Origin: Sporocytophaga myxococcoides DSM 11118 | GTDB taxonomy: Bacteria > Bacteroidota > Bacteroidia > Cytophagales > Cytophagaceae | Length of the DNA stretch: 64,000 bases | Assembly (NCBI RefSeq): GCF_000426725.1 | Contig: NZ_AUFX01000003.1 | Location: 682,001 to 746,000 of the forward strand | Direction of reading: 5' to 3' | Shown here: in pieces, positions 1 through 64,000 of the stretch | Numbering within the stretch: the first letter of the stretch is position 1 | Layout: each line of letters begins with the position of its first letter | Made by a program: the position numbers and the translations under genes | The notes under the pieces: generated by a model | What the model was told of the DNA's origin: nothing | What the model saw: the letters and a program-made list of their open reading frames with translations, nothing else | Database searches by the model: none

Positions 1-1
1 G

Positions 2-598
2 CAAATTGGTGAAATTCAACCATTTTACAAAAAACACCAATTAGAGAGGTTTAAATATCTAAAGTTAAAGATAAACTCAGAAAACGGATTCGACCTATTG
101 AATGAGGTACGTAAGCTTTCGAGCCAATCAATCATGATTGATGCAAATGAGAGCTGGCAGAATGTTGAAGAACTTATAAAATTTCTTGAAAAAATAAAAA
201 AAGATAATATTGTCTTTGTTGAACAACCTCTTCCATATAACTTTGAAGAGGAGTATAAATATCTTAAGCAAAATTGTACTTTAGATATTTTTGCTGATGA
301 ATCAATAACTGACAAAGCTGATTTCAAAAAATTAACCAAGCAATTTCATGGAATAAACGTGAAGTTGATGAAATCCGGCGGCTATTTGAATGGCATTAGA
401 CTTTTGAAAGATGCAAAAAAGCATGGACTAAAAACCATGATAGGCTGTATGGTAGAAACAAGTTTGGGTATTTCTTCAGCCATGAACCTTTGCAGCCTGA
501 CAGATTACAACGACCTTGATGGTTTTTTTGTAATTGATAATGAACCATTTAATCTAATAACAGAAAAAAAAGGACAGCTTTTTTATAGTAAAACTTAA
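2..598 (+). CDS. Dipeptide epimerase (enolase superfamily), 5' end cut by the window
   Basis: C-terminal barrel part of a mandelate-racemase/enolase-superfamily protein, most like L-Ala-D/L-Glu epimerases that interconvert dipeptides during cell-wall peptide recycling. The frame is open from the window edge, so the start lies outside. Visible catalytic landmarks in family order: KLKI (first lysine region), IMIDANESW (first metal Asp), VFVEQPLP (metal Glu), IFADESI (metal Asp/Glu) and NVKLMKSGG (second catalytic lysine). An internal ATG at 98 should not be taken as the start, because the conserved KLK motif lies before it. The next gene starts only 14 nt after the stop, so the two may be cotranscribed. 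The superfamily call is secure; the substrate is inferred. Confidence 0.85.
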   Translation, partial: QIGEIQPFYKKHQLERFKYLKLKINSENGFDLLNEVRKLSSQSIMIDANESWQNVEELIKFLEKIKKDNIVFVEQPLPYNFEEEYKYLKQNCTLDIFADESITDKADFKKLTKQFHGINVKLMKSGGYLNGIRLLKDAKKHGLKTMIGCMVETSLGISSAMNLCSLTDYNDLDGFFVIDNEPFNLITEKKGQLFYSKT

Positions 599-612
599 AT
601 TTTTAGGTAGGT

Positions 613-1749
613 ATGGCCAAGACCAAATCAAAAGAGACAAAAAAAAGCAGTAAACCTGCAGCTAAAAAATCTAAAGAAACAACTCAAAAGGCGGCTAAAA
701 AGTCGGCTGTAAAAAAAGTAGTTTCTAAGAAAGCAGCAGTAAAAAAGACTGTAGCCAAAAAAGCTGCGGTAAAAAAGGCTGTTGTGAAGGCGGTTGCTAA
801 AAAAACAGTAGCTAAAAAAGCTGTTGTGAAAGCAGTTGCAAAAAAAGCGGTAATAGCTAAAAAAGCAGATGGTAAAAAGACTTTACCTCCAAAAGCTGCA
901 GCTAAAAAAACAGCAAATAAAAAGGTTGAAGTTAAAAAAACTGCGACTAAACCGGCAACCAAAGCTGCCGTTGTTTCAAAAAACATAGCGCCTAAACCTA
1001 GTAAAGAAGTTAAAGTTACTAAACAAGAAGTTAAAGTTTCCAAAACTGCAGAAAAGAAAGTAGTAAGTAAGACTGCAGTGCCGGTAAAAAAAGCTGAACC
1101 GGCCTCAAAAACTACTTCTAAAAAACCTGAAGTCAAAGCTTCTGCTCCGACTGAGCCAGTGAAAGCTGCTCCTAAGCCGGAAATTAAAAAAGAGCCTTTG
1201 ATTCCGAGAAAACCAGATATTTACATACCTCATTTGGAAGACAATTTTGATACTTCCAATAGGGCAATACCTGATATAGATTTGAATGCTGATAAAAAAA
1301 TAGAACTCAAAAAAGAGTTGCTTAATAAGTGCATTGAAATGCAAAGCAACATTGTGCAGACTGCCAAAAAAGCTATGGATGATGCACAGGAAAGTGCTAA
1401 TGAAGAAGAAGGTGCGTCGGGAGAAGAAAGGTTTGAAGGTTTCAGAGAAACAATGCAGATCACAAGAGATATGTATGCGAGGCAGCTACAGGAAGGTATC
1501 AACAGTCTTTCTTTGCTAAAAAGAATTTTCCTGAATCCACAGGAAAGCATTGGTCTAGGATCTGTTGTTTACACTGAACTCCAAAATTATTTCATAAGTG
1601 TCAGCCTTGGGGAAACAAAGCTAGCCGAAAAAAATAGCTTTATCGCAATCTCTACCATGACTCCCCTATACCACGCCATGGCTGGTAAAAAGAAAGGGGA
1701 TAAATTTGTATTCAGAGATAAGGAATATACTATTCTTGAAACGTTTTAA
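613..1749 (+). CDS. Lys/Ala-rich histone H1-like protein with GreA/GreB-type C-terminal domain
   Basis: 378 residues in three parts. Residues 1 to about 200 are a low-complexity tail of AKK/VKK/AVKK repeats, like eukaryotic linker histone tails and bacterial H1-like proteins; it should bind nucleic acid non-specifically. Residues about 225-300 are a charged, helical, probably coiled-coil segment. The last about 70 residues (IGLGSVVYTELQNYF ... TPLYHAMAGKKKGDKF) resemble the C-terminal FKBP-like domain of GreA/GreB, including the SPLA-A-L-GKK-GD signature. In the Gre family this domain contacts RNA polymerase near the secondary channel. The fused protein is therefore inferred to tether polymerase-associated activity to DNA or RNA. 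The acidic GreA coiled-coil tip was not recognised, so transcript cleavage is not implied. A strong bidirectional terminator follows. Confidence 0.75.
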   Translation: MAKTKSKETKKSSKPAAKKSKETTQKAAKKSAVKKVVSKKAAVKKTVAKKAAVKKAVVKAVAKKTVAKKAVVKAVAKKAVIAKKADGKKTLPPKAAAKKTANKKVEVKKTATKPATKAAVVSKNIAPKPSKEVKVTKQEVKVSKTAEKKVVSKTAVPVKKAEPASKTTSKKPEVKASAPTEPVKAAPKPEIKKEPLIPRKPDIYIPHLEDNFDTSNRAIPDIDLNADKKIELKKELLNKCIEMQSNIVQTAKKAMDDAQESANEEEGASGEERFEGFRETMQITRDMYARQLQEGINSLSLLKRIFLNPQESIGLGSVVYTELQNYFISVSLGETKLAEKNSFIAISTMTPLYHAMAGKKKGDKFVFRDKEYTILETF

Positions 1750-1789
1750 TAAGCTTAATGCTAAAAGCACAAAACGTAAGGTAAAATAA

Positions 1790-1816
1790 AAAAAGTCCCT
1801 CAATGAGGGACTTTTT
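1790..1816. terminator. Bidirectional intrinsic terminator
   Basis: A perfect 12-bp inverted repeat (core AGTCCCTC/GAGGGACT) around a 3-nt loop, with A and T runs on its two sides. It lies between converging genes and can end both. Confidence 0.9.
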
Positions 1817-1849
1817 GCTTTAAGCCTTCCGCTTTATGCTTTCAGCTTT

Positions 1850-2398
1850 TTATTTCGTTGCTGAAGCATTCTGTTCAAAAGCATTCTTTATATCATCAAA
1901 CCCAACCTGTGCCTCAAACTTGGTAATCATCTCTAATTTTTCATCAAACAAATATAAAGATGGATACCCAATGGCATCAAATTGACGGTAAAAATCATCC
2001 TTTGCATCATGAAGTACTGTAATCTGAGGAAACTGAGCAAGCTTGTACAGATTATGAAATTGTTTCACCTGTTCAAGGCTATTGGGACTTATCATTAAAA
2101 TTTCAACATTCTGAAAATAATTAATGTTGTTCAAAATCTCAGTTGTTTCCTCCTGACATAAATCACACAAAGGATTAAAATAGACGATCATTATTTTCTT
2201 GTTTTGCGGAATATCTTTATTGGTATATTTTTTCCCATCAAGTCTCACAAAATTGATTTCCGGTATTTTATATCCTCCTTCATTCACTCTTACTAATTCT
2301 GCTTTGGTTATTATGTCATTTCCCATACTTAAGCTTGTCAAGCCAACCAACAAAAAGCAGATTATATATTTAAATTTCACTCCCATATCATTTATCAA
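1850..2398 (-). CDS. Exported thioredoxin-like (TlpA/peroxiredoxin-type) protein
   Basis: About 180 residues with a hydrophobic N-terminal signal (GVKFKYIICFLLVGLTSLSMG), then a thioredoxin-fold domain. The redox motif is Cys78-Asp-Leu-Cys81 in FNPLCDLCQEE, followed by a typical YPSLYLFDE cis-proline strand. It is probably periplasmic or membrane-anchored and reduces or transfers disulfides on exported proteins. Met5 (position 2386) is an equally good start and gives a cleaner signal peptide. It converges on the preceding gene and is divergent from the lipoprotein at 2499. The specific partner is unknown. Confidence 0.8.
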   Translation of the reverse strand: MINDMGVKFKYIICFLLVGLTSLSMGNDIITKAELVRVNEGGYKIPEINFVRLDGKKYTNKDIPQNKKIMIVYFNPLCDLCQEETTEILNNINYFQNVEILMISPNSLEQVKQFHNLYKLAQFPQITVLHDAKDDFYRQFDAIGYPSLYLFDEKLEMITKFEAQVGFDDIKNAFEQNASATK

Positions 2399-2498
2399 GT
2401 TACCCGAAAATATAACATGACCATTTCAATGGTTGTTATCATCCCCTTTAAACTTCAACAAAGACAAGGGTTTTGAGGTTGATTAGATAAAACAAAAG

Positions 2499-4082
2499 AT
2501 GAAGAGGCGAAAAATCACAATATTTTTACTGATTATTTTTTCCTTGATTACAACCTCCGGATACCTGGTTGGATGCAATGAAAGTAAAAATCCTGTATAC
2601 CCTGGAAGAAAACTGCAGGGCAAAACTCCTCTGTCTCTTGATACAACTGTTATTACAACACCAGGAATAGGTTATACCAAAGGCGATGTCTACAAATTTT
2701 TCTTCGGAGAACATTACAGAAAAATCTGGGCAACCCCTGTAGAAGTTCCTATTATTGATCTTGAGAATACTCATGGAGGACTTGCTTTTTCCAAAACAGG
2801 TGGAAACATGCAGACTATTAGTATTCGCTTAAAAAGCGCTGAAGGCAAACGATTTGTCTTAAGAGGAATAGATAAAGACCCAACCAAAATCTTACCTAAA
2901 ATATTGAAAATCCATCCAATAAAAGGTTTATTACAGGATCAGATATCTGCAATGAACCCTTATGGCCCACTTGCTATTCCGGGTCTTGCCAATGCAGCAG
3001 GGATCTTTCACACGAACCCAATACTGGTATATGTTCCGGACGAAAAAGATACTGAAGAATTTCTCGATGGATTAAGAGGTAAACTTGCCATGCTCGAAGA
3101 ATTCCCTGATGAGGAATGGGCCAATACCAAGCTATTTGGATTTGCCTCTGATATCATTTCCACAGAGGATATGCTGAGTGAAAGATTTAAAAATCAAAAT
3201 GCAAAAATAGATCCGAAAGCTTATGCAAAATGTCGACTGTTTGACTTACTGGTTGGCGACTGGGACAGACATTCCGATCAATGGAAATGGGCAGTGTTTG
3301 AAGATAGCACAGGAAAAGTTTTTAAACCTATCCCTAGAGACAGAGATATGGTTTTCTTTCAGTTTAACGATGGGTTAGTATTGAAACTTGCTGTTGCAAT
3401 TAATTCCAAACTACAATCATACGACTATGATATTCAAAGCATTAAAGGCATGGGAAAAAACAGCAGATATATAGATCGACTTGTTCTACCTGAACTTACT
3501 GAGACGGATTGGCAACTGATTATCAAAAATCTTCAGACATATATTACAGACTCTGTAATAGAAAATTCTATTAAAACCTGGCCGCAGCCTGTATTCAATC
3601 AAATTGGCCTTTCAACAATAGATAAACTTAAATATAGGAGAGATCATCTTTCTAAAACAGGAATTGAGTTTTATAAAATGATTCAGCAGGAACCTATAAT
3701 TGCTGGTACAGATAAAGAAGATCTCTTTAAAATTGTAAGGCAAAAAAATACAACAGAAGTTACAGTGTATGACAATGATGAAAAAAATATATTATTTAAA
3801 AAAGTATTTGACAATCATCTTACGAATAAAATAACTCTGTATGGCCTGAGAGGAGAAGATGAATTTATAATAGAGGGCAAAGCTAACAAGGGAATTCTAA
3901 TAAATATATATGGAGGAGAAGCATACGATAAAATTTTAGATCACTCAGAATTGAAAGGTATTTTAAAGAAAACAAGAGTGTATGAATACGGACCTAATCG
4001 TTATGAAGGCACCACACAAATAGAAGTATTCGGAACCGATCCATTGCATTATTACTTTGAAAGATCAGGAAGACGAGAATAA
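2499..4082 (+). CDS. Lipoprotein with kinase-like (FAM20/HipA/PI-kinase-type) catalytic motifs
   Basis: 527 residues. The N-terminus is a lipoprotein signal with lipobox LVGC (Cys26), so the mature protein is membrane-anchored outside the cytoplasm. The middle carries AYAKCRLFDLLVGDWDRHSDQWKW, with Asp256-Arg257-His258, followed by KPIPRDRDMVF (Asp281, Asp283). This pairing of a D-R-H catalytic loop with a metal-binding Asp about 25 residues later is typical of atypical kinases such as HipA, FAM20 and PI3/4-kinase-like proteins. Bacteroidota encode related domains attached to secreted metallophosphoesterases; no phosphoesterase part is present here. The last about 130 residues look like beta-strand repeats. 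Kinase activity is inferred, not shown. Confidence 0.6.
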   Translation: MKRRKITIFLLIIFSLITTSGYLVGCNESKNPVYPGRKLQGKTPLSLDTTVITTPGIGYTKGDVYKFFFGEHYRKIWATPVEVPIIDLENTHGGLAFSKTGGNMQTISIRLKSAEGKRFVLRGIDKDPTKILPKILKIHPIKGLLQDQISAMNPYGPLAIPGLANAAGIFHTNPILVYVPDEKDTEEFLDGLRGKLAMLEEFPDEEWANTKLFGFASDIISTEDMLSERFKNQNAKIDPKAYAKCRLFDLLVGDWDRHSDQWKWAVFEDSTGKVFKPIPRDRDMVFFQFNDGLVLKLAVAINSKLQSYDYDIQSIKGMGKNSRYIDRLVLPELTETDWQLIIKNLQTYITDSVIENSIKTWPQPVFNQIGLSTIDKLKYRRDHLSKTGIEFYKMIQQEPIIAGTDKEDLFKIVRQKNTTEVTVYDNDEKNILFKKVFDNHLTNKITLYGLRGEDEFIIEGKANKGILINIYGGEAYDKILDHSELKGILKKTRVYEYGPNRYEGTTQIEVFGTDPLHYYFERSGRRE

Positions 4083-4208
4083 CATCACTTCCTTATGGGA
4101 TAAATATACTTCTCATATGCTCCTTATTAATTAATAGAAGAAGTTAAAACACTATTCCACTCAAAATCAACTACTCTTTAAACACTTATCATACTTCCGG
4201 GTAATAAA

Positions 4209-4228
4209 TTAGTTATCCCGATAACTAA
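4209..4228. promoter_or_regulatory. Candidate operator: 9-bp inverted repeat upstream of the nuclease gene
   Basis: TTAGTTATC and GATAACTAA face each other across 2 nt, about 110 nt before the nuclease start. Perfect symmetry and the short spacer suit a dimeric repressor site. No regulator gene is adjacent, so this is only a candidate. Confidence 0.35.
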
Positions 4229-4340
4229 CAGCATTTAAGCTTGCAGGATAATAAATTCATTCCATATAGTAACTGAATGAAAAATAGATTATAAACTTTA
4301 TAATCACTCATAACAAAATTTTATCTGACCAACTAAAGCT

Positions 4341-5273
4341 ATGTTCAAAGTAAAATCAAAACACAAAGTCTCTTTCAATGAAATGAAAAGACTTGGGGAT
4401 ATTATTAATGGCACTGAAGCAAAAGCTGAAGAGGTACTTTACACAAAAGCTGAAAAATTAAAAGGAAGAGAAGGGTACAATCCCGACTTTCTTGAAGACT
4501 GGACAATAGACCTTCCCAAGGCAACTGGAATAAAGGCCAATGATATGTTAAAATTAAAAGACGTTGATGATGTTGAATTGAAATATACCCACTTCTCCAT
4601 TATTATGTCCCGCTCCCGTAAAATGTCAATGATTACCGGTGTTAATATTGATGGTAATCAATCACAAAAAATAGGACGATCAGATAAATGGTATCTGGAT
4701 AGCAGAATTGAAACAAACCAGCAATTTGGAAATGAGCTTTATCAAAACAACAGGTTCGACAGAGGACATATGGTAAGAAGGGAAGATCCTGTATGGGGAG
4801 ATGATGCAGCGACTGCAAACCTGGATACTTTCCACTACACCAATGCATGCCCTCAGATTGATGTGTTTAATCAACATACTTGGCTGGGACTTGAAAATTA
4901 CATCCTTCAAAATGCCAGAGTATATCAGATGAAAGTATCCGTTTTCACAGGTCCTTTTTTCACAAACAATGATATTACATATAAGGATGCACGAATTCCA
5001 GACGCTTACTGGAAGGTAATAGCATTTTTAAAGGAAGATGGTACTCCTTCTGCTACAGCCTATAAGATAAGCCAGGAAAAAGAACTATCTGATATGGAAT
5101 TTATATATGGCCCCTACAAAACCTATCAAGTCAGTATAAGAGAAGTGATGATGGATACAAATTTAGATTTTGAAGCTTTGGAACAATATGATGGATTTTC
5201 TCAGCATGAAATAATGTCTTCTCTTAATAATTTTAAGAGAGAGATAAGAAATTTTAATGATATAATGTTGTAA
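4341..5273 (+). CDS. DNA/RNA non-specific endonuclease (NUC1/EndoG family)
   Basis: 310 residues. The family signature FDRGHM is present with catalytic His143, and the metal-binding asparagine region follows as TNACPQIDVFNQHTWLGLENYIL. The downstream VFTGPFF and IPDAYWKV segments are also typical of the ββα-metal nucleases that cut DNA and RNA with Mg2+. No signal peptide is visible: the protein begins MFKVKSKHKVSFNEMKR. It is therefore either cytoplasmic or exported by another route. No immunity or inhibitor gene is recognised beside it. A strong terminator follows at 5298-5334. Confidence 0.9.
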   Translation: MFKVKSKHKVSFNEMKRLGDIINGTEAKAEEVLYTKAEKLKGREGYNPDFLEDWTIDLPKATGIKANDMLKLKDVDDVELKYTHFSIIMSRSRKMSMITGVNIDGNQSQKIGRSDKWYLDSRIETNQQFGNELYQNNRFDRGHMVRREDPVWGDDAATANLDTFHYTNACPQIDVFNQHTWLGLENYILQNARVYQMKVSVFTGPFFTNNDITYKDARIPDAYWKVIAFLKEDGTPSATAYKISQEKELSDMEFIYGPYKTYQVSIREVMMDTNLDFEALEQYDGFSQHEIMSSLNNFKREIRNFNDIML

Positions 5274-5297
5274 GCTTAAAGTCATTACTGCCGCTGT

Positions 5298-5334
5298 AAA
5301 GAAAAAGGAGGGTGTAATTGCCTCCTTTTTCTTT
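5298..5334 (+). terminator. Intrinsic terminator after the nuclease gene
   Basis: A 14-bp perfect stem (GGAGG/CCTCC core extended by A5/T5 arms) with a T-rich 3' side. It lies 25 nt after the nuclease stop codon. Confidence 0.85.
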
Positions 5335-5454
5335 TGTAGTTTCATGGGCCTAAACCTTAAACCGGAATTAAGCATTAGAAAAATATCAGTGTTAATCAGC
5401 TTTAAAATTCCTAAACTGACTTTACAGAGAATTCTCTTTTATCCTTGATTTACT

Positions 5455-7884
5455 TTAAACTTTAACTCTGAGTGTTACCAAAAAATTTCTACCAGGAGCA
5501 CTAATGCCAGAAGCAAAAATTCTATAATTTCTATCTAATAAATTCTCAGCAGAAAACTGAAGCTGAATATACTTATTTACTTCAAAGGCTGTTCTGATGT
5601 TAAGGGTATACCATGAAGGCATACCATCGGAAGTTGCCTGGGCAATGTTGTCTTCACCCACCAAATTGTAATTCTTTATCCTTTTCCATCCATTATACAA
5701 AACAAAAAACTCTCCTCTGAACCTTTTCACTTTTACATTGACTGAACTTCTTCCGAATGCCGGAGGAATATGATCCAGAGGATAGTCAGAAGAATCAGTT
5801 TTAATTCTTCCATATGTATAATTAAATGTATTGGCCAATACAACGTTTTTAGTTATCTCAGCATAGAGGGTAAAATTCCCACCATAAATATATGCTTTAC
5901 CTGCATTGACACTTGTTTGCACTCTGCTCATCTTGCCATCATATAGAATAGAGTCTTGTCCATTGAACCTACCAAACTTTGTTGTTATAGCATTGGTATA
6001 CCAGGTATAAAAGGCTGTCCCTTCCAGATGAATTCTATTGGATAATGATTTTGCTATAGTCAACTCTCCATTGTAAGTATACTCCGGTTTTAAATTTGGA
6101 TTTGGTACAATGACATTACCTGGCACGGACTCAAACACTTTACTTAGATCATCTACATTAGGAGAGCGAAAGCCGGTTGAGCCAAATACAGATAACCTCC
6201 AGGACTTTTCAGGAAGAAAAACAAGTCCGATATTTCCATTTAAAGCTCCATTCGTTTGCTTGATATCGGAATAAGGGAATGGGAAAAAAGTCTTCTCTCC
6301 AAAGTTGGCTTTCAATTCTACATTACTGTATCTGACACCTTCTGATAAGATAAGTTTTTTATTAAGCTCAATGCTATGAGTTAGATATCCGGCAATAGTT
6401 CTCATTGATGAACCCCCATTAGGATATCTTGTATCTAGCGGAGTTCTTATCCCTGTTACTACACTCTCACCATATGCAGAAGAACCTACCCTATTATAAT
6501 TCACTTCTAGGCCATAGCGGAATTCATTCTTTTTCACTGCCTTTTCCATATCAAGATTAAATGAATAGATGTCCAGCTTTTCTATCCTGCTATTTCTAAC
6601 CTCTTTGTTAAATCTTCTGTCATAACGGCTTTCTTCAATTTTCTGATAGGCAAGTATGATTCTGGCTTTATCATAAAAAGCTGTCTTCTCGTTCAAATCC
6701 AGATGATACGATCCCAATAATCTTTTCTGAGGACCATAGAACCATTCAGCATAAGCAGGCTTACCGCTAAACTGAGCCAGTCTGTCATAACGTGGTATAT
6801 CTGAGCTAGTGGAATATTGAAAATTTAATGTATGTGTAACTTTTGATGAAGGTGAGAATAATATCTTTTGTAAAAAATCATACTGTTTGTACCCTGACTG
6901 TTTTTGAATATCAGGATTACTATTAGTTAAAACAGAATCCTTACCTCCTATCCTTTCTACATAAAAGTTTCTTTTACCAAAATCTTTGTATGCCGCTCTC
7001 CTATCTCCACCCTGTCTTAAATCATCAAAATCAGAATATGTAAAACTTGTAAGTGAAGCAATTTTATTAAAACCTATATTTAAATCAATATGTCCTGTCT
7101 TTTCAGAATTGGCAGACGAATATCTGGTATAGGCATTGGCACTGGCGAAAGTTTTGCCTTTACTTCCTGATAAAACTGGTCTTTTAGTGTAGAAACTCAT
7201 TACACCTCCCAAAGCATCACTGCCATAAATAACAGATCCAGGTCCAAACAACAATTCTGTTCTTTCTATAACACTATTATCAAGGGTAATTACATTTTGC
7301 AAATGCCCTCCCCTGTATACAGCATTATTCATCCTGATACCGTCAACAACCATTAATACCTTATTTGCTTCAAACCCTCTCATAATTGGACTTCCCCCTC
7401 CCATCTGACTCCTTTGTACAAATACATTTCCTGTGTTCTGGAGAACATCCGCAGTGGTTTCCTGGCTCGCGAATTGCATTTCGCCGGAATTTATAACTTG
7501 TATCTGTCTTGGAATATCCTTTCTGTTCTCTTCAAACTTACTACCTGAAACTACTATTCCGTCTATCAACCCGGTTTCTTCAGATAATAGCACTTTAAAT
7601 CCTGAAGCACTTAAATTGATAAAACTGATAACATACGGCTTATACCCCACAAGTTGAAACCGTATACTATCAGATTGTTCAAACTGAGAGATATCGGCCT
7701 GACCTTTAGAATTGGACGTTGTATAAATCTGTTTTTGATGATCACTAATAAATACACCTTCAAGTGGTGCTTGACTAATCCCATCATTGATAGTTACTTT
7801 CTGCGCATTTATTCTGAAACTAATCAAGAAAAAAAATACAGCAAAACTTAACCCTCTATAGGTATTTCTTTTAACAAAGATCAT
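5455..7884 (-). CDS. TonB-dependent outer-membrane receptor, possibly heme/iron
   Basis: 809 residues. Signal peptide 1-27 ends in INAQ. Residues about 28-110 are a carboxypeptidase-regulatory-like beta domain common in Bacteroidota receptors. The plug domain covers about 115-230 (IPRQIQVINSGEMQ ... GGGSPIMRGFEANKVLMVVDGIRMNN ... GPGSVIYGSDALGGVMSF). The rest is a 22-strand beta-barrel ending in the aromatic-rich NLLDRNYRIFASGISAPGRNFLVTLRVKV. The plug wording and the SGI.APGRNF end recall hemoglobin/transferrin-type receptors, so heme or iron is a reasonable substrate guess only. It takes energy from TonB-ExbBD across the periplasm. The preceding gene on the same strand ends 159 nt upstream. 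Confidence 0.85.
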   Translation of the reverse strand: MIFVKRNTYRGLSFAVFFFLISFRINAQKVTINDGISQAPLEGVFISDHQKQIYTTSNSKGQADISQFEQSDSIRFQLVGYKPYVISFINLSASGFKVLLSEETGLIDGIVVSGSKFEENRKDIPRQIQVINSGEMQFASQETTADVLQNTGNVFVQRSQMGGGSPIMRGFEANKVLMVVDGIRMNNAVYRGGHLQNVITLDNSVIERTELLFGPGSVIYGSDALGGVMSFYTKRPVLSGSKGKTFASANAYTRYSSANSEKTGHIDLNIGFNKIASLTSFTYSDFDDLRQGGDRRAAYKDFGKRNFYVERIGGKDSVLTNSNPDIQKQSGYKQYDFLQKILFSPSSKVTHTLNFQYSTSSDIPRYDRLAQFSGKPAYAEWFYGPQKRLLGSYHLDLNEKTAFYDKARIILAYQKIEESRYDRRFNKEVRNSRIEKLDIYSFNLDMEKAVKKNEFRYGLEVNYNRVGSSAYGESVVTGIRTPLDTRYPNGGSSMRTIAGYLTHSIELNKKLILSEGVRYSNVELKANFGEKTFFPFPYSDIKQTNGALNGNIGLVFLPEKSWRLSVFGSTGFRSPNVDDLSKVFESVPGNVIVPNPNLKPEYTYNGELTIAKSLSNRIHLEGTAFYTWYTNAITTKFGRFNGQDSILYDGKMSRVQTSVNAGKAYIYGGNFTLYAEITKNVVLANTFNYTYGRIKTDSSDYPLDHIPPAFGRSSVNVKVKRFRGEFFVLYNGWKRIKNYNLVGEDNIAQATSDGMPSWYTLNIRTAFEVNKYIQLQFSAENLLDRNYRIFASGISAPGRNFLVTLRVKV

Positions 7885-7994
7885 TGCTTTGATATTTAGA
7901 AGATTTTAAATAGATAAAAATGAAATCTGATTTTAAATCACCAATCCCTCAATTGGCATATATTAGACGTACATACAGTTTATTAAAAATCATA

Positions 7995-8024
7995 GACACT
8001 TCAAAAAATAATTTTCGAAGTGCC
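7995..8024 (-). terminator. Probable terminator of the 1800-residue gene
   Basis: Imperfect hairpin CACTTC..GAAGTG with A/T-rich inner stem, followed on the minus strand by a T-rich tract. It lies just after the stop codon at 8044. Stem strength is moderate. Confidence 0.5.
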
Positions 8025-8043
8025 TATAATTATACTAAAGGAG

Positions 8044-11000
8044 TTATTTCTTAATAACCTTTACAGATTCAGAACTTCCATCCTTATACTTAACAGTAAC
8101 TGCATAAATTCCTGCAGAGAACTCTTTTCCAAATTCGACAACCTTACCTTTCTCTACTTCACTTTGAGTGAAAGTAATATGGCCTGATGCATCGGTAACT
8201 GTTATTTGAGCCACTGATTTACCTGGCTTAATAGTAAACAGTTCTTCTGAAGGGTTCGGTGCTATAACCAAAGCGGCTGTTTCCTCTTCATGACCATCAA
8301 CTTTTAATGAAGTACAAACAGTTATATTCTTACAGAATTGCTTATAGTAAGGAGCTCCGCTATAATTAACTCCCACACAGAATTGTCCTCCAGTAAAGCT
8401 AGATCCATATAGGAGGTTAACTTTATATGGCTGACCGCTTACAGGTGTTATACTCTGAACAGAAGTGTTAGCATACCAGCTATAGTTTGTCGCTCCCACT
8501 GTATTAACAGAATTAAGTTCTAGCTGTGCAGAACCATTTACAGTACCACAATCTGGACCGATAATATCAGCCGTACTTGTTCCGCTTACAGTTATATTGA
8601 CAAGTGAAGAAGTTGTGCTAGCACTGGAATTATCATAAGCAATTGCTTTCAGCGTATAAGCTCCAGCTGCAACATTCGTCCAGCTATAGCTATATGGAGA
8701 TGTCAAATCTTCACCAAGTTTTGTAGTACCTTGGTAAAACTCAACTTTTGAAATGCTACCGTCGCTATCAGATGCATTGGCATTGATTGTTACTGAAGCT
8801 GGAGCTGTAAATGTTGCATTGTTCAATGGAGCAGTAACACTTACAGTCGGTGCAACATTTCCTGAAGAAACAGTAATATTGATCAACGATGAAGTCGTAC
8901 TTGCAGAAGCATTATCATAAGCAATTGCTTTAAGTGTATAAGCCCCAGCTGCTACACTTGTCCAGCTATAGCTATATGGAGATGTCAAATCTTCACCAAG
9001 TTTGGTAGTACCTTGGTAAAACTCAACTTTTGAAATGCTACCGTCGCTATCAGATGCATTGGCATTGATTGTTACTGAAGCTGGAGCTGTAAATGTTGCA
9101 TTGTTCAATGGAGCAGTAATACTTACAGTCGGTGCAACATTTCCTGAAGAAACAGTAATATTGATCAATGATGACGTAGTACTTGCAGAAGCGTTATCAT
9201 AAGCAATTGCTTTCAGCGTATAAGTTCCGAATGCGACACTTGTCCAGCTGTAGCTATATGGAGAAGTTAAATCTTCACCAAGTTTTGTAGTACCTTGGTA
9301 AAACTCCACTTTTGAGATACTGCCGTCACTATCGGATGCATTGGCATTGATTGTAACTGATGCTGGCGCTGTAAACGTCGCATTGTTCAATGGTGCTGTA
9401 ATACTTACAGTTGGTGCAACATTTCCTGAAGAAACAGTAATATTGATCAATGATGACGTAGTACTTGCCCCTGAATTATCAAATGCCACCGCTTTTAGGA
9501 CATAAGCCCCTGCTGTTACATTTGTCCAGCTGTAAGAGTATGGAGAAGTTAAGTCTTCACCAAGCTTAGTCGTTCCCTGATAGAACTCAACCTTTGTAAT
9601 ACTGCCATCGCTGTCAGCAGCAGTTGCATTGATTGTTACGGAAGCTGGAGCAGTATACGTCGCATTATTCAATGGTGCTGTAATGCTCACTGTAGGAGGA
9701 ACTCCTGGAAGTACTCTAAACAGACTAGCGGCAGGAATAAGTTGTTTGGCAATCGCTGAACTTTCATAATAAACATTGATTGACTCATCGCCACCTTGCT
9801 CAAAGAAATTCACAGTGATGGCATGCTTACCTGTTTTCAGAGCAACTACTCCTGATGCATGTGTTCCGGCACCATGTAGCCCGTCATTATCTACAACAAG
9901 TTCATTCCCAATATACAATCTGCTTCCGTCATCTGAGTCAGTATAAAAGGTATAAAGACCATCTGCAGGAACATTTACAAAACCTTTAAAGCTAAATGCA
10001 AAGTTATCGTCTCTGTTTCTTGGACTGAGGTCAAAGTTAGTTACTGTTCCGGTCTCAGCAGCCGTAAGAGCACTGAAATTCGGAAGGTTCGACCAGCTGC
10101 CTTCATAATAAGCATAATCCAATCCAGACAAAGTGTTTGTCGGATTTTCAGGATTTCTAAGATCAAGAACTTTAACTGCAATCGCCTGAGAAGCACCTAC
10201 AACTCCAAGGTTGTCTGTAGCAGCAGCCACGATATTGAAACTTCCTGATGCAACATTTGTAAGCGTTAATGTATATGGACTGGTTAGATCTTCGCCTACC
10301 TTAACTCCATCCTTATAAAACTCTACTTTTGCGATTGAGCCATCAGCATCTGTAGCAGTAACATTTACAGTGATGTTTGAAGCCGCAAGTACAATTGACT
10401 TGGAAGCAGGAGAAGTGATGGAAACTACTGGAATTTTATTGGTAAAATCCATTGGCGAAAGTCTGCTTGCAGGAATCGGTCTTTCAAATTCTCCTGTCGG
10501 CAATTGCCATCCATAGGATAAATTATCATCACCATCACCTTCTTTTTGCAAGGCCTCTATATAATATTTCTGGCCAGCTACAAGGTTAATAGTAGCAGAT
10601 TCCTGAGTCGGATATCTGAACCAGTCTCTCAGACCTGTAGTTTTTTCAGCATATGCAATTCTGACTTTGGTTGCAGGACTTGTGCTGGAGCTTAGCCATA
10701 ATTCTGTGCTTTCATCGCCTCCAATCCAAAACTTATATGCACCGGTATAAGGAGCACAGATATAACCTCTTTGACGTACACCAAAATTGTTAGCCTGATT
10801 TACTACTTCTTCCACAGCAGTCACGTTGGTTTGTGAAGTTGGAGTTGTAGATACAGGAATCAAATCTACTGATTTACCTTCAACTGATGCCCAATATTCT
10901 CTCGTTATTGAGCCAGTTCCTGTACAGGCAATAGCATCCGGATTTCTGAAAAGTTCAGTTGTCGGAATTACCTGCTTGGTTATGCCAGGACCAGAATAGC

Positions 11001-13446
11001 TAATTGACAGACCAATAGAAGGCTGATTATTGAAATAATAAACAGTAATAGCATGTTTACCAGCTTTTAATCCAAGGCTTCCTGATTTCTCTGTAACCGC
11101 ATGTTCCCCATCATTGTTAACAATAAGTGTCTTTCCTATAAACAACTGACTTCCATCATCTGAAGAAGTGTAGAAAGTATATTGTCCATCTGAAGGAACA
11201 TTCACATAACCTGTATACACAAAACCAATCTGACCATCTTTGTTTCTTGGAGTAAGATCAAAATTAGTCACAGAACCGGTTTTTACAGTGGCAAGAGAAT
11301 TAAAGTTAGGCATAAAGCTCCATGTACCTTCATAATATTTATAAGAAAGGCCATTTACAGCTATCGCTGGATTTTCCGGTTCTCTTAATACAGGTAGTTT
11401 TCCGTATAAAGAAGACCTCCAAACTCCTCTACCTTTAAATGCGACATAAAGCTCTGAATTCTGAGTTCCATCATTAAACATCATGAAATCATTAATATCT
11501 GCAACAGTCGGAAGACCTGCAGAATAGTTCAGCCATGAAGACATACCTGAGTTTCTATAATAAACAGCTTTTGCTGTACCTACATAAACAGACTCATCAG
11601 TACTAAAGGCATCGTGATGAATTTTAAATATGTTCACCAATGGTAAAGAACCTGTTATCTCCGTCCATGTAGCAGCTCTGTCTGCAGATCTGAAGACGCG
11701 GCTTCCGCAGCTCATATAAACAATATTAGTATTGCTTTTTATAACTGTAACACTTGCCATCACATTTACAGGAGCAGGTGTATTATAAGTAACAAAGGAT
11801 GGTGTAGCTGCCTGAGCATTGTCGCTTCTTCTTATCTTACCATCAGCAGTTACCACATACAAAACATTCGCATCCGTCGGAGATAAAGCCAAAGCTTTAA
11901 TACTACCAAAAGTAGTGGAGTTTATTTTCGTCCAGCTTGGTGAAGATCCCAGAGTTGTTGTCCTGTAAAGGTCATTCTGACCAATGAATGCCAGGTTAGG
12001 ATTTAAGGCAGTAAATTCCATTTCAACGTCATTTCCTCCTTGATTTGAAGTAAACGGAAAACTCAGAGATGAAGAATTTCCTGTTGAAAGGATTTTCCTT
12101 GAACCGTTTCCATTATGAGAATAAACTTCGTCCCAGCTGTAATAACCAAAAGATAAGCGGTCTCCATAATCTCCACCGCCAATAGTTACCCAATTTTTAC
12201 CATCAAATGTGACTTCTCCGTTATCTTGTGTACCAACATTCAGCACTGCTCTTTTAATCGGACTGGCAGCAGCATGGTAGATCTCAAGACCAGCAAGGCC
12301 ATCGCTTTTTTGTGTCCAGCCCCATCCTCCGTCAGTGCTTACCCAGATCCCACCATCATTGGCATTGTAAAGTTTGGTAGCATCAAATGGAGAAAACACA
12401 ATATGACGCATATCTGTATGTACTTTATTTGCCCATTCGCTCATCTGAGTCCAGGTAGCACCTCCATCTGTTGATTTCCAGACAACGTGCCCCACAGCAT
12501 AAAGTGTATTGCTATTCAGGGGATCTACAGTTATGTCGTAGTTATAATTGCCTTGTCCTCCGTCATCGGCACTATAACCATTCAAATTTGGAGAGCCCGC
12601 CGGTTTGATTACAGTAAAAGATGAGCCGCTGTTTGTAGATTTTAAAATAGGAGTTTCTTCCTGCAAATAAGGAACATCATCCGTTTCCAGATGCAGACCA
12701 ACAAAGCTTAAATAGACTATATTAGGATTGGCAGGTGTCACTCCTATCCTTCCTCCATTGCTGATACCAGTAGTTGTAGGTAAAGATATCTGTGTCCATG
12801 TATCGCCCATATTGTTGGAAACCCAGAACTCATTGAAGCTAGCGGCATAAATAGTAGTAGATCCTGCTCCTGGCTTGAAGATCATATCCGTAAAGTTACC
12901 TCCGCTCTTTTTAACAGTCCATGTAGCACCCGCATTGGTTGACTTCCAGATACCATCATTGGTAGCTGCAATCAGAACATTGTTATTGGTAGGTGACATT
13001 AAGAGCTCCACTGCCAAAGCATTTCCCAGACCGCTGCTGCTGCTGGTCCATGTCTGTCCACCATCTATAGTTTTATAGATGCCAATGCTTTCATTTGTGC
13101 TGTAATAATTAGGATCTCCGGTACCGATGTACATTGTCCTTGTATTGGTGTAATCTATGCAAACACTTGACAAGCGACAGAAAGGCAAATTATCTGTGCC
13201 TGTAGGTGACCAGTTAACACCTTCATCATTACTTATAAAAAGACCACCCATAGCCGTCATTCCATAAAGGATTTTCGGATCTGTAGGGTGAAATTTTAAT
13301 TGAGTTACCCTTTCAATTCCATTGATCTGACCCATTCTGTTCAGAGGGAATTCATAACCTACAGGTTCCCATTTCTGAGCTCTTGTGAATAAGGGATAAG
13401 CGCTTAATAGTAAAATTATTAATGCAAATCGTAATAGTGGTTTCAT
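8044..13446 (-). CDS. Giant T9SS cargo: beta-propeller, PA14 domains, Ig-like repeats, sorting tail
   Basis: 1800 residues. Signal peptide 1-23 (ends FTRAQ). Residues about 25-690 are BNR/sortilin-type repeats (several S.DGG.TW motifs), the fold shared by GH74 xyloglucanases and Vps10 proteins. A PA14 domain lies at about 692-835 (YYEGTW, TSSDDGSQLFI), a PA14-like segment at 840-995, an Ig-like domain at 1002-1095, a second clear PA14 domain at 1102-1240, and four almost identical 94-residue Ig-like repeats at about 1249-1625. A cysteine-containing segment precedes the type A sorting domain (last about 75 residues, APNPSEELF ... GIYAVTVKYKDG). It is exported by T9SS and probably binds or degrades polysaccharide; the catalytic acids of GH74 were not located. 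Confidence 0.85.
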   Translation of the reverse strand: MKPLLRFALIILLLSAYPLFTRAQKWEPVGYEFPLNRMGQINGIERVTQLKFHPTDPKILYGMTAMGGLFISNDEGVNWSPTGTDNLPFCRLSSVCIDYTNTRTMYIGTGDPNYYSTNESIGIYKTIDGGQTWTSSSSGLGNALAVELLMSPTNNNVLIAATNDGIWKSTNAGATWTVKKSGGNFTDMIFKPGAGSTTIYAASFNEFWVSNNMGDTWTQISLPTTTGISNGGRIGVTPANPNIVYLSFVGLHLETDDVPYLQEETPILKSTNSGSSFTVIKPAGSPNLNGYSADDGGQGNYNYDITVDPLNSNTLYAVGHVVWKSTDGGATWTQMSEWANKVHTDMRHIVFSPFDATKLYNANDGGIWVSTDGGWGWTQKSDGLAGLEIYHAAASPIKRAVLNVGTQDNGEVTFDGKNWVTIGGGDYGDRLSFGYYSWDEVYSHNGNGSRKILSTGNSSSLSFPFTSNQGGNDVEMEFTALNPNLAFIGQNDLYRTTTLGSSPSWTKINSTTFGSIKALALSPTDANVLYVVTADGKIRRSDNAQAATPSFVTYNTPAPVNVMASVTVIKSNTNIVYMSCGSRVFRSADRAATWTEITGSLPLVNIFKIHHDAFSTDESVYVGTAKAVYYRNSGMSSWLNYSAGLPTVADINDFMMFNDGTQNSELYVAFKGRGVWRSSLYGKLPVLREPENPAIAVNGLSYKYYEGTWSFMPNFNSLATVKTGSVTNFDLTPRNKDGQIGFVYTGYVNVPSDGQYTFYTSSDDGSQLFIGKTLIVNNDGEHAVTEKSGSLGLKAGKHAITVYYFNNQPSIGLSISYSGPGITKQVIPTTELFRNPDAIACTGTGSITREYWASVEGKSVDLIPVSTTPTSQTNVTAVEEVVNQANNFGVRQRGYICAPYTGAYKFWIGGDESTELWLSSSTSPATKVRIAYAEKTTGLRDWFRYPTQESATINLVAGQKYYIEALQKEGDGDDNLSYGWQLPTGEFERPIPASRLSPMDFTNKIPVVSITSPASKSIVLAASNITVNVTATDADGSIAKVEFYKDGVKVGEDLTSPYTLTLTNVASGSFNIVAAATDNLGVVGASQAIAVKVLDLRNPENPTNTLSGLDYAYYEGSWSNLPNFSALTAAETGTVTNFDLSPRNRDDNFAFSFKGFVNVPADGLYTFYTDSDDGSRLYIGNELVVDNDGLHGAGTHASGVVALKTGKHAITVNFFEQGGDESINVYYESSAIAKQLIPAASLFRVLPGVPPTVSITAPLNNATYTAPASVTINATAADSDGSITKVEFYQGTTKLGEDLTSPYSYSWTNVTAGAYVLKAVAFDNSGASTTSSLINITVSSGNVAPTVSITAPLNNATFTAPASVTINANASDSDGSISKVEFYQGTTKLGEDLTSPYSYSWTSVAFGTYTLKAIAYDNASASTTSSLINITVSSGNVAPTVSITAPLNNATFTAPASVTINANASDSDGSISKVEFYQGTTKLGEDLTSPYSYSWTSVAAGAYTLKAIAYDNASASTTSSLINITVSSGNVAPTVSVTAPLNNATFTAPASVTINANASDSDGSISKVEFYQGTTKLGEDLTSPYSYSWTNVAAGAYTLKAIAYDNSSASTTSSLVNITVSGTSTADIIGPDCGTVNGSAQLELNSVNTVGATNYSWYANTSVQSITPVSGQPYKVNLLYGSSFTGGQFCVGVNYSGAPYYKQFCKNITVCTSLKVDGHEEETAALVIAPNPSEELFTIKPGKSVAQITVTDASGHITFTQSEVEKGKVVEFGKEFSAGIYAVTVKYKDGSSESVKVIKK
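8590..9700 (-). repeat. Four tandem 282-bp coding repeats (Ig-like domains)
   Basis: The phrase encoding KVEFYQGTTKLGEDLTSPY recurs with an exact 282-nt step (anchor positions 8741, 9023, 9305 and 9587), 94 codons per unit. The three units nearest the 3' end are nearly identical in DNA and the fourth is more diverged. One more related but distant unit sits at about 10150-10440. Confidence 0.95.
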
Positions 13447-13485
13447 GATTGTCTTATTAAATTTTTTGGGAGTAAAAAATAAGAA

Positions 13486-13986
13486 TTAAGGTCTCTGATT
13501 TTTATAAATCTCAAGTCTTTGCTCTTGAGTCAGGATGCTGCCGTCAGGCTGTACATAGGGAAGTACATCCTTTCTCCATGATTTGAACCTTTTGTATTCA
13601 ATCATGTATTGAGCACTTTCAGTTACTTCTTTCTCTTCTGAATGAAACAACCTTCCAACAAGGCTCCTCTTACTTTCTTCTTCTTCCTCCTCCTCTTCTC
13701 TACCTTCTTTTTTGTTTTGTTTTCGTTCAAACTCTTCTTCCACATCCGGCTCAGGCCGTTTTTTCCAGTATTGGTCATAAGCCAGCAAAATATCATAGTA
13801 ATTTGCTGCCGAATCACTCATCATGGAAATCCAGAGTGGATCTTTTCTGTAGGCGCGTAATGTTGCTTTAGATACTTTTCGGGAATTTCCATAGGCTCCC
13901 TGAGTCTGGACACTACAGGAGCTTACAGAAATGGCCAAAAAGAACAAAGCAGGAACTGTCCGCCAGCTTTTTTTTTTCATAGGCAT
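13486..13986 (-). CDS. Lipoprotein with a polyacidic stretch, upstream of the giant cargo gene
   Basis: 166 residues. A lysine-rich start and hydrophobic core end in lipobox SVSSC, so the product is predicted to be a lipoprotein. The middle holds a run of eight glutamates within a highly charged linker. The C-terminal part (YMIEYKRFKSWRKDVLPYVQPDGSILTQEQRLEIY) is compact and probably folded. The stop codon is 39 nt before the start of the 1800-residue cargo on the same strand, so the two are probably one transcript. That suggests a role in export, anchoring or assembly of that cargo. No known family was recognised. Confidence 0.75.
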   Translation of the reverse strand: MPMKKKSWRTVPALFFLAISVSSCSVQTQGAYGNSRKVSKATLRAYRKDPLWISMMSDSAANYYDILLAYDQYWKKRPEPDVEEEFERKQNKKEGREEEEEEEESKRSLVGRLFHSEEKEVTESAQYMIEYKRFKSWRKDVLPYVQPDGSILTQEQRLEIYKNQRP

Positions 13987-14244
13987 TTTGTTTTTTTAGT
14001 TTGGAGTAAAAAAATCCAACCCTCTATGGTTGTAGCTTAAAAATAGTTTTGTGTTAGCCCAAACTATGTAACTTTTGTTACATTATAATATCAGAGAAAG
14101 ACACTATATTGATTCTTAAGACCTTAATTGCTAAAAATTTTATCAACGCCAGAAGAATTTATATTGCGATTGCTTTAATCAGAAAAATTTGAACTCTCTT
14201 TTGGTGAGTTATAATCAAATTCCCCAAAATAAAACCAAACTAAA
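13987..14244. other. Intergenic region upstream of the lipoprotein gene
   Basis: AT-rich, without a gene. It should hold the promoter of the lipoprotein/cargo operon, but no convincing -7/-33 pair was identified. Confidence 0.4.
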
Positions 14245-14274
14245 AAGCCTCCGAACATGACGCTGCGGAGGCTT
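14245..14274 (-). terminator. Terminator of the vanished T9SS gene
   Basis: Stem AAGCCTCCG/CGGAGGCTT with a 12-nt loop, followed on the minus strand by a T-rich tract. It lies 30 nt beyond the stop codon of the gene stump at 14305-14544. Confidence 0.75.
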
Positions 14275-14304
14275 ATAAAAATAAAACTAGTGTGTTTTAC
14301 TCTC

Positions 14305-14544
14305 TTATTTTTTCACCACTTTAATTGTCTCTATAATTGTCTGATCATTCAACTTTACAAAGTAAATACCAGGAGCGTTTGATTCACCCAATGTAAATGA
14401 ACAACGTGCAGAGATGCTCTCAAAAAGGTCTCCTGAAGCACTTAACACTTCAACTTTTACTTCTTGTTTTGAAGCCGGAATTAAAACTGTTGCATTCTCA
14501 GCAAAAGGATTCGGGAATACTAAATAATCCTCACTCTTATAACA
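14305..14544 (-). pseudogene. C-terminal stump of a T9SS type A cargo gene
   Basis: The minus strand reads about 79 codons without a start, bounded by an in-frame TAA upstream. The translation contains DYLVFPNPFAENATV, VEVLSASGDLF and NAPGIYFVKLNDQTI and ends IKVVKK. This is the complete type A sorting domain: the FPNPF motif, the central beta strands and the G.Y...... basic end. Upstream (14585-14690) another frame on the same strand reads QPSITSSFLTSPAKAIPE, possibly more of the lost gene. The gene therefore seems to have lost its body while its secretion tail and terminator remained. Confidence 0.75.
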
Positions 14545-14691
14545 TTAAGATCTTCATGGTATCCTTTTCCTTCTTCCAAAGTTGATGGTAAAAACTTTAA
14601 CTTCAATCAACCGGAGTATGATCTGATTCAGGAATTGCTTTAGCCGGAGAGGTTAAGAAAGAAGAAGTAATTGAAGGTTGTAACGGTGATT

Positions 14692-14730
14692 AAAAAAGAA
14701 AGCATACCTAAAGAGTATGCTTTCTTTTTT
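14692..14730. terminator. Strong bidirectional terminator
   Basis: A 16-bp perfect stem (GAAAGCATAC/GTATGCTTTC flanked by six A and six T) with a 7-nt loop. It ends the minus-strand membrane-protein gene at 14757. Confidence 0.9.
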
Positions 14731-14756
14731 AACTTTAATTGAGTCTTATTTAAATG

Positions 14757-15449
14757 TTAAGATACATTGCTAACATTTGCTTTATTCATCATATGCTCAT
14801 AATGATTTGCAATATAATTATTGATTGTATCATAGAAAGCTTCAAGCTCCATTTCATCAAGATCTATTATTACTTCTTCATTGTTTGACTTTAGCAATTG
14901 AATCTTTTTAATGACTCCATGTTCATCTTTTACCAATGTAAAATTAAGAACCTCTTTTAGTTTAATAAGTCCTGCCTTCTTGTTGTTCCTGAATTCGATA
15001 AAGTCGTTGGAAAACTTTAAGAAGTCATTGTAATTGTTAATACCTGAAGCAAGTTTCTCTACAATCGGAGCAATGATACAAACTGCAGCCCACAGAAAGA
15101 ATCGGATGTGATTTATCTCGTATTCGAAATAGATAAAACCGAATATAGCAGGAATGAATAAATAAATAAACACTTGAGTCTTTAACTTATTCCTTCTGTT
15201 TCTGAAAACTATCTCGTTATTTACTTCTTTGATTTTTATAGGAAATAAAAACTCTTCCCAGATAATCAATACCATAATGATCACGGCAACGCCAACAAGT
15301 ATCATTCCCGGATAAACATTACTCTTGCTGATCTCAAGAAATGGAACGTCGAATATCTGATGCGACAAAAAGATGGAAAAAATAAATATAAGCAACAGGA
15401 GTCCAATACTGAATTCTTTCGGATATGTAGGACGGATTAACTTTCGCAT
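14757..15449 (-). CDS. Membrane protein of unknown function with PH-like C-terminal region
   Basis: 230 residues. Four hydrophobic segments are visible: about 14-30, 45-63, 92-108 and 115-130. They are followed by a soluble C-terminal half of alternating strands (FIEFRNNKKAGLIKLKEVLNFTLVKDEHGVIKKIQLL) ending in an amphipathic helix, the pattern of bacterial PH-like membrane-associated domains. The segment between helices 2 and 3 (IKIKEVNNEIVFRNRRNKLKTQV) is also PH-like. No catalytic motif is seen. The gene stands alone, with a strong terminator after it. Confidence 0.65.
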   Translation of the reverse strand: MRKLIRPTYPKEFSIGLLLLIFIFSIFLSHQIFDVPFLEISKSNVYPGMILVGVAVIIMVLIIWEEFLFPIKIKEVNNEIVFRNRRNKLKTQVFIYLFIPAIFGFIYFEYEINHIRFFLWAAVCIIAPIVEKLASGINNYNDFLKFSNDFIEFRNNKKAGLIKLKEVLNFTLVKDEHGVIKKIQLLKSNNEEVIIDLDEMELEAFYDTINNYIANHYEHMMNKANVSNVS

Positions 15450-15788
15450 AGTGATACAATTTAAACTTTAATGAACTTCTATTATCATTAATAAATCAGG
15501 TAATTAAGCTCTTATTCCTTCAAAAATAAGACTTTCTACCCTCAAATACATGCAGAAAATATATTTTCTCCTTTCTAACCTGATTCTTGCTGACTTTAAA
15601 GATCTTAGCAGAATCTACATTAATCTCGCGAAAAAAACTAAAGGCAGTTTGGTGATATTTCTTTATACAGATTTTAAATAGAAGTGGACATATCAATTTT
15701 AACTGAAGAAAAACCAGGGAAAACCCGTAGAGGCGACATGCATTGCTCTGTACAAATTTTACTAATTGAATATTTTTAGATGAAGTAA
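15450..15788. other. Intergenic region with one degenerate REP
   Basis: Holds a decayed copy (about 15728-15747, GTAGAGGCGACATGCATTGC) of the GAGACGCCATG palindrome found intact nearby. A minus-strand reading frame here has no codon pattern or domain and was rejected. Confidence 0.5.
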
Positions 15789-15842
15789 ATGAGGAATATG
15801 TGCACAGAATGCGTATATAACCAATCATATTCTATTATAAAT

Positions 15843-16385
15843 ATGTTTAAAATTTTTGCTTTAACAATTTTGGGAATCTATCTCTATCAGGACTATCAGA
15901 CTGATAGAACTCAACACATTAAAGCAAAAATAATTCATGCCATTATTCTTATCGCGTTTACACTCATGTATTCCGAATCATTCCGGTATATCGGATGGAT
16001 GATAAGAAAATTTGATAAAGCAAGAGAAATATGGGCTGTTCCAATAGGATTTATTCCTGGCGAATTACATTTCATGATAAACATAATTCAGGCAATAGCA
16101 GGAACCTTATTAATCTATTTTTTATTTTCTACAATCAAAAGAAAAGAATCGGGACGTAGATGGATGATGAGATTAATTCCTGTAATTGCTTTTACAGAAA
16201 CGATTGCCTTTTACAGAGGCTGGATTAGTGAAGGTAATGATTCATTCATTCACCAATTTTTAGCCATTACAATCGGATGTGGGATTTTTGGGAGTTTAAG
16301 CTATGCAATTATCAAAATCTATATGAGTAAGTATATGGATGATTTTTTTAATCGAAGGAATTTAAATCAAGAGGAAGTATTGTAG
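15843..16385 (+). CDS. Small multi-spanning membrane protein, unknown
   Basis: 180 residues from the ATG at 15843 (MFKIFALTILGIYLYQDYQ), or 198 from an in-frame ATG at 15789. The shorter form is preferred because it begins directly with a membrane segment, while the longer one adds a cysteine-bearing stretch with no clear ribosome site. Four hydrophobic helices are visible, at roughly residues 1-15, 32-46, 78-95 and 112-128 of the short form, with another near the C-terminus. No family recognised. A REP palindrome begins right at the stop codon. Confidence 0.6.
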   Translation: MFKIFALTILGIYLYQDYQTDRTQHIKAKIIHAIILIAFTLMYSESFRYIGWMIRKFDKAREIWAVPIGFIPGELHFMINIIQAIAGTLLIYFLFSTIKRKESGRRWMMRLIPVIAFTETIAFYRGWISEGNDSFIHQFLAITIGCGIFGSLSYAIIKIYMSKYMDDFFNRRNLNQEEVL

Positions 16386-16407
16386 AGCCGCCATGCATGG
16401 CGTCTCA
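16382..16407. repeat. REP palindrome, copy 1
   Basis: GTAGAGCCGCCATGCATGGC followed by GTCTC, an imperfect palindrome that overlaps the stop codon of the membrane-protein gene. Same family as 16943-16966. Confidence 0.7.
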
Positions 16408-16942
16408 AACTTTGAATTTCAGCAAGCTTATCCTTTTCTGTATTCGAATATAAGGCCTGCTTGTCAATTTAGTTAGTTAAAGACAAACCGGATTAGTTAT
16501 ATAATTCACATATCAAAGCTAATACACCTCATCCCTACCCTTCTCCTGAAATCATGCATAGGGCTCCACCCTATGCTGACCAAACAACACCCCCTCCGAG
16601 GGCTTAAGAAAACTTTGTTATGTAGCATCACCAGCCCTGGAAGGGCGGCTTTTTATCAACGTAGGGTAAAGCCCTACGTTTTGGGCTATATCATAAAGTT
16701 AACTACAATCTTCAGACTCTCCTAAGTTGACGCCCATATCCTGAAGGAGAAGGGAACAGTCGATGCAAAAAATGTTTCAATTAAAACTAATATAACTAAT
16801 AACATACACATTAAAGTCCCTCTCCTTCAGGAGAGGGATTTAGGGTGAGGTCTTTTACAATTCTATTTAATTGTCCATTATCTTCGACAAGATTTAAATA
16901 CCTAATCCAAAAAACAAAAGAGTACAGCCCTTTCTTCAAAAG
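16408..16942. other. Intergenic cluster of dispersed repeats
   Basis: No gene. It contains short hairpins (AGGGCTCCACCCT, and CCGCCCTTCC-type pairs around 16620-16660, ACGTAGGG..CCCTACGT), a sequence resembling the TAAGTTGACG end of the MITE-like element (16723-16732), and the CTCCTTCAGGAG element at 16791-16857. Confidence 0.55.
16791..16857. repeat. CTCCTTCAGGAG dispersed element, copy 1
   Basis: About 67 nt centred on CCCTCTCCTTCAGGAGAGGG followed by ATTTAGGGTGAGGTCTTTT. It matches 28190-28256 almost base for base, including flanking CTAATAACATA, and matches 60492-60537 in a weaker form. Confidence 0.85.
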
Positions 16943-16966
16943 GAGACGCCAGCATGGCGTCTCTAC
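16943..16966. repeat. REP palindrome, copy 2, containing a stop codon
   Basis: GAGACGCC..GGCGTCTC with a short centre. Its right arm contains the TAG stop codon (16963-16965, minus strand) of the response-regulator gene. Confidence 0.8.
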
Positions 16967-17352
16967 GGGATAACGTTCTGCTTCCATTTAATATAATTTA
17001 CTGCTCGTTGAATGATCTCTTCCAGATCCTCTGCGAGCCATGGCTTGTCATGATAATCAAAAATGTATCCCTCTCTCCTTGCTTCTCTCAGTTTACTATT
17101 GTCTTTGTGAGCAGTGATGACTATCCTTACCGGTTCGTAATGCAGCTTTATGTTATACAAGAAATCAAAGCCTGTAATATCAGGTGTGAACTGATCCAGA
17201 ATGATGATGTCGTATTGATTTCCCTGCTCTAAAAGGTCCAGCACTTCCCTGTTTGAAGAGCAGAGCTGAACTTCGTATCGCGTGCGGAAGTTCGCATAAA
17301 AAGATTTTCTGTTGTACTCTTCGTCGTCGAGGTACAGGATTCGCATTTTCAT
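16963..17352 (-). CDS. Response regulator, receiver domain only
   Basis: 129 residues forming one receiver domain. The acidic pair Asp9-Asp10, phospho-acceptor Asp53 (IIILDQ), Thr80 (VITAHKD) and Lys103 (HDKPW) are all present, so phosphotransfer should work. There is no output domain, as in CheY-type regulators that act by protein contact. The last five residues and the stop codon lie at the edge of a REP palindrome, so the original C-terminus may have been altered. It is the last gene of a minus-strand group with 17371-17505 and 17502-17834. No histidine kinase is nearby. Confidence 0.9.
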   Translation of the reverse strand: MKMRILYLDDEEYNRKSFYANFRTRYEVQLCSSNREVLDLLEQGNQYDIIILDQFTPDITGFDFLYNIKLHYEPVRIVITAHKDNSKLREARREGYIFDYHDKPWLAEDLEEIIQRAVNYIKWKQNVIP

Positions 17353-17370
17353 AGCTAAAAGTTGATTTAA

Positions 17371-17505
17371 TCAGTCACGCTTGCCAAGGTTCTCCACTCT
17401 TATCAGGAGCTCAATGGTGGACATGCCTTTTCTTGTAAAAAAAAGCACTACAAAATCATAGATATAAAAAACCGGAAACAGGAGCTTTAAAATGATCTTC
17501 CTCAT
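17371..17505 (-). pseudogene. Small coupled gene with an apparent one-base frame break
   Basis: The ATG at 17505 overlaps the TGA of the preceding gene (ATGA), a classic coupling layout. As given, it reads MRKIILKLLFPVFISMIL and stops. Adding one T in the run after the GTT codon restores a 44-residue frame that continues YIYDFVVLFFTRKGMSTIE and ends at 17371, 18 nt before the response-regulator start. The restored product is a membrane helix plus a charged tail. It could be a true mutation, a sequencing miscount in a T run, or chance. Confidence 0.4.
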
Positions 17506-17834
17506 GTTGCCAGTATTTGCGGTATAAAAACAATTATAGGAGCAGATATAGGTGCCAGGTCTCTTACTTCACAGGACATATTTTTCTCTTTGAAGTAAGC
17601 TATTCCATTTGATATAGAAAGCACTGTGATAAGTCCGTATTTGGGCGATATGGCCCGGCTCCCGGGAACTATGTTGGGTTCTATGCGCAAGTGCCCTTTA
17701 AGCCTGTTGCCGGGGGCAAAGGTATAGCACAGGTACTCATATTGTACAGGATAGACGAGGTCATCTATCAGTACACTTATTCCATTAGCCTGGACAATTC
17801 CAATGTGTTCGGTAGCTGACTTCTGTAATTTCAT
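17502..17834 (-). CDS. Conserved-looking 110-residue protein of unknown function
   Basis: Compact, beta-rich sequence without signal peptide or membrane segment in the first 90 residues. The end is hydrophobic (LAPISAPIIVFIPQILAT). Proline and glycine placement (PGNRLKGHLRIEPNIVPGSRAISPKYGLITVL) suggests a small beta-barrel. The gene opens a minus-strand group that runs through the small coupled frame to the receiver protein. It is divergent from the XRE regulator at 18118, which could control it. No family recognised. Confidence 0.6.
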   Translation of the reverse strand: MKLQKSATEHIGIVQANGISVLIDDLVYPVQYEYLCYTFAPGNRLKGHLRIEPNIVPGSRAISPKYGLITVLSISNGIAYFKEKNMSCEVRDLAPISAPIIVFIPQILAT

Positions 17835-18117
17835 TGTTGCTGTTTTTAAGACAAAACATTCATTTGTAATTAACTAGCATCTAAATAATTACAAGGCATT
17901 GTACTAATATCAGGTACCTGATACTTTAAACGGGGCCTGATTTTAGTCGTTCCTGTTTTTCGATGATGACAGTATTTTCTGGCACCATCACCATAAAAAA
18001 GCACTCGATGTTTTTGTATGGTAAAGATAAAGCCCTAATTTTAAAGGATTAAACTACCTATGAAACCAACAGATTGTTTTATAACAATTTAAAGTGGTTT
18101 CGCATTCTTGAAAAGCT

Positions 18118-18492
18118 ATGACAACACTTGGAACCAAGATCAGAAAACTCAGAGAGCTGAAGAATTTTAAGCAGGATCATATGGCTGAGCTGCTCGGCAT
18201 CAGCACCAATGCTTATGGCAAAATCGAAAGAGATGAAACTGACGTAAGTCATGATCGCCTCGAACAGATTGCAAAGGCTCTGGATCTTACTGTGACTGAT
18301 ATTCTGAATTTTGATGAGAAGATGATATTTAATATGATGCATAATAAGGATGGCATCTATAATAATGGCGGACCTTTTTATAATCAGTTTCCTGAAGATC
18401 TGAAGAAGCTTTATGAAGATAAGATAAAGTTACTGGAAGAGAAGGTTGAGTATATGCAGAGAGAGATTGAGAGATTGAAAGAAGGACGATAA
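18118..18492 (+). CDS. XRE-family transcriptional regulator
   Basis: 124 residues. Residues about 4-62 are a lambda-repressor-type helix-turn-helix (LGTKIRKLRELKNFKQDHMAELLGISTNAYGKIERDETDVSHDRLEQIAKALDL). The C-terminal third (YEDKIKLLEEKVEYMQREIERLKEGR) is a regular heptad coiled coil, which should mediate dimer formation. It probably binds DNA as a dimer. It is divergent from the gene at 17834 with 283 nt between them, where its targets may lie. A terminator follows at 18521. Confidence 0.9.
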   Translation: MTTLGTKIRKLRELKNFKQDHMAELLGISTNAYGKIERDETDVSHDRLEQIAKALDLTVTDILNFDEKMIFNMMHNKDGIYNNGGPFYNQFPEDLKKLYEDKIKLLEEKVEYMQREIERLKEGR

Positions 18493-18520
18493 GCGTATTT
18501 CTTATAGAGATATTTTAGGT

Positions 18521-18549
18521 AAAGCCGGGTCGAGAGAGTCGGCTTTTTT
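18521..18549 (+). terminator. Intrinsic terminator after the XRE gene
   Basis: Stem AAAGCCG/CGGCTTT with a 12-nt purine-rich loop and a following T run. Confidence 0.75.
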
Positions 18550-18636
18550 TGTATTTATCTCAAAACACATAAAAGCTTTATCTACTATTTTCTTTCTTAG
18601 ATTATAGATGCGGAAAGAAATATCAAGTCTTAATAA

Positions 18637-19254
18637 TTAATTCTCTGGCACTGTAAAATCAAATATGACATGACCTTCAATATTCCAAATTTCATCATCC
18701 TTAACTTTCCTCAATTTTAAAATATGACTCCTCGACTTTAGAAATTCGTTAATTGCGGTTTCTGGGTATGTTAATTCGTCTAAAATATTTGAAAAACCTC
18801 TTTTTGATTTCCTTATTAATTGCCACGTTAAATTATCAAATTCATATGGATTCATCTTTTTTCCAATGAGTGTGTATACTATATTCAATTCATTAATTCT
18901 TTCTTGAATAGGGAGTTTACTCGTCACCTTCATTATACCTATGTAAAAAGGATATTTCTCATTGGAATTAACATAAATTACTCTTTCTTTTAAAGCATTG
19001 AGATGTTGCTTGATTGAGCTAGTTTTGTATAATTTTTTAATGTTTTGGTTAGCCAGTAATTTTCCTCTAATTGCGAGTCCCCAACAACCTTCTATACCAA
19101 TTCGCTCAATATAACCTAGTTCCTCAAGTTCCAGTAGGAGTTGTTTTGCTTGATTATCTTTCAACTTGAAAAGTTCAAATAACAATGCTTCTGTAATAAA
19201 ATTATTTTCTCCTCTTCTTAATAATATTTTGACTTTGTTTTTCTCCAGTATCAT
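18637..19254 (-). CDS. Orphan protein with winged-helix-like N-terminus
   Basis: 205 residues. The first 65 residues (FITEALLFELFKLKDNQAKQLLLELEELGYIERIGIEGCWGLAIRGKLLA) look like a winged helix: recognition helix, then a wing. The rest is mixed alpha/beta with no known motif (YPFYIGIMKVTSKLPIQERINELNIVYTLIGKKMNPYEFDNLTWQL). This layout recalls regulator-toxin modules such as the AbiEi kind, but that is only an impression. Base composition is more AT-rich than the flanks. The gene is divergent from the orphan at 19626. Confidence 0.55.
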   Translation of the reverse strand: MILEKNKVKILLRRGENNFITEALLFELFKLKDNQAKQLLLELEELGYIERIGIEGCWGLAIRGKLLANQNIKKLYKTSSIKQHLNALKERVIYVNSNEKYPFYIGIMKVTSKLPIQERINELNIVYTLIGKKMNPYEFDNLTWQLIRKSKRGFSNILDELTYPETAINEFLKSRSHILKLRKVKDDEIWNIEGHVIFDFTVPEN

Positions 19255-19625
19255 AATTTAATGTAAATTCAAGTCATGAAAGTAAATGAATTAATAATTG
19301 CCATTTTTATTAATGTCCTTTCAAGTTTAATTTTTTACTACACAGAAAGGCTTCTTTTAAAAAGTCGCCGATAATTGTTTTTTAGTGGATTCGAACCTTA
19401 TAACATCCTTAACAAAAAACACTACTGATCTCCAACCAATTAACCTTCAACATCTTTTATCATTAGACTTTTTTTTAAACCACCCGAAATTCAATAATAA
19501 AGTAAAAAAAATAATACGTTAATTATAAGTACATTATACACAAAATTCATTACTTCAAATATTCATTTGATGGCAAACCAAAACAACCATTCATATAACA
19601 AACTATATATCAATTCTCTACATAT
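19255..19625. other. AT-rich divergent intergenic region
   Basis: No gene or clear repeat. It must contain the promoters for the two orphan genes on either side. Homopolymer A and T runs are frequent. Confidence 0.4.
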
Positions 19626-20822
19626 ATGGATTCGTTAAACCTTTCACTTTTTTTTCATCCAAAAATTGAGAAAACTATTGAACATAAGAGCTATGTTGAA
19701 AAAGTTAAAATTTCTTTTAAATACACAGGTAGCTTTGGAAATACATACATTCGATTGTCCTATTTTGTAACTTTTAATGATCAATTTCAAAAATTACCAT
19801 CAACAGAAAAACAGAAAATAATGGACACCTTCCAAAGTCCAGACTTTATATTCTCCTTAATACCTCAATCTAACCATAGCACTAATAGAGAAGTTGAGAA
19901 ACGAACTTTATTTCGATTTTTAGAATTCAAGCAGATCTATGTAAGCCTCATCTCTTACATTACACTTCAATTAGATAGGCATCTGGGAGAAAATATTCCC
20001 ATTAAAGTTCAAGGCATAGATTTTAATCCTTACATCAACTATGCTGAAAAATATTTTAATGATATTAAAAATTCATTTTGGGCCCAAGAAGAATTATCAA
20101 ATTCTCAATTTACAAGGGATGCTGAAATTTATAATCTTCTCTATAATCTAGCATTAGATTCCCGAAAACGGTATGTCGAACAAAAGGATTTGTTTAAAGC
20201 GACTGATATTGATTTGGCAAACACCACAGATGAGTTAAGGTCAATCCGCAATATATTAATTAGACATAAAGTCCCAATTAGAATAAAAGGAATAAAAACA
20301 ATAGATAAGATTAAAATTCATATACCAGAATTTATTGGAGCCCTAACAAAAGATATCAAATTAATGTCCGAAGACAACTATTACAGTTCTTCCTTTGGAC
20401 GACAAAGAATATCGGAACTCAAATGGTTTATCGAACATATATATGAAAACTATCTTCAAGATGAAAAAAGAGAAATCATAGAGGCACAAAAATTAGATTA
20501 CATAAAAAAATTTCCAATTCAACAAGGGGATATTTTAGAATTAGTAGATAGGCGTTTAGTTGTTGCAGAATCAATAACAGTTAGTATTGAAGGATGCATA
20601 GAATTAAGATATAACCTACTAAAAACCAATCTTGAAAAAGGTAATAGGCAAAGAATAATAAAGCTTGAAAAAGTATCTTTTTACCTTAAAGCCAATTCAT
20701 TTAATTCATTTCTTGAAGATGTTCATATCAAACGTATTTCTTTGCTTGGACGATGGATGCAAAAGAAAAAGTTAAAGGTTGATAATATTCCTTCTTTCAA
20801 AGCCAATCTTGTTCTCTTATGA
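19626..20822 (+). CDS. Orphan 398-residue protein, function unknown
   Basis: No signal peptide, membrane segment or recognised domain. The N-terminal third is beta-rich (YVEKVKISFKYTGSFGNTYIRLSYFVTFND). The middle is helical and charged, and the end returns to strands (GDILELVDRRLVVAESITVSIEGCIELRYNLLKTN). The sequence looks like a real cytoplasmic protein: long, without odd composition except high Lys/Ile from AT-rich codons. With the divergent winged-helix gene it forms a two-gene AT-rich insert between the XRE regulator and the repeat region, so horizontal acquisition is likely. Confidence 0.6.
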   Translation: MDSLNLSLFFHPKIEKTIEHKSYVEKVKISFKYTGSFGNTYIRLSYFVTFNDQFQKLPSTEKQKIMDTFQSPDFIFSLIPQSNHSTNREVEKRTLFRFLEFKQIYVSLISYITLQLDRHLGENIPIKVQGIDFNPYINYAEKYFNDIKNSFWAQEELSNSQFTRDAEIYNLLYNLALDSRKRYVEQKDLFKATDIDLANTTDELRSIRNILIRHKVPIRIKGIKTIDKIKIHIPEFIGALTKDIKLMSEDNYYSSSFGRQRISELKWFIEHIYENYLQDEKREIIEAQKLDYIKKFPIQQGDILELVDRRLVVAESITVSIEGCIELRYNLLKTNLEKGNRQRIIKLEKVSFYLKANSFNSFLEDVHIKRISLLGRWMQKKKLKVDNIPSFKANLVLL

Positions 20823-21347
20823 AGATTCAAACTAATCCCCTTCATCTTCTGGTGCACGTTTTCAAAACGCGTGCCCATTGCACTATCCATTATTCGTTTG
20901 ACTATTCCGGCCTAAATTAAGCCCCAATAGTTTTTATTAATCAGCCAAGGATTCCAGAGATTAGCGATTTGAATCGCTACTACACTCCTCGTCTCCACCG
21001 TTATATGCCTAAAATAATGTTTATCTGCTTCATAACTGTATAACACCATGTACCAGACCATTATTATTACATTTATTTTTTGGAAACGAGCTTATATCCT
21101 GCTATTTTGAAATTATAAACGCACAAAGGTGCAGATATAATCCAGTTACCTGTCAATTACAGTGATAAAAAATAACATATAAGAAATGGAAAATAGCCAA
21201 ACAGGACTTGATAACTTGACTAACCCCTATAGTCCTCGTTTAACCAACGAGGACTGGCGAGAATAGCGATTGTATCGCATCTCCATTACTTGGTGTTGTC
21301 CGACCAGGACTCGCTTCTGGACTCTTCCCTCCCCCCAAAAAACAAAA
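20823..21347. other. Intergenic region with dispersed hairpin repeats
   Basis: No gene. It contains two diverged copies of the two-hairpin repeat (20934-20980 and 21226-21274) and a CCGACCAGG..CTGGACTC hairpin element at about 21295-21330 that recurs at 22321-22360 and 34621-34655. Confidence 0.6.
21226..21274. repeat. Two-hairpin repeat, copy in front of the first VOC unit
   Basis: Hairpin 1 is CCTCGTT..AACGAGG and hairpin 2 is TAGCGAT-N3-ATCGCTA. Better copies lie at 22246-22302 and 23423-23480; decayed ones lie at 20934-20980 and about 30781-30832. Confidence 0.8.
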
Positions 21348-21376
21348 ACCACCAAGGCTCTAAGCACCCTGGTGGT
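21348..21376 (-). terminator. Terminator, copy 1 of 3
   Basis: ACCACCAAGG..CCCTGGTGGT hairpin followed on the minus strand by T runs. The same hairpin recurs at about 22376-22404 and 23539-23566, each just after a copy of the gene that is intact at 23598. Confidence 0.85.
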
Positions 21377-21405
21377 TCGGATCAATTCAAACAAACAAAA
21401 GCTCC

Positions 21406-21692
21406 TTACACTTCAATCTGTCTGGTGACAGTGATGTTGATGGTATTGGAAAATTCCCCCACCTGAGCACTCTTCAGCTTGAAGATTCCTTTGTAAGACC
21501 AGATTGCGTATATGTCCCTGTTGGTAAAGGATGATTGTCTACATAGTCACGAGTGGAATCATTGACAAGGAAAACAAACCCTTTGCCATCTTTGCGGTCT
21601 ACATAGATGTCAATAGAGTCTGCAGGGCCTTTCTTCCACTTAATAATCGGACGGTGAGCATCAAGTCCCCCACCTAGAGAAATTTTGGACAT
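21406..21692 (-). pseudogene. Decayed 3' fragment of the 235-residue family gene, copy 1
   Basis: Matches the last about 95 codons of the intact gene at 23598-24305 (GGLDAHRP, KWKKG, DSIDIYVDRKDGKGFVFLVND, DYVDNHPLPTGT). One base is missing near 21510 (GATTGCGTATATG here, GACTGCAGTATCTG in the intact copy), which breaks the frame before the conserved end. The 5' part is gone and is replaced by the VOC promoter region. Confidence 0.85.
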
Positions 21693-21716
21693 TAAAGAAA
21701 AAAACTATACTATACC

Positions 21717-21751
21717 TGACATACAGTTGTCACAATGCCATTTTATTTTTG
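21717..21751 (+). promoter_or_regulatory. Promoter and candidate operator of VOC gene 1
   Basis: TATTTTTG at 21744-21751 matches the Bacteroidota -7 consensus TAnnTTTG, 27 nt before the ATG. TGACA-N6-TGTCA at 21717-21732 forms an inverted repeat just upstream, placed to block the -33 region. The whole block is repeated before VOC gene 2. Confidence 0.6.
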
Positions 21752-21778
21752 TGCTATCATTAATTAAAACAAAAGAAA

Positions 21779-22183
21779 ATGAGTAAGACAAATTTAGTAT
21801 CATTAAGAATAATTACTGCTGACATTAAGCGTTTAGTGAAGTTTTTTGAGGAAGTCACAGAAACAAAAGCTAAGTGGGCAACAGAGGACTTTGCAGAGGT
21901 AAAATCTGAGTCTTTCACTTTGGCAATTGGAAGTACACGAACATTAGCATTCTTTGGAGAAGGAGTTGCTCAATCTGCGGCTAATAAAAGTATTATTATA
22001 GAGTTCCTTGTTGAGAACGTAGATGATGATTACGAAAAAATTAAAAATTTAACAAACGAAATTGTTCAGAAACCAACAACAATGCCTTGGGGTAATCGTT
22101 CGTTATTGTTTCGCGACCCTGACGGGAATTTAATAAATTTTTTTACGCCAGTTAGTCTAGAAGCTAAAGAGAAATTTGCATAA
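21779..22183 (+). CDS. VOC (glyoxalase/bleomycin-resistance) family protein, copy 1
   Basis: 134 residues. Vicinal-oxygen-chelate fold: beta-alpha-beta units start at LVSLRIITADIKRLVKFFEEVTETKAKWA and close with the hallmark MPWGNRSLLFRDPDGNLINFF. Members bind a metal and a small electrophile or antibiotic, as in glyoxalase I or fosfomycin- and bleomycin-resistance proteins; the substrate here is unknown. It is about 94% identical to the copy at 22830 (eight changes by eye: positions 4, 14, 25, 57, 72, 84, 87 and 127). Both copies are intact, while the gene fragments between them have decayed. Confidence 0.9.
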   Translation: MSKTNLVSLRIITADIKRLVKFFEEVTETKAKWATEDFAEVKSESFTLAIGSTRTLAFFGEGVAQSAANKSIIIEFLVENVDDDYEKIKNLTNEIVQKPTTMPWGNRSLLFRDPDGNLINFFTPVSLEAKEKFA

Positions 22184-22245
22184 AGAATAAGCCCCGCCGC
22201 TAACAGCAGTTTTTAGAAATTCCCGTGGTGTCAGGTCTTTCGCTC

Positions 22246-22302
22246 CAATAGTCCTCGTTTATTCAACGAGGATTTCCGAGATTAGCGATTGTATCGCTAT
22301 TC
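22246..22302. repeat. Two-hairpin repeat at the duplication unit border
   Basis: CCTCGTTtattcAACGAGG then TAGCGATtgtATCGCTA. It marks the border of the about 1.05-kb duplicated unit together with the copy at 23423-23480. Confidence 0.8.
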
Positions 22303-22435
22303 ATTAACTTTAAAATAAAGGTGTTGTCCACCAGGTCTCATACCTGGACTTTTCCCTCCCCCCAAAAAACAAAAACCACCAAGGCTATAAGCACCCTGGT
22401 GGTTCGGATCAATTCAAACAAACAAAAGCTCCCTC

Positions 22436-22745
22436 CTACACCTCAATCTGTCTGGTGACAGTGATGTTGATGGTGTTTGAAAATTCACCCACCTGAGCAC
22501 TCTTCAGCTTGAAGATTCCTTTGTAAGACCAGACTGCAGTATCTGTCCCTGTTGGTAAAGGATGGTTGTCTACATAGTCACGAGTGGCATCATTGACAAG
22601 GAAAACAAACCCTTTGCCATCTTTGCGGTCCACATAGATGTCGATAGAACCATTTGATAATCGGACGATGAGCATCAAGTCTCCCGCCTATTTCAGGGTT
22701 CACAGTCATCCTGTTTAATGCCACTAAAAGAAATTTTGGACACTA
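22436..22745 (-). pseudogene. Decayed 3' fragment of the 235-residue family gene, copy 2
   Basis: Same family as 21406-21692. The frame is intact at the C-terminal end (TDTAVWSYKGIFKLKSAQVGEFSNTINITVTRQIEV) but broken near 22645 by loss of about 17 bases relative to the intact gene (after the codons for DSIDIYVDRK read in reverse). It keeps about 50 nt more of the 5' side than copy 1, then changes abruptly to the VOC upstream sequence near 22733. Confidence 0.85.
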
Positions 22746-22767
22746 AAGAAAAAAACTATACTATACC

Positions 22768-22802
22768 TGACATACAGTTGTCACTATGCCATTTTATTTT
22801 TG
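22768..22802 (+). promoter_or_regulatory. Promoter and candidate operator of VOC gene 2
   Basis: Same TGACA-N6-TGTCA inverted repeat (22768-22783) and TATTTTTG -7 element (22795-22802) as VOC gene 1, 27 nt before the ATG. Confidence 0.6.
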
Positions 22803-22829
22803 TGCTATCATTAATTTAAACCAAAAGAA

Positions 22830-23234
22830 ATGAGTAAGAAAAATTTAGTATCATTAAGAATAATTACTTCTGACATTAAGCGTTTAGTGAAGTTTTTTGA
22901 AAAAGTCACAGAAACAAAAGCTAAGTGGGCAACAGAGGACTTTGCAGAAGTAAAATCGGAGTCTTTCACTTTGGCAATTGGAAGTACACGAACATTAACA
23001 TTCTTTGGAGAAGGTGTTGCTCAATCTGCGGCTAATAAAAGTACTATTATAGAGTTTCTTGTTGAGAACGTAGATGATGAATACGAAAGAATTAAAAATT
23101 TAACAAACGAAATTGTTCAGAAACCGACAACTATGCCTTGGGGTAATCGTTCGTTGTTGTTTCGCGACCCTGACGGGAATTTAATAAATTTTTTTACACC
23201 AGTTAGTCAAGAAGCTAAAGAGAAATTTGCATAA
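22830..23234 (+). CDS. VOC (glyoxalase/bleomycin-resistance) family protein, copy 2
   Basis: 134 residues, a close paralogue of 21779-22183 at a distance of exactly 1051 nt start to start. All fold landmarks are kept (LVSLRIITSDIKRLVKFFEKV, GNRSLLFRDPDGNLINFF). Most of the eight differences are conservative, which suggests both copies have been under selection since duplication. Extra dosage of a detoxifying or resistance protein is a plausible reason for keeping two. The copy is followed by a MITE-like remnant with a long hairpin. Confidence 0.9.
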   Translation: MSKKNLVSLRIITSDIKRLVKFFEKVTETKAKWATEDFAEVKSESFTLAIGSTRTLTFFGEGVAQSAANKSTIIEFLVENVDDEYERIKNLTNEIVQKPTTMPWGNRSLLFRDPDGNLINFFTPVSQEAKEKFA

Positions 23235-23286
23235 AGAATAAGCCCAGCCGTTAATAGCGGTTTTCCCGTGGTGTCAGGTCTTTCGA

Positions 23287-23400
23287 CCATAGCCGTCAAC
23301 TTAGTGACTACATGAAGAGATAAGCAACAGTTTGAGCAAGAGCAAGAGATCTTTTAATAAATACAGAAAGGGTTTCTTGCTCTTGCTCAAACTGTTGCTT
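23287..23400. repeat. MITE-like remnant with a perfect 26-bp hairpin
   Basis: Begins with the same 21 nt (CCATAGCCGTCAACTTAGTGA, given as 17 + 4 shared bases) as the complete element at 27961-28143. Two perfect 26-nt arms (23322-23347 and 23375-23400) face each other across 27 nt. The right terminal repeat is not found, so the element is truncated. Confidence 0.75.
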
Positions 23401-23422
23401 GTTTTTTCTTTCAAAGAGAATC

Positions 23423-23480
23423 CAATAGTCCTCGTTTATTTAACGAGGATTCCCGAGAATAGCGATTGTATCGCTATTTC
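23423..23480. repeat. Two-hairpin repeat, third good copy
   Basis: CCTCGTT..AACGAGG and TAGCGAT..ATCGCTA, followed by the terminator of the intact 235-residue gene. Confidence 0.8.
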
Positions 23481-23538
23481 ATTAACAACAAAATATAAAA
23501 TTCACTGACAGCCTTTATATACCCCCAAAAACAAAACC

Positions 23539-23566
23539 ACCAAAGCCTATAAGCACCCTGGTGGTT
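23539..23566 (-). terminator. Terminator of the intact 235-residue gene
   Basis: ACCACCAAAG..CCCTGGTGGT hairpin with a T-rich tract on the minus strand; third copy of this terminator. Confidence 0.8.
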
Positions 23567-23597
23567 CGGATCAATTCAAACAAGCAAAAGCTCCCTC

Positions 23598-24305
23598 CTA
23601 CACCTCAATCTGTCTGGTGACAGTGATGTTGATGGTGTTTGAAAATTCACCTACCTGAGCACTCTTCAGCTTGAAGATTCCTTTGTAAGACCAGACTGCA
23701 GTATCTGTCCCTGTTGGTAAAGGATGGTTGTCTACATAGTCACGAGAGGAATCATTGACAAGGAAAACAAACCCTTTGCCATCTTTGCGGTCCACATAGA
23801 TGTCGATAGAGTCTGCAGCCCCTTTCTTCCATTTGATAAGAGGACGGTGCGCATCAAGCCCTCCTCCTATTTGAGGTTTCATGGTCATCTTGTCTAGTGC
23901 AGAATCTGCAGCAATAATCATGAGATCCCTGCCAATAGCATCGTTGTAATTCCTATGATTTTTGATTCTCTGCACCATTTTTCCCACTCTCTTAAAGATG
24001 CCGGGCTTTACAAGCAAAGGCTGTGTAAGAACAGGTGTTGGGGCAGGATAAGAAATCTCTCCTCCTCCTTCCTGGCCATCATACATCAAATTTTTGAAGC
24101 CGATTTGCTGAGATGCTACACTCTTTGCTATTTCCGCAGCTTCAAGTGAATAGATGGCAACAAGAGCATCATTGGAAACGCTGAGAACTTCATCTGGAAG
24201 TATGCCTACATTTTCTGCATGACCTGCAAGTTTAATGGAAAAGTTTTTGAGCCAAATAGCTCTGTCTTTATCTGCCCTTGGCAGATATCCCGTGTTGGTG
24301 GACAT
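23598..24305 (-). CDS. 235-residue protein of a Bacteroidota family, function unknown
   Basis: No signal peptide or membrane segment. The N-terminal about 85 residues are helical (YLPRADKDRAIWLKNFSIKLAGHAENVGILPDEVLSVSNDALVAIYSLEAAE). A proline-rich linker follows, then a C-terminal beta domain (KWKKGAADSIDIYVDRKDGKGFVFLVNDSSRDYVDNHPL), resembling a fibronectin- or Ig-type fold. Proteins starting with this Y.PR.D....W..NF pattern are common in Bacteroidota and, as far as I know, uncharacterised. It is the intact parent of the two decayed fragments at 21406 and 22436. The 21-bp phased palindrome array starts about 115 nt upstream of its start. Confidence 0.75.
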   Translation of the reverse strand: MSTNTGYLPRADKDRAIWLKNFSIKLAGHAENVGILPDEVLSVSNDALVAIYSLEAAEIAKSVASQQIGFKNLMYDGQEGGGEISYPAPTPVLTQPLLVKPGIFKRVGKMVQRIKNHRNYNDAIGRDLMIIAADSALDKMTMKPQIGGGLDAHRPLIKWKKGAADSIDIYVDRKDGKGFVFLVNDSSRDYVDNHPLPTGTDTAVWSYKGIFKLKSAQVGEFSNTINITVTRQIEV

Positions 24306-24419
24306 AGTTGGTTAACTGGTTTAAAAGATTCTATTAAAAAAATAACTGGCTCAATATTAGAACATTAATTTATTCGACGCAACATTTTTTTTCAAAAATA
24401 TCCTCCGCAAAGACTCGTG

Positions 24420-24764
24420 CTTAAGCACGAATGGTGCGTACTTAAGCTCCGTTGCCTCGTGCTTAAGCCTCAAAGCTCCGTGCTTAAGCACCAGAGTTCC
24501 GAGCTTAAGCACGAAGCTTCCGTAATTACTCACAGAATGAGCGGCAATATTAACATCACTTCCGAAAGTACTCACGCAGCATTCGGGAGTACTCACAGCC
24601 TCATCGTGAGCACTCCCGATGGGGACGGAAGCACTTCCGCAGGTCCTGTGCTTATGCACGGTCACTTTTTGCTTAAGCACGGACAATATTTGCTTAAGCA
24701 CAGGCACTCTGAACTTAAGCAAAAAAAGCCCGTGAGTAAGCCAGATATAGTCCGGAATAAGCTC
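24420..24764. repeat. 21-bp phased array of short palindromes, about 17 units
   Basis: Hexamers sit at an exact 21-nt step with no slip across 17 units. CTTAAG occurs at 24420, 24441, 24462, 24483, 24504, 24672, 24693 and 24714, and CTTATG at 24651. The middle and last units carry AGTACT (24567, 24588), AATATT (24546), or near-palindromes ATTACT, AGCACT, AGTAAG and AATAAG. CAC often follows, giving a 14-bp palindrome CGTGCTTAAGCACG in unit 1. Both strands can be read as heptads starting Leu-Lys because CTTAAG is its own complement. That makes coding status unclear; I read it as a non-coding array. Confidence 0.85.
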
Positions 24765-24830
24765 TATTAGTTCAGGAAAAGAAATTTTGAATGCGGGCTT
24801 ATGAATATTGCTACCGTCATATACGCTCCT

Positions 24831-25063
24831 CGGTCTGTGGCTCACAGACCGAAACCTTTCCACCATGATCAAAGTAGTCTAATTAACTCTCCTTTTTTCA
24901 TGAGTGTCATTTTTTTATTTTTGATGTAATAAGCTTAACCAATTATGGAAAAATTCTTTAAAGAAAGACGAATCTCTATATAACTTTTTCCTTTATTATA
25001 GATTATGGAGATTATTTTGGATAACTGTTATGGATAGATTCCGGTCTGTGTGCCAAAGACCGG
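24831..25063. repeat. REP-bounded element, copy 1
   Basis: About 233 nt. It starts with the palindrome CGGTCTGTG..CACAGACCG and ends with CCGGTCTGTG..AAGACCGG, so the two ends are inverted versions of one hairpin. The interior (AAACCTTTCCACCATGATCA, then an AT-rich stretch to GATTATGGAGATTATTTTGG) is repeated at 27736-28158 with few changes. Confidence 0.85.
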
Positions 25064-25203
25064 TGAGAAAGGGGTTAGTCAATTGAATGATTGGTATCCA
25101 CCTTTATTTTATACTTTGCAATATCCATTAATTCTCGTTTTTAAGAGCATCAGATTCTGCCCTGGGAGTGGACGTTTTTTTTGCCCATTGATATAGAACT
25201 TGA

Positions 25204-25695
25204 GAAGGCGTTATAGCAGGGCCTCATGATTTTGATAAAGAAATTATTGACAAATACGATATGTATAGAATTAAACGATATTTCAAACCTTTCACTGATA
25301 TTAAGCCCAGTAGGACTTGGGGCTGTGATTCACCTATTGAATTGTTTTAATTCAAGGTCTCGCATTTAAAGATTTATTTCCTATACTTCAAACTTTAATT
25401 TTAAAAAATGGTGAAGCCCATGACAATTTTTATGAAATGATAGCAAGCGAGGTATTCATAAAAGGGGATGAATTGTTAACAGAAGTTGACTTATATTTTC
25501 CTGACAAAAAGTTGCTATTTTCTGTGATTCTACAAAACATCATAGGAATGGAAAGGTCAAGATGAAGGATGAAAAAATATCAAATGAATTACAAAATTTA
25601 GGAATTAAAGCAATAAGAATACAAGGAAGTGAAATTGTCAATAACTTAGAAAAGGCAGTTGATAGAATATTGGAAGAAGTAAAAAACAACACCTA
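25204..25695 (+). pseudogene. Frame-broken DUF559/Vsr-like PD-(D/E)XK nuclease gene
   Basis: Three successive frames join into one protein if one T is added in each of two T runs (near 25345-25348 and near 25518-25521). The joined reading is EGVIAGPHDFDKEI..., then GCDSPIELF, LIQGLAFKDLFPILQ, EVDLYFPDKKLLFFCDSTKH and KMKDEKISNELQNLGIKAIRIQGSEI. This matches the order of small Vsr/DUF559-type endonuclease domains: SPIE start, D.YFP..KL strand with metal ligand, KD...N..L, GI..IRI. No start codon was found before 25204 because a TGA precedes the frame. True decay or homopolymer miscounting are both possible. Confidence 0.6.
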
Positions 25696-25870
25696 ACATT
25701 GTATATAGCAAATTGGGTGTTTATTTGTATTAGACAGTTTAGTTGTGTTTAGGAACAGCGGCGGAAGTCGAAAGTACTTTGCTTTCTTCCACCCTACTTA
25801 CCATATACTGGCCGTTATAGGCTAGGGTGGAACAAACTATAAATAAACTGAGAAACTTTCGACAATCAAC

Positions 25871-26236
25871 TTATTTTTTCTTTCCGATTATGTTTTTTCG
25901 ATGTTGTAATCCCCATTCTAACATCACATCTAAAACTTTACGATAAGCATACCCAGACTTTGTTAATTCATACTCTACTGTAACAGGTACTGTGTCGTAA
26001 ACTGTCCGATTTATAATACCGTTAACTTCCAAATCTTTCAATTCCTTAGACAACATTCGTGGATTTATTTTTGGAATTGTCTTTTCCAATTCAGTAAAAC
26101 GCTTTTTACCAAAAAGCAATTGCGCTATAATAGGCGTTTTCCACTTTCCATTAAGCACATTTAAGGTATCGTGAATTGCCAAAACGTAATCGGTTGAACA
26201 GTCTTTAATACTGTTTATCTCTGATATTTTACTCAT
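25871..26236 (-). CDS. HxlR-family transcriptional regulator
   Basis: 121 residues, one winged-helix domain. The HxlR signature is clear: LNGKWKTPIIAQLLFGKKRFTELEKTIPKINPRMLSKELKDLEVNGIINRTVYDTVPVTVEYELTKSGY. The first part carries a single cysteine (Cys13, SIKDCSTDY), the usual position of the redox- or electrophile-sensing cysteine in HypR/QorR-type members. It is divergent from the NmrA-like gene at 26368, and its own -7 element lies between two palindromes. It probably represses both itself and the reductase until a reactive small molecule modifies the cysteine. Confidence 0.9.
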   Translation of the reverse strand: MSKISEINSIKDCSTDYVLAIHDTLNVLNGKWKTPIIAQLLFGKKRFTELEKTIPKINPRMLSKELKDLEVNGIINRTVYDTVPVTVEYELTKSGYAYRKVLDVMLEWGLQHRKNIIGKKK

Positions 26237-26263
26237 AACTACTTCATTCAGTTGTCTCTATAT

Positions 26264-26298
26264 TTTTGTATAGCGCTATACAAAAGTATAGTACTATA
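26264..26298. promoter_or_regulatory. Double operator between hxlR and the NmrA-like gene
   Basis: Two palindromes 18 bp centre to centre: GTATAGCGCTATAC (inside a 22-bp perfect palindrome, 26264-26285) and TATAGTACTATA (26287-26298). They share the half-site GTATAG. The hxlR -7 element TACTTTTG (minus strand, 26281-26288) lies between them, and the NmrA-like gene's -7 element TAACTTTG is at 26319-26326. Binding here would block both promoters. Confidence 0.75.
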
Positions 26299-26367
26299 TA
26301 TTTTATAGTTAAGGTAGATAACTTTGTCTTAATAATAAAATGTTCCATTAAATAAAACAAAAAGAAA

Positions 26368-27237
26368 ATGAGCAAAATACTAATTACAGGAGCAACTGGT
26401 CGTTTAGGAAAAACAGTAATTGAACAATTATTGAAACACACAGCAGCAAATAATATCGTGGCATTTGCAAGAGATGAAAACAAGGCAACTATCATAAAAG
26501 AAAAAGGAATTGATGTAAGATTTGGGAGCTATGAAGATACAGCATCCCTTGAGAAAGCTTTAAATGGGATAGATAAAATTTTACTAGTTTCTTCTCCATC
26601 AATTGAAAATAGGTTTGAGCACCACAAAAATGTAGTTGATGTAGCGAAAAAATCAGGGGTAAAACACATAGTTTTTACCGGGGCCGTGTTCAAAAATCCA
26701 AGTGTATCGAAGACCAAAAGTTTAATCGAACCCTTATTCCAAACAGATGAATACATAAAGGCAAGCGGATTGATTTATACTTTATTACATAACTCCTTAT
26801 ATGCTGACGAAATAAAAATCTTTGTAGGGGAAAAAGTTCTTGAAACAGGAATTATCTTTCCTGCAGGAAACGGAAAAGTTCCTTACGCTCTTCGAAGAGA
26901 AATGAGCGAAGCAGCAGCAAATGTGTTATTGCAAAACAATCACGAAAACAAAATCTATGAACTTACGGGAAATGATTTATATTCTTATGAAGATATAGCA
27001 AACATCTTCTCTTCTTTATCTGGAAAAACCATCAGTTATACAGACCTTGACACTTCAGTATATTCAGAAAATTTAAAAATTTTAGGTATACCTGAAAACT
27101 TCGTTTCAATTATGACTGGATTTGCAACTGACATCAAAAATCATCAATATGAAATAATTAGCTCTGATTTTGAAAAACTGTTAGGAAGAAAACCAACAGA
27201 TCTTAAGGAATCATTAAAAGAAATTTATAAATTTTAA
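26368..27237 (+). CDS. NAD(P)-binding NmrA/QorB-like oxidoreductase
   Basis: 289 residues. The Rossmann motif GATGRLG is at residues 8-14, with GSYEDTASLEKALNGIDKILLVSSPS typical of the atypical short-chain reductase/NmrA group. The layout next to a divergent HxlR regulator is that of quinone oxidoreductase 2 (QorB)-type genes, which reduce quinones or other electrophiles with NADPH. The classical SDR Tyr-x3-Lys motif is not seen, as expected for this group. Its regulation is predicted to run through the double operator at 26264-26298. Confidence 0.85.
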   Translation: MSKILITGATGRLGKTVIEQLLKHTAANNIVAFARDENKATIIKEKGIDVRFGSYEDTASLEKALNGIDKILLVSSPSIENRFEHHKNVVDVAKKSGVKHIVFTGAVFKNPSVSKTKSLIEPLFQTDEYIKASGLIYTLLHNSLYADEIKIFVGEKVLETGIIFPAGNGKVPYALRREMSEAAANVLLQNNHENKIYELTGNDLYSYEDIANIFSSLSGKTISYTDLDTSVYSENLKILGIPENFVSIMTGFATDIKNHQYEIISSDFEKLLGRKPTDLKESLKEIYKF

Positions 27238-27623
27238 GATAAAACTTAATATAAATCTTGCAGACATTGGACATAATTGAAAAAAAGATTTGTAATTAAA
27301 TGAATAGTTTTTAATACAAACAAAAACCACAGCCTATAACACCAGGTTGTAGCTATAGCTGGGTGATGATGAAATTTTGAGTGCGCGCTTCTAAAGCCGC
27401 ACTTTTTTATTTATTTTTATAAAGCGTGCTGGCGGTGTCTCGGCGGACAGAGAAGCGCTCTAAAACCCGCCATAGCAACAACCTAGACGGGCATCAATTA
27501 GGAGTGATTTTTATTGATGAATTCCAATCTAGCTTTAAATGAAAGTATATCAGAAAATCGCTTTGCATTCAATTTTAAAGTTAAGCATGTTTTATGTTTG
27601 ATAAAAAATTTTATAAACCATTT
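27238..27623. other. Intergenic region, short hairpins only
   Basis: No gene. It contains an imperfect ACAGCCTATAACACCAGGTTG segment (21 shared over a break), and a GGCGGTGTC..GGCGG-rich patch near 27430, the only GC-rich spot in an otherwise AT-rich stretch. Confidence 0.4.
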
Positions 27624-28160
27624 GCTCCTCGGTCTGTGACACAGACCGAAACCTTTCCACCACGATCAGAGTAGTCTAATTAACTCTCCCTTTTTCATGA
27701 GTTTCATTTTTTTATTTTTGATCTAATCCGCTCCTCGGTCTGTGGCTCACAGACCGAAACCTTTCCTCCACGATCAAAGTAGTCTAATTAACTCTCCTTT
27801 TTTCATGAGTGTCATTTTTTTATTTTTGATCTAATCAGCTAAACCAATTATGGAAAAATTCTTTAAAGAAAGACGAATCACTATATGACTTTTTCCATTA
27901 TTACAGATTATGGAGATTATTTTGGATAACTGTTATGGACAGATTCCGGTCTGTGTGCCACCATAGCCGTCAACTTAGTGATGAGACAAGTAAAAAAATA
28001 GTTTTCCCTGCTATATAAAAGAGTAGTAATAATGGAAAAAGAGAGCAACAGCAACAAAATATTCCAGGAATAGTCTTGCTGTTGCTAATTTACTTTGATT
28101 AAGAATTATGTAATTCTAAACTTGCTTAAGTTGACGGCTATGGTGTGCCACAGACCGGGG
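27624..28160. repeat. REP-bounded element, copy 2, with tandem head and nested MITE
   Basis: The first about 106 nt (from GCTCCTCGG at 27624) are repeated again from 27730, so the element head is duplicated in tandem. The second copy then follows 24831-25063 closely. Its closing palindrome is split at 27960 by the 183-bp element at 27961-28143. Confidence 0.85.
27961..28143. mobile_element. MITE-like element with 17-bp terminal repeats and 7-bp target duplication
   Basis: Ends are CCATAGCCGTCAACTTA and its exact reverse complement. TGTGCCA occurs directly before (27954-27960) and after (28144-28150), the mark of a transposition event. Removing the element and one TGTGCCA restores a clean CGGTCTGTG..CACAGACCG palindrome. 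Inside is a shorter inverted repeat, AGCAACAGCAA/TTGCTGTTGCT (28044-28086). There is no coding capacity, so a transposase must act in trans. Confidence 0.85.
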
Positions 28161-28189
28161 AGAAGAAGAAAATACGACGTAAAAACTGA

Positions 28190-28256
28190 AATAGCTAATA
28201 ACATATGCATTAAAGTCCCTCTCCTTCAGGAGAGGGATTTAGGGTGAGGTCTTTTA
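28190..28256. repeat. CTCCTTCAGGAG dispersed element, copy 2
   Basis: Near-identical to 16791-16857, including the flanking CTAATAACATA and the trailing TTTAGGGTGAGGTCTTTT. Confidence 0.85.
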
Positions 28257-28359
28257 ATAGATATATTTCTCAAGCATCTAAATACCTTTTCAAATCATTT
28301 CATTTTTTAATTTTTCTTTATTAATTCTATAATTAACTTCGATTTCGAAATTTATCTAT

Positions 28360-29145
28360 ATGGCTTTACTGCATTTGGTCAATTGGAATGTAAATGGCAT
28401 CCGCTCCATTATGAAGAAGGATTTTGTAAGGGACATTAACACCTTGAATCCTGATATACTGTGCTTGCAGGAAACGAAAGCCGGAGTTCATGATGTGGAA
28501 ACATTGTGCGCCATGCTGCCTGAATACAAAGTTTATGGAAACGCATCAAAGGCAAGAAAAGGTTATTCTGGCACAGCTATCCTTACCAAATATGTTCCCA
28601 TAAGCGTAACTTATGATATGAATATTGAAGAACACGATCAGGAAGGAAGGGTTATCACAGCAGAGTATGATCATTTTTTTCTTGTAACAGTTTATGTACC
28701 AAACTCAGGAGAAGGATTAAAACGTCTTGATTACCGCGAAAAGTGGGATGCTGACTTTTTAAAGTACGTTCTGGATCTGAACGCCAAAAAGCCTGTGATC
28801 ATTGCCGGAGATCTGAATGTAGCACATACGGAAAAAGATATAGCCAATGCGAAAAAGAACTATAATAAATCTGCAGGATATACTCAAAGGGAAATAGACG
28901 GCTTCAACAGATTACTTGGTTCCGGTTTTTCAGACACCTTCAGGCTGCTTCATCCGGATGAAATCAAATACACCTACTGGAGTAACTTTTTCAATTCACG
29001 GGCAAAAAATGTTGGCTGGAGAATAGATTATTTTGTGGTCAGTAATTCATTGATCAGTCAGGTTAAAGAGGCAACGGTGAGCAATGAATTCATGGGTTCA
29101 GACCATTGCCCCATTGAGTTGAAGATTGAGATAGTTAAAAGTTGA
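28360..29145 (+). CDS. xth: Exodeoxyribonuclease III (AP endonuclease)
   Basis: 261 residues, normal length for the ExoIII/APE1 family of base-excision repair enzymes. All catalytic motifs are present: NWNVNGIRS (Asn10), LQETKA (Glu38, metal), YSGTAIL, the GDLNVAH aspartate/asparagine pair, WRIDYFVVS and the final GSDHCPI (catalytic Asp-His). The protein cuts DNA 5' to abasic sites and trims 3' blocks. The ATG at 28360 is right, since the first strand begins at residue 4. The stop codon lies inside an AAAGCTGAAAGC-type repeat. Confidence 0.95.
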   Translation: MALLHLVNWNVNGIRSIMKKDFVRDINTLNPDILCLQETKAGVHDVETLCAMLPEYKVYGNASKARKGYSGTAILTKYVPISVTYDMNIEEHDQEGRVITAEYDHFFLVTVYVPNSGEGLKRLDYREKWDADFLKYVLDLNAKKPVIIAGDLNVAHTEKDIANAKKNYNKSAGYTQREIDGFNRLLGSGFSDTFRLLHPDEIKYTYWSNFFNSRAKNVGWRIDYFVVSNSLISQVKEATVSNEFMGSDHCPIELKIEIVKS

Positions 29146-29230
29146 AAGCTGAAAGCTGTTCCGTTAAATATTTGATAACATTAAGAAAGGCTATAATTTA
29201 CCTTTACCAACAATAAAAATATTCACTACT

Positions 29231-29530
29231 ATGATTGCAACTATTGTACATGTATATGTAAAACCTGAGTGCGTAGAGGCTTTTATAGCAGCTACCAAAC
29301 AGAATCATGAGGAATCGGTTAAAGAGGCCGGTAATCTTAGATTTGATATACTACAGGATGCTTCGGATCCATCAAAATTTGTTTTTTATGAAGCTTATGC
29401 CAGCGAAGCGGCAGCGGCTGCACATAAAGAAACCAACCACTACCTTACCTGGCGTGATACTGTAGCTCCATTTATGGCTAAACCTAGAGAAGGTGTAAAA
29501 CATCAAATATTATTTCCACAAAATTCATGA
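29231..29530 (+). CDS. Antibiotic biosynthesis monooxygenase (ABM/LsrG-like) domain protein
   Basis: 99 residues forming one ferredoxin-like ABM domain: IATIVHVYVKPECVEAFIAATKQNHEESVKEAGNLRFDILQD, then FVFYEAYASEAAAAAHKETNHY. The closest known type is the LsrG/YgiN group, which acts on small quinol or autoinducer-like compounds. Its stop codon overlaps the start of the alcohol dehydrogenase (ATGA at 29527-29530), so the two are translationally coupled and probably handle the same compound. The actual substrate is not known. Confidence 0.85.
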   Translation: MIATIVHVYVKPECVEAFIAATKQNHEESVKEAGNLRFDILQDASDPSKFVFYEAYASEAAAAAHKETNHYLTWRDTVAPFMAKPREGVKHQILFPQNS

Positions 29531-30702
29531 TTGCACCATTTGTATTTGCACGCAACCCTGCCATTCAATTCGGATCAGGAAAAATCTCCGGTCTTCCTAA
29601 AGCTGTAAAAGCTTACGGCAGACAGGTCCTTATCGTAACAGGTGCTGCTTCTTTTATTAAAAGTAAAACCTGGGAGAAATTACAGGATGATTTCTCTAAC
29701 AACGGCATTACCTGGGATCATTACACAATTGATAAAGAACCCTCTCCTTCGCTGGTGGATGAATGTGTTAAAAATTTTCAGGAGAAAAATATAGAGGTAG
29801 TTGTAGCTATTGGCGGTGGAAGCGTGTTGGATGCAGGGAAGGCTATTTCTGCCATGCTGAGAGAAAATGCATCTGTACAATTATTTCTTGAAGGTGTTGG
29901 AACAAGAACGCATTCTGGCAATAAGGTACCGTTTATTGCTGTCCCTACAACGTCAGGCACAGGAAGTGAAGCAACAAAAAACGCCGTGTTGTCAGAGGTG
30001 GGAGAACAAGGATTTAAAAAATCTTTGCGCCATGATAATTTTGTTCCTGATCTGGCAATTATAGATCCTGATCTGACATTATCCTGCCCTAAGCACATAA
30101 CAGCATATACTGGTATGGATGCTTTTACTCAATTGCTGGAATCATTTCTATCTACCAATGCCAACCCAATGACTGATTCTCTTGCCATAGAAGGATTGAA
30201 TAGAATTTCTGCCTCATTAGTCAATTGCTATGAAAATGGCAACACGGATATTGAAGCGCGCACAGATATGGCTTACGCTTCTTTGATCTCAGGCATTACC
30301 CTTGCTAATGCAGGTTTAGGTACAGTGCATGGTTTTGCTTCCACAATCGGTGGATACTTTGATATCCCTCATGGTGTAATTTGCAGTGCATTAATGGGAC
30401 CTGTCAACAATATAACGGTAAAAAGCCTTCAGCAAAAAGATCCCCACCACATTGCCTTGCAGAAATATGCTAAAGTTGGCAAGATGTTCGCAAAGGAAAA
30501 AAATAAGTCTGATGCCTATTATATCGAGTTTATTGTAACGCAGATCGATGAGCTTACAAAGAGATTGGAAATACCAGCGTTGTCTGCATTTAACTTAACA
30601 AGTAAAGACATTGACCGGATAGTCACAGGATCTGACAATAAAAATAATCCTGTAAAGCTGAGTCCAGAACAGATGGCGGAAGCATTGGAAATGGCGTTGT
30701 AA
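29527..30702 (+). CDS. Iron-containing (group III) alcohol dehydrogenase
   Basis: 391 residues, usual length. The nucleotide-binding GGGSVLDAGKAISAM, the signature VPTTSGTGSEATKNAVL, and the metal-binding segments TAYTGMDAFTQLLESF and GTVHGFASTIGGYFDIPHGVICSALM are all present. It reduces aldehydes or oxidises alcohols with NAD(P)(H), in the cytoplasm. It is coupled by an ATGA overlap to the ABM-domain gene. That pairing suggests removal of a small carbonyl compound, but the substrate cannot be read from the sequence. A hairpin repeat at 30718-30767 follows. Confidence 0.9.
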   Translation: MIAPFVFARNPAIQFGSGKISGLPKAVKAYGRQVLIVTGAASFIKSKTWEKLQDDFSNNGITWDHYTIDKEPSPSLVDECVKNFQEKNIEVVVAIGGGSVLDAGKAISAMLRENASVQLFLEGVGTRTHSGNKVPFIAVPTTSGTGSEATKNAVLSEVGEQGFKKSLRHDNFVPDLAIIDPDLTLSCPKHITAYTGMDAFTQLLESFLSTNANPMTDSLAIEGLNRISASLVNCYENGNTDIEARTDMAYASLISGITLANAGLGTVHGFASTIGGYFDIPHGVICSALMGPVNNITVKSLQQKDPHHIALQKYAKVGKMFAKEKNKSDAYYIEFIVTQIDELTKRLEIPALSAFNLTSKDIDRIVTGSDNKNNPVKLSPEQMAEALEMAL

Positions 30703-30717
30703 ATTTCTTAGCAACAC

Positions 30718-30767
30718 TTTGAGCAACAGCAAGGCATTTCTGAGATATTTTGTCGCTGTTGCTCAAA
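30718..30767. repeat. Hairpin of the GAGCAACAGC family, possible terminator
   Basis: Perfect 13-bp arms TTTGAGCAACAGC and GCTGTTGCTCAAA with a 24-nt loop, 16 nt after the alcohol dehydrogenase stop. The arm wording matches the internal hairpins at 23322-23400 and 28044-28086. No long T run follows. Confidence 0.6.
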
Positions 30768-30961
30768 CTGCTCCTTTCTTCAATAGCCCCTTTGAATCTA
30801 CGAGGATACCCTGGAATAACAATTGTATCCCTTCCCTGAACGCTAAGAATATTTCAACCAAACAAAGCAAAATTTAAAATCTTAGGTTATTGATTAAAAT
30901 GTATCATTTTACTTAATTAACCGTAGTAAAAAACCAAATTAATAAACCACAACCCAAACCA

Positions 30962-31813
30962 ATGAGAAAACCTTTTTTCAAACATTTGCTAGCAGCCTTG
31001 TTCGCTGTTTCACTTGTTATGACAGCGCAGGCACAAAGGAAACCCAGCGATCCTAAGCATGAAAATCATTATAAGGTAGAACCGATAGATACCGACGTAT
31101 TGCATATCGAATTCATTGATGCCCACTCCCAGCAAGCCTTTACTCAGGTAAAGTTAAAGATCACCAATAAGACTGAAGACTTTATCTATTTTAAAGGAAA
31201 TGAACCTACATTTAAGTATGAATTCGGAGACCAGCATGCCAGCGGTGGCGGAATGTTTCAGAGTATGAATATGGTGATTGATCCTAAAGCTACGGAAACA
31301 AAAATCCTTAAAGTAAGTGGCGGTCAGAACTTTCACGTGGAAAAACTGACCCTGATTTTAGATGGTTTTTACAGAATTTCTTCAGAAGGTAAAAAGCTTA
31401 GTGCCCCTGACTTTCAAATACCAGCTTCAAAAAATGAGTTTCAGGCAGGTGGTTTTACCTGTAACCTGGAGAAAATAAAAAAAGAGACTAAGGAAACAGC
31501 TGTTAACTTCAAATGCACTTATAGCGGTTCTGATGTCGGAAAAATTGAAGCAAACAAGTTGGTTTTAAAAACAGAAAGTGGCCAGGAGTTTGCTAACGAA
31601 AACAGAAAAACTGAAGTAGATCTTGTACTTCCGGGAGAGCATGCGAAAGTTATTGGCGTATGGCATATTCCGGGTAAAACTGTAGATATGCAATTTGCGA
31701 CTATGAACATCGTATGGAAAGACACTTTTACGGAATCAAAAATGAAGCCGATAAAAATCGGTGATGCTAAATTCGTTTTAGACCCGGGCGTGACGGACGC
31801 GAAGAATAAATAA
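30962..31813 (+). CDS. Secreted protein of unknown function
   Basis: 283 residues with a clear signal peptide (1-24, ends TAQAQ). The mature part is rich in beta strands in two Ig-like halves: about 45-130 (LHIEFIDAHSQQAFTQVKLKITNKTEDFIYFKGNE) and 165-270 (TAVNFKCTYSGSDVGKIEANKLVLKTESGQEF). No T9SS tail or lipobox, so it probably remains in the periplasm. The single recognisable point is the resemblance of both halves to adhesion or chaperone-type beta sandwiches. A very good terminator follows. Confidence 0.7.
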   Translation: MRKPFFKHLLAALFAVSLVMTAQAQRKPSDPKHENHYKVEPIDTDVLHIEFIDAHSQQAFTQVKLKITNKTEDFIYFKGNEPTFKYEFGDQHASGGGMFQSMNMVIDPKATETKILKVSGGQNFHVEKLTLILDGFYRISSEGKKLSAPDFQIPASKNEFQAGGFTCNLEKIKKETKETAVNFKCTYSGSDVGKIEANKLVLKTESGQEFANENRKTEVDLVLPGEHAKVIGVWHIPGKTVDMQFATMNIVWKDTFTESKMKPIKIGDAKFVLDPGVTDAKNK

Positions 31814-31823
31814 TAGAAATCAT

Positions 31824-31852
31824 AAAAAAGGGATCTGTAAGATCCCTTTTTT
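31824..31852 (+). terminator. Intrinsic terminator
   Basis: 12-bp perfect stem AAAAAAGGGATC/GATCCCTTTTTT around 5 nt, 11 nt after the stop codon. Confidence 0.9.
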
Positions 31853-31985
31853 GTCTATCATTAATCCTTGTTTGCTCAACTAGGGTTATGTAGAATAATA
31901 ATTATTGGCTTGATAGTTATAGTGAGACACAGGATGAGGCGCGGAAATGCGACTGAGCTGGTGTTACAAGTCCTTCAAATAAAAA

Positions 31986-32010
31986 GATCGGGTATTTGTT
32001 TATCCCGATC
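31986..32010 (-). terminator. Terminator of the LamG-domain gene
   Basis: GATCGGG..CCCGATC hairpin followed on the minus strand by a T5 run; located 44 nt after the stop at 32054. Confidence 0.7.
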
Positions 32011-32053
32011 AAAAATTAAAATAGAAGAGTATTTATCTTTAACGCATTAAACG

Positions 32054-34360
32054 TTAATACACTATTATTTTTTCTGAGAACAATGATTCACTATTTTTTA
32101 TTTTCAATAAATAAACACCCGGAGACAGCATTTTTACAGGTATTACAAAATTATTTATTCCTGCATTGGATGTTCCCTCAAATATAGTTCTAGTCTCTTT
32201 TCCAAAAACGTCGGACACTTCAATACTTAAGTTATCAATTACCTCTGAAATATATTCAAAACGGATATCTTCATTAAAGGATGGAACAGGATAAGGACTG
32301 GTAACATATGGTCTATTTCCCGAATTAGTCTTTCCGGAAGTTTGCTGTCCTGTTACAATTTCTTCTCTTAAAGAAATAATTGTCTGTCCCAAACTTGTAA
32401 TATTATTTGCACTTGAAAACACAATAGTCTGCGAGTTTAAATCAGCCTGAGTTGCTTCACCCATATTTGCCCAAACTGATTCTGTTGCATTATGTGCTCT
32501 CTGATATAATTGAATATTTAATTCAGTACTTGATATTCTGGCCGTTGGTATCGCCCCTATATTGGTAAATGTCAGATTTTCGAGTGGTGAAAAACTATTG
32601 TTTTCCCCATAGTTTCTGATCACCCAATAGTTTTCAGTTACATCTTTAACATCTACCGGAGTAATTGCAGGAACCGATTTTAGTCGGGTTACAACTACTT
32701 CTCCATCTGGATAAACACCAGATGACGGGAATGTCATTTTTATTCCTGCTCCGGTGAAATCATAGGTGCCAGGACCTGTAACATTAAGATTTGTGCTTAC
32801 TCCCCGTCCAACAGGAATGGGAGATACTATATAATAAGGCTTATATCCTCCCTGCGCAGCACCTCCCTGATGCATCAGAAGATCGAGCACAAACCCGGCA
32901 CCAGAACCTGCTGTTCCTTCATTAAATTGGAGATAGGACCTGAGACCAGGTTCATCACCACGAAGAATAAGATTCATATTACCTCTGATATCGCTCAATG
33001 TTCTGGTGATATTCCAGAATTTAAGTTCGTCTACCTGCCCGTTCAGCCAGTATTTATATTCAATATCACCACCACGGCACTCTCCTGTAACAGGACAAAC
33101 CCCGAAATAAGCTGAGTTATGCGTCCAGGACCCAGTTGATTTTGTGCCCATTACACCAGAACCCAAAGATTCATTTCCATCTACATAAAACCTGACATTG
33201 GTTCCATCTCCGGTGATTGCAACATGATGCCACTCATTGTCAGTAATGATAGCTGGTTCACTCAGGGATGAGATGATTTTTGTTCCGCTTCCGTTATAAA
33301 GTTCACAAACCAGTTGTTTGTTTCTGCCTATTGAAGTACGGTTATCAAATGCAAAGAAAATACCTTTGAAGCTGGCTCCTTCACCATTTGTAAACAAAGC
33401 CTGACAAGTATTCGCTGAGTGATCTTTTAGTTTCAGCCACAATTCCATTGTAAATACTCCTGTATTGTTAATGTAGGCTCCTTCCGCCAGCATAGTTGTA
33501 TTGCAATCTGCATATCCCATCTGATCAAGGCAGCTGTTCACACCATTAAAATCAAGGGCAGTGCCGGCATATCTGCTGGATAGTTCTGCTGTTACTGCGG
33601 AAATGGATGGAGCTCCGGACAGAAGGAAAACAGATGTGATCAATGACCCATTGTATTCATATCCTTTAAAATAATACTGCCTCTCGGGTTTTAAATAGGA
33701 GATATCAATAACACTATCTTTTCCATTGTAAATAACAAAATTACCATCGCCAAGGTCCGTACCGGATCCATATTCCTTATAACCGGAATACATCTGATTA
33801 TCGACAGGATCTTTTGAAACCGGAGCTCCTTCCCTGCCAACAATTAAAACACCTTGACCATTTCCTCTTTTATAGGAAAGTCTTAAAGAGCGCGCCAGAA
33901 TACCTGATATTTTAAAGTTGCTTACCTGAATTGTTGGGGCTGTAATCGGGGGTACATATTGATAGATACCCATATTGTATTGTTGACTTTGGCCCGGGAA
34001 AAATGAAATCGGTCCTGAAGACGTTATCGGACTTGCGGAACTTTGTACCTGAAAGCCCTGAACATTGGAAAATGTATAACCTGAAGGAGCTGTAAACTTA
34101 AGTATGTAACTACCATACGGGATGTTTTCAAACGAATAATTACTTCCTCCCATGATTGATAAATTACTTGAGTAAGTTGTATAAAGAACAACATTGAAAG
34201 TATTCAGTAATTCGACTTTTACATCTGCAAAAGGAGGTTCAACATCATAAATTCCATTTTTATTATAATCCATATAAATGTTGCCTTTCAGAGAATTCTG
34301 GGCTGACACAATAGGTAAAAAATTTGTAAATAGAATCAAAAAAAGTATAAGGTTCTTCAT
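32054..34360 (-). CDS. T9SS cargo with SdrD-like and LamG domains
   Basis: 768 residues from the ATG at 34360, chosen because it starts the signal peptide MKNLILFLILFTNFLPIVSAQ; an in-frame ATG 13 codons upstream would put a charged stretch before it. After the signal comes an SdrD B-like domain (GNIYMDYNKNGIYDVEPPFADVKVELL). The centre is a LamG/concanavalin-like domain (DFNGVNSCLDQ, FTMELWLKL, ITDNEWHHVAITGDGTNVRFYVDG, GQVDELKFW). The last about 75 residues are a type A sorting domain (SPYPVPSFNEDIRFEY ... GVYLLKIKNSE). It is predicted to be secreted or bound to the surface, with carbohydrate or protein binding by LamG. Confidence 0.85.
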   Translation of the reverse strand: MKNLILFLILFTNFLPIVSAQNSLKGNIYMDYNKNGIYDVEPPFADVKVELLNTFNVVLYTTYSSNLSIMGGSNYSFENIPYGSYILKFTAPSGYTFSNVQGFQVQSSASPITSSGPISFFPGQSQQYNMGIYQYVPPITAPTIQVSNFKISGILARSLRLSYKRGNGQGVLIVGREGAPVSKDPVDNQMYSGYKEYGSGTDLGDGNFVIYNGKDSVIDISYLKPERQYYFKGYEYNGSLITSVFLLSGAPSISAVTAELSSRYAGTALDFNGVNSCLDQMGYADCNTTMLAEGAYINNTGVFTMELWLKLKDHSANTCQALFTNGEGASFKGIFFAFDNRTSIGRNKQLVCELYNGSGTKIISSLSEPAIITDNEWHHVAITGDGTNVRFYVDGNESLGSGVMGTKSTGSWTHNSAYFGVCPVTGECRGGDIEYKYWLNGQVDELKFWNITRTLSDIRGNMNLILRGDEPGLRSYLQFNEGTAGSGAGFVLDLLMHQGGAAQGGYKPYYIVSPIPVGRGVSTNLNVTGPGTYDFTGAGIKMTFPSSGVYPDGEVVVTRLKSVPAITPVDVKDVTENYWVIRNYGENNSFSPLENLTFTNIGAIPTARISSTELNIQLYQRAHNATESVWANMGEATQADLNSQTIVFSSANNITSLGQTIISLREEIVTGQQTSGKTNSGNRPYVTSPYPVPSFNEDIRFEYISEVIDNLSIEVSDVFGKETRTIFEGTSNAGINNFVIPVKMLSPGVYLLKIKNSESLFSEKIIVY

Positions 34361-34963
34361 GGTCTTTGAAATTTTTACTGTTCTAATTTTGTAATACACT
34401 TTTATTTATAATATGAGCTTTAGTTTCTCCAATTTGGAACAGAAATATCATTAATCGTTGTATCAATTATTTGAAATATGGTACACCTTGTTATGAAAGA
34501 ACACGGGTCCAGTATTAATTAATTATCTATTGTTTCTCTTACCCACTGAGACTACACGATACAAGATATTCTCCCTAAAATACGAAATATATTAATATTT
34601 GCAGATTGTTAAATCTGATGTTGCCCGACCAGGTGTCCTGGCTAGACTCTTATTTTTCTAACCAGGAATTCTTATTTCCTAGCCGGTTAGTTCTTTTTCA
34701 AGCTTGCAATTTCAACTTACAAGCTTGAAATTTTTATTTACCTTGTTGACAATTCCTTTTATTTGAGACAAAGGATTAGAATTAGAAAATAGCCCGCAGG
34801 AGATCATAAAAATGCAACATTTATTCTCGTAATTTTCATTGGGAAACGAGTACTATCCGTAATATACCTTTAATGCCGCTTTAATTTCATATATTTACAG
34901 TTCATAGGATGTAATTACTACATCTAATTTCTTTTTTATCAAATTTTTAACCTATAACCAATT
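34361..34963. other. Divergent intergenic region with hairpin repeats
   Basis: Lies between divergent cargo genes and must hold both promoters. It contains a CCGACCAGG..CCTGG element (34626-34642) shared with the region around 21295 and 22321, and an inverted repeat TTTCAAGCTTG/CAAGCTTGAAA at about 34697-34731. Confidence 0.5.
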
Positions 34964-37072
34964 ATGAAAAAACAGTTACTGTTAATTATCCTTTTACTTA
35001 TTTTCAATTTTTCCTATGGCCAGAGAGCGGCAATTCCGGATCTTATATTTAAAAATTACATTCAACAAAAATTTCCTCAATGCATAGAATCTGACTCACT
35101 GAAGATTACATGTGCTGACACAATTACCGGATACATTCGGTTAGACAGTCTTGGGATTGAAAGCCTTGAAGGAATTCAGTATATGCAAAGCATCTCTGGA
35201 CTTTTATGCAGAAATAATAAGTTAAATGCCTTACCAGGATTACCTAAAAACCTTGTCGACCTTTATTGTGCTAACAATAATCTAACACAACTACCCGCTT
35301 TGCCAGAGAAGCTGGAGATTCTAGTTTGTGACAACAATCCATTGACATCCTTGCCGCAACTTCCGGCTCCTCTCTTTATTTTACACTGTGCAAATGCCAA
35401 GCTTTCGGCTCTTCCTCAATTACCTAAACTACAACATCTGCTGGTACCTAACAACTCAATTTCAACACTACCCACACTACCCACAAGTCTGACATTACTG
35501 GATATTTCAAACAACAATATTGATGCTATCGGTTATTTCCCAAGCAAACTTAAGGTGGTATCTGTTTCAAATAACAAATTGAAATGCTTGCCTAGAATGC
35601 CTGACTTGGTAAAACTATATTGCAAAGGCAATCCATTAACCTGCTTACCAAATATACCTACGACATTAAACGAATTTCAAAGTCCTACTGATGAGATCTG
35701 CGTAGCTGAAAACGTTAACGGATGCACTTCATATCCCCACATAAAGGGTATTGTTTTTATTGACAGGAACAATAATCTAATCAGGGATGAAAACGAACCC
35801 GGTGTAGCAAACGCAAAAGTCAGCGTAGATGATGGTTCAGTTGTAGTAGAAACAAACCATTTAGGCGAATATGCGGTTGTACTTGGAGCTGGAGTACATA
35901 CCCTGGCGCTTAACCAGGATATTCTTTTTCACAATGACATACTTCATACTGTAACAGATCCTGATTCTATCTATGAGTTTCCTGTTCCCTATTTGGAGCC
36001 TGTCAATAATCTTAAAATTGCCATAACACCCATCTCCTTTGCAAGACCAGGATTTATCACAGGCTACAAAGTCATGCTTCAAAATTCAGGAAATAATTTT
36101 GTAAATAATGCGCAGCTTTCATTTAACTATCCTTCTCTTTTAGATTTCATAAAAACGGATGTACAATTTTCAAGTCACATCAGTAATGTTTTGACATGGA
36201 ACCTTGGGAGCGCTTCTCCTGGAGAGAAAAAAGAAATAAGGGTATATTTTCAAGTACCTGCAGAAACTGATCTAATAGGCACCGAATACATCGTTTCTGC
36301 TGAAGGCAAAGGAAATTCGGAAGAAAACATCTTACTTTCTAATCAAGTAAGCTATACCTCTCTTATTACAGGATCATATGATCCGAATGATAAAACTGTT
36401 GCTCCGAAAGGACCGATAAGCGAAAATCAGGTTCTTCAAGGTCAGTTCCTAGATTATACAATCCGTTTCCAAAATACAGGAACAGATACAGCCTTTACAG
36501 TAATAGTCCGTGATACTCTTGAAGATAAGTTTGATCTATCTTCTATAGAGCTTATCAGTGCAAGTCATAACTATGAATTTCTTCAAAGAGGCAAAGCTCT
36601 GCGCTGGACTTTCACAGACATCAATCTTCCGGACAGTGTTAAGAATGAACCTGAAAGCCACGGATATGTAAGGTTCAGAGTAAAACTAAAAAACACTCTT
36701 GTTAATGGAAATGTAATCAGCAATTACGGTGCTATATATTTTGATTTCAATGATCCTATTATAACAGATACTGTGAGTACAGAAATTAACTCGGATGTTG
36801 TTGCTGGTTTAACACCAAACAAGCTGAAAAGACTTTCAGTATATCCTCAACCTGCTAAAGATATAGTCTTCATAAACGACAATTTCAACACAAGCGGAAA
36901 TGGTTTGGCATCTATTGCAACATTATCCGGACAAGTTATAAATCAAGTTCCCTTTGACAAGCAGCAAAGTAATACAATTACAATTCCATTATCAGGAATC
37001 AAAGAAGGGATGTATATTCTGTCTTTACAATTAAATGGAGAATACTTCCATGAAAAAATAGTAATAGAATAA
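34964..37072 (+). CDS. T9SS cargo with leucine-rich repeats, SdrD-like and DUF11-like domains
   Basis: 702 residues. Signal peptide 1-19 (ends SYGQ). Residues about 60-235 are short leucine-rich repeats of about 20 residues (LNALPGLPKNLVDLYCANNNLTQLPALPEKLEILVCDNNPL...), the type also seen in bacterial effectors. An SdrD B-like domain follows (GIVFIDRNNNLIRDENEPGVANAKVSV), then a conserved-repeat/DUF11-like beta domain (LDYTIRFQNTGTDTAFTVIVRDTLEDKFDLSSIEL ... ISNYGAIYFDFNDPIITDTV). The end is a type A sorting domain (SVYPQPAKDIVFI ... GMYILSLQLNGE). A surface-exposed binding protein is the likely role. Confidence 0.9.
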   Translation: MKKQLLLIILLLIFNFSYGQRAAIPDLIFKNYIQQKFPQCIESDSLKITCADTITGYIRLDSLGIESLEGIQYMQSISGLLCRNNKLNALPGLPKNLVDLYCANNNLTQLPALPEKLEILVCDNNPLTSLPQLPAPLFILHCANAKLSALPQLPKLQHLLVPNNSISTLPTLPTSLTLLDISNNNIDAIGYFPSKLKVVSVSNNKLKCLPRMPDLVKLYCKGNPLTCLPNIPTTLNEFQSPTDEICVAENVNGCTSYPHIKGIVFIDRNNNLIRDENEPGVANAKVSVDDGSVVVETNHLGEYAVVLGAGVHTLALNQDILFHNDILHTVTDPDSIYEFPVPYLEPVNNLKIAITPISFARPGFITGYKVMLQNSGNNFVNNAQLSFNYPSLLDFIKTDVQFSSHISNVLTWNLGSASPGEKKEIRVYFQVPAETDLIGTEYIVSAEGKGNSEENILLSNQVSYTSLITGSYDPNDKTVAPKGPISENQVLQGQFLDYTIRFQNTGTDTAFTVIVRDTLEDKFDLSSIELISASHNYEFLQRGKALRWTFTDINLPDSVKNEPESHGYVRFRVKLKNTLVNGNVISNYGAIYFDFNDPIITDTVSTEINSDVVAGLTPNKLKRLSVYPQPAKDIVFINDNFNTSGNGLASIATLSGQVINQVPFDKQQSNTITIPLSGIKEGMYILSLQLNGEYFHEKIVIE

Positions 37073-37100
37073 AATTGCTATGATATAATTCAAACATAAC

Positions 37101-37130
37101 AAAACAGCCAGTTGAGAAACTGGCTGTTTT
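37101..37130 (+). terminator. Intrinsic terminator
   Basis: AAAACAGCCAGTT/AACTGGCTGTTTT, 13-bp stem with a 4-nt loop, 28 nt after the stop. Confidence 0.9.
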
Positions 37131-37319
37131 ATTTTATAAGCACATTCTATATCCTCCTCTTCCTCTATATTGTAAGTCAACGGGTTTGAAAATTCCAAAG
37201 CATTTCTCCAACTCCTTAAATACTTTGTACCTTTGATTATTATTCCTTAAAGAGGTATCTTAGTAAAAGATGGGCAAATAAAAGTATGATGAATTTGTAT
37301 AATAATCAGACTAAAAAGC

Positions 37320-37991
37320 ATGAAAGAATTCGAACTTAAAAACAGCGACCCTGAGGACATTGAAGACGTACTTAAAAAAGTTGAAATCTCATTTGATTTT
37401 GAATTCTTAGATGATGAACTTTTACATTTGAAGACATTCGGAGAGCTTTGTGATCATATTATTAACAAGATTCAACTTATTCACTCAGACGATTGTACAA
37501 GTCAGCAGGCATTTTATAAGATTCGTAATGCAATTAGCAAATCTCTTCATCTTGATCCTAAAGCAATCGCTCCGGACACTTCTCTTGCGGCCATTCTACC
37601 GAGCAACGACAGACGTTCCAGAATAAAAAATATAGAAATGATCTTAGGTTTTAAGTTGCACATATTAAGACCACCTTATTGGATAGTCATAACTCTTCTT
37701 GTTTTATCAGTTGCATCAGTTGTCGGACTTTTCATTAAATTCTCTATTGGTGTGGCAGGCCTGGCTCTTTCTATATCTGGATTCTGGCTGGCATTTAAAA
37801 CGGGTAATGTACTTAACCTGCAAACTGTTGGTCAGCTCACTGAGAAGATTACAAGAGAGAACTATCTGAAATCCAGACGTAACCCAAAGACTTTTAACAA
37901 GCAGGAAGTTGAAAAATTATTGATAGACTTGTTCAGTGATGGTCTTGACTTAGAAAAGAGTAAATTGACGAGAGAGGCGACGTTTAATTGA
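37320..37991 (+). CDS. ACP-like domain fused to two membrane helices
   Basis: 223 residues. The N-terminal half looks like acyl-carrier-protein architecture: an acidic helix region, FEFLDDELLHLKTFGELCDHIINKI, then AFYKIRNAISKSLHLDPKAIAPDTSLAAILPSNDRRSRI, where the DTSL segment matches the start of ACP helix II. No Asp-Ser phosphopantetheine site is evident where expected, so the domain may not carry a prosthetic group. Two membrane helices follow (about 120-138 and 141-158), then a charged cytoplasmic tail. The next gene begins 20 nt downstream. The function is unknown; a membrane-tethered carrier or structural role is a guess. Confidence 0.6.
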   Translation: MKEFELKNSDPEDIEDVLKKVEISFDFEFLDDELLHLKTFGELCDHIINKIQLIHSDDCTSQQAFYKIRNAISKSLHLDPKAIAPDTSLAAILPSNDRRSRIKNIEMILGFKLHILRPPYWIVITLLVLSVASVVGLFIKFSIGVAGLALSISGFWLAFKTGNVLNLQTVGQLTEKITRENYLKSRRNPKTFNKQEVEKLLIDLFSDGLDLEKSKLTREATFN

Positions 37992-38011
37992 ATATCCCAA
38001 GACGGTTATAA

Positions 38012-38419
38012 ATGGTACCATCTGAATTATTAACACTTTTTAGCTCCCTCGATTTCGAAGAAGGAGGTTCTATTAAAATTAATTCATGCAAATGGATTGA
38101 AGAGAACCTCTACCTTGAATTGAATATAAATTCAGGATCTCAAGAATCCAGCGAACAGTTATGGGAAATAATTATCGAAAAGATAAAAGAAGAAGCAATC
38201 CAAAATACATATGCATATTCAATAGATGAGTATAATGAACATCCGCTTTTACTTGAATTCAATGATACTCCTGCTGAATTATACAGTAATTCAGTAGGAG
38301 AAAATCATGATAAGTTAGTTATTGAAATAATAGAAATTCATTCACAAAAATTTGGAGACTGGATTCCATTAGATAAATATTTAAATAAATGCTCAGAAGG
38401 TTTGGTTATGGCACCCTAA
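38012..38419 (+). CDS. Unknown acidic protein, probably cut at its 3' end
   Basis: 135 residues, no signal peptide, strongly acidic and beta-rich (GGSIKINSCKWIEENLYLELNINSGSQESSEQLWEIII). It follows the ACP-like gene by 20 nt and is probably in the same transcript. The last residues (NKCSEGLVMAP) are read in a frame that runs into sequence belonging to a T9SS cargo gene (38389 onward), so the natural C-terminus seems lost. No family recognised. Confidence 0.55.
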   Translation: MVPSELLTLFSSLDFEEGGSIKINSCKWIEENLYLELNINSGSQESSEQLWEIIIEKIKEEAIQNTYAYSIDEYNEHPLLLEFNDTPAELYSNSVGENHDKLVIEIIEIHSQKFGDWIPLDKYLNKCSEGLVMAP

Positions 38420-38919
38420 AAACTTCCTTTGGAACATTCAACAATGTAATTCGAATTAAAGTAACCAGTATCTCCAACATAGAAATTACAGGCTCCGATA
38501 GTTATTCAACAACCATTGATGCATATGGATACTTTATTCCGGGATATACCAATCCATTGTTTGGCATTCTTGAAGCAACGCTTAATGGGCCGGAAGGAGA
38601 GTCTTCATTTAATGCGGTTATTGCATATGACCTTACATCCCTGACTTCAAATAAAAATACCTATTTGCAGAATTTAAAACTATCAGTAAGCCCTAACCCA
38701 GCTTCTGACCTGATATCTGTTGACTTTAAAGATCTTGCTTCGGACAATTATACATTAAGGATTACAGAGCAAAATGGGGCTGTTGTAAAAGAAAACAATA
38801 TCTATGCTGCAAAAGGTGAAAGCCACAACATTGATATCTCCGATCTAAAAAATGGTTTATACTTCCTTGAAGTATCTTCTGACAATGGAAAAGCTGTTAA
38901 GAAAATTGTAAAGCTATAA
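38389..38919 (+). pseudogene. 5'-truncated T9SS cargo gene
   Basis: The frame reads GYGTLKTSFGTFNNVIRIKV, which is normally the interior of a secreted Bacteroidota protein, then a beta domain and a complete type A sorting domain (LSVSPNPASDLISVDF ... GLYFLEVSSDNGKAV). There is no signal peptide; the only upstream ATG (38389) lies inside the overlapping gene and follows an in-frame TAA. The protein could not be exported as it stands. With the gene at 38012 it marks a deletion junction. A strong terminator follows. Confidence 0.7.
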
Positions 38920-38936
38920 GCACTTTCAGAATAATT

Positions 38937-38974
38937 AAAAGTCCCGTCTTATTTTTCACTAAGACGGGACTTTT
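38937..38974 (+). terminator. Intrinsic terminator
   Basis: 15-bp perfect stem (GTCCCGTCTTA/TAAGACGGGAC with A4/T4 arms) and an 8-nt loop. Confidence 0.9.
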
Positions 38975-39123
38975 AGTTTATATAAAAACAGAATCAGCTT
39001 CTCCCAGTGCGATAAAGTATGGGCTTAAGACTTTTGCTTACTAGTTTACTCCGTATATTTGCATTTTTTCTAAAATATTCCGAAGGTATTACAAACGGAA
39101 TAATCTGATAAATGGATCCTTAT

Positions 39124-41229
39124 TTATTTCACAACATTTAAAGGAATACTTTCAAAATCCTTTTCAGAATATATAAGTACATAATACAAACCTGAAGCAT
39201 AAGAGTTAGTAGGAATTGAAATGGTATACATGTTTACATATGATTCATCAAAAACAATCTTGCCATCCACACCCACAACCTTTATGGAAATTTCATCCTG
39301 ATCATATCCCGATAAATTTATGATAAAATTACTACTACATGGGTTGGGGTGTATGAATGATGATTTTACCTGATCATGACCTCCCAGATATTTGACAGGA
39401 CTGAAGGAATAGGAACCATCATAGTCTGTGGTCTTAAATTTATAATATAGTCTCTCTTTATAATTAATATAATCACTGTATTGATAGGATTGATTTCCAT
39501 TAGAAGGAACATGACCTATGGAATCAAAATCAATTCCATTTTCAGAAGAATAAATTGCATAGTGCTTTACATTTCTTTCCAAAGCTACTTTCCATTGAAG
39601 TATAGCTATACCTTCTTTAGCCTGTAGCTCAAAACTTAACAGTGTTACCGGAAGTGTTCCATCATAAGGACCGCTAAATTCAGAAGTACTGAAATCAGGG
39701 CCGGTCGCTGTAGATGAAATAAAACTGGAGCTAGGTACGCTTTCGAAAAGAACAAGGTTAAATTCTGCTTTTCCATCTGCATCAGTTGTGACAACTGTAG
39801 TGCCTATATATTCAGATCCTTCTCCATAACCTGAAGGGTCAGGTATTGAATTTGAAAAGAATTCCAGCTCATAAAATGTTAATGGTTCTCCGAACATAGT
39901 ACCATTTATATTCACATCAGAGGGGTTGATGATAACTGATTCAAGCACCGGAAAATTTTGCAGTTTATTAGGGCCTGTGTCAATATCCTTTAGTTCATTG
40001 GCTGTAACACCATCATTGTTCAGATCAATTCCTAACAAGGCATTATTATAAATTGAATTACCAAGGAAGCCATTTCCACTTCCACCGTCTGTGGTGACAT
40101 TGATTCCGTTTCCGCTGTTATGTGCAATAACGTTAGCTCTATCACCGGAAAAGCCAATAAAGTTTCTTCCGGCACCTTCAGCTATTCTGATTCCATCTGA
40201 ACCATTACCTAAAGCAGTTGTACCGTCGCTTCCCAATCCAATATAATTATTATAAACCTCGTTCTGGTTCGAATTGCCCTTTAACAAAATTCCATGCAAC
40301 TGATTTTTTGAAATGATATTGCGCTCTGATATCAAAGCCCCTCCGATAACAGTATTATCAGAATCCACTAATTCTATTCCAGAAATGATGTTAGGTATTC
40401 CTGCATTTCCTGTTATGTCTGTTCCAATAAGATTTCCTATAACAGAATTACCATTTGAGGCATTGATGCTTATCCCATTACTGCCATTACCTGATATGAC
40501 ATTTCTAGCAAACGGGGAATTCCGTCCAATAGAATTTGTATTGGAGTTAGATATGAGTTCAATACCATTCTCTGTATTAGGAATAGCAAGAGTTCCGGTG
40601 ATATCCGTACCTATCAGGTTACTATTAATAGAATTTAAAGTACTTTGATTTAACCTTATTCCTGTAGCATTTCCGGAGATTATATTCATTTCCCTACTAT
40701 CACCTTTACCATTCAGGTCAGAACCTATAATATTATTGTTAGCTGCATTAAGATTAATCCCTATTGTATTTGGATTAACACTTCCATCTCTGAATAAACC
40801 AATATAGTTTCCGAATATATAATTATTGTCTCCCTGGATATGAATACCTGTATCAAACCCACCAATACTTAACCCTGTTACAGTGCATTGGGAAGCTAAT
40901 ATTCTTATTCCGGCTTCATTAAGTGTAAGGCCATTGCCATCTATTTCCACAGGAGGAGGGCCAGAATACCCTATACCACCTTGTTCCATTCCATTGATAT
41001 ATACAGGACCTATAATATCGGGAAGTTGAGTCATAAGTGATATTCTGATATTACTGACGGAAGGCACTGTGAATAATATGAAGTCTTGATCAGGAAAAGA
41101 ATTAGCTTCCAGAATCGCCTGTCTGAATGATCCAGGTCCGGAATCATTAACATTATCCACAAAATAAACCGCAGCTTGTAACCTGTGAACGCTGATAATA
41201 AAAAATAACAGTAAACTTATAATCCTCAT
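39124..41229 (-). CDS. T9SS cargo with right-handed beta-helix (NosD/CSLREA type)
   Basis: 701 residues. Signal peptide 1-19. The mature start VDNVNDSGPGSFRQAILEANSFPDQDFILF is the CSLREA-type cap of secreted parallel beta-helix proteins. Residues about 100-395 are a run of beta-helix coils with the motifs N.IIGN.IG, N.I.GN and GNG.NGI. A small beta domain (about 400-500) and a fibronectin-like segment (LLSFELQAKEGIAILQWKVALERNVKHYAIYSSENGIDF) precede the type A sorting domain at the end (SSFIHPNPCSSNFIINL ... GLYYVLIYSEKD). Similar helices bind or cut polysaccharides; no catalytic residues could be assigned. Confidence 0.85.
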   Translation of the reverse strand: MRIISLLLFFIISVHRLQAAVYFVDNVNDSGPGSFRQAILEANSFPDQDFILFTVPSVSNIRISLMTQLPDIIGPVYINGMEQGGIGYSGPPPVEIDGNGLTLNEAGIRILASQCTVTGLSIGGFDTGIHIQGDNNYIFGNYIGLFRDGSVNPNTIGINLNAANNNIIGSDLNGKGDSREMNIISGNATGIRLNQSTLNSINSNLIGTDITGTLAIPNTENGIELISNSNTNSIGRNSPFARNVISGNGSNGISINASNGNSVIGNLIGTDITGNAGIPNIISGIELVDSDNTVIGGALISERNIISKNQLHGILLKGNSNQNEVYNNYIGLGSDGTTALGNGSDGIRIAEGAGRNFIGFSGDRANVIAHNSGNGINVTTDGGSGNGFLGNSIYNNALLGIDLNNDGVTANELKDIDTGPNKLQNFPVLESVIINPSDVNINGTMFGEPLTFYELEFFSNSIPDPSGYGEGSEYIGTTVVTTDADGKAEFNLVLFESVPSSSFISSTATGPDFSTSEFSGPYDGTLPVTLLSFELQAKEGIAILQWKVALERNVKHYAIYSSENGIDFDSIGHVPSNGNQSYQYSDYINYKERLYYKFKTTDYDGSYSFSPVKYLGGHDQVKSSFIHPNPCSSNFIINLSGYDQDEISIKVVGVDGKIVFDESYVNMYTISIPTNSYASGLYYVLIYSEKDFESIPLNVVK

Positions 41230-41760
41230 GACCTATGTATTGTTCTTTTTAAATAGAAATTAGGGGAATAAAGCCTATATCGATTTTCGTTATACGCCTT
41301 TAATCCCCTACTACAATTGTCTGTTTTTGAGGTAACCCTTTATGTATATGCAAAAGTGACCGAGATTTACAAACGTAATATTTGGGATAACTAACGATAG
41401 TTTTTGATTTAGGAATGATAGACTTTGCTTATGCTGTTTATTAGCCAACATAAAACAAATAAATTCATTATAACAATTATATACTGCTCATCCTCGAATT
41501 GTTTATTTTATTCATTCTTCTATACCTGTTTTAAAATGCTTTATAGCTAAACTTATGTTGCATTAGAAATTCTGTTATAATAAACTTCTACAAATTTCAT
41601 ATAGCTGTAACCCTCCAGATAATAAAAAGAACAATGTAATGAAAAAGCATTTTACATGAAGTAACATTGAATTTTTATAAATATTTTTTCATTCGACGAG
41701 GCTACGTTTTTTTTTGCCACTCAGTCTTGATAAAAAAACAACACAACTAACAACAAAATT
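41230..41760. other. Divergent intergenic region
   Basis: About 530 nt, AT-rich, between two divergent secreted-protein genes. It should contain both promoters. No repeat or hairpin stands out. Confidence 0.4.
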
Positions 41761-43095
41761 ATGAACGCAAAAATCTACTTTAAGCAATTGCTTGTGATGG
41801 TGATTGTATTCGTCTGCTCCATTAATGTCAATGCCCAGAAGCATGGATGGCATGGATTTAAGAATGCAATAAGCAGCGTATATCCCAACCCATCTACTAT
41901 CGGAGATACATTAGTATTAAAAGTTCATGCAGCTGCAACTGATACATTTTCGGTTGCTATTTTTAATGATGCTGATAGTATTAACCTGAAGGTAAACGGA
42001 GGTAAGACTACTTTGCCTCTCCTTAACGTTGGAGTATATCATTATATAGTATCAGACACTGATGGCAAAAAAGTTTCATTGGGTTCTATTATAGTAAAAG
42101 AACCAAGAGTAAGAACTATTGTTTCCCCTAACCCTTCCACCGTTGGAGACACTATATCCATTAAGGTTGAAGCTCCTGCATCAGAGTCTTTCACTCTTAC
42201 AATTGCAGATACAGGTGATGTTGTATTGCATACTTTAACAGTCACGGGCGGCACTTCCCTACTGCCTCAATTGCCGGTGGGCTATTATACATATTCCCTT
42301 GTGAATGTTGATGGAAAGACAGTATCAAAAGGTAAAATAAACGTAAAAGCTCCAAGAGTACTTTCACTCGTAAAATACAATCCTTCAACAGTTGGAGATA
42401 CCGTCTCTCTCTTAGTATTTGCAGGACCGACCGAAATTTTTACATTAACTATTGCTGATACCGGAGGTGTTGTAATAAATACATTGAGTGTGCATGGCGG
42501 AGCAAACGTACTTCCTGTCCTTCCGGTAGGAGTTTATTCCTATGCACTGGAAGACGCGCAAGGCTATATTGTGTCTGGAGGCAAAATAATTGTCAAGGCA
42601 CCTAAAATTAAAAGTTTTGTACACCCTTATATCACTCATGCAGGAGATACACTGTCAATCAAAATAATTGCGGATGCAACCGAATCATTCACATTAAATA
42701 TTTATACATTCAGTGATAGCTTGGTTCAAACTTTAACTGTCAATGGAGGATCTAACACCTTACCAACTCTTGCGTCAGGATTTTATTATTATGAACTTGT
42801 AAGCATTGAAGGATATAAAGTATCCACAGGAAAAATTGCCATACTTCCTCCAAAGGTGCATACAGTCATAGCTCCAAATCCATCTAATGCAGGAGAAGCG
42901 ACCATTGCTGTAGATGCTGAGATTACTGAAACCTTCACCTTAAATATTTTTGATGCAGCAACCCTGGTTTCTACACAAACTATTACAGGTGGAATTACTT
43001 TACTTCCTGCAACACTTGATTCCGGCATACATTTCTATACTGTAGTAAATGCTGACGGGTCCATTGTATCCAAAGGAAGAATTATGATTTATTAA
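41761..43095 (+). CDS. Secreted protein built from five T9SS sorting-domain-like repeats
   Basis: 444 residues. Signal peptide 1-26 (ends NVNAQ). The rest is five tandem units of about 82 residues, each beginning like a type A sorting domain (YPNPSTIGDT, SPNPSTVGDT, KYNPSTVGDT, HPYITHAGDT, APNPSNAGEA) and ending G.Y.Y.L....G...S.GKI. The core motifs PNP, the middle strand and G.Y that define sorting domains recur in every unit, slightly decayed in unit 4. No other domain is present. The final unit should work as the export signal; the rest may be structural or adhesive. It is unusual for the signal domain itself to be repeated. Confidence 0.85.
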   Translation: MNAKIYFKQLLVMVIVFVCSINVNAQKHGWHGFKNAISSVYPNPSTIGDTLVLKVHAAATDTFSVAIFNDADSINLKVNGGKTTLPLLNVGVYHYIVSDTDGKKVSLGSIIVKEPRVRTIVSPNPSTVGDTISIKVEAPASESFTLTIADTGDVVLHTLTVTGGTSLLPQLPVGYYTYSLVNVDGKTVSKGKINVKAPRVLSLVKYNPSTVGDTVSLLVFAGPTEIFTLTIADTGGVVINTLSVHGGANVLPVLPVGVYSYALEDAQGYIVSGGKIIVKAPKIKSFVHPYITHAGDTLSIKIIADATESFTLNIYTFSDSLVQTLTVNGGSNTLPTLASGFYYYELVSIEGYKVSTGKIAILPPKVHTVIAPNPSNAGEATIAVDAEITETFTLNIFDAATLVSTQTITGGITLLPATLDSGIHFYTVVNADGSIVSKGRIMIY

Positions 43096-43119
43096 TTACA
43101 GGTGTTATGACAAAAGTGA

Positions 43120-43155
43120 GCTCATTGGTCGAAAGATCAATGAGCTTTTATTTTG
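43120..43155 (+). terminator. Intrinsic terminator
   Basis: GCTCATTGGTC/GATCAATGAGC stem (one G-T pair) closed by GAAA, then a T-rich tract; 24 nt after the stop at 43095. Confidence 0.8.
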
Positions 43156-43436
43156 ATTTGAAAACCTGGGGGAAAGTAAAACTTTCAACTTAACTTAGAT
43201 TTTACCATACATAGGACGTCATGGTATGCCGACAAAGCAAGCCCTTTAAGGGACTTATGGAAATTGATATGCTGGCTCTGGTAAAAAACTCTATATATTA
43301 AAAATGTATTTAGATAATCCATTGCTCTTTGTGATAACAACAATTATTTTTAACATTATAAAGAAAATCGAATCATATTAAAGTTTAGCTGACGGAGAAA
43401 CAGCCATACTTAGTAATAACTTAAGAAATTAACCTG

Positions 43437-43835
43437 ATGAGAAAAGAGGTTTCAGACTTTTGGGTTGGAAATTTTGAAAGAGAAGATGCATACTTTAACT
43501 TTTTTGGTGAAAATCCAGACTTCTATCAAGAAGAGAATGATATTGAAGAAAAGTACATTTCTAAATTTGCAGAAAGTCAGAATGAAAATTGGATTGATCA
43601 CGACTTTATGGAAAGCGGATTTGAAGATGGGAATGAATCTTTTATTGAAAGGTTTAAAAAGTACTCATATTCTGATCAATGGATAGCAGAGGTATTTGAT
43701 AAAGCTAAGGAAACAAATTTAAAGAAAATTAACACTATTGTATTCATTACCAAAGGTAGGATTCAAAAGCCTACATCTATATTAACACCAGAGTATTCAT
43801 TGCTATATATCGGACAAATTGAATACAACATTTAA
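43437..43835 (+). CDS. Imm22-like immunity protein
   Basis: 132 residues, acidic, no signal peptide. It matches the Imm22 pattern from polymorphic-toxin systems: the start FWVGNF, an acidic middle (ENDIEEKYISKFAESQNENWIDHDFME), then FKKYSYSDQWI and a closing strand near INTIVFI. Immunity proteins bind and block a specific toxin in the cytoplasm. No toxin gene is recognised next to it, so it is an orphan immunity gene that could guard against neighbours' toxins. The family call is by memory of motif order. Confidence 0.6.
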   Translation: MRKEVSDFWVGNFEREDAYFNFFGENPDFYQEENDIEEKYISKFAESQNENWIDHDFMESGFEDGNESFIERFKKYSYSDQWIAEVFDKAKETNLKKINTIVFITKGRIQKPTSILTPEYSLLYIGQIEYNI

Positions 43836-43905
43836 CACTATTTATTCTGCTTATAACGGATTAAAAAATGCTAAGAGAGAAACAGGACATGTCTTTCAAA
43901 TCCTC

Positions 43906-45123
43906 TTAAGAAATTTTCTCTTTCACTGTTTCCTGTATTCTTTCTTCCATGTCTGCATCAAACTGCTTTATAGCTTCAAATGAATTTTGTACAGATAGTC
44001 CTGTTGTAGTGATACTTCGAGGGCTTCCATCACCTTTGATATACCTCTTGCCTCGCTGCTTGTGGCTGATCCTGTAGTTTTCAAGTGCTTCTATACATTG
44101 ATTGTACTTAGCATTTAGCCCCCGGTCATCATTATTTTTCAAAAAAGACTTAAGTTTATATCTGTAGGGTTCAAGCGCTTCTAAAAACTCCCTACTATGT
44201 TTTGGGAAATACTTTCTGGAAGTCATCATAGCTCTACCCATGACAGATTCCATCTCCAATCCCAGAATAAGATCCATTAGCTGAATACATCCAATCTGCA
44301 AACCACTTACCCCTTCAAGAAGACATTGGCTATTCATATCCATCAATCCCCAGACGAAAGATGGCTGAATATGCTCACGCCATTGTTCCATATTTAGCTT
44401 TTGTCTTCTTACCTCTCTGTTAAAGACAGTAGTTATCCCAAGGATACCTTCATAGAGCATATCCAAAGCATTTGCAAGCATTTCTTTATCGTTTGCTATC
44501 ATTGCATTCAAAATATTCATACAGGCTATGTTAGCAGTTGTACCAACTATTTCAGTCATAATGAATATTTTTATCCAGTGCTCCAACTGTCCTTGAAATT
44601 CCTTGCAAACCCAGTTATGGATTAAGGAAAGATCATTAAATTGTATTTTGTCTATCAGTATATTTGTTCCAGGGGCTTGTCCATTTACCTGACAATTCAT
44701 GAGCATAATGCTCCATAAGGTGCCGCAATGCGGATGCTCTAACTTGTCAGCAAGGTAAATTAAAGGCTTCCAGATTTGATTAGGGAAATGCATCTGTTGC
44801 TTCTGAAATTCTTCAGGCTCAGGAGGCAGATAGTTCCAGCGATAGCAATGGGCAATTAATGTTAATACTGAAAAGAACTTCTCTTGTTCCCAATAATTCA
44901 AAGCATCTATCTGAATATCCTCGATGGATACATCTTTAAGAGCTTCGTAAACGAAACCTCTGACACCTCCCCTCTCCTTGCTATTCCATAGATGTATTCT
45001 ATTCAGCAATTCTATATATTTATTAAAAGGTTCGGGCAATTGAGTAAAAGGCAATTTTTGAGGAAGAAAACTTGGATGTTTTAAGAATAGCTGAATTTGC
45101 TCTGACAGGACAATGGGAGGCAT
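43906..45123 (-). CDS. Indoleamine 2,3-dioxygenase-like/PrnB-like heme protein
   Basis: 405 residues, all helical, the usual IDO length. The start PFTQLPEPFNKYIELLNRIH and FFSVLTLIAHCYRWNYLPPEP match the small-domain helices. The large domain has CLLEGVSGLQIGCIQLMDLILGLE (the G.SG.Q.s....D...G pattern) and RKYFPKHSREFLEAL. His354 in ENYRISHKQRGKRYI fits the proximal heme ligand (human IDO1 His346), and SITTTGLS fits the TGTGGT-type loop near the end. Members cleave tryptophan's indole ring or, in PrnB, rearrange chlorotryptophan. Whether this one is catalytic is unknown. It stands alone. Confidence 0.7.
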   Translation of the reverse strand: MPPIVLSEQIQLFLKHPSFLPQKLPFTQLPEPFNKYIELLNRIHLWNSKERGGVRGFVYEALKDVSIEDIQIDALNYWEQEKFFSVLTLIAHCYRWNYLPPEPEEFQKQQMHFPNQIWKPLIYLADKLEHPHCGTLWSIMLMNCQVNGQAPGTNILIDKIQFNDLSLIHNWVCKEFQGQLEHWIKIFIMTEIVGTTANIACMNILNAMIANDKEMLANALDMLYEGILGITTVFNREVRRQKLNMEQWREHIQPSFVWGLMDMNSQCLLEGVSGLQIGCIQLMDLILGLEMESVMGRAMMTSRKYFPKHSREFLEALEPYRYKLKSFLKNNDDRGLNAKYNQCIEALENYRISHKQRGKRYIKGDGSPRSITTTGLSVQNSFEAIKQFDADMEERIQETVKEKIS

Positions 45124-46291
45124 ATATTCTATACTTTTAGTCTAACAGGGGTGAATATAGACAATGCTTCATTTGTAAGGCTGAGCACTTTGTGAATGCA
45201 ACCTATCAATATGTGAAAGTGGGTTTTGGATTATTAATGCCCATTTCAAATTAAAAGAATTGTTTCAACAACTAAATTAATATGCCTATAAAAATTGAAT
45301 GATTAAAAATGACTGATGCATTAAGGCTAATTAAACTGAAAGAATACTGCTATCTATTTCACAAAAATTTATATACCTGATTCTAAAATATTTCAAAAGA
45401 ATTATCAGGATAACTGGGTTAATCTTTAGCTTTGAACTAAGAGTAGACATTGATTAATAAACTTTAATAAAATATGGGACAATCGAACGATTAATTAGAA
45501 TATATGACAGAAAGGATAAAAGTTATTTTCGGGAAAAGATATCATGGAACCTTCCGGCCGGAGCTGAAAGAGAAAAAGTGATCGTTAAGAAGTTAAAAAG
45601 ACCGTTAGAGTAATACGATTTGGTGGCTGGGTTAACAATGACAAAAAAAATGGGGACTTTTACTTATGGAGTACATCTGACTTCCATTCAAAATAATCTT
45701 TATCTACCTCATAAAATTGTAAACCTTTTATTTCAATTCCATCTGAATACTGTAATCTTATCCTAGCTATTTGAAGAAAGAAGAAGGACTCTTTGAAGAT
45801 TTCTAAAACTTGAAATACTATGCTATAATTATATTTTCTCTTGAAAACTACCAGTTATAGTATGTGTGAATAATTTCCTTTTAATAGAAGTTATTAATTC
45901 TACCCTATTAACAATAAACCAATTATACCATTTTTAGGAAACTTTTAAGCATTTCATCAACTATCAAAGCTTTATATGATTAAACAAGACTAAATGTACT
46001 CCCATCAGACAAACAAATGTGTTCCTCAAGATACTCTGTCTGGTTGAAGTCCAATGGCTTCAAGCCACAAATGACAGTAAATTTATCAACTTGCAGATTT
46101 CGAAGAAACAACTTTGTCATTAGAATGTCGATTTTTGTTCATTATTTAATTTCACCAGTGAAGGTTATCGAACTTATTTTGGATAGGGGAAAAAGAATGC
46201 TGCACATTTTTAAAACCAATCGGGGGACAAGACTTGAAGGTAGGTTACATAACAAAAACCAGAACTCAGATTTTTATACAAGGAATAGGAA
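45124..46291. other. Gene-free AT-rich stretch
   Basis: About 1.17 kb with no convincing gene. One short frame (45504-45581, starting MTERIKVIFGKRYHG) is less AT-rich than its surroundings and may be a remnant. An apparent 92-codon frame at 46017 has no codon pattern or domain and was rejected. Confidence 0.45.
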
Positions 46292-46636
46292 TTAAATATT
46301 TGCTTTAAGAAATTGTTTCCAAGCATAACAGAGATCTAGGAATTCTTTGGTATCAAACTCCCGTGCTCCTATAATCTTATTATCATTTATTTCACCGATT
46401 TTTGATTTTCTACTACCCCATAAAAAAGGTTGATATATTATAAAACCATCCTGAGTATAGTCTGGAACATTTCTATTTATCAGCTCTTTTATCCATTCGA
46501 TTTCTAAATCTAAATCTCCCAAATCACTAATACCCTTTATAATGTTTAATTCTTCATAAGGAGGATCAATGATAAAAGCATTTATTTCTTCATCATTACC
46601 ATATGGCTTAATTTTTTTTATGGAGTGTCTAATCAT
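46292..46636 (-). CDS. Small acidic protein, unknown
   Basis: 114 residues, no signal peptide, acidic, with an orderly alternation of strands and helices (INAFIIDPPYEELNIIKGISDLGDLDLEIEWIKELINRNV ... FIIYQPFLWGSRKSKIGEI). It looks like a real soluble protein. Size, acidity and the isolated setting recall immunity proteins of the kind at 43437, but no family was recognised. It shares the minus strand with the PorP-like gene downstream, 220 nt away. Confidence 0.5.
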   Translation of the reverse strand: MIRHSIKKIKPYGNDEEINAFIIDPPYEELNIIKGISDLGDLDLEIEWIKELINRNVPDYTQDGFIIYQPFLWGSRKSKIGEINDNKIIGAREFDTKEFLDLCYAWKQFLKANI

Positions 46637-46856
46637 ATATTAAACTTAGGAAATGAAGACTTAACGGGATTAATGGAAATCATCACACTATATAATCAAT
46701 CATCAAAAACTTCAACATATATATAATCTTTTATCAAAGACAAACCTGACAAAAATAATACTGCCCATCCCTTAATCCCATAAATCTCGATTCAAAATAA
46801 AAAAAGGTTCGCTTTCTGCAAACCCTTTTGAAAATTATTATATCTTAAAATAATTC

Positions 46857-47825
46857 TTACCAGAAGTGCGAAGGACAAATAACCCTGTTCTTCATCTTCA
46901 GTCTGTATCCCACAACGATCTCATGAGAACCAGCACTGTAAAGTCTTATATCACTTGTTGTATAATCGTATGCATAGCTGATATCCCATGTATTGTTGAT
47001 GATAACACCTGCAAGAAATGCGATCGCATCTGTATTACGATAAGATACACCAGCCCATAAGAAATCTCTGTAACGAAGCTTTGCATTAATATCATAAGAA
47101 ATGGGTGCCGGAGAAACTGATTTTACGCAGAAAGATGGGATAAGAGCGAAGTCATATCCGATAGGGAATCTATAACCTGCCATTACAAAATAATGCTGAG
47201 ATAGTTTACCTTCAGAAACAACTCCATCTTTTTTATTGTAAAGATTTTGTGGCATCACCTGAACCATAGAACCTCCTATAAAAAATTTATCAGAATACAC
47301 CCAGAAACCAGTATTGATATCTGCAAGAGATGTATTGGTTGAACTTTGAAGCAAAGCATCATCAGGGTTTGCAGTATGCAGCATATTGGCATTTAAAGAG
47401 TACTGCTGAAGTCCTCCCATGATACCTAATGAAGCATATAGATTTTTGGCGAATTGCAGATGATAAGAATAAGCAAGATCTATGGTTGTGTTTTTAGTTG
47501 GCCCGATAACATCGTTAGATATTATAGCACCGACTCCATGAAACCCATTTTTTTTATTTTTTGACCTGTTATTGGTAACCCTGCCCCTTCCAAGAGCAGT
47601 GTGAGCACTCAGGTACATTGTACGAGGAGCACCTTCAAATCCAACCCACTGCTTCCGGAAACCTAATCTGATGTCTGTGTAATCTTCAGTTCCTGAAACT
47701 GCAGGGTTCAGCATAAATGGATTAACCATATACAGAGAGTATTGCGGCTTCTGCTGTCCCAAAGCAAATACCGAACATACCAAAACAAGTACCGCTGATA
47801 AGTAATATTTTTTCATTGTTGCCAT
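46857..47825 (-). CDS. PorP/SprF-family type IX secretion membrane protein
   Basis: 322 residues. Signal peptide 1-24 (ends ALGQ). The family start QKPQYSLYMVNPFMLNPAVSGTEDYTDIRLGFRKQWVGFEGAPRTMYLSAH is unmistakable, followed by outer-membrane beta strands and the family end (ISYAYDYTTSDIRLYSAGSHEIVVGYRL). PorP/SprF proteins work with T9SS; SprF is needed to put the giant adhesin SprB on the cell surface in gliding flavobacteria. Here it lies right after a 2749-residue type B cargo on the same strand, the usual SprB-SprF-like order, so it is inferred to serve that protein. Confidence 0.92.
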   Translation of the reverse strand: MATMKKYYLSAVLVLVCSVFALGQQKPQYSLYMVNPFMLNPAVSGTEDYTDIRLGFRKQWVGFEGAPRTMYLSAHTALGRGRVTNNRSKNKKNGFHGVGAIISNDVIGPTKNTTIDLAYSYHLQFAKNLYASLGIMGGLQQYSLNANMLHTANPDDALLQSSTNTSLADINTGFWVYSDKFFIGGSMVQVMPQNLYNKKDGVVSEGKLSQHYFVMAGYRFPIGYDFALIPSFCVKSVSPAPISYDINAKLRYRDFLWAGVSYRNTDAIAFLAGVIINNTWDISYAYDYTTSDIRLYSAGSHEIVVGYRLKMKNRVICPSHFW

Positions 47826-47929
47826 TTAACTCTTACTTAAATCTTTTGTTAGTTCGTCTTCCCACGAGGAGCGAGACTTTAATGAATGTGAATTGTTCAC
47901 ACTCAACTCTAATCTTTTTCTAGGTTTGT

Positions 47930-47995
47930 CACCGAGGAACGAGGAATCTGAGTTCTTAAAATCTCAGATCCTTCGCAAGCTCAGGATGACAATGA
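47930..47995. repeat. Dispersed repeat between cargo and PorP genes
   Basis: GAGGAACGAGGAATCTGAG..CTCAGATCCTTCGCAAGCTCAGG: an inverted repeat (ATCTGAG/CTCAGAT) followed by a tail. This wording is familiar from other Bacteroidota intergenic repeats. It sits between two genes that should be cotranscribed. Confidence 0.55.
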
Positions 47996-48020
47996 AAGCT
48001 TTAAACTTTATACGTTAAGC

Positions 48021-51000
48021 TTACTTCAGAATCTGAACATATCCTGAATAAGGCTCTTTAAAGATCACACTATGAAGATCTATCACATAGAAGTATGTTC
48101 CATCTGGAAGCACTTCTCCATTACGGTAGTTAGTTCCATCCCATTGTTTTAGGTTTCCTGTCCATTTCCAAACAAGAGTACCCCAACGGTTATACACTTC
48201 GAAGGTAACATTCGGGAATCCGTTAATATTTTCAATTTCCCAGGTATCGTTATTACCGTCTTTGTTTGGTGTGAATGCATTCGGAATTTTAACAGGTCTT
48301 TCAACAAATACCTCAACTTCATCTGTTGAAGAACATGTATTCGTGGCATCAGCAACAGTTAACACATAAATAGTATTATCAGTCGCTGTAAATGTTGGAT
48401 TTGGTATATCAGTGAAGTTTAGTCCAGTTGCAGGAGACCATGAATAAAGATCTCCACCGCTACCGTTCAATGTGACAACTGTATTTTCTAGAACATAAAT
48501 ATCACTTCCTGCATTCGCTACCGGAGTAGGGATTACAGTTACAGTTACAGTATCAGAGAATCTCGGACATACACCGTTATCTTCTTGCAAGGTGTACTTA
48601 CCCGGCTGATTTACTATTAATGATAATGTTGTATTGCTTAAAGGAAGACCATCTTTAAACCACTTAAATGTTGTTCCTGTACCTATAACAGCAGTATAAG
48701 TTGTATCATCACCTGAACAGAATGTGGCATCAGACTCAACTATATTAGGCTGAGGTACATCTAAAACTGCCATCTTCACTGTGTTTGATGTTCCATATGG
48801 AGTAGTTACACAGGTTAACGGAGATGTCATTTTAACATATATCTCATCTCCATTATTGAATGTTCCACTGTATGTAGCGGAGTTAAGAGGAAGAGAAAGC
48901 AGTGTTCCGTTCAGATACCATTCATAAACAGAAGGTAGTGTATTATAAGTTGGAGTAAATGTAGTTACAGTTCCCTTACATATAGGATCCTGAGCAACTA
49001 ATTTAATATCCGGAGTTATATTAGATAGCATCTGAGCCAATGCTATGTTTGAAAATACCTCTTGCTTACCCGGAGCAATACAAGTCTCTGAAGATTTTAA
49101 CTTCACCTGTACCTTATCTCCGTCATTTAATGTTGCTGATGTAAACTGATCACTGTTTGTTCCTGCTGTTATACCATTAACCGTCCATTCATATACTGGA
49201 GTAGTTCCTCCTGCTACAGGTGTTGCCTGGAAGGAAACAGTCGAGCCCAAACACACTTGTCCTGGAGGAACAATCGATACGGATGGATTAGAATTTGGAG
49301 TCACTGTTATAGTCACTTCATTACTATTTCTAGGTCCGCAACCTAATACATCGTTAACGACTCTTCTATAACTAGTGGTTATTGTCAAAACACCTGGATC
49401 AAAAACCGCATTAGTTGAATTACTAATTGGATTCCAAGTTGTTCCGTTAGTTGAATATTGCCAAGAATATTTGTATGCAACATCATCCTTTCCTCCTGTA
49501 GGAGTTACAAGCTCAGCAAAAGCTGCAGGATCGCCATTTTCACAAATGGTTTGATTGCTTCCTATCTGTCCACCAGTTAAAGGAGCTCTTGTGACAATCT
49601 TAACAGGAGCTGTTTGTGCAGTATTGCAAAGAGGAGGACCGTTAGGATCCGTTACATCTTTTATGATCCATATGGTCCCAGCAGTCAGGGATCCCGGATA
49701 TTTATAAACTACATCGCTTGGTACTAACTGAGCTGGTGCATTTGACCATGGTCCGGAAGCACTTGATGTTGATATTTTCCAGACAGAACTAGCCGCCGAT
49801 GAAACATTAGATGGAAGTGTTTTCGTTTTTATAGTGTCCGCATAAGAACCACTACATATATCCTGATCAGAACCAATGCTACCCGCAAGAATTCCAGGCA
49901 AAATAGTTATTTTAACTGGGTTAGATAATACTGACTGACAGCCTGGAGAGTTTTCTAGCCGTGCAAAGTAGATGGTTGATGCCTGCGGAACCGGCGTAAA
50001 GCTACTTCCTGTTGCAGCAGGAGTTACATTAACAAATGAGCCGGCGGTACCTGTCAAAGAATATTGCCATTGATAATTATAGTTTCCATCACCACCAGTT
50101 GGAGGAGTTTTCTCAGTTAAAGCATTGATTGTATTTCCGCTGCATAAAGTCTGATCATCACCTATCGTTCCTGGCTTAACAGTTGGATTTACTGTGTAAG
50201 TAACCACATTACTCTCCGCTGTTGGTGAAGGACATAAGGTTGAAGATACAATTCTTTTCACCGTATATATCATTGCCGTAGTTCCTGTGTTTGCAGGAAA
50301 TGCCGGCACTACATAACTTGCCCCTCCTGGGATAGCAGGAGAAGTTATGCTATTTGCAGTCACTTGCCAGCTATAATTATAATCTGCCGTTCCATTTGCA
50401 CCTGTTGGTGAAACCTGGTTAGCAATATCAGCAGGATCTTCTCCACTACAAACTGTTCCACCTCCGACTATTGTTCCACCTTTTAGGTCAGGTAGCACAG
50501 TAACTTTTACTACATTTGAAGTTGTTGATGCTGCTCCGCAGCTTCCTGTTACCACAAGTCTATATTGCATGGTGTCAGTCAAAGTACCTGGCGCATATCC
50601 TGCAGTAATTCCAATTGGTCCAGCCCATGTGCTGCCGGAAGCATCCGCAAGGGACTCCCATCTGTAGGAGTAGGAATCTCCAGATTTTAATCCTCCTGTC
50701 GGAGGTGAAGAAATTGCAATGTTTGCAGCAGAAGTATTATAGCAGATCGTCTGGTTCGCCGAAATCACAGCAGCAATCATATCTGGCACTAAAGATATTT
50801 TGATTGTATCTGAATATTGATCAGGACAAGCACCAGAACTTACCTTTCTTCTATAATAAACTTCTGCATTTACAGCCGCTGGAGGAGTATAAAGAGCAGT
50901 ATTTGCACCAGAACCTCCCAAAGCAGGTGAGAAGGCTATATTATTAGACGATTCTTGCCATTCATAGGCATAAGTTCCTGATCCTCCTGTTGCAGGAGTA

Positions 51001-54000
51001 TTTGTAAATGCAGCCGGAGTTGCACCTTTACAGATCGTCTGATCAGAAGAAATGGTTCCAGGAATTATACCTGGAGTTACTGTGTATTTAACAACATTAC
51101 TTTCTGCAGTTGTATTGCATTCCAGAGATTTAACCTCACGTTTATACTCATAAGTAACAGGTGAAGAAGTCGTATTTGTCAATGAATTGATCACAAATCC
51201 TGAAGTGTTGGTACTTCCCGCATCAGCAGAATAGGCTCCTCCATTTACCGACACTAACCATCTATAGTTCCAGTCTGCAGGAGCATTAGCTCCACCAAAA
51301 GGTAACTTCAAGTTTGTTATATCAGCAGGATTTGCTCCGCTACAGATTGTTGCACCACCGGCTATTGATCCTGGTAAAAGATCCGGTCTTACAATGATCG
51401 TTACTTCGTTGGATGTATCACCTTCTGCAGAACAGCTTCCTTTTACAATTAGTCTATATTTGGTTGTGTCAGTCAGATTTGCAGAAAATGCATATCCCGG
51501 AGTAGTAAAAGAATTTACCCAGCCCGTTACTGGATTTGCCTTATCCGGCAATGTTTGCCACTGATAAGTATAAGAATCTCCAGATTTCAATCCACCTTTG
51601 TGTGCTGTACTGGAAAGATCCGTTGGTTTTGTATTGTAACAAATAGTTTGTGTTAATGATACTGTACCTGCAATAACCGGTGACACCATTGCTATTTTAA
51701 TTGTATCAGAGTAAACAGCCGAACATGTTGTTCCGCCAGAGGTAGAAGTTACCCTTCTGGTATAATAAATAGAGTCAGTCAGAACCGGAGGAACATAAAG
51801 ATTTGTAGTTGCGCCTGTTCCACCAGCCACATTTACAAAAGGACCAGCTGGAATTTTAGATGACAACCACTGATACGTATAAGTTCCTGAACCACCCGTT
51901 GGCAGTGTCTGAGTTAATGCAGCAGGTGCAGTTCCTTTACAAATTATCTGACTTGCACTGATTGTGCCTGGCTTTAAAACAGGCATTACTGTAATTGTTA
52001 CAGGATTGCTGTTTACAGCAGGACAAACACCTGAACTATCCCTTCTTATATAAGTGTAAACTTTATCTAAAGCAGAAGTATTATTAAACACTGTATCAGC
52101 AGGAGTTGCAAAGGTATAGTTTTGTCCGTTTCCTGTCGAACCTGTAATTTTCTTACCATTTACGAACCATTGATACTTACCTGCACCTGTGCCTCCTGCT
52201 GCTACAGGAGTAGTGAATGCAACAGGTTTAGTACCACTACAAATTATTTGGTTCGCAGTTGGTGTCACAGCTGTATTTGGCACATTGACAGTAAGAGTCA
52301 ACGAATCCTGAAGGTAACATGACTTATTACTTGTAAGGCCATCTCCATCATCAACTTTAAAGAAATAGGTTGCGTTATCAGCAACAGTGATATTATTCAA
52401 AGTTAATGTAACAGGAGAAGTTGTTACTGCTGTAGGCGCAGTTATAACAGTGATTGTGGTACCTACTTTTTTATACCATGAATATTTATATCCCTTTTGA
52501 GGAGGTGTTGCGGCATTTAGAGTATATTCTCCAGTAATGGTAAGATTACTTCCCGCACACATAATTGTATCATTATCAAATGCTTTATTTACTATCACTG
52601 TTTTCGGAGGAGAACAAGGACAGTTTTCAGTTAAAGTAACTGGAGTACGAGGGCATGGTGCGGCTGGAATTTCAAATTTAACATCGAATACCATACCTGA
52701 TTTACTTTGCCCCCCGGTACCATATCCATCACTTCCGCCACTTCTGCTTACTGTTGTTCCATTGAAATCATCCCAAACAACCCCTTGATTACAATCACTT
52801 CTACCTACACTTATATTTCCGTTTCCGGAAATGACATTATTATTCTGAACTATAAAAAAGTCCCCAACAGGCAAAGTAGTTGTTGATCCAGTAAGCACCA
52901 ATGTTTCGATTTTTACCTGAGCTTCTGCCCCTTTGGTTCTGGTCCAGTTAGTTGTAAAAGTACCATAAACTTTAGTAAGGTCTGCGTCTTTACCTCCACC
53001 GTTAGTGGCAGGTTTTGACCCCACGATACTGTAGCTGATAGTTGCTGACTTTACATCACCTGTATTATACAATTCAGACTTAAGATTAATGCTTAATGAG
53101 GTAATTTTTATAGGAGTAGTATTGGTAAACTGGGATTGATATGGATATTTTGAACCTGGATTCAAGTTTTCCCAGGCATCATCAAACTGAGCATCGCATG
53201 ATTGTGCTTTTTTAAACACAGTACCCATCCCTTTCGCAGACTTGGTATAGTATACAGTTTTATTCCCTGAAGCATCCGCCGCAATACCGGTAAGATCTAT
53301 TGTATCTTTCAGGCTTCCTTCAGTAGTTCCAAGAAGTTTGCTTGGGTTTACAGATTTATCATACCAACTGTAAATAACACCTGGGGACTCCGAAGAATGA
53401 AGATTTAAACTCACATATCCTGAATTTCCACAATAGGTATGCTCATTAATAGTTGCTTTATTAACACAAGGATCGCAAACAGGCGTGACCACTGTAGCAG
53501 TTTTTACAAATCCTACTGCTGGTGCCAAAACAAATCCGTCTAAAACGAAATCGTTACCTGGACCGCTTGTACCTTTAAGATCTCTCACTTCCAGCGTATG
53601 GGTTCCACCAGTTGTTGCGGTCCAATTGGCTGTCATTTTGATCCAATTTTGATTTGCACCTGTATTTCCAACAGCTACAAGACTACCATCTATGAAAATT
53701 CCAATTTTTGCTGGAGTTCCGGAATTTACAGTATCTGGAGTTGTTTTCGCAAATTCTGTATGCTGATTTGCGACATAACCAGAAAATGCAAACTTATCAC
53801 CTATAGCACCTGTAAAAGTCCAACCGACAACCTTTCTTCCAACTGGACCTTTGGCATCCACTACATAACGTAACGACCCTGCAGGTTCTCCAGGAGCCTG
53901 AGGTAAATTACTCCAAAATGAATTCCCGGATGAAGTATTTGCTGTAACATTGTATTTACTGTCTCCATAAGTCGCAATTGGATCATAATAAGGTGAACCA

Positions 54001-56270
54001 CTCAAAAATCCAGTAGGTCCCTGATTAAAGTCTCCATTAGCCAATACGTTACCCACTGCCATATACCCAACTGCTGTGTAAGATACTGCAGCAGGAGTTT
54101 TTACACGATACGGATTGTTTGTGCTTACTGAAACACCCGGAGCTGAGGTTAATTCCCAGTGATCAAATATTAATCCTCCTGCAACAGTAGCAGTCAAATC
54201 GGTAAGTGAATCCTGAATACATGGACTTGCTGTTGCTATTATACTGGAACAGTCAGTTATCGGACCAACTACTATTTCGTCTTCCTGGCTCTCCTGTCCA
54301 CCGAAAGAAATATTATCGATACCATAGTCATACCCTCTTGGCTGAGATACGGTCGGAGAAACTTGTCTGATTTCAAGCGTTGCAGAATTTACAGTGGCTC
54401 CTGCAGTCCACGGAAATGTAAATGTCTTCCATTTGCCGACAGCAGCTATGCCGCCATTTGCAGCAAAATTAGTGCTTGCCTGCCCTACTTTTACTCCATT
54501 TACTAAAACATCCAATAACACATCTCTGAAAGGGGCTACAGCAGGAGCATTGCCATAACCTGATGCCATATTATCTGAAACTATATAAGTTACAGAAGTA
54601 AGGTCAAGTGAAAAATTATAAGTTTTACCTGCTTGAACTGTTACTTTTTGTCCCCATACAAGAGATTGTTTGGTTCCATCAGCGCCCCCATTTACAACCA
54701 GGAAATTACCAGGATTACCTGTAGCATATGTATAAAGCCCTCCTGCGTTCCAATCGGCCTGAGTTCCCCAAAAGCCTGCACTGTTTGCTACACCAATTGC
54801 ACCATCAACATTTCTTGGGTCACCGGCATTATTAAACTGAGTAGTAATTCCTGATGTTCCTGCGGAAAAGTCTCCGTTTACTACAACATTACCTGAGACT
54901 ACATCGCCTGTCAGAGTAATTTTGGTCATCCCTAATTTGGTAGCTGTAAAAGTTGTAGTAGGACCAGTTGCATTACTTAACGTTCCTCCACCTGTCGACC
55001 AAGCCAGATTAGCAGAACCAGTACCTGATAAATCCCATTTGTCACCTATACATAATGGGGAAGTTGTAGGCGCCTTAACAATTGAAGCAAAAATTTTCTT
55101 ATCGCTAATAAGGACGAAAAAGTCAGAATAACAACTTGGATTATCTCTGTCAGTAACAGAAGTTCCTGCAGAAATTTCTCTTACCTCCCAGGTTCCTGTT
55201 TTATTTGAAGAATAAGAAATTTTCCCAGTACCACTCGCTGCTGGCACTGCCACTCCATCCAAATACCAAGCAAAGTAATTCGAGGCACTGGCATAACTAC
55301 CAACAGTTAATGTTACATTATCAGGTCCATTATTAACAATAGATGTTTTATCAGGACTTAATGTAAGAATATTGATGCTAGATGGAACAACGCAGCATAC
55401 TCCTGCTGTAGTTTCTTTAAAAGATTCGGCTACATGTTGCGGAGGACAAATAGCTGTAAAATTCCAATCATATATTGCAGAATAACCAGGTGCTGAATTA
55501 GATGCACTTACATTGGAGATTGGTCCAATATTGGAAGCTGGCACCTGAGATGGAGCATATAACAAGTTGTTAACAGCAATAGCCGAGCCTCCACCTGTTG
55601 GATTCGTATTAATAACAAGTTTTGTTGCCCCGGTCGTTGTCAATGTATAATTTACAGGTACATCTATATAATAGCCATTGGTTACCCCGGGAATTGGGGT
55701 ACCTGAAACGCTGGAAAATGTATAAACAGAAGAACCCGGACCTGTTGTAGATCCGAAACTCACTTGAATTTTATATAATTGACCAGGATTATTTAAGACG
55801 ACAGGAACTCTCACAGAGTTAAACCTTACTGGCATACTATTACTAAAGTTCATTTCGAAAGTCCCCCCTGATGGCCCAGCCACATAAGCAGGAGTTGCAG
55901 CAGGAGTTGGAACAGCCTTGTAATCAACTTTCTTTATATATGTAAATCTAACTGAAGTATTAGGAGCTATTCCAGCTGTTGTTACCCTAAATGGGGAATA
56001 AAAGGTACTAGATGTAGTAGAATCATAAAAAACAGTTCCCGTCTTTATCAATCTACCTTCAGCATCTATATCTGCTGCTGTATAGGTCGGTGTGTAACTA
56101 TACCAAAGATATCTGGCGTTTGGAGTAGGATTATTAAATGTCCATTTAGCAAAGGAATTCTCGCACCAATTGGATGTGGTAATTGATTCCGGACCACATT
56201 GAGCCCAAACTTTATTACTCCAGACACTCAATAGTAATAAAACAAAAAGAAAATTACGTTTACCAGCCAT
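48021..56270 (-). CDS. Giant surface protein with Ig-like repeats and type B (gliding-motility-associated) sorting domain
   Basis: 2749 residues. Signal peptide 1-24 (ends VWAQ). Up to about residue 1320 come several beta-sandwich domains, including two jelly-roll, carbohydrate-binding-like segments beginning VVNGDFSAGTSG and VLANGDFNQGPTGF. Residues about 1330-2330 hold ten Ig-like repeats of about 95-105 residues with the frame P.GTI...QTIC.G..P......P.GG ... Y.W. Further PKD-like domains follow, and the last about 85 residues are the type B sorting domain (IPNAFTPNKDGNNDTWEIENI ... YNRWGTLVWKW ... LPDGTYFYVIDL). It is probably displayed on the cell surface through T9SS with the PorP/SprF protein downstream, for adhesion or gliding. 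Confidence 0.92.
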   Translation of the reverse strand: MAGKRNFLFVLLLLSVWSNKVWAQCGPESITTSNWCENSFAKWTFNNPTPNARYLWYSYTPTYTAADIDAEGRLIKTGTVFYDSTTSSTFYSPFRVTTAGIAPNTSVRFTYIKKVDYKAVPTPAATPAYVAGPSGGTFEMNFSNSMPVRFNSVRVPVVLNNPGQLYKIQVSFGSTTGPGSSVYTFSSVSGTPIPGVTNGYYIDVPVNYTLTTTGATKLVINTNPTGGGSAIAVNNLLYAPSQVPASNIGPISNVSASNSAPGYSAIYDWNFTAICPPQHVAESFKETTAGVCCVVPSSINILTLSPDKTSIVNNGPDNVTLTVGSYASASNYFAWYLDGVAVPAASGTGKISYSSNKTGTWEVREISAGTSVTDRDNPSCYSDFFVLISDKKIFASIVKAPTTSPLCIGDKWDLSGTGSANLAWSTGGGTLSNATGPTTTFTATKLGMTKITLTGDVVSGNVVVNGDFSAGTSGITTQFNNAGDPRNVDGAIGVANSAGFWGTQADWNAGGLYTYATGNPGNFLVVNGGADGTKQSLVWGQKVTVQAGKTYNFSLDLTSVTYIVSDNMASGYGNAPAVAPFRDVLLDVLVNGVKVGQASTNFAANGGIAAVGKWKTFTFPWTAGATVNSATLEIRQVSPTVSQPRGYDYGIDNISFGGQESQEDEIVVGPITDCSSIIATASPCIQDSLTDLTATVAGGLIFDHWELTSAPGVSVSTNNPYRVKTPAAVSYTAVGYMAVGNVLANGDFNQGPTGFLSGSPYYDPIATYGDSKYNVTANTSSGNSFWSNLPQAPGEPAGSLRYVVDAKGPVGRKVVGWTFTGAIGDKFAFSGYVANQHTEFAKTTPDTVNSGTPAKIGIFIDGSLVAVGNTGANQNWIKMTANWTATTGGTHTLEVRDLKGTSGPGNDFVLDGFVLAPAVGFVKTATVVTPVCDPCVNKATINEHTYCGNSGYVSLNLHSSESPGVIYSWYDKSVNPSKLLGTTEGSLKDTIDLTGIAADASGNKTVYYTKSAKGMGTVFKKAQSCDAQFDDAWENLNPGSKYPYQSQFTNTTPIKITSLSINLKSELYNTGDVKSATISYSIVGSKPATNGGGKDADLTKVYGTFTTNWTRTKGAEAQVKIETLVLTGSTTTLPVGDFFIVQNNNVISGNGNISVGRSDCNQGVVWDDFNGTTVSRSGGSDGYGTGGQSKSGMVFDVKFEIPAAPCPRTPVTLTENCPCSPPKTVIVNKAFDNDTIMCAGSNLTITGEYTLNAATPPQKGYKYSWYKKVGTTITVITAPTAVTTSPVTLTLNNITVADNATYFFKVDDGDGLTSNKSCYLQDSLTLTVNVPNTAVTPTANQIICSGTKPVAFTTPVAAGGTGAGKYQWFVNGKKITGSTGNGQNYTFATPADTVFNNTSALDKVYTYIRRDSSGVCPAVNSNPVTITVMPVLKPGTISASQIICKGTAPAALTQTLPTGGSGTYTYQWLSSKIPAGPFVNVAGGTGATTNLYVPPVLTDSIYYTRRVTSTSGGTTCSAVYSDTIKIAMVSPVIAGTVSLTQTICYNTKPTDLSSTAHKGGLKSGDSYTYQWQTLPDKANPVTGWVNSFTTPGYAFSANLTDTTKYRLIVKGSCSAEGDTSNEVTIIVRPDLLPGSIAGGATICSGANPADITNLKLPFGGANAPADWNYRWLVSVNGGAYSADAGSTNTSGFVINSLTNTTSSPVTYEYKREVKSLECNTTAESNVVKYTVTPGIIPGTISSDQTICKGATPAAFTNTPATGGSGTYAYEWQESSNNIAFSPALGGSGANTALYTPPAAVNAEVYYRRKVSSGACPDQYSDTIKISLVPDMIAAVISANQTICYNTSAANIAISSPPTGGLKSGDSYSYRWESLADASGSTWAGPIGITAGYAPGTLTDTMQYRLVVTGSCGAASTTSNVVKVTVLPDLKGGTIVGGGTVCSGEDPADIANQVSPTGANGTADYNYSWQVTANSITSPAIPGGASYVVPAFPANTGTTAMIYTVKRIVSSTLCPSPTAESNVVTYTVNPTVKPGTIGDDQTLCSGNTINALTEKTPPTGGDGNYNYQWQYSLTGTAGSFVNVTPAATGSSFTPVPQASTIYFARLENSPGCQSVLSNPVKITILPGILAGSIGSDQDICSGSYADTIKTKTLPSNVSSAASSVWKISTSSASGPWSNAPAQLVPSDVVYKYPGSLTAGTIWIIKDVTDPNGPPLCNTAQTAPVKIVTRAPLTGGQIGSNQTICENGDPAAFAELVTPTGGKDDVAYKYSWQYSTNGTTWNPISNSTNAVFDPGVLTITTSYRRVVNDVLGCGPRNSNEVTITVTPNSNPSVSIVPPGQVCLGSTVSFQATPVAGGTTPVYEWTVNGITAGTNSDQFTSATLNDGDKVQVKLKSSETCIAPGKQEVFSNIALAQMLSNITPDIKLVAQDPICKGTVTTFTPTYNTLPSVYEWYLNGTLLSLPLNSATYSGTFNNGDEIYVKMTSPLTCVTTPYGTSNTVKMAVLDVPQPNIVESDATFCSGDDTTYTAVIGTGTTFKWFKDGLPLSNTTLSLIVNQPGKYTLQEDNGVCPRFSDTVTVTVIPTPVANAGSDIYVLENTVVTLNGSGGDLYSWSPATGLNFTDIPNPTFTATDNTIYVLTVADATNTCSSTDEVEVFVERPVKIPNAFTPNKDGNNDTWEIENINGFPNVTFEVYNRWGTLVWKWTGNLKQWDGTNYRNGEVLPDGTYFYVIDLHSVIFKEPYSGYVQILK

Positions 56271-56962
56271 ATCTCTGTTTTTCTTTTTTTAATGATAGTG
56301 CACAAAAGAATTGTACAACTTTTATTTCGATTTATTTATTTTGAAAAGTAACTTACTCAATTACTTTTTTATGTCATTGATATTCAGCTCTGATAAGAGC
56401 TTGAGGCAATTTTAGGAAATAAAGAACTACTATAGCGGGCTTACTATGATTGTACGCACTAAGGAAAGGCTTGTTCCTTAACAAGCATCCAATTCCTTAC
56501 ATTATATCTAAATTAAGTCCTCTTTAATTTTTTGTAGATACTCACAACCATGAGAAAAGTAACCAGTGAAGTAAAAAAAATTGCTACAAAATCCTTAACT
56601 AAAAACATATACCATTATAAATTATTGATAATAAAAAGAATACATTTAAGTTAAATTCAGAATCATTATGGAAGCTATTCCTTATTCAGGTGTATCAAAG
56701 AGATAAAGTCTGAAACACCTGTCCCAACTGAGATAGTTAATGCTCAAATATCTTGATGGCCAGTGTATATTCTCCTGCTGCAAAACCCTCATCGCTATAT
56801 TTTGTTCAAAATCAGGCGGAATACTTTAATTAAAAAATTATTGGTAAAATGAATTAAACGAGGAAAAAATTTTAATTGATTTAAATTTCACTTAGCTTTA
56901 GTACTATACCCTTTTTAACCTATCTCTACATCTCCCGAAAATATTGTGAAGTAGCCAGTTCA

Positions 56963-57017
56963 CGTATAGTTCTCGTATACCCCACGTATAGTTTCCGTAT
57001 AGTTTCCGTATAGTTGC
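56963..57017. repeat. 11-bp tandem repeat, five units
   Basis: CGTATAGTTYC-type units start at 56963, 56974, 56985, 56996 and 57007, exactly 11 nt apart. The step equals about one helical turn, so all units face the same side of the DNA. Confidence 0.85.
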
Positions 57018-57143
57018 GTTAGCCATGCATCAGCCATACATTAGCTATATCTGACATTACTTTGTCTCTTACTGAAAAACTATACATTGTTAATACTTAT
57101 TACTAATATAACTATACAAAGATGAAATAACCCTCCTTCGTAT

Positions 57144-57191
57144 CCTTTTGGAGGTATCTTATTAAAGACCTTTTGGAGGTATCTTATTAAA
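57144..57191. repeat. Direct repeat, two 23-nt copies
   Basis: CCTTTTGGAGGTATCTTATT plus AAA occurs at 57144-57166 and again at 57169-57191. A related GAGGTATCTTAGTAAA lies at 37253-37268, before the ACP-like gene. Confidence 0.85.
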
Positions 57192-57241
57192 TATTAGAAA
57201 TAAAGCTAAATCTGCTGCAGACTTTCGATTGGTATTTATAT

Positions 57242-57286
57242 AAAAATTAAATAGGCTGCTCTGTACGAGCAGCCTATTTAATTTTT
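57242..57286. terminator. Orphan bidirectional terminator
   Basis: A 20-bp perfect stem (ATAGGCTGCTC/GAGCAGCCTAT with A/T arms) around a 5-nt loop. No open reading frame ends near it on either strand: the closest genes are 970 nt and 240 nt away. Confidence 0.85.
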
Positions 57287-57495
57287 ATTCAACTTAACCT
57301 TTTAAAAAATGGACTATGTCAAAAATAACTGGTTGAAAGACATTACAAAGGTATTCTAGCAAGCAACCATTATCAATACCGTAAAATGGTATATTTATTC
57401 AAAACTATATGTTACTTTATCTCAAGAAAATTCAATTAATAAATTGATTATTAGAATGTTTTAAATTTCAACAGAGGGGAACGTCTAAAAAAATA

Positions 57496-57525
57496 AAAAG
57501 GCTTCTGAAAAATCAGAAGCCTTTT
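57496..57525 (-). terminator. Terminator of the tRNA gene
   Basis: AAAAGGCTTCTGA/TCAGAAGCCTTTT stem with 4-nt loop, followed on the minus strand by a T-rich run; 3 nt after the tRNA 3' end. Confidence 0.85.
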
Positions 57526-57527
57526 AG

Positions 57528-57601
57528 TAGCGAGGGGGGGAGTTGAACCCCCGACCTTTGGGTTATGAATCCAACGCTCTAACCACCTGAGCTACCTCGC
57601 C
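57528..57601 (-). tRNA. tRNA-Met (anticodon CAT)
   Basis: 74 nt on the minus strand. The acceptor stem GGCGAGG pairs with CCTCGCT (first pair G-U), the D arm reads AGCTCAGGTGGTTAGAGC, the anticodon loop is ATTCATAAC with CAT, and the T arm is GGGGGTTCAACTCCCCC. The discriminator base is A and CCA is not encoded. The first G1-U72 pair argues against an initiator with its C-A mismatch. A tRNA-Ile2 whose CAT anticodon is modified to lysidine cannot be fully excluded. Confidence 0.93.
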
Positions 57602-57618
57602 GTTTCAAAATCGGAGTG

Positions 57619-57651
57619 CAAATGTAACAAACTCATTTGTGAAAAAGCAAG
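57619..57651 (-). promoter_or_regulatory. Promoter of the tRNA gene
   Basis: TACATTTG (minus strand, 57619-57626) matches the Bacteroidota -7 consensus TAnnTTTG. CTTGC (57647-57651) sits 20-21 nt upstream in the -33 place. Transcription would start about 10 nt before the tRNA. The promoter overlaps a possible early start (57639) of the gene on the other strand. Confidence 0.7.
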
Positions 57652-57716
57652 TTTTTACCAAATCTTTTTTATCTTGCTTCAGAATATGGGCAATATCCCT
57701 TGAGAATCTTTTTATT

Positions 57717-58112
57717 ATGGAAAATAAATTCAAATACACTGCGGAGTTTGAAATCAATGCCTCCTCAAAAATGATCTTTCCTTATCTAAGCACTGCCTTA
57801 GGCCTAAAGACCTGGTTTGCTGATAAGGTGATTGCAGAAGATGAAAAACTTTATGATTTTTTCTGGGATGGCAGATTGCAGAAAGCTCGGAAAGTTGCCC
57901 AGAAAACAAACCAATATGTAAAATTTGAATTTGCTCCTGAGGAAACAGAAACTATAAAAAATAATTCTTATCTGGAATTTTCCCTTCAGGAAAATGAAAT
58001 CACACAAACTTCTTTTCTGAAAGTCGTAGACTATTCTGATAATGATAGCAATGATCTTCAGGAAATGTGGAAAGGACTCATTGAAAACCTTAAAGAAAAG
58101 GTTGGAGCATAA
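57717..58112 (+). CDS. START-like (SRPBCC/AHSA1) domain protein
   Basis: 131 residues from ATG 57717 (MENKFKYTAEFEINASSKMIFPYLST). The family begins right at this point; an in-frame ATG at 57639 would add 26 residues of no family likeness and overlap the tRNA promoter. The fold is a helix-grip: first strand, ALGLKTWFADKVI, then strands KVAQKTNQYVKFEF and SYLEFSLQ, and a long C-terminal helix (LQEMWKGLIENLKEKVG). The cavity binds hydrophobic ligands, or the domain acts as a co-chaperone. The partner is unknown. Confidence 0.85.
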   Translation: MENKFKYTAEFEINASSKMIFPYLSTALGLKTWFADKVIAEDEKLYDFFWDGRLQKARKVAQKTNQYVKFEFAPEETETIKNNSYLEFSLQENEITQTSFLKVVDYSDNDSNDLQEMWKGLIENLKEKVGA

Positions 58113-58184
58113 AAATAAAAAGCAGTAAAGAGAATCCTTAATACCTTCTCTTTACTGCTTCTAACAACATAGAAGTTTCTTTGA

Positions 58185-58232
58185 TCTTTTTACTTTAAGC
58201 TTTACGAGATTAGCTTTTAGCTTTTAGCTTTA
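58185..58232. repeat. AAAGCTAAAAGC low-complexity repeat, copy at a gene 3' end
   Basis: Runs of AGCTTTTAGC-type units. It overlaps the last codons (KAKS) and stop of the esterase-like gene. Related copies: about 1818-1852, 29132-29158 and 60412-60445, all at gene 3' ends. Confidence 0.7.
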
Positions 58233-59673
58233 TTTGGGAAAGTAATAACTTATACTCTTGTTGATTCGGAGCATCATTAAATATCTTATCCTCCTCTACT
58301 CTATTAGTATCCGTAAAACCAAGTCTTACTGCCTTATTCAGGCTGGCATATGCAAGTTTCCAGTTTCCTTTAGCTGCATAAACTTTAGCATGCAGATATG
58401 CATGTTCAGAATTTTTAGGTTCTATAAGTTCATAGATTTGCAAGAACTTCGGTGCTTTTTCATAATCAGTTTGCTGAATAGCCGAGTTGGAAAAGCTGAA
58501 AGCTGCAAGTCCTAAAAATCCTTTCAATCTCTTATACATACTCCTCTCCTCTTGTGGAAGAGTATTATTCTGTGTCATAGTCAGAAGATTGGAATAATTG
58601 CTTTTCCACCATTGTATATCTTCTTTTTCAAAAGCAGACCAGAACTTCCTTGTCAACTCCACCTCTTTCTCTTCTACGATAGTAATCTTTGCAAGCTTGA
58701 CTTTTACAGGTTCTGACTGAAACAAAGTATTTCCCTCTGTTTTAAATGCATCAACAGAAGTTAAGTCTTTCAGAATGCTTATCCATTTCTTACAAGCCAC
58801 TAGAGCTTCATAGCTCTCATTCTTCTTCTTTTTCTGGTTTATTTCAGACATTCCTGCATTTACCAATGAATCAACTAGAGATTGATTTTTAGGAATCACA
58901 TTTTTTCTCATAGCATTCATTTTTAGCCATAAGAAAGCTGTTTGCATATCCTGAGCTTCTGGCCACTGATGTCCACCTTTTATCTCGCATATGAAATGTG
59001 TCATTCCTGAATTATTCATAGACATATCTAACTGTCTCACTTCTCCCAGATTGAAATCCTCCTCGCCAACTATTCCATAATAATCAAACGGATATCCTAT
59101 ATTATTGGATTTTCCGGGAAACCCTCCTCCACATCCAATCACTCCTTTTACTTCATCACCTGAAATTGCCATTCCGCTGGCAACCCTTGATCCTCCTGAA
59201 AAACCAGAAGTGTAAATTCTATTTTTGTCGATAGACAATTTAGATTTACAATCTTCCATCATTACCATTATTTTGGGCTGAATCTTATCCCAGGCAAGAC
59301 CATTCTCAGAATTGTAAGATCCTGCCAGAATCATCTCAAACCGATCCGCAAGTTGTTGGTATTTTTCTACAGGCAACTTACCATCCCCTTGTGGATCAAA
59401 CATATACACAATCGGATATTTCTTTGATTCTGAATAAGATTTGGGAATGTAAAGACTGTATTTAACAAGCGAATCCTTTGATGCTTTAACTGTTTGAATT
59501 TTTCCTGGTGTTAGATCTAACTCAAGCTTCTTTTCACTGGTAGTGTCTGTGTCTGTATTCGTTCCGTTTACAGTTATTTCCTTTTCCTCTGTTTTATCTG
59601 CTTTCTTTTTCTCACAACCAAATGTAAGTAGCAAAGCGAATACTATAATCCAGTAAAAATTTCTTGAGGTCAT
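58210..59673 (-). CDS. Lipoprotein with esterase-like alpha/beta-hydrolase and TPR-like regions
   Basis: 487 residues. The lipobox LTFGC places Cys20 as the lipid anchor. A charged, disordered linker (residues 21-50) leads to an alpha/beta-hydrolase domain: YPIVYMFDPQGDG, nucleophile Ser159 in GFSGGS, and probably the catalytic His in KGGHQWPEA. This matches the feruloyl/PHB-depolymerase-type esterases. The C-terminal half is helical and ends in TPR-like repeats (APKFLQIYELIEPKNSEHAYLHAKVYAAKGNWKLAYASLNKAVRLG). A surface or periplasmic hydrolase acting on an ester or peptide is likely. The last four residues come from a low-complexity repeat. Confidence 0.8.
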   Translation of the reverse strand: MTSRNFYWIIVFALLLTFGCEKKKADKTEEKEITVNGTNTDTDTTSEKKLELDLTPGKIQTVKASKDSLVKYSLYIPKSYSESKKYPIVYMFDPQGDGKLPVEKYQQLADRFEMILAGSYNSENGLAWDKIQPKIMVMMEDCKSKLSIDKNRIYTSGFSGGSRVASGMAISGDEVKGVIGCGGGFPGKSNNIGYPFDYYGIVGEEDFNLGEVRQLDMSMNNSGMTHFICEIKGGHQWPEAQDMQTAFLWLKMNAMRKNVIPKNQSLVDSLVNAGMSEINQKKKKNESYEALVACKKWISILKDLTSVDAFKTEGNTLFQSEPVKVKLAKITIVEEKEVELTRKFWSAFEKEDIQWWKSNYSNLLTMTQNNTLPQEERSMYKRLKGFLGLAAFSFSNSAIQQTDYEKAPKFLQIYELIEPKNSEHAYLHAKVYAAKGNWKLAYASLNKAVRLGFTDTNRVEEDKIFNDAPNQQEYKLLLSQIKLKAKS

Positions 59674-59826
59674 GTTAAAAGAAGTCCAGGTTTAATTATT
59701 TAAACACAAACATAAATAGAAAAAATTCAGTTGCCTTATAGCTCAGGAGTTTTTCATGAAAGGACATAAGTGTTCAATATTCTTAATTAATGAAAAGCTG
59801 CTAAAAATTCAGTGAACCAATGTTTT

Positions 59827-60411
59827 ATGGAAAATCTTTTTCAATCCGAAGAACCGAAGCATTTTTATGTGTGGATTAATCCCAAAGATGTTTATGCCTA
59901 TTACAATGCACTAATGATGGGCTCTTTTGTTTCTGTAAGTAATCGGGAAGACAACCTGATGTTTTTACCTAATCAGAATTTCTCAGGATATATCAGTCCT
60001 TTTCAAAGCAATCTTTTGCGTGGTTATCAGACAGAACATAATCTGGAATTGGTGAGAAAAAATAAATTTAAGGAATATCCTTCTCGTCTGGTTGCTACTT
60101 TTTTATTCGAAAATGAAGAAGATGCAATGCTTTATAAAGAATCTCACGATTTTCATGTGAGCCAGAGGGAATTAAAAAAAGGAGTTACTGTCGGAGCATA
60201 TACCTATTCCAAACATGATCTTTCCTGGATAGATTTTCTTAAATCTCCGCTATTGGTCGACAGTCATATCAAAAACGGAATGCACTGTGCATATTGGGAA
60301 GGGAAATCCGTAGCGAATTTTAAACTTGAATTGATGGAAAAACCGCTTTCAGCTGTGGCTCAGTCAATATATGAAATCCTGTTTCTGGGAAGAATAGATT
60401 TTTTAAAGTAA
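59827..60411 (+). CDS. Cytoplasmic protein of unknown function
   Basis: 194 residues from ATG 59827; an in-frame GTG at 59812 is a weaker start. Mixed alpha/beta with many aromatic residues (HFYVWINPKDVYAYYNALMMGSFVSVSNREDNLMFLPNQNF ... RLVATFLFENEEDAMLYKESH). It contains no signal peptide, membrane helix or known catalytic motif. The gene stands alone between divergent or convergent neighbours, and a low-complexity AAAGC repeat plus the third CTCCTTCAGGAG element follow its stop. Confidence 0.65.
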   Translation: MENLFQSEEPKHFYVWINPKDVYAYYNALMMGSFVSVSNREDNLMFLPNQNFSGYISPFQSNLLRGYQTEHNLELVRKNKFKEYPSRLVATFLFENEEDAMLYKESHDFHVSQRELKKGVTVGAYTYSKHDLSWIDFLKSPLLVDSHIKNGMHCAYWEGKSVANFKLELMEKPLSAVAQSIYEILFLGRIDFLK

Positions 60412-60491
60412 GATAAAGCTAATAGCTGAAAGCGAAAAGCTTAAAGTATTAGTTTGAAAGAACTTTAACAGTTTTACCACTTGAGGTGAAT

Positions 60492-60537
60492 TGAAGTCCT
60501 GCTCCTTCAGAAGAAGGATTTAGGATGAGGTCTTTCT
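60492..60537. repeat. CTCCTTCAGGAG dispersed element, copy 3 (diverged)
   Basis: GTCCTGCTCCTTCAGAAGAA then GGATTTAGGATGAGGTCTTT. Matches the copies at 16791 and 28190 with about one change in ten. Confidence 0.75.
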
Positions 60538-60545
60538 TAAAATAA

Positions 60546-60580
60546 AAAATCAGAGCAAATATAAAATTTACTCTGATTTT
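60546..60580 (-). terminator. Terminator of the HU gene
   Basis: AAAATCAGAG/CTCTGATTTT stem with an A/T-rich 15-nt loop, followed on the minus strand by a T run. Confidence 0.8.
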
Positions 60581-60602
60581 AAAATTATTTTTTAAACAGG
60601 AA

Positions 60603-60890
60603 TTAAGCTTTTTTGCTTGCTTTAATAAGATCAATGAACTCAGCAGAAGGCTTAAATTTTGGAGCATAGTGCTCATCAATAACAACTGCAGTGTTTTTAG
60701 ATATATTTCTACCGATTTTTTTAGCTTTTTTCTTAATGATAAAGTTACCAAATCCTCTGAAAGAGATCTCGTTACCTTTTGCCATCGAATCTTTGATAAC
60801 AGTGAATAAAGTTTCTACAACCTGAGTAACTTCTGCTTTATCCTGTCCTGTTTTGTCAGCAATTCCTGAAATGATTTCTGCTTTAGTCAT
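60603..60890 (-). CDS. HU-family DNA-binding protein
   Basis: 95 residues, normal HU/IHF length. The start MTKAEIISGIADKTGQDKAEVTQVVETLFTVIKDSMAKGNEISFRGFGNFIIKKK is the family pattern: two helices, then the GFG turn. The DNA-contacting arm reads AKKIGRNISKNTAVVIDEHYAPKFKPS; the usual RNP at the arm tip is replaced by RNISKNT, a Bacteroidota-type variation. It bends DNA and compacts the chromosome as a dimer. A terminator follows on the minus strand. Confidence 0.95.
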   Translation of the reverse strand: MTKAEIISGIADKTGQDKAEVTQVVETLFTVIKDSMAKGNEISFRGFGNFIIKKKAKKIGRNISKNTAVVIDEHYAPKFKPSAEFIDLIKASKKA

Positions 60891-61390
60891 ATTAATATTG
60901 AATTTTTTCTGCTTGAATTATTACGTAAAACAATAAAATATAGTGCAAATAAGGAAACGGAAGTAAGTTTTTTGACATATTTACCTAATATGAATCCCAA
61001 ACTCTATGATCTCCCAAACACTTTTTTTTATCAGTTTAATATAAAACGTCATATTATATAAACTGTTACATATCAATTTAATAAATATAAAAATAAATGT
61101 TCAAACAAATATATTTTTGTGTATTTAAAAAATAAAATTACTCATTAAGTAATGATAATCAAATGATTCACTTTCTTACAGGTATTATTTTAACTTTCTC
61201 CTTATTTTTTTCATTTAATGGATTTAATTTTGGCGCGCGGATGTTAATCGATGGATTAAATTTTGGTATTTGAGCAAACTCCATATTCAGCCTCATTAAA
61301 TTCTGAATTAATAAAAAAACTATAATAAACTGAATCTTTTTCAGTCATATTTCATTTATTTAACCAAGCCTAAAAGGCTTTGTAAACTTT
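60891..61390. other. AT-rich intergenic region
   Basis: About 500 nt between the HU gene and the RND exporter; holds both promoters. A short frame near 61163-61270 (MIHFLTGIILTFSLFFSF) has a signal-like start but no continuing codon pattern and stops after about 35 codons, so it was not called. Confidence 0.4.
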
Positions 61391-63793
61391 ATGTGGTCTA
61401 AACTTTCATCTCTTATTATTAAAAGTAGGGTTTGGCTTCTCCTTCTTACAGTGCTATTCACTGCATTTATGGGATACCAGGCAAAAAAGATTGAAATCAC
61501 CTACGATTTTATAAAAGTAGTTCCTGACAAAGATCCGGATCTTATTTATTTCAAGGAATTTCAAAAGACATTTGGTGAAGATGGAAATATTCTGGCTATC
61601 GGATTAAAAAACGATAACCTCTACGAATATAAAACATTTGCCAAATACCAGCAACTTGCCAAAGATCTTGCTAAAGTAGAAGGTGTTACAGGAGTCATCG
61701 CTTTGCCAGAGCTGATGAATTTTCAGAAAGATACAGTAAATAAAAAATTTGCCATTTCTCCTGTCTTCACTAAAGAGGTGAATAGCCAGGCGGAGCTTGA
61801 CTCTTTGCTGAAAACTGCTGAAGGTGTCAAAGTATATGAGAATCTTATTTTTAATAAAAAGACGGGTGCTACGCTTATGGCGGTCACTATTGACAAAGAT
61901 TTTCTGAATTCAGCCAAAAGAACAGTCGTTGCAAACAATATTCTAAACCTGACAGAGAAGTTTTCTCAGGAGTCCAGTATAAAAATGCATTATGCCGGTT
62001 TGCCTTATGTAAGGGCAATTATGGTAAGTAAGGTTAAAGATGAATTAAACCTGTTCCTGGGACTTGCAGTGCTGGTAACTTGTATATTCCTCTTTATTTT
62101 CTTCCGCTCATTCTTTGCAGTATTCTTTACATTCCTTGTAATTATGATTACTGTCCTCTGGACACTTGGATTCATTGTTGTCCTGGGATATAAAATAACC
62201 CTGCTCACAGGTATGTTGCCGGCCCTGATAATTATTATCAGTATTCCTAATTGTATTTATATGTTTAATAAATACCATCAGGAATTCCGTAAGCATGGTA
62301 ATAAAATTAAAGCAATCAGCAGAATCATTGAAAAAGTCGGCTTCCTGACTTTTATGACCAACATTAACACTGCTGTAGGTTTCTTTGTACTTCTATTCAC
62401 TGACATTTCCATCATCAGAGAATTCGGTATGGTTGCAGGTATTGTCAGCGTAGCTACATTTATCATAACACTGATTGTAATACCATCTTTACTGCTTTTC
62501 CTTCCGGAACCAAGCAAAAAGCAACTTAAACACCTTGATTTTAAATTATTCAGACAGATTAATACTTTCCTTGAAGGATTAGTAATGAACAAAAGGAAAT
62601 GGATCTATATTGGTACTGTCATTGTACTTGCCGTTTCTGTCTGGGGGATATATAAAATACAAGCTGTTTCATACATGGTTGATGACCTGCCTGAAAACAG
62701 CCACGTTAAATCTGACCTTGGATTTTTTGAGCAAAACTTTAAAGGTGTAATGCCTTTGGAAATTGTGGTAGATCTTGGTAAGAAAAATGGAATTAAGAGT
62801 ATCTCAAACCTAAAGAAACTGGAAGAGTTGGAAACATACCTGAAAGACCAGGAATATGTATCTCCTCCCCTTTCTATACTTAATGTTGTTAAAGGTGCTG
62901 TTCAGGCATTCTATAATGGAGATCCGGAGCAATACAGATTACCAACAAACAGAGAAGCTCCTTTTATCACAAAATATCTTGGGAAAAAATCTCAGGAAAA
63001 TACCTTAAAGTCTTTTGTTGATTCTACAGGGCAATATGTACGTTTTACCTGTAAAGTGGCAGATATTGGTACCACCAATATGAATATTCTGATTAAAGAT
63101 AATATTCAGAAAAAAGCTGACGAAATATTCGCCGATAAACACTTTAAAACGCATATCACAGGTACAACACTTCTTTTCCTAAAAGGAAATGAATACCTTA
63201 TCAATGACTTGAAGGATAGTTTGATTCTGGCTTTTATTCTGATCTCCCTAATGATGGCCTTTATCTTTACCGATATCAGAATGATCATAATTTCATTGAT
63301 CCCTAACATCGTGCCAATGGTCATTACTGCAGGTATTATGGGAATCTTCCATATTGCTCTAAAGCCTAGTACTGCTTTGATATTCAGCATCGCCTTCGGT
63401 ATTTCAATTGACAGTACAATTCACTATCTGAGTAAGTTTAAGCAGGAGTTGAAAAACTTAAATGGAAACGTATTCGCTGCTGTAATTAAAAGTCTTGAAG
63501 AAACAGGTGTAAGTATGATCTATACTTCCATGGTACTTTTCGGAGGCTTTGTAATCTTCTCATTCTCTCAATTCGGTGGAACTATCGCTCTTGGAGTGCT
63601 TACTTCATTAACCTTGTTCTTTGCAATGATCACCAACCTTATTCTGCTTCCGGCCTTGCTTATTACATTTGTGAGCCCGAATCAGAAGAAAGAAATGAAA
63701 GGCTTTAAGATCATTAAAAACTTAAGAGCTAAGCGACTTCAGAAAAAGGCTGAAAACGCTGAAAACGACGAAGAGACCAAACAAGCGGTTTAA
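61391..63793 (+). CDS. RND-superfamily (MMPL/HAE3-type) exporter
   Basis: 800 residues. A first membrane helix (about 13-30) is followed by a periplasmic loop, then a cluster of helices (about 215-375), a second loop after the helix near 410-428, and a second cluster (about 610-770). The two clusters repeat the sterol-sensing/MMPL pattern: the acid in FTDISIIREFGMVAGIVS and the matching FGISIDSTIHYLSKF segment. HAE3/MMPL exporters move hydrophobic molecules such as hopanoids or lipids with the proton gradient. The C-terminal tail is charged and cytoplasmic. A terminator follows before the CDF gene. Confidence 0.88.
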   Translation: MWSKLSSLIIKSRVWLLLLTVLFTAFMGYQAKKIEITYDFIKVVPDKDPDLIYFKEFQKTFGEDGNILAIGLKNDNLYEYKTFAKYQQLAKDLAKVEGVTGVIALPELMNFQKDTVNKKFAISPVFTKEVNSQAELDSLLKTAEGVKVYENLIFNKKTGATLMAVTIDKDFLNSAKRTVVANNILNLTEKFSQESSIKMHYAGLPYVRAIMVSKVKDELNLFLGLAVLVTCIFLFIFFRSFFAVFFTFLVIMITVLWTLGFIVVLGYKITLLTGMLPALIIIISIPNCIYMFNKYHQEFRKHGNKIKAISRIIEKVGFLTFMTNINTAVGFFVLLFTDISIIREFGMVAGIVSVATFIITLIVIPSLLLFLPEPSKKQLKHLDFKLFRQINTFLEGLVMNKRKWIYIGTVIVLAVSVWGIYKIQAVSYMVDDLPENSHVKSDLGFFEQNFKGVMPLEIVVDLGKKNGIKSISNLKKLEELETYLKDQEYVSPPLSILNVVKGAVQAFYNGDPEQYRLPTNREAPFITKYLGKKSQENTLKSFVDSTGQYVRFTCKVADIGTTNMNILIKDNIQKKADEIFADKHFKTHITGTTLLFLKGNEYLINDLKDSLILAFILISLMMAFIFTDIRMIIISLIPNIVPMVITAGIMGIFHIALKPSTALIFSIAFGISIDSTIHYLSKFKQELKNLNGNVFAAVIKSLEETGVSMIYTSMVLFGGFVIFSFSQFGGTIALGVLTSLTLFFAMITNLILLPALLITFVSPNQKKEMKGFKIIKNLRAKRLQKKAENAENDEETKQAV

Positions 63794-63807
63794 AAAATAA
63801 GTTATAT

Positions 63808-63836
63808 AAGAGCCGGGAATTTTTTCCGGCTCTTTG
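63808..63836 (+). terminator. Intrinsic terminator
   Basis: AAGAGCCGG/CCGGCTCTT stem with loop T run and following TTTG; 15 nt after the exporter stop. Confidence 0.8.
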
Positions 63837-63867
63837 TTATTTACAGAGAGTCATCATTTTTCTTCCA

Positions 63868-64000
63868 ATGCACAAACATTCACACAGCCATCACCATCAC
63901 GGTCATGATCATCATCACCACCACGATTCCGAAGGTGGATTAAAAATGGCTTTTTTCATCAATCTGCTTTTTACCTTTATAGAACTTGTAGGTGGTATTT
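63868..64000 (+). CDS. CDF-family metal transporter (start only)
   Basis: 44 codons to the window end. The start MHKHSHSHHHHGHDHHHHHD is a histidine-rich metal-binding tail, and KMAFFINLLFTFIELVGGI is the first membrane helix of cation-diffusion-facilitator (ZitB/CzcD-type) exporters for zinc or cobalt. The gene continues beyond the window. It lies 31 nt after the terminator of the exporter gene, so it probably has its own promoter. Confidence 0.85.
   Translation, partial: MHKHSHSHHHHGHDHHHHHDSEGGLKMAFFINLLFTFIELVGGI

Follow-up and report, generated by a model that had tools for sequence, protein, structure and literature searches.

A candidate family of mobile, 21-bp-phased half-site arrays in the intergenic DNA of one bacterial genus

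An intergenic array of seventeen 21-bp units in the genome of Sporocytophaga myxococcoides DSM 11118 belongs to a family of such arrays that, as found here, is confined to one genus among 59 genomes. With moderate confidence, we read these arrays as a genus-specific, mobile and non-coding intergenic family of half-sites, similar to REP/BIME elements and probably recognized as duplex DNA by a dimeric protein. Their near-strict phasing at two helical turns, their two arm types, their presence and absence between close species and the lack of an adjacent RAYT gene make it possible to ask directly if selection acts on helical phase and what protein recognizes it. A literature search, conducted mostly outside subscription journals, found no description of this array family.

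The window, i.e. the whole stretch of 64,000 nucleotides that was analyzed, carries the array at 24408–24764, where 17 units of 21 bp follow one another without an insertion or deletion (hexamer starts at 24420 + 21k, k = 0 to 16):

24408..24764, no strand: window array, with hexamer centres at 24422.5 + 21k and arms mostly GTG..CAC (from the sequence, a palindrome-chain scan and the arm types)
24765..24810, no strand: degenerate tail of the array, ending in ATGAATATTG, which is common to the end of array C7a in the same genome (from pairwise alignment and comparison of the ends)

An earlier note on this DNA had described the exact 21-nt step, and both direct reading and a shuffle-tested scan confirmed it. 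The scan uses no consensus but chains palindromes at 20–22 nt, with dinucleotide-shuffled windows as the control; the window array reaches 24 in it, and the best of 20 shuffles 6. Direct reading also reproduced the hexamer tally of that note (CTTAAG eight times, AGTACT twice, AATATT once), to which the remaining six hexamers add ATTACT, AGCACT (twice), CTTATG, AGTAAG and AATAAG, and the extension of the first unit to CGTGCTTAAGCACG is present in the sequence. The proposed extent of 24420–24764 was borne out as well, except that the degenerate tail, which runs on to about 24810, had been missed. Since the mean identity between the units is 0.47, TRF picks up the array as three fragments only.

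A BLAST search of the source genome (G000) with the window array brought up more arrays at C7:257.5k and C19:677k, and pattern matches led to kin arrays in G001 and G002, which, like G003, are other genomes of the same genus. The sequence model used thereafter, R1, was made from 67 overlapping three-unit stretches of seven arrays, after exclusion of those spanning a phase shift. Applied to 10 genomes, it yielded five array loci in G000 (at seven places), four in G001, five in G002 and one in G003, with up to about 20 units per array. Matches at E <= 0.01 were obtained in four of the 59 genomes, the source genome included, all of one genus; weak single matches (E 0.09–0.8, one of them in G005) were left out of these counts. 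Furthermore, the pattern GCTTAAGCACGAAGCTTC, searched with at most one mismatch in 395 Bacteroidota genomes, matched in the source genome only. After merging by flanking genes, the 15 array sites correspond to 11 distinct loci, namely the window, A, B, C, C7a, C19a, C6, C14, C22b, C55 and G003:C4. All 11 are intergenic relative to the longer open reading frames, with some arrays overlapped by small frames (76–171 aa) that the units themselves make. The flanking genes, which appear ordinary in a Pfam scan, are convergent at three loci (B, C and C6), divergent at two (A and C14) and co-directional at five (window, C7a, C19a, C22b and G003:C4); locus C55 is cut by a contig end.

The anatomy of the unit was derived from seventeen regions with 221 scored units and 204 steps, B-right and C22b having given no chain. 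The 21-nt phase, which the earlier note had proposed to look for in related genomes, is kept in 180 of these 204 steps, though 20-nt steps (22 cases) recur in most arrays, i.e. in 13 of the 15 regions that hold at least two chained units; steps of 22 and 19 nt occur once each. Conservation over the 221 units is mirror-symmetric and peaks at ±4. It is at odds with the claim that the bases between the hexamers vary freely, since positions ±7 to ±9 still carry 0.38–0.51 bit, and only ±10 to ±12 are nearly free (0.07–0.19 bit). As a description, 'phased sites' therefore holds, given the prevailing step, the symmetry and the gaps of whole units between orthologues. Dyad complementarity amounts to 0.66 at the centre, a value inflated by the choice of unit centres by palindromicity, to 0.36–0.38 at ±10.5 bp and to 0.15–0.34 elsewhere, so that a weaker second dyad lies 10.5 bp off the centre and dyads repeat every 10.5 bp.

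Within the units, the commoner half-site combinations are CTT/AAG (45), CTT/ACT (16), CTT/TAG (16) and AGT/ACT (12), the rarer ones CTA/AAG (10), CTA/TAG (10) and AGT/AAG (9). The window array, C7a and C19a have arms of type GTG..CAC, and A, C14 and C have arms of type AGG..CCT; the two types differ on both sides of the dyad and coexist in G000. Most arrays consist of palindromic units, whereas C22b (G002, L193:6754-6870), a short array, has one CTTAAG unit followed by AGTAAG and AGCAAG units and thus consists mostly of AGT/AAG mixtures. Its units of type GGGAGT/AAGCAC are nearly identical, with non-palindromic mixed half-sites that all point one way, and it carries right arms of the CAC type, in contrast to the CCT type of the other G002 arrays. 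C22b is perhaps a recent expansion. Palindromes are thus usual yet not obligatory in the array units.

Orthologous arrays can be aligned and differ mainly by exactly one 21-nt unit. The locus A arrays of G002 and G000 align without a gap, while gaps add up to 21 nt in A of G001, in each half of B and in C; the locus C orthologues also differ by one single-nucleotide gap, and further small gaps lie in the flanks. Such whole-unit gaps would be expected of a neutral minisatellite, the strongest rival to a mobile half-site array, in which a founder unit was duplicated by slippage, palindromes were made and re-made by strand switching, the period was simply inherited and no protein reads the units. 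This explanation is possible, if on balance doubtful. It would also account for the fact that units of the same arm type resemble each other to the same degree across arrays and inside a single one, and for the near-identical, non-palindromic units of C22b, which resemble a young expansion. It sits less well with the phase, which is held in spite of a unit identity of only about 45 percent across the family, and with the divergence between orthologues, which amounts to 81/751 in the core, 98/558 in the linkers and 95/668 in the flanks, in comparisons that share G002. The core diverges less than the linker (p = 0.0005); its difference from the flanks is not significant (p = 0.053), and at locus B the core has diverged no less than its own flanks. 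If real, this constraint on the arrays would act on the half-site sequence rather than on pairing. Compensatory changes, whose absence again suits neutrality, number 0 in 369 pairs of the orthologous arrays, with 51 pairs formed in one species only; together with the mixed half-sites of C22b, this weakens a pure palindrome story.

Slippage alone, however, leaves an array at a new site unexplained. In G000, C7a sits between an SprF-like gene (PF11751) and a gene of 952 residues that matches Sortilin/BNR; in G001, G002 and G003, the orthologous spacer is clean, 123–124 bp long and free of any array. Since the identity of the SprF-like gene to its G000 copy ranks G002 (94 percent) above G001 (91 percent) and G003 (84 percent), a single gain of C7a in G000 is simpler than three losses. 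Because C7a is missing from the spacers of three congeners, we infer from this one clean empty site that arrays probably move, reaching new places as a whole. At C19a, the sole orthologue (G003) has other DNA where the array stands. One terminus, ATTRCTCCTGGAAGATTCAG, is shared by A and C7a and variable in the A copy of G000 itself, and the other, ATGAATATTG, is shared by the window array and C7a. No target-site duplication is readable at C7a, where the spacer is too diverged, and the arrays yielded neither a transposase nor two complete ends; no known transposase gene family was linked to them. In G003, where the C7a site is empty, the neighbouring SprF-like gene is split into two frames (G003:C1:570877-571744, L294).

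Two related insertion sequence (IS) ends, TGTCTCGTCC.. and TGTGTCGTCC.., which we read as the two ends of one IS element, adjoin four of the array ends in G000:

L184:8035, L185:7736, L186:7354, L187:350, L195:7326, L196:7013 and L249-L263: IS ends

The element, which has a transposase-like ORF, splits two G000 arrays with 3-bp duplications (ACC at A, AGC at B), and is putatively IS3-like; its first ORF matches HTH_Tnp_1 at 25.2 bits, just above the cut-off of 24.1. Of the 22 IS-end junctions placed (six in G000, 11 in G002, one in G001 and four in G003), seven fall inside or border on an array or a pair resembling one, so that its preference for arrays is partial, and we rejected it as the mover of the arrays. 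Six of the remaining 15 junctions adjoin, by eye, another intergenic palindrome, the IS standing just outside such palindromes in, e.g., L250, L252, L253, L254 and L258. Palindromic units are known targets of some IS3-family elements, such as IS1397 and ISKpn1 (PMC1525189).

In our reading of the arrays as a mobile half-site family, the 21-bp unit spans two helical turns and presents two half-sites that face each other across a variable centre, GTGCTT/AAGCAC, GGGAGT/ACTCCC or mixtures of these. Arrays would change length by whole 21-bp units and would probably be copied as a whole to new intergenic places, C7a being an instance. The putative reader of the half-sites may be a symmetric, dimeric protein that contacts duplex DNA on one helical face, and it could be an array-copying enzyme or a nucleoid protein. 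Recognition by proteins of both kinds is known for REP/BIME elements.

A broader and more speculative reading, which we consider rather unlikely, is that of a new class of mobile DNA, made of phased half-sites that are copied whole and change by two-turn units, with arm types matching different cooperatively binding dimeric proteins. Its further members would be L024:1524-1734, L064:901-1128 and L127:3153-3468, arrays built alike around a different consensus, from other Bacteroidota bins. In a palindrome scan and a closer look at 11 CTTAAG loci, these three kept one or two strong in-phase palindromes other than CTTAAG, and L053 had none; since they were chosen via the CTTAAG pattern, they are subject to ascertainment bias and a lead only. 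Three CTTAAG at 21-nt steps occur at no fewer than 117 loci in the named genomes scanned, and the contexts among the matches listed look like unrelated tandem or coding repeats. That period-21 CTTAAG tandem repeats are common in unrelated genomes, among these matches, is again in line with a neutral minisatellite. Outside the genus, in 59 genomes, CTTAAG pairs at 21 nt number 29 in forward orientation and 35 with the reversed control pattern; there is therefore no general enrichment of such pairs.

Improbable, by comparison with these, is an array of hairpins that works as RNA or single-stranded DNA, as gene-end REPs do in termination or mRNA stabilization, and that is perhaps copied by a hairpin-reading enzyme. 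While the arrays fold at z-scores of -6.3 to -10.6 relative to shuffles, permuted unit orders fold equally well in five of six arrays, and we rejected a global fold; G002:C44 reached 0.02, on one strand. Likewise, the halves of a unit match significantly better than permuted halves at ±2 and ±3, but two unit classes could cause this covariation, which depends on centres set by eye or by the best palindrome in the kin arrays and is not confirmed by orthologues. That three of the 11 loci lie between convergent genes speaks for such hairpins, but two lie between divergent ones, and mixed half-sites break the stems. G-T (99) and A-C (108) mismatches are in balance and thus show no strand bias, which, with the lack of compensatory changes, argues against this reading. 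In addition, R1 had no match in 49,963 bases around 17 RAYT-like hits (PF01797) of the four same-genus genomes, and no Rfam family emerged: at gathering thresholds, six array loci gave tRNAs only, and the window region gave mir-126 only (E = 1, at 20.7 bits and thus below the cut-off of 47.2).

The earlier note had further tied the array to the gene that adjoins it:

23598..24305, minus strand: intact 235-residue gene (ORF), adjoining the array and outside the repeat family
24306..24407, minus strand: leader between the array and this gene, resembling the leader of the gene's relative at locus A (from alignment to L185 and L192)

This gene, for which a Pfam scan gave nothing over the cut-off, has 20 matches in the four genomes of the genus and none in eight others. 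The tie holds at the window and at locus A, where the array also stands directly upstream of a relative of the gene (67–69 percent identical) behind a common leader, but fails at the other nine loci, which lack an adjoining family member. An operator array of this gene is thus very unlikely, all the more as arrays are missing next to several family members and three array loci lie between convergent genes.

Two open frames run through the window array:

24417..24770, plus strand: open frame made by the units, 117 codons, judged not a gene
24357..24872, minus strand: opposite-strand open frame, 171 codons, judged not a gene

They would suit an overlapping coding repeat, i.e. a protein of Leu-Lys heptads read from either strand or from both, but this origin can be practically dismissed, since a frame stays open across the whole array in just two of the 14 arrays tested (window and C55), 20-nt steps break the frames in 13 of 15 regions, and neither frame has a Pfam match over the cut-off. 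Among relatives, in which the earlier note had proposed to follow the heptads, an open frame is not generally kept, and Leu-Lys appears on both strands because CTTAAG is self-complementary and in register, which is no evidence of coding. By sequence, the arrays are thus judged non-coding; where they span such arrays, long open frames result from the self-complementarity of the units and are not genes.

The best-known palindromic intergenic repeats are those of proteobacteria, where they are tied to RAYT transposases. The arrays appear REP/BIME-like in place and dispersal: both are intergenic, dispersed and at times in regular clusters, and are chosen by some insertion sequences (PMC1525189), and most of the arrays, though not C22b, are also palindromic. 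They differ from REPs in copy number and from BIMEs in orientation, as REPs are usually present in more than 100 copies per genome and BIMEs alternate their orientation (PMC2817692), whereas the arrays occupy one to five loci per genome, with units that stand head-to-tail at 21 nt, lack a GTAG head in their consensus and mostly have no orientation because they are near-palindromes. Like REPINs, they would be mobile palindromic DNA, small and non-autonomous, of which one genome can have several types; unlike these, they have a 21-bp step, compared with spacings of 72 and 112 bp in the REP tandem arrays of P. fluorescens SBW25 (PMC3116915), and do not lie near the 17 RAYT-like hits. With MITEs and other transposon-derived elements, they have in common presence and absence at an orthologous site (C7a, one site), and with bacterial minisatellites or VNTRs the gain and loss of tandem units as wholes, the latter differing in that the arrays have dyad symmetry, two symmetric arm types and dispersal to new loci. 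Finally, iteron and operator arrays place tandem sites on one DNA face, and the sites described here are likewise about two helical turns apart; unlike iterons, however, they are scattered over several loci, are made of units only some 45 percent identical and have no replication or partition gene among the Pfam-scanned neighbours.

Some further observations concern the surroundings of the arrays. Glyoxalase-fold genes (PF00903) lie less than 2 kb from five of the 11 loci, namely the window, C19a (L199), C6 (L189), C in G001 (L190) and C55 (L196), compared with an expectation of about 0.18 loci at 22–25 genes of this kind in each genome (post hoc binomial, 5e-7); locus C in G002 has no such gene nearby. 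In the window, 21474-24305 is a duplicated segment in which glyoxalase genes (21779-22183 and 22830-23234) alternate with copies of the 235-residue gene, partial ones and the intact one. A 282-bp tandem repeat with 3.7 copies and 88 percent matches (TRF) occupies 8629-9684. A second family of intergenic palindromes, GGTCTGTG..CACAGACC, occurs at 24832, 25043, 27631, 27737 and 27948; it flanks the window array and recurs around 27.6–27.9 kb, where a 108-bp stretch is tandemly doubled.
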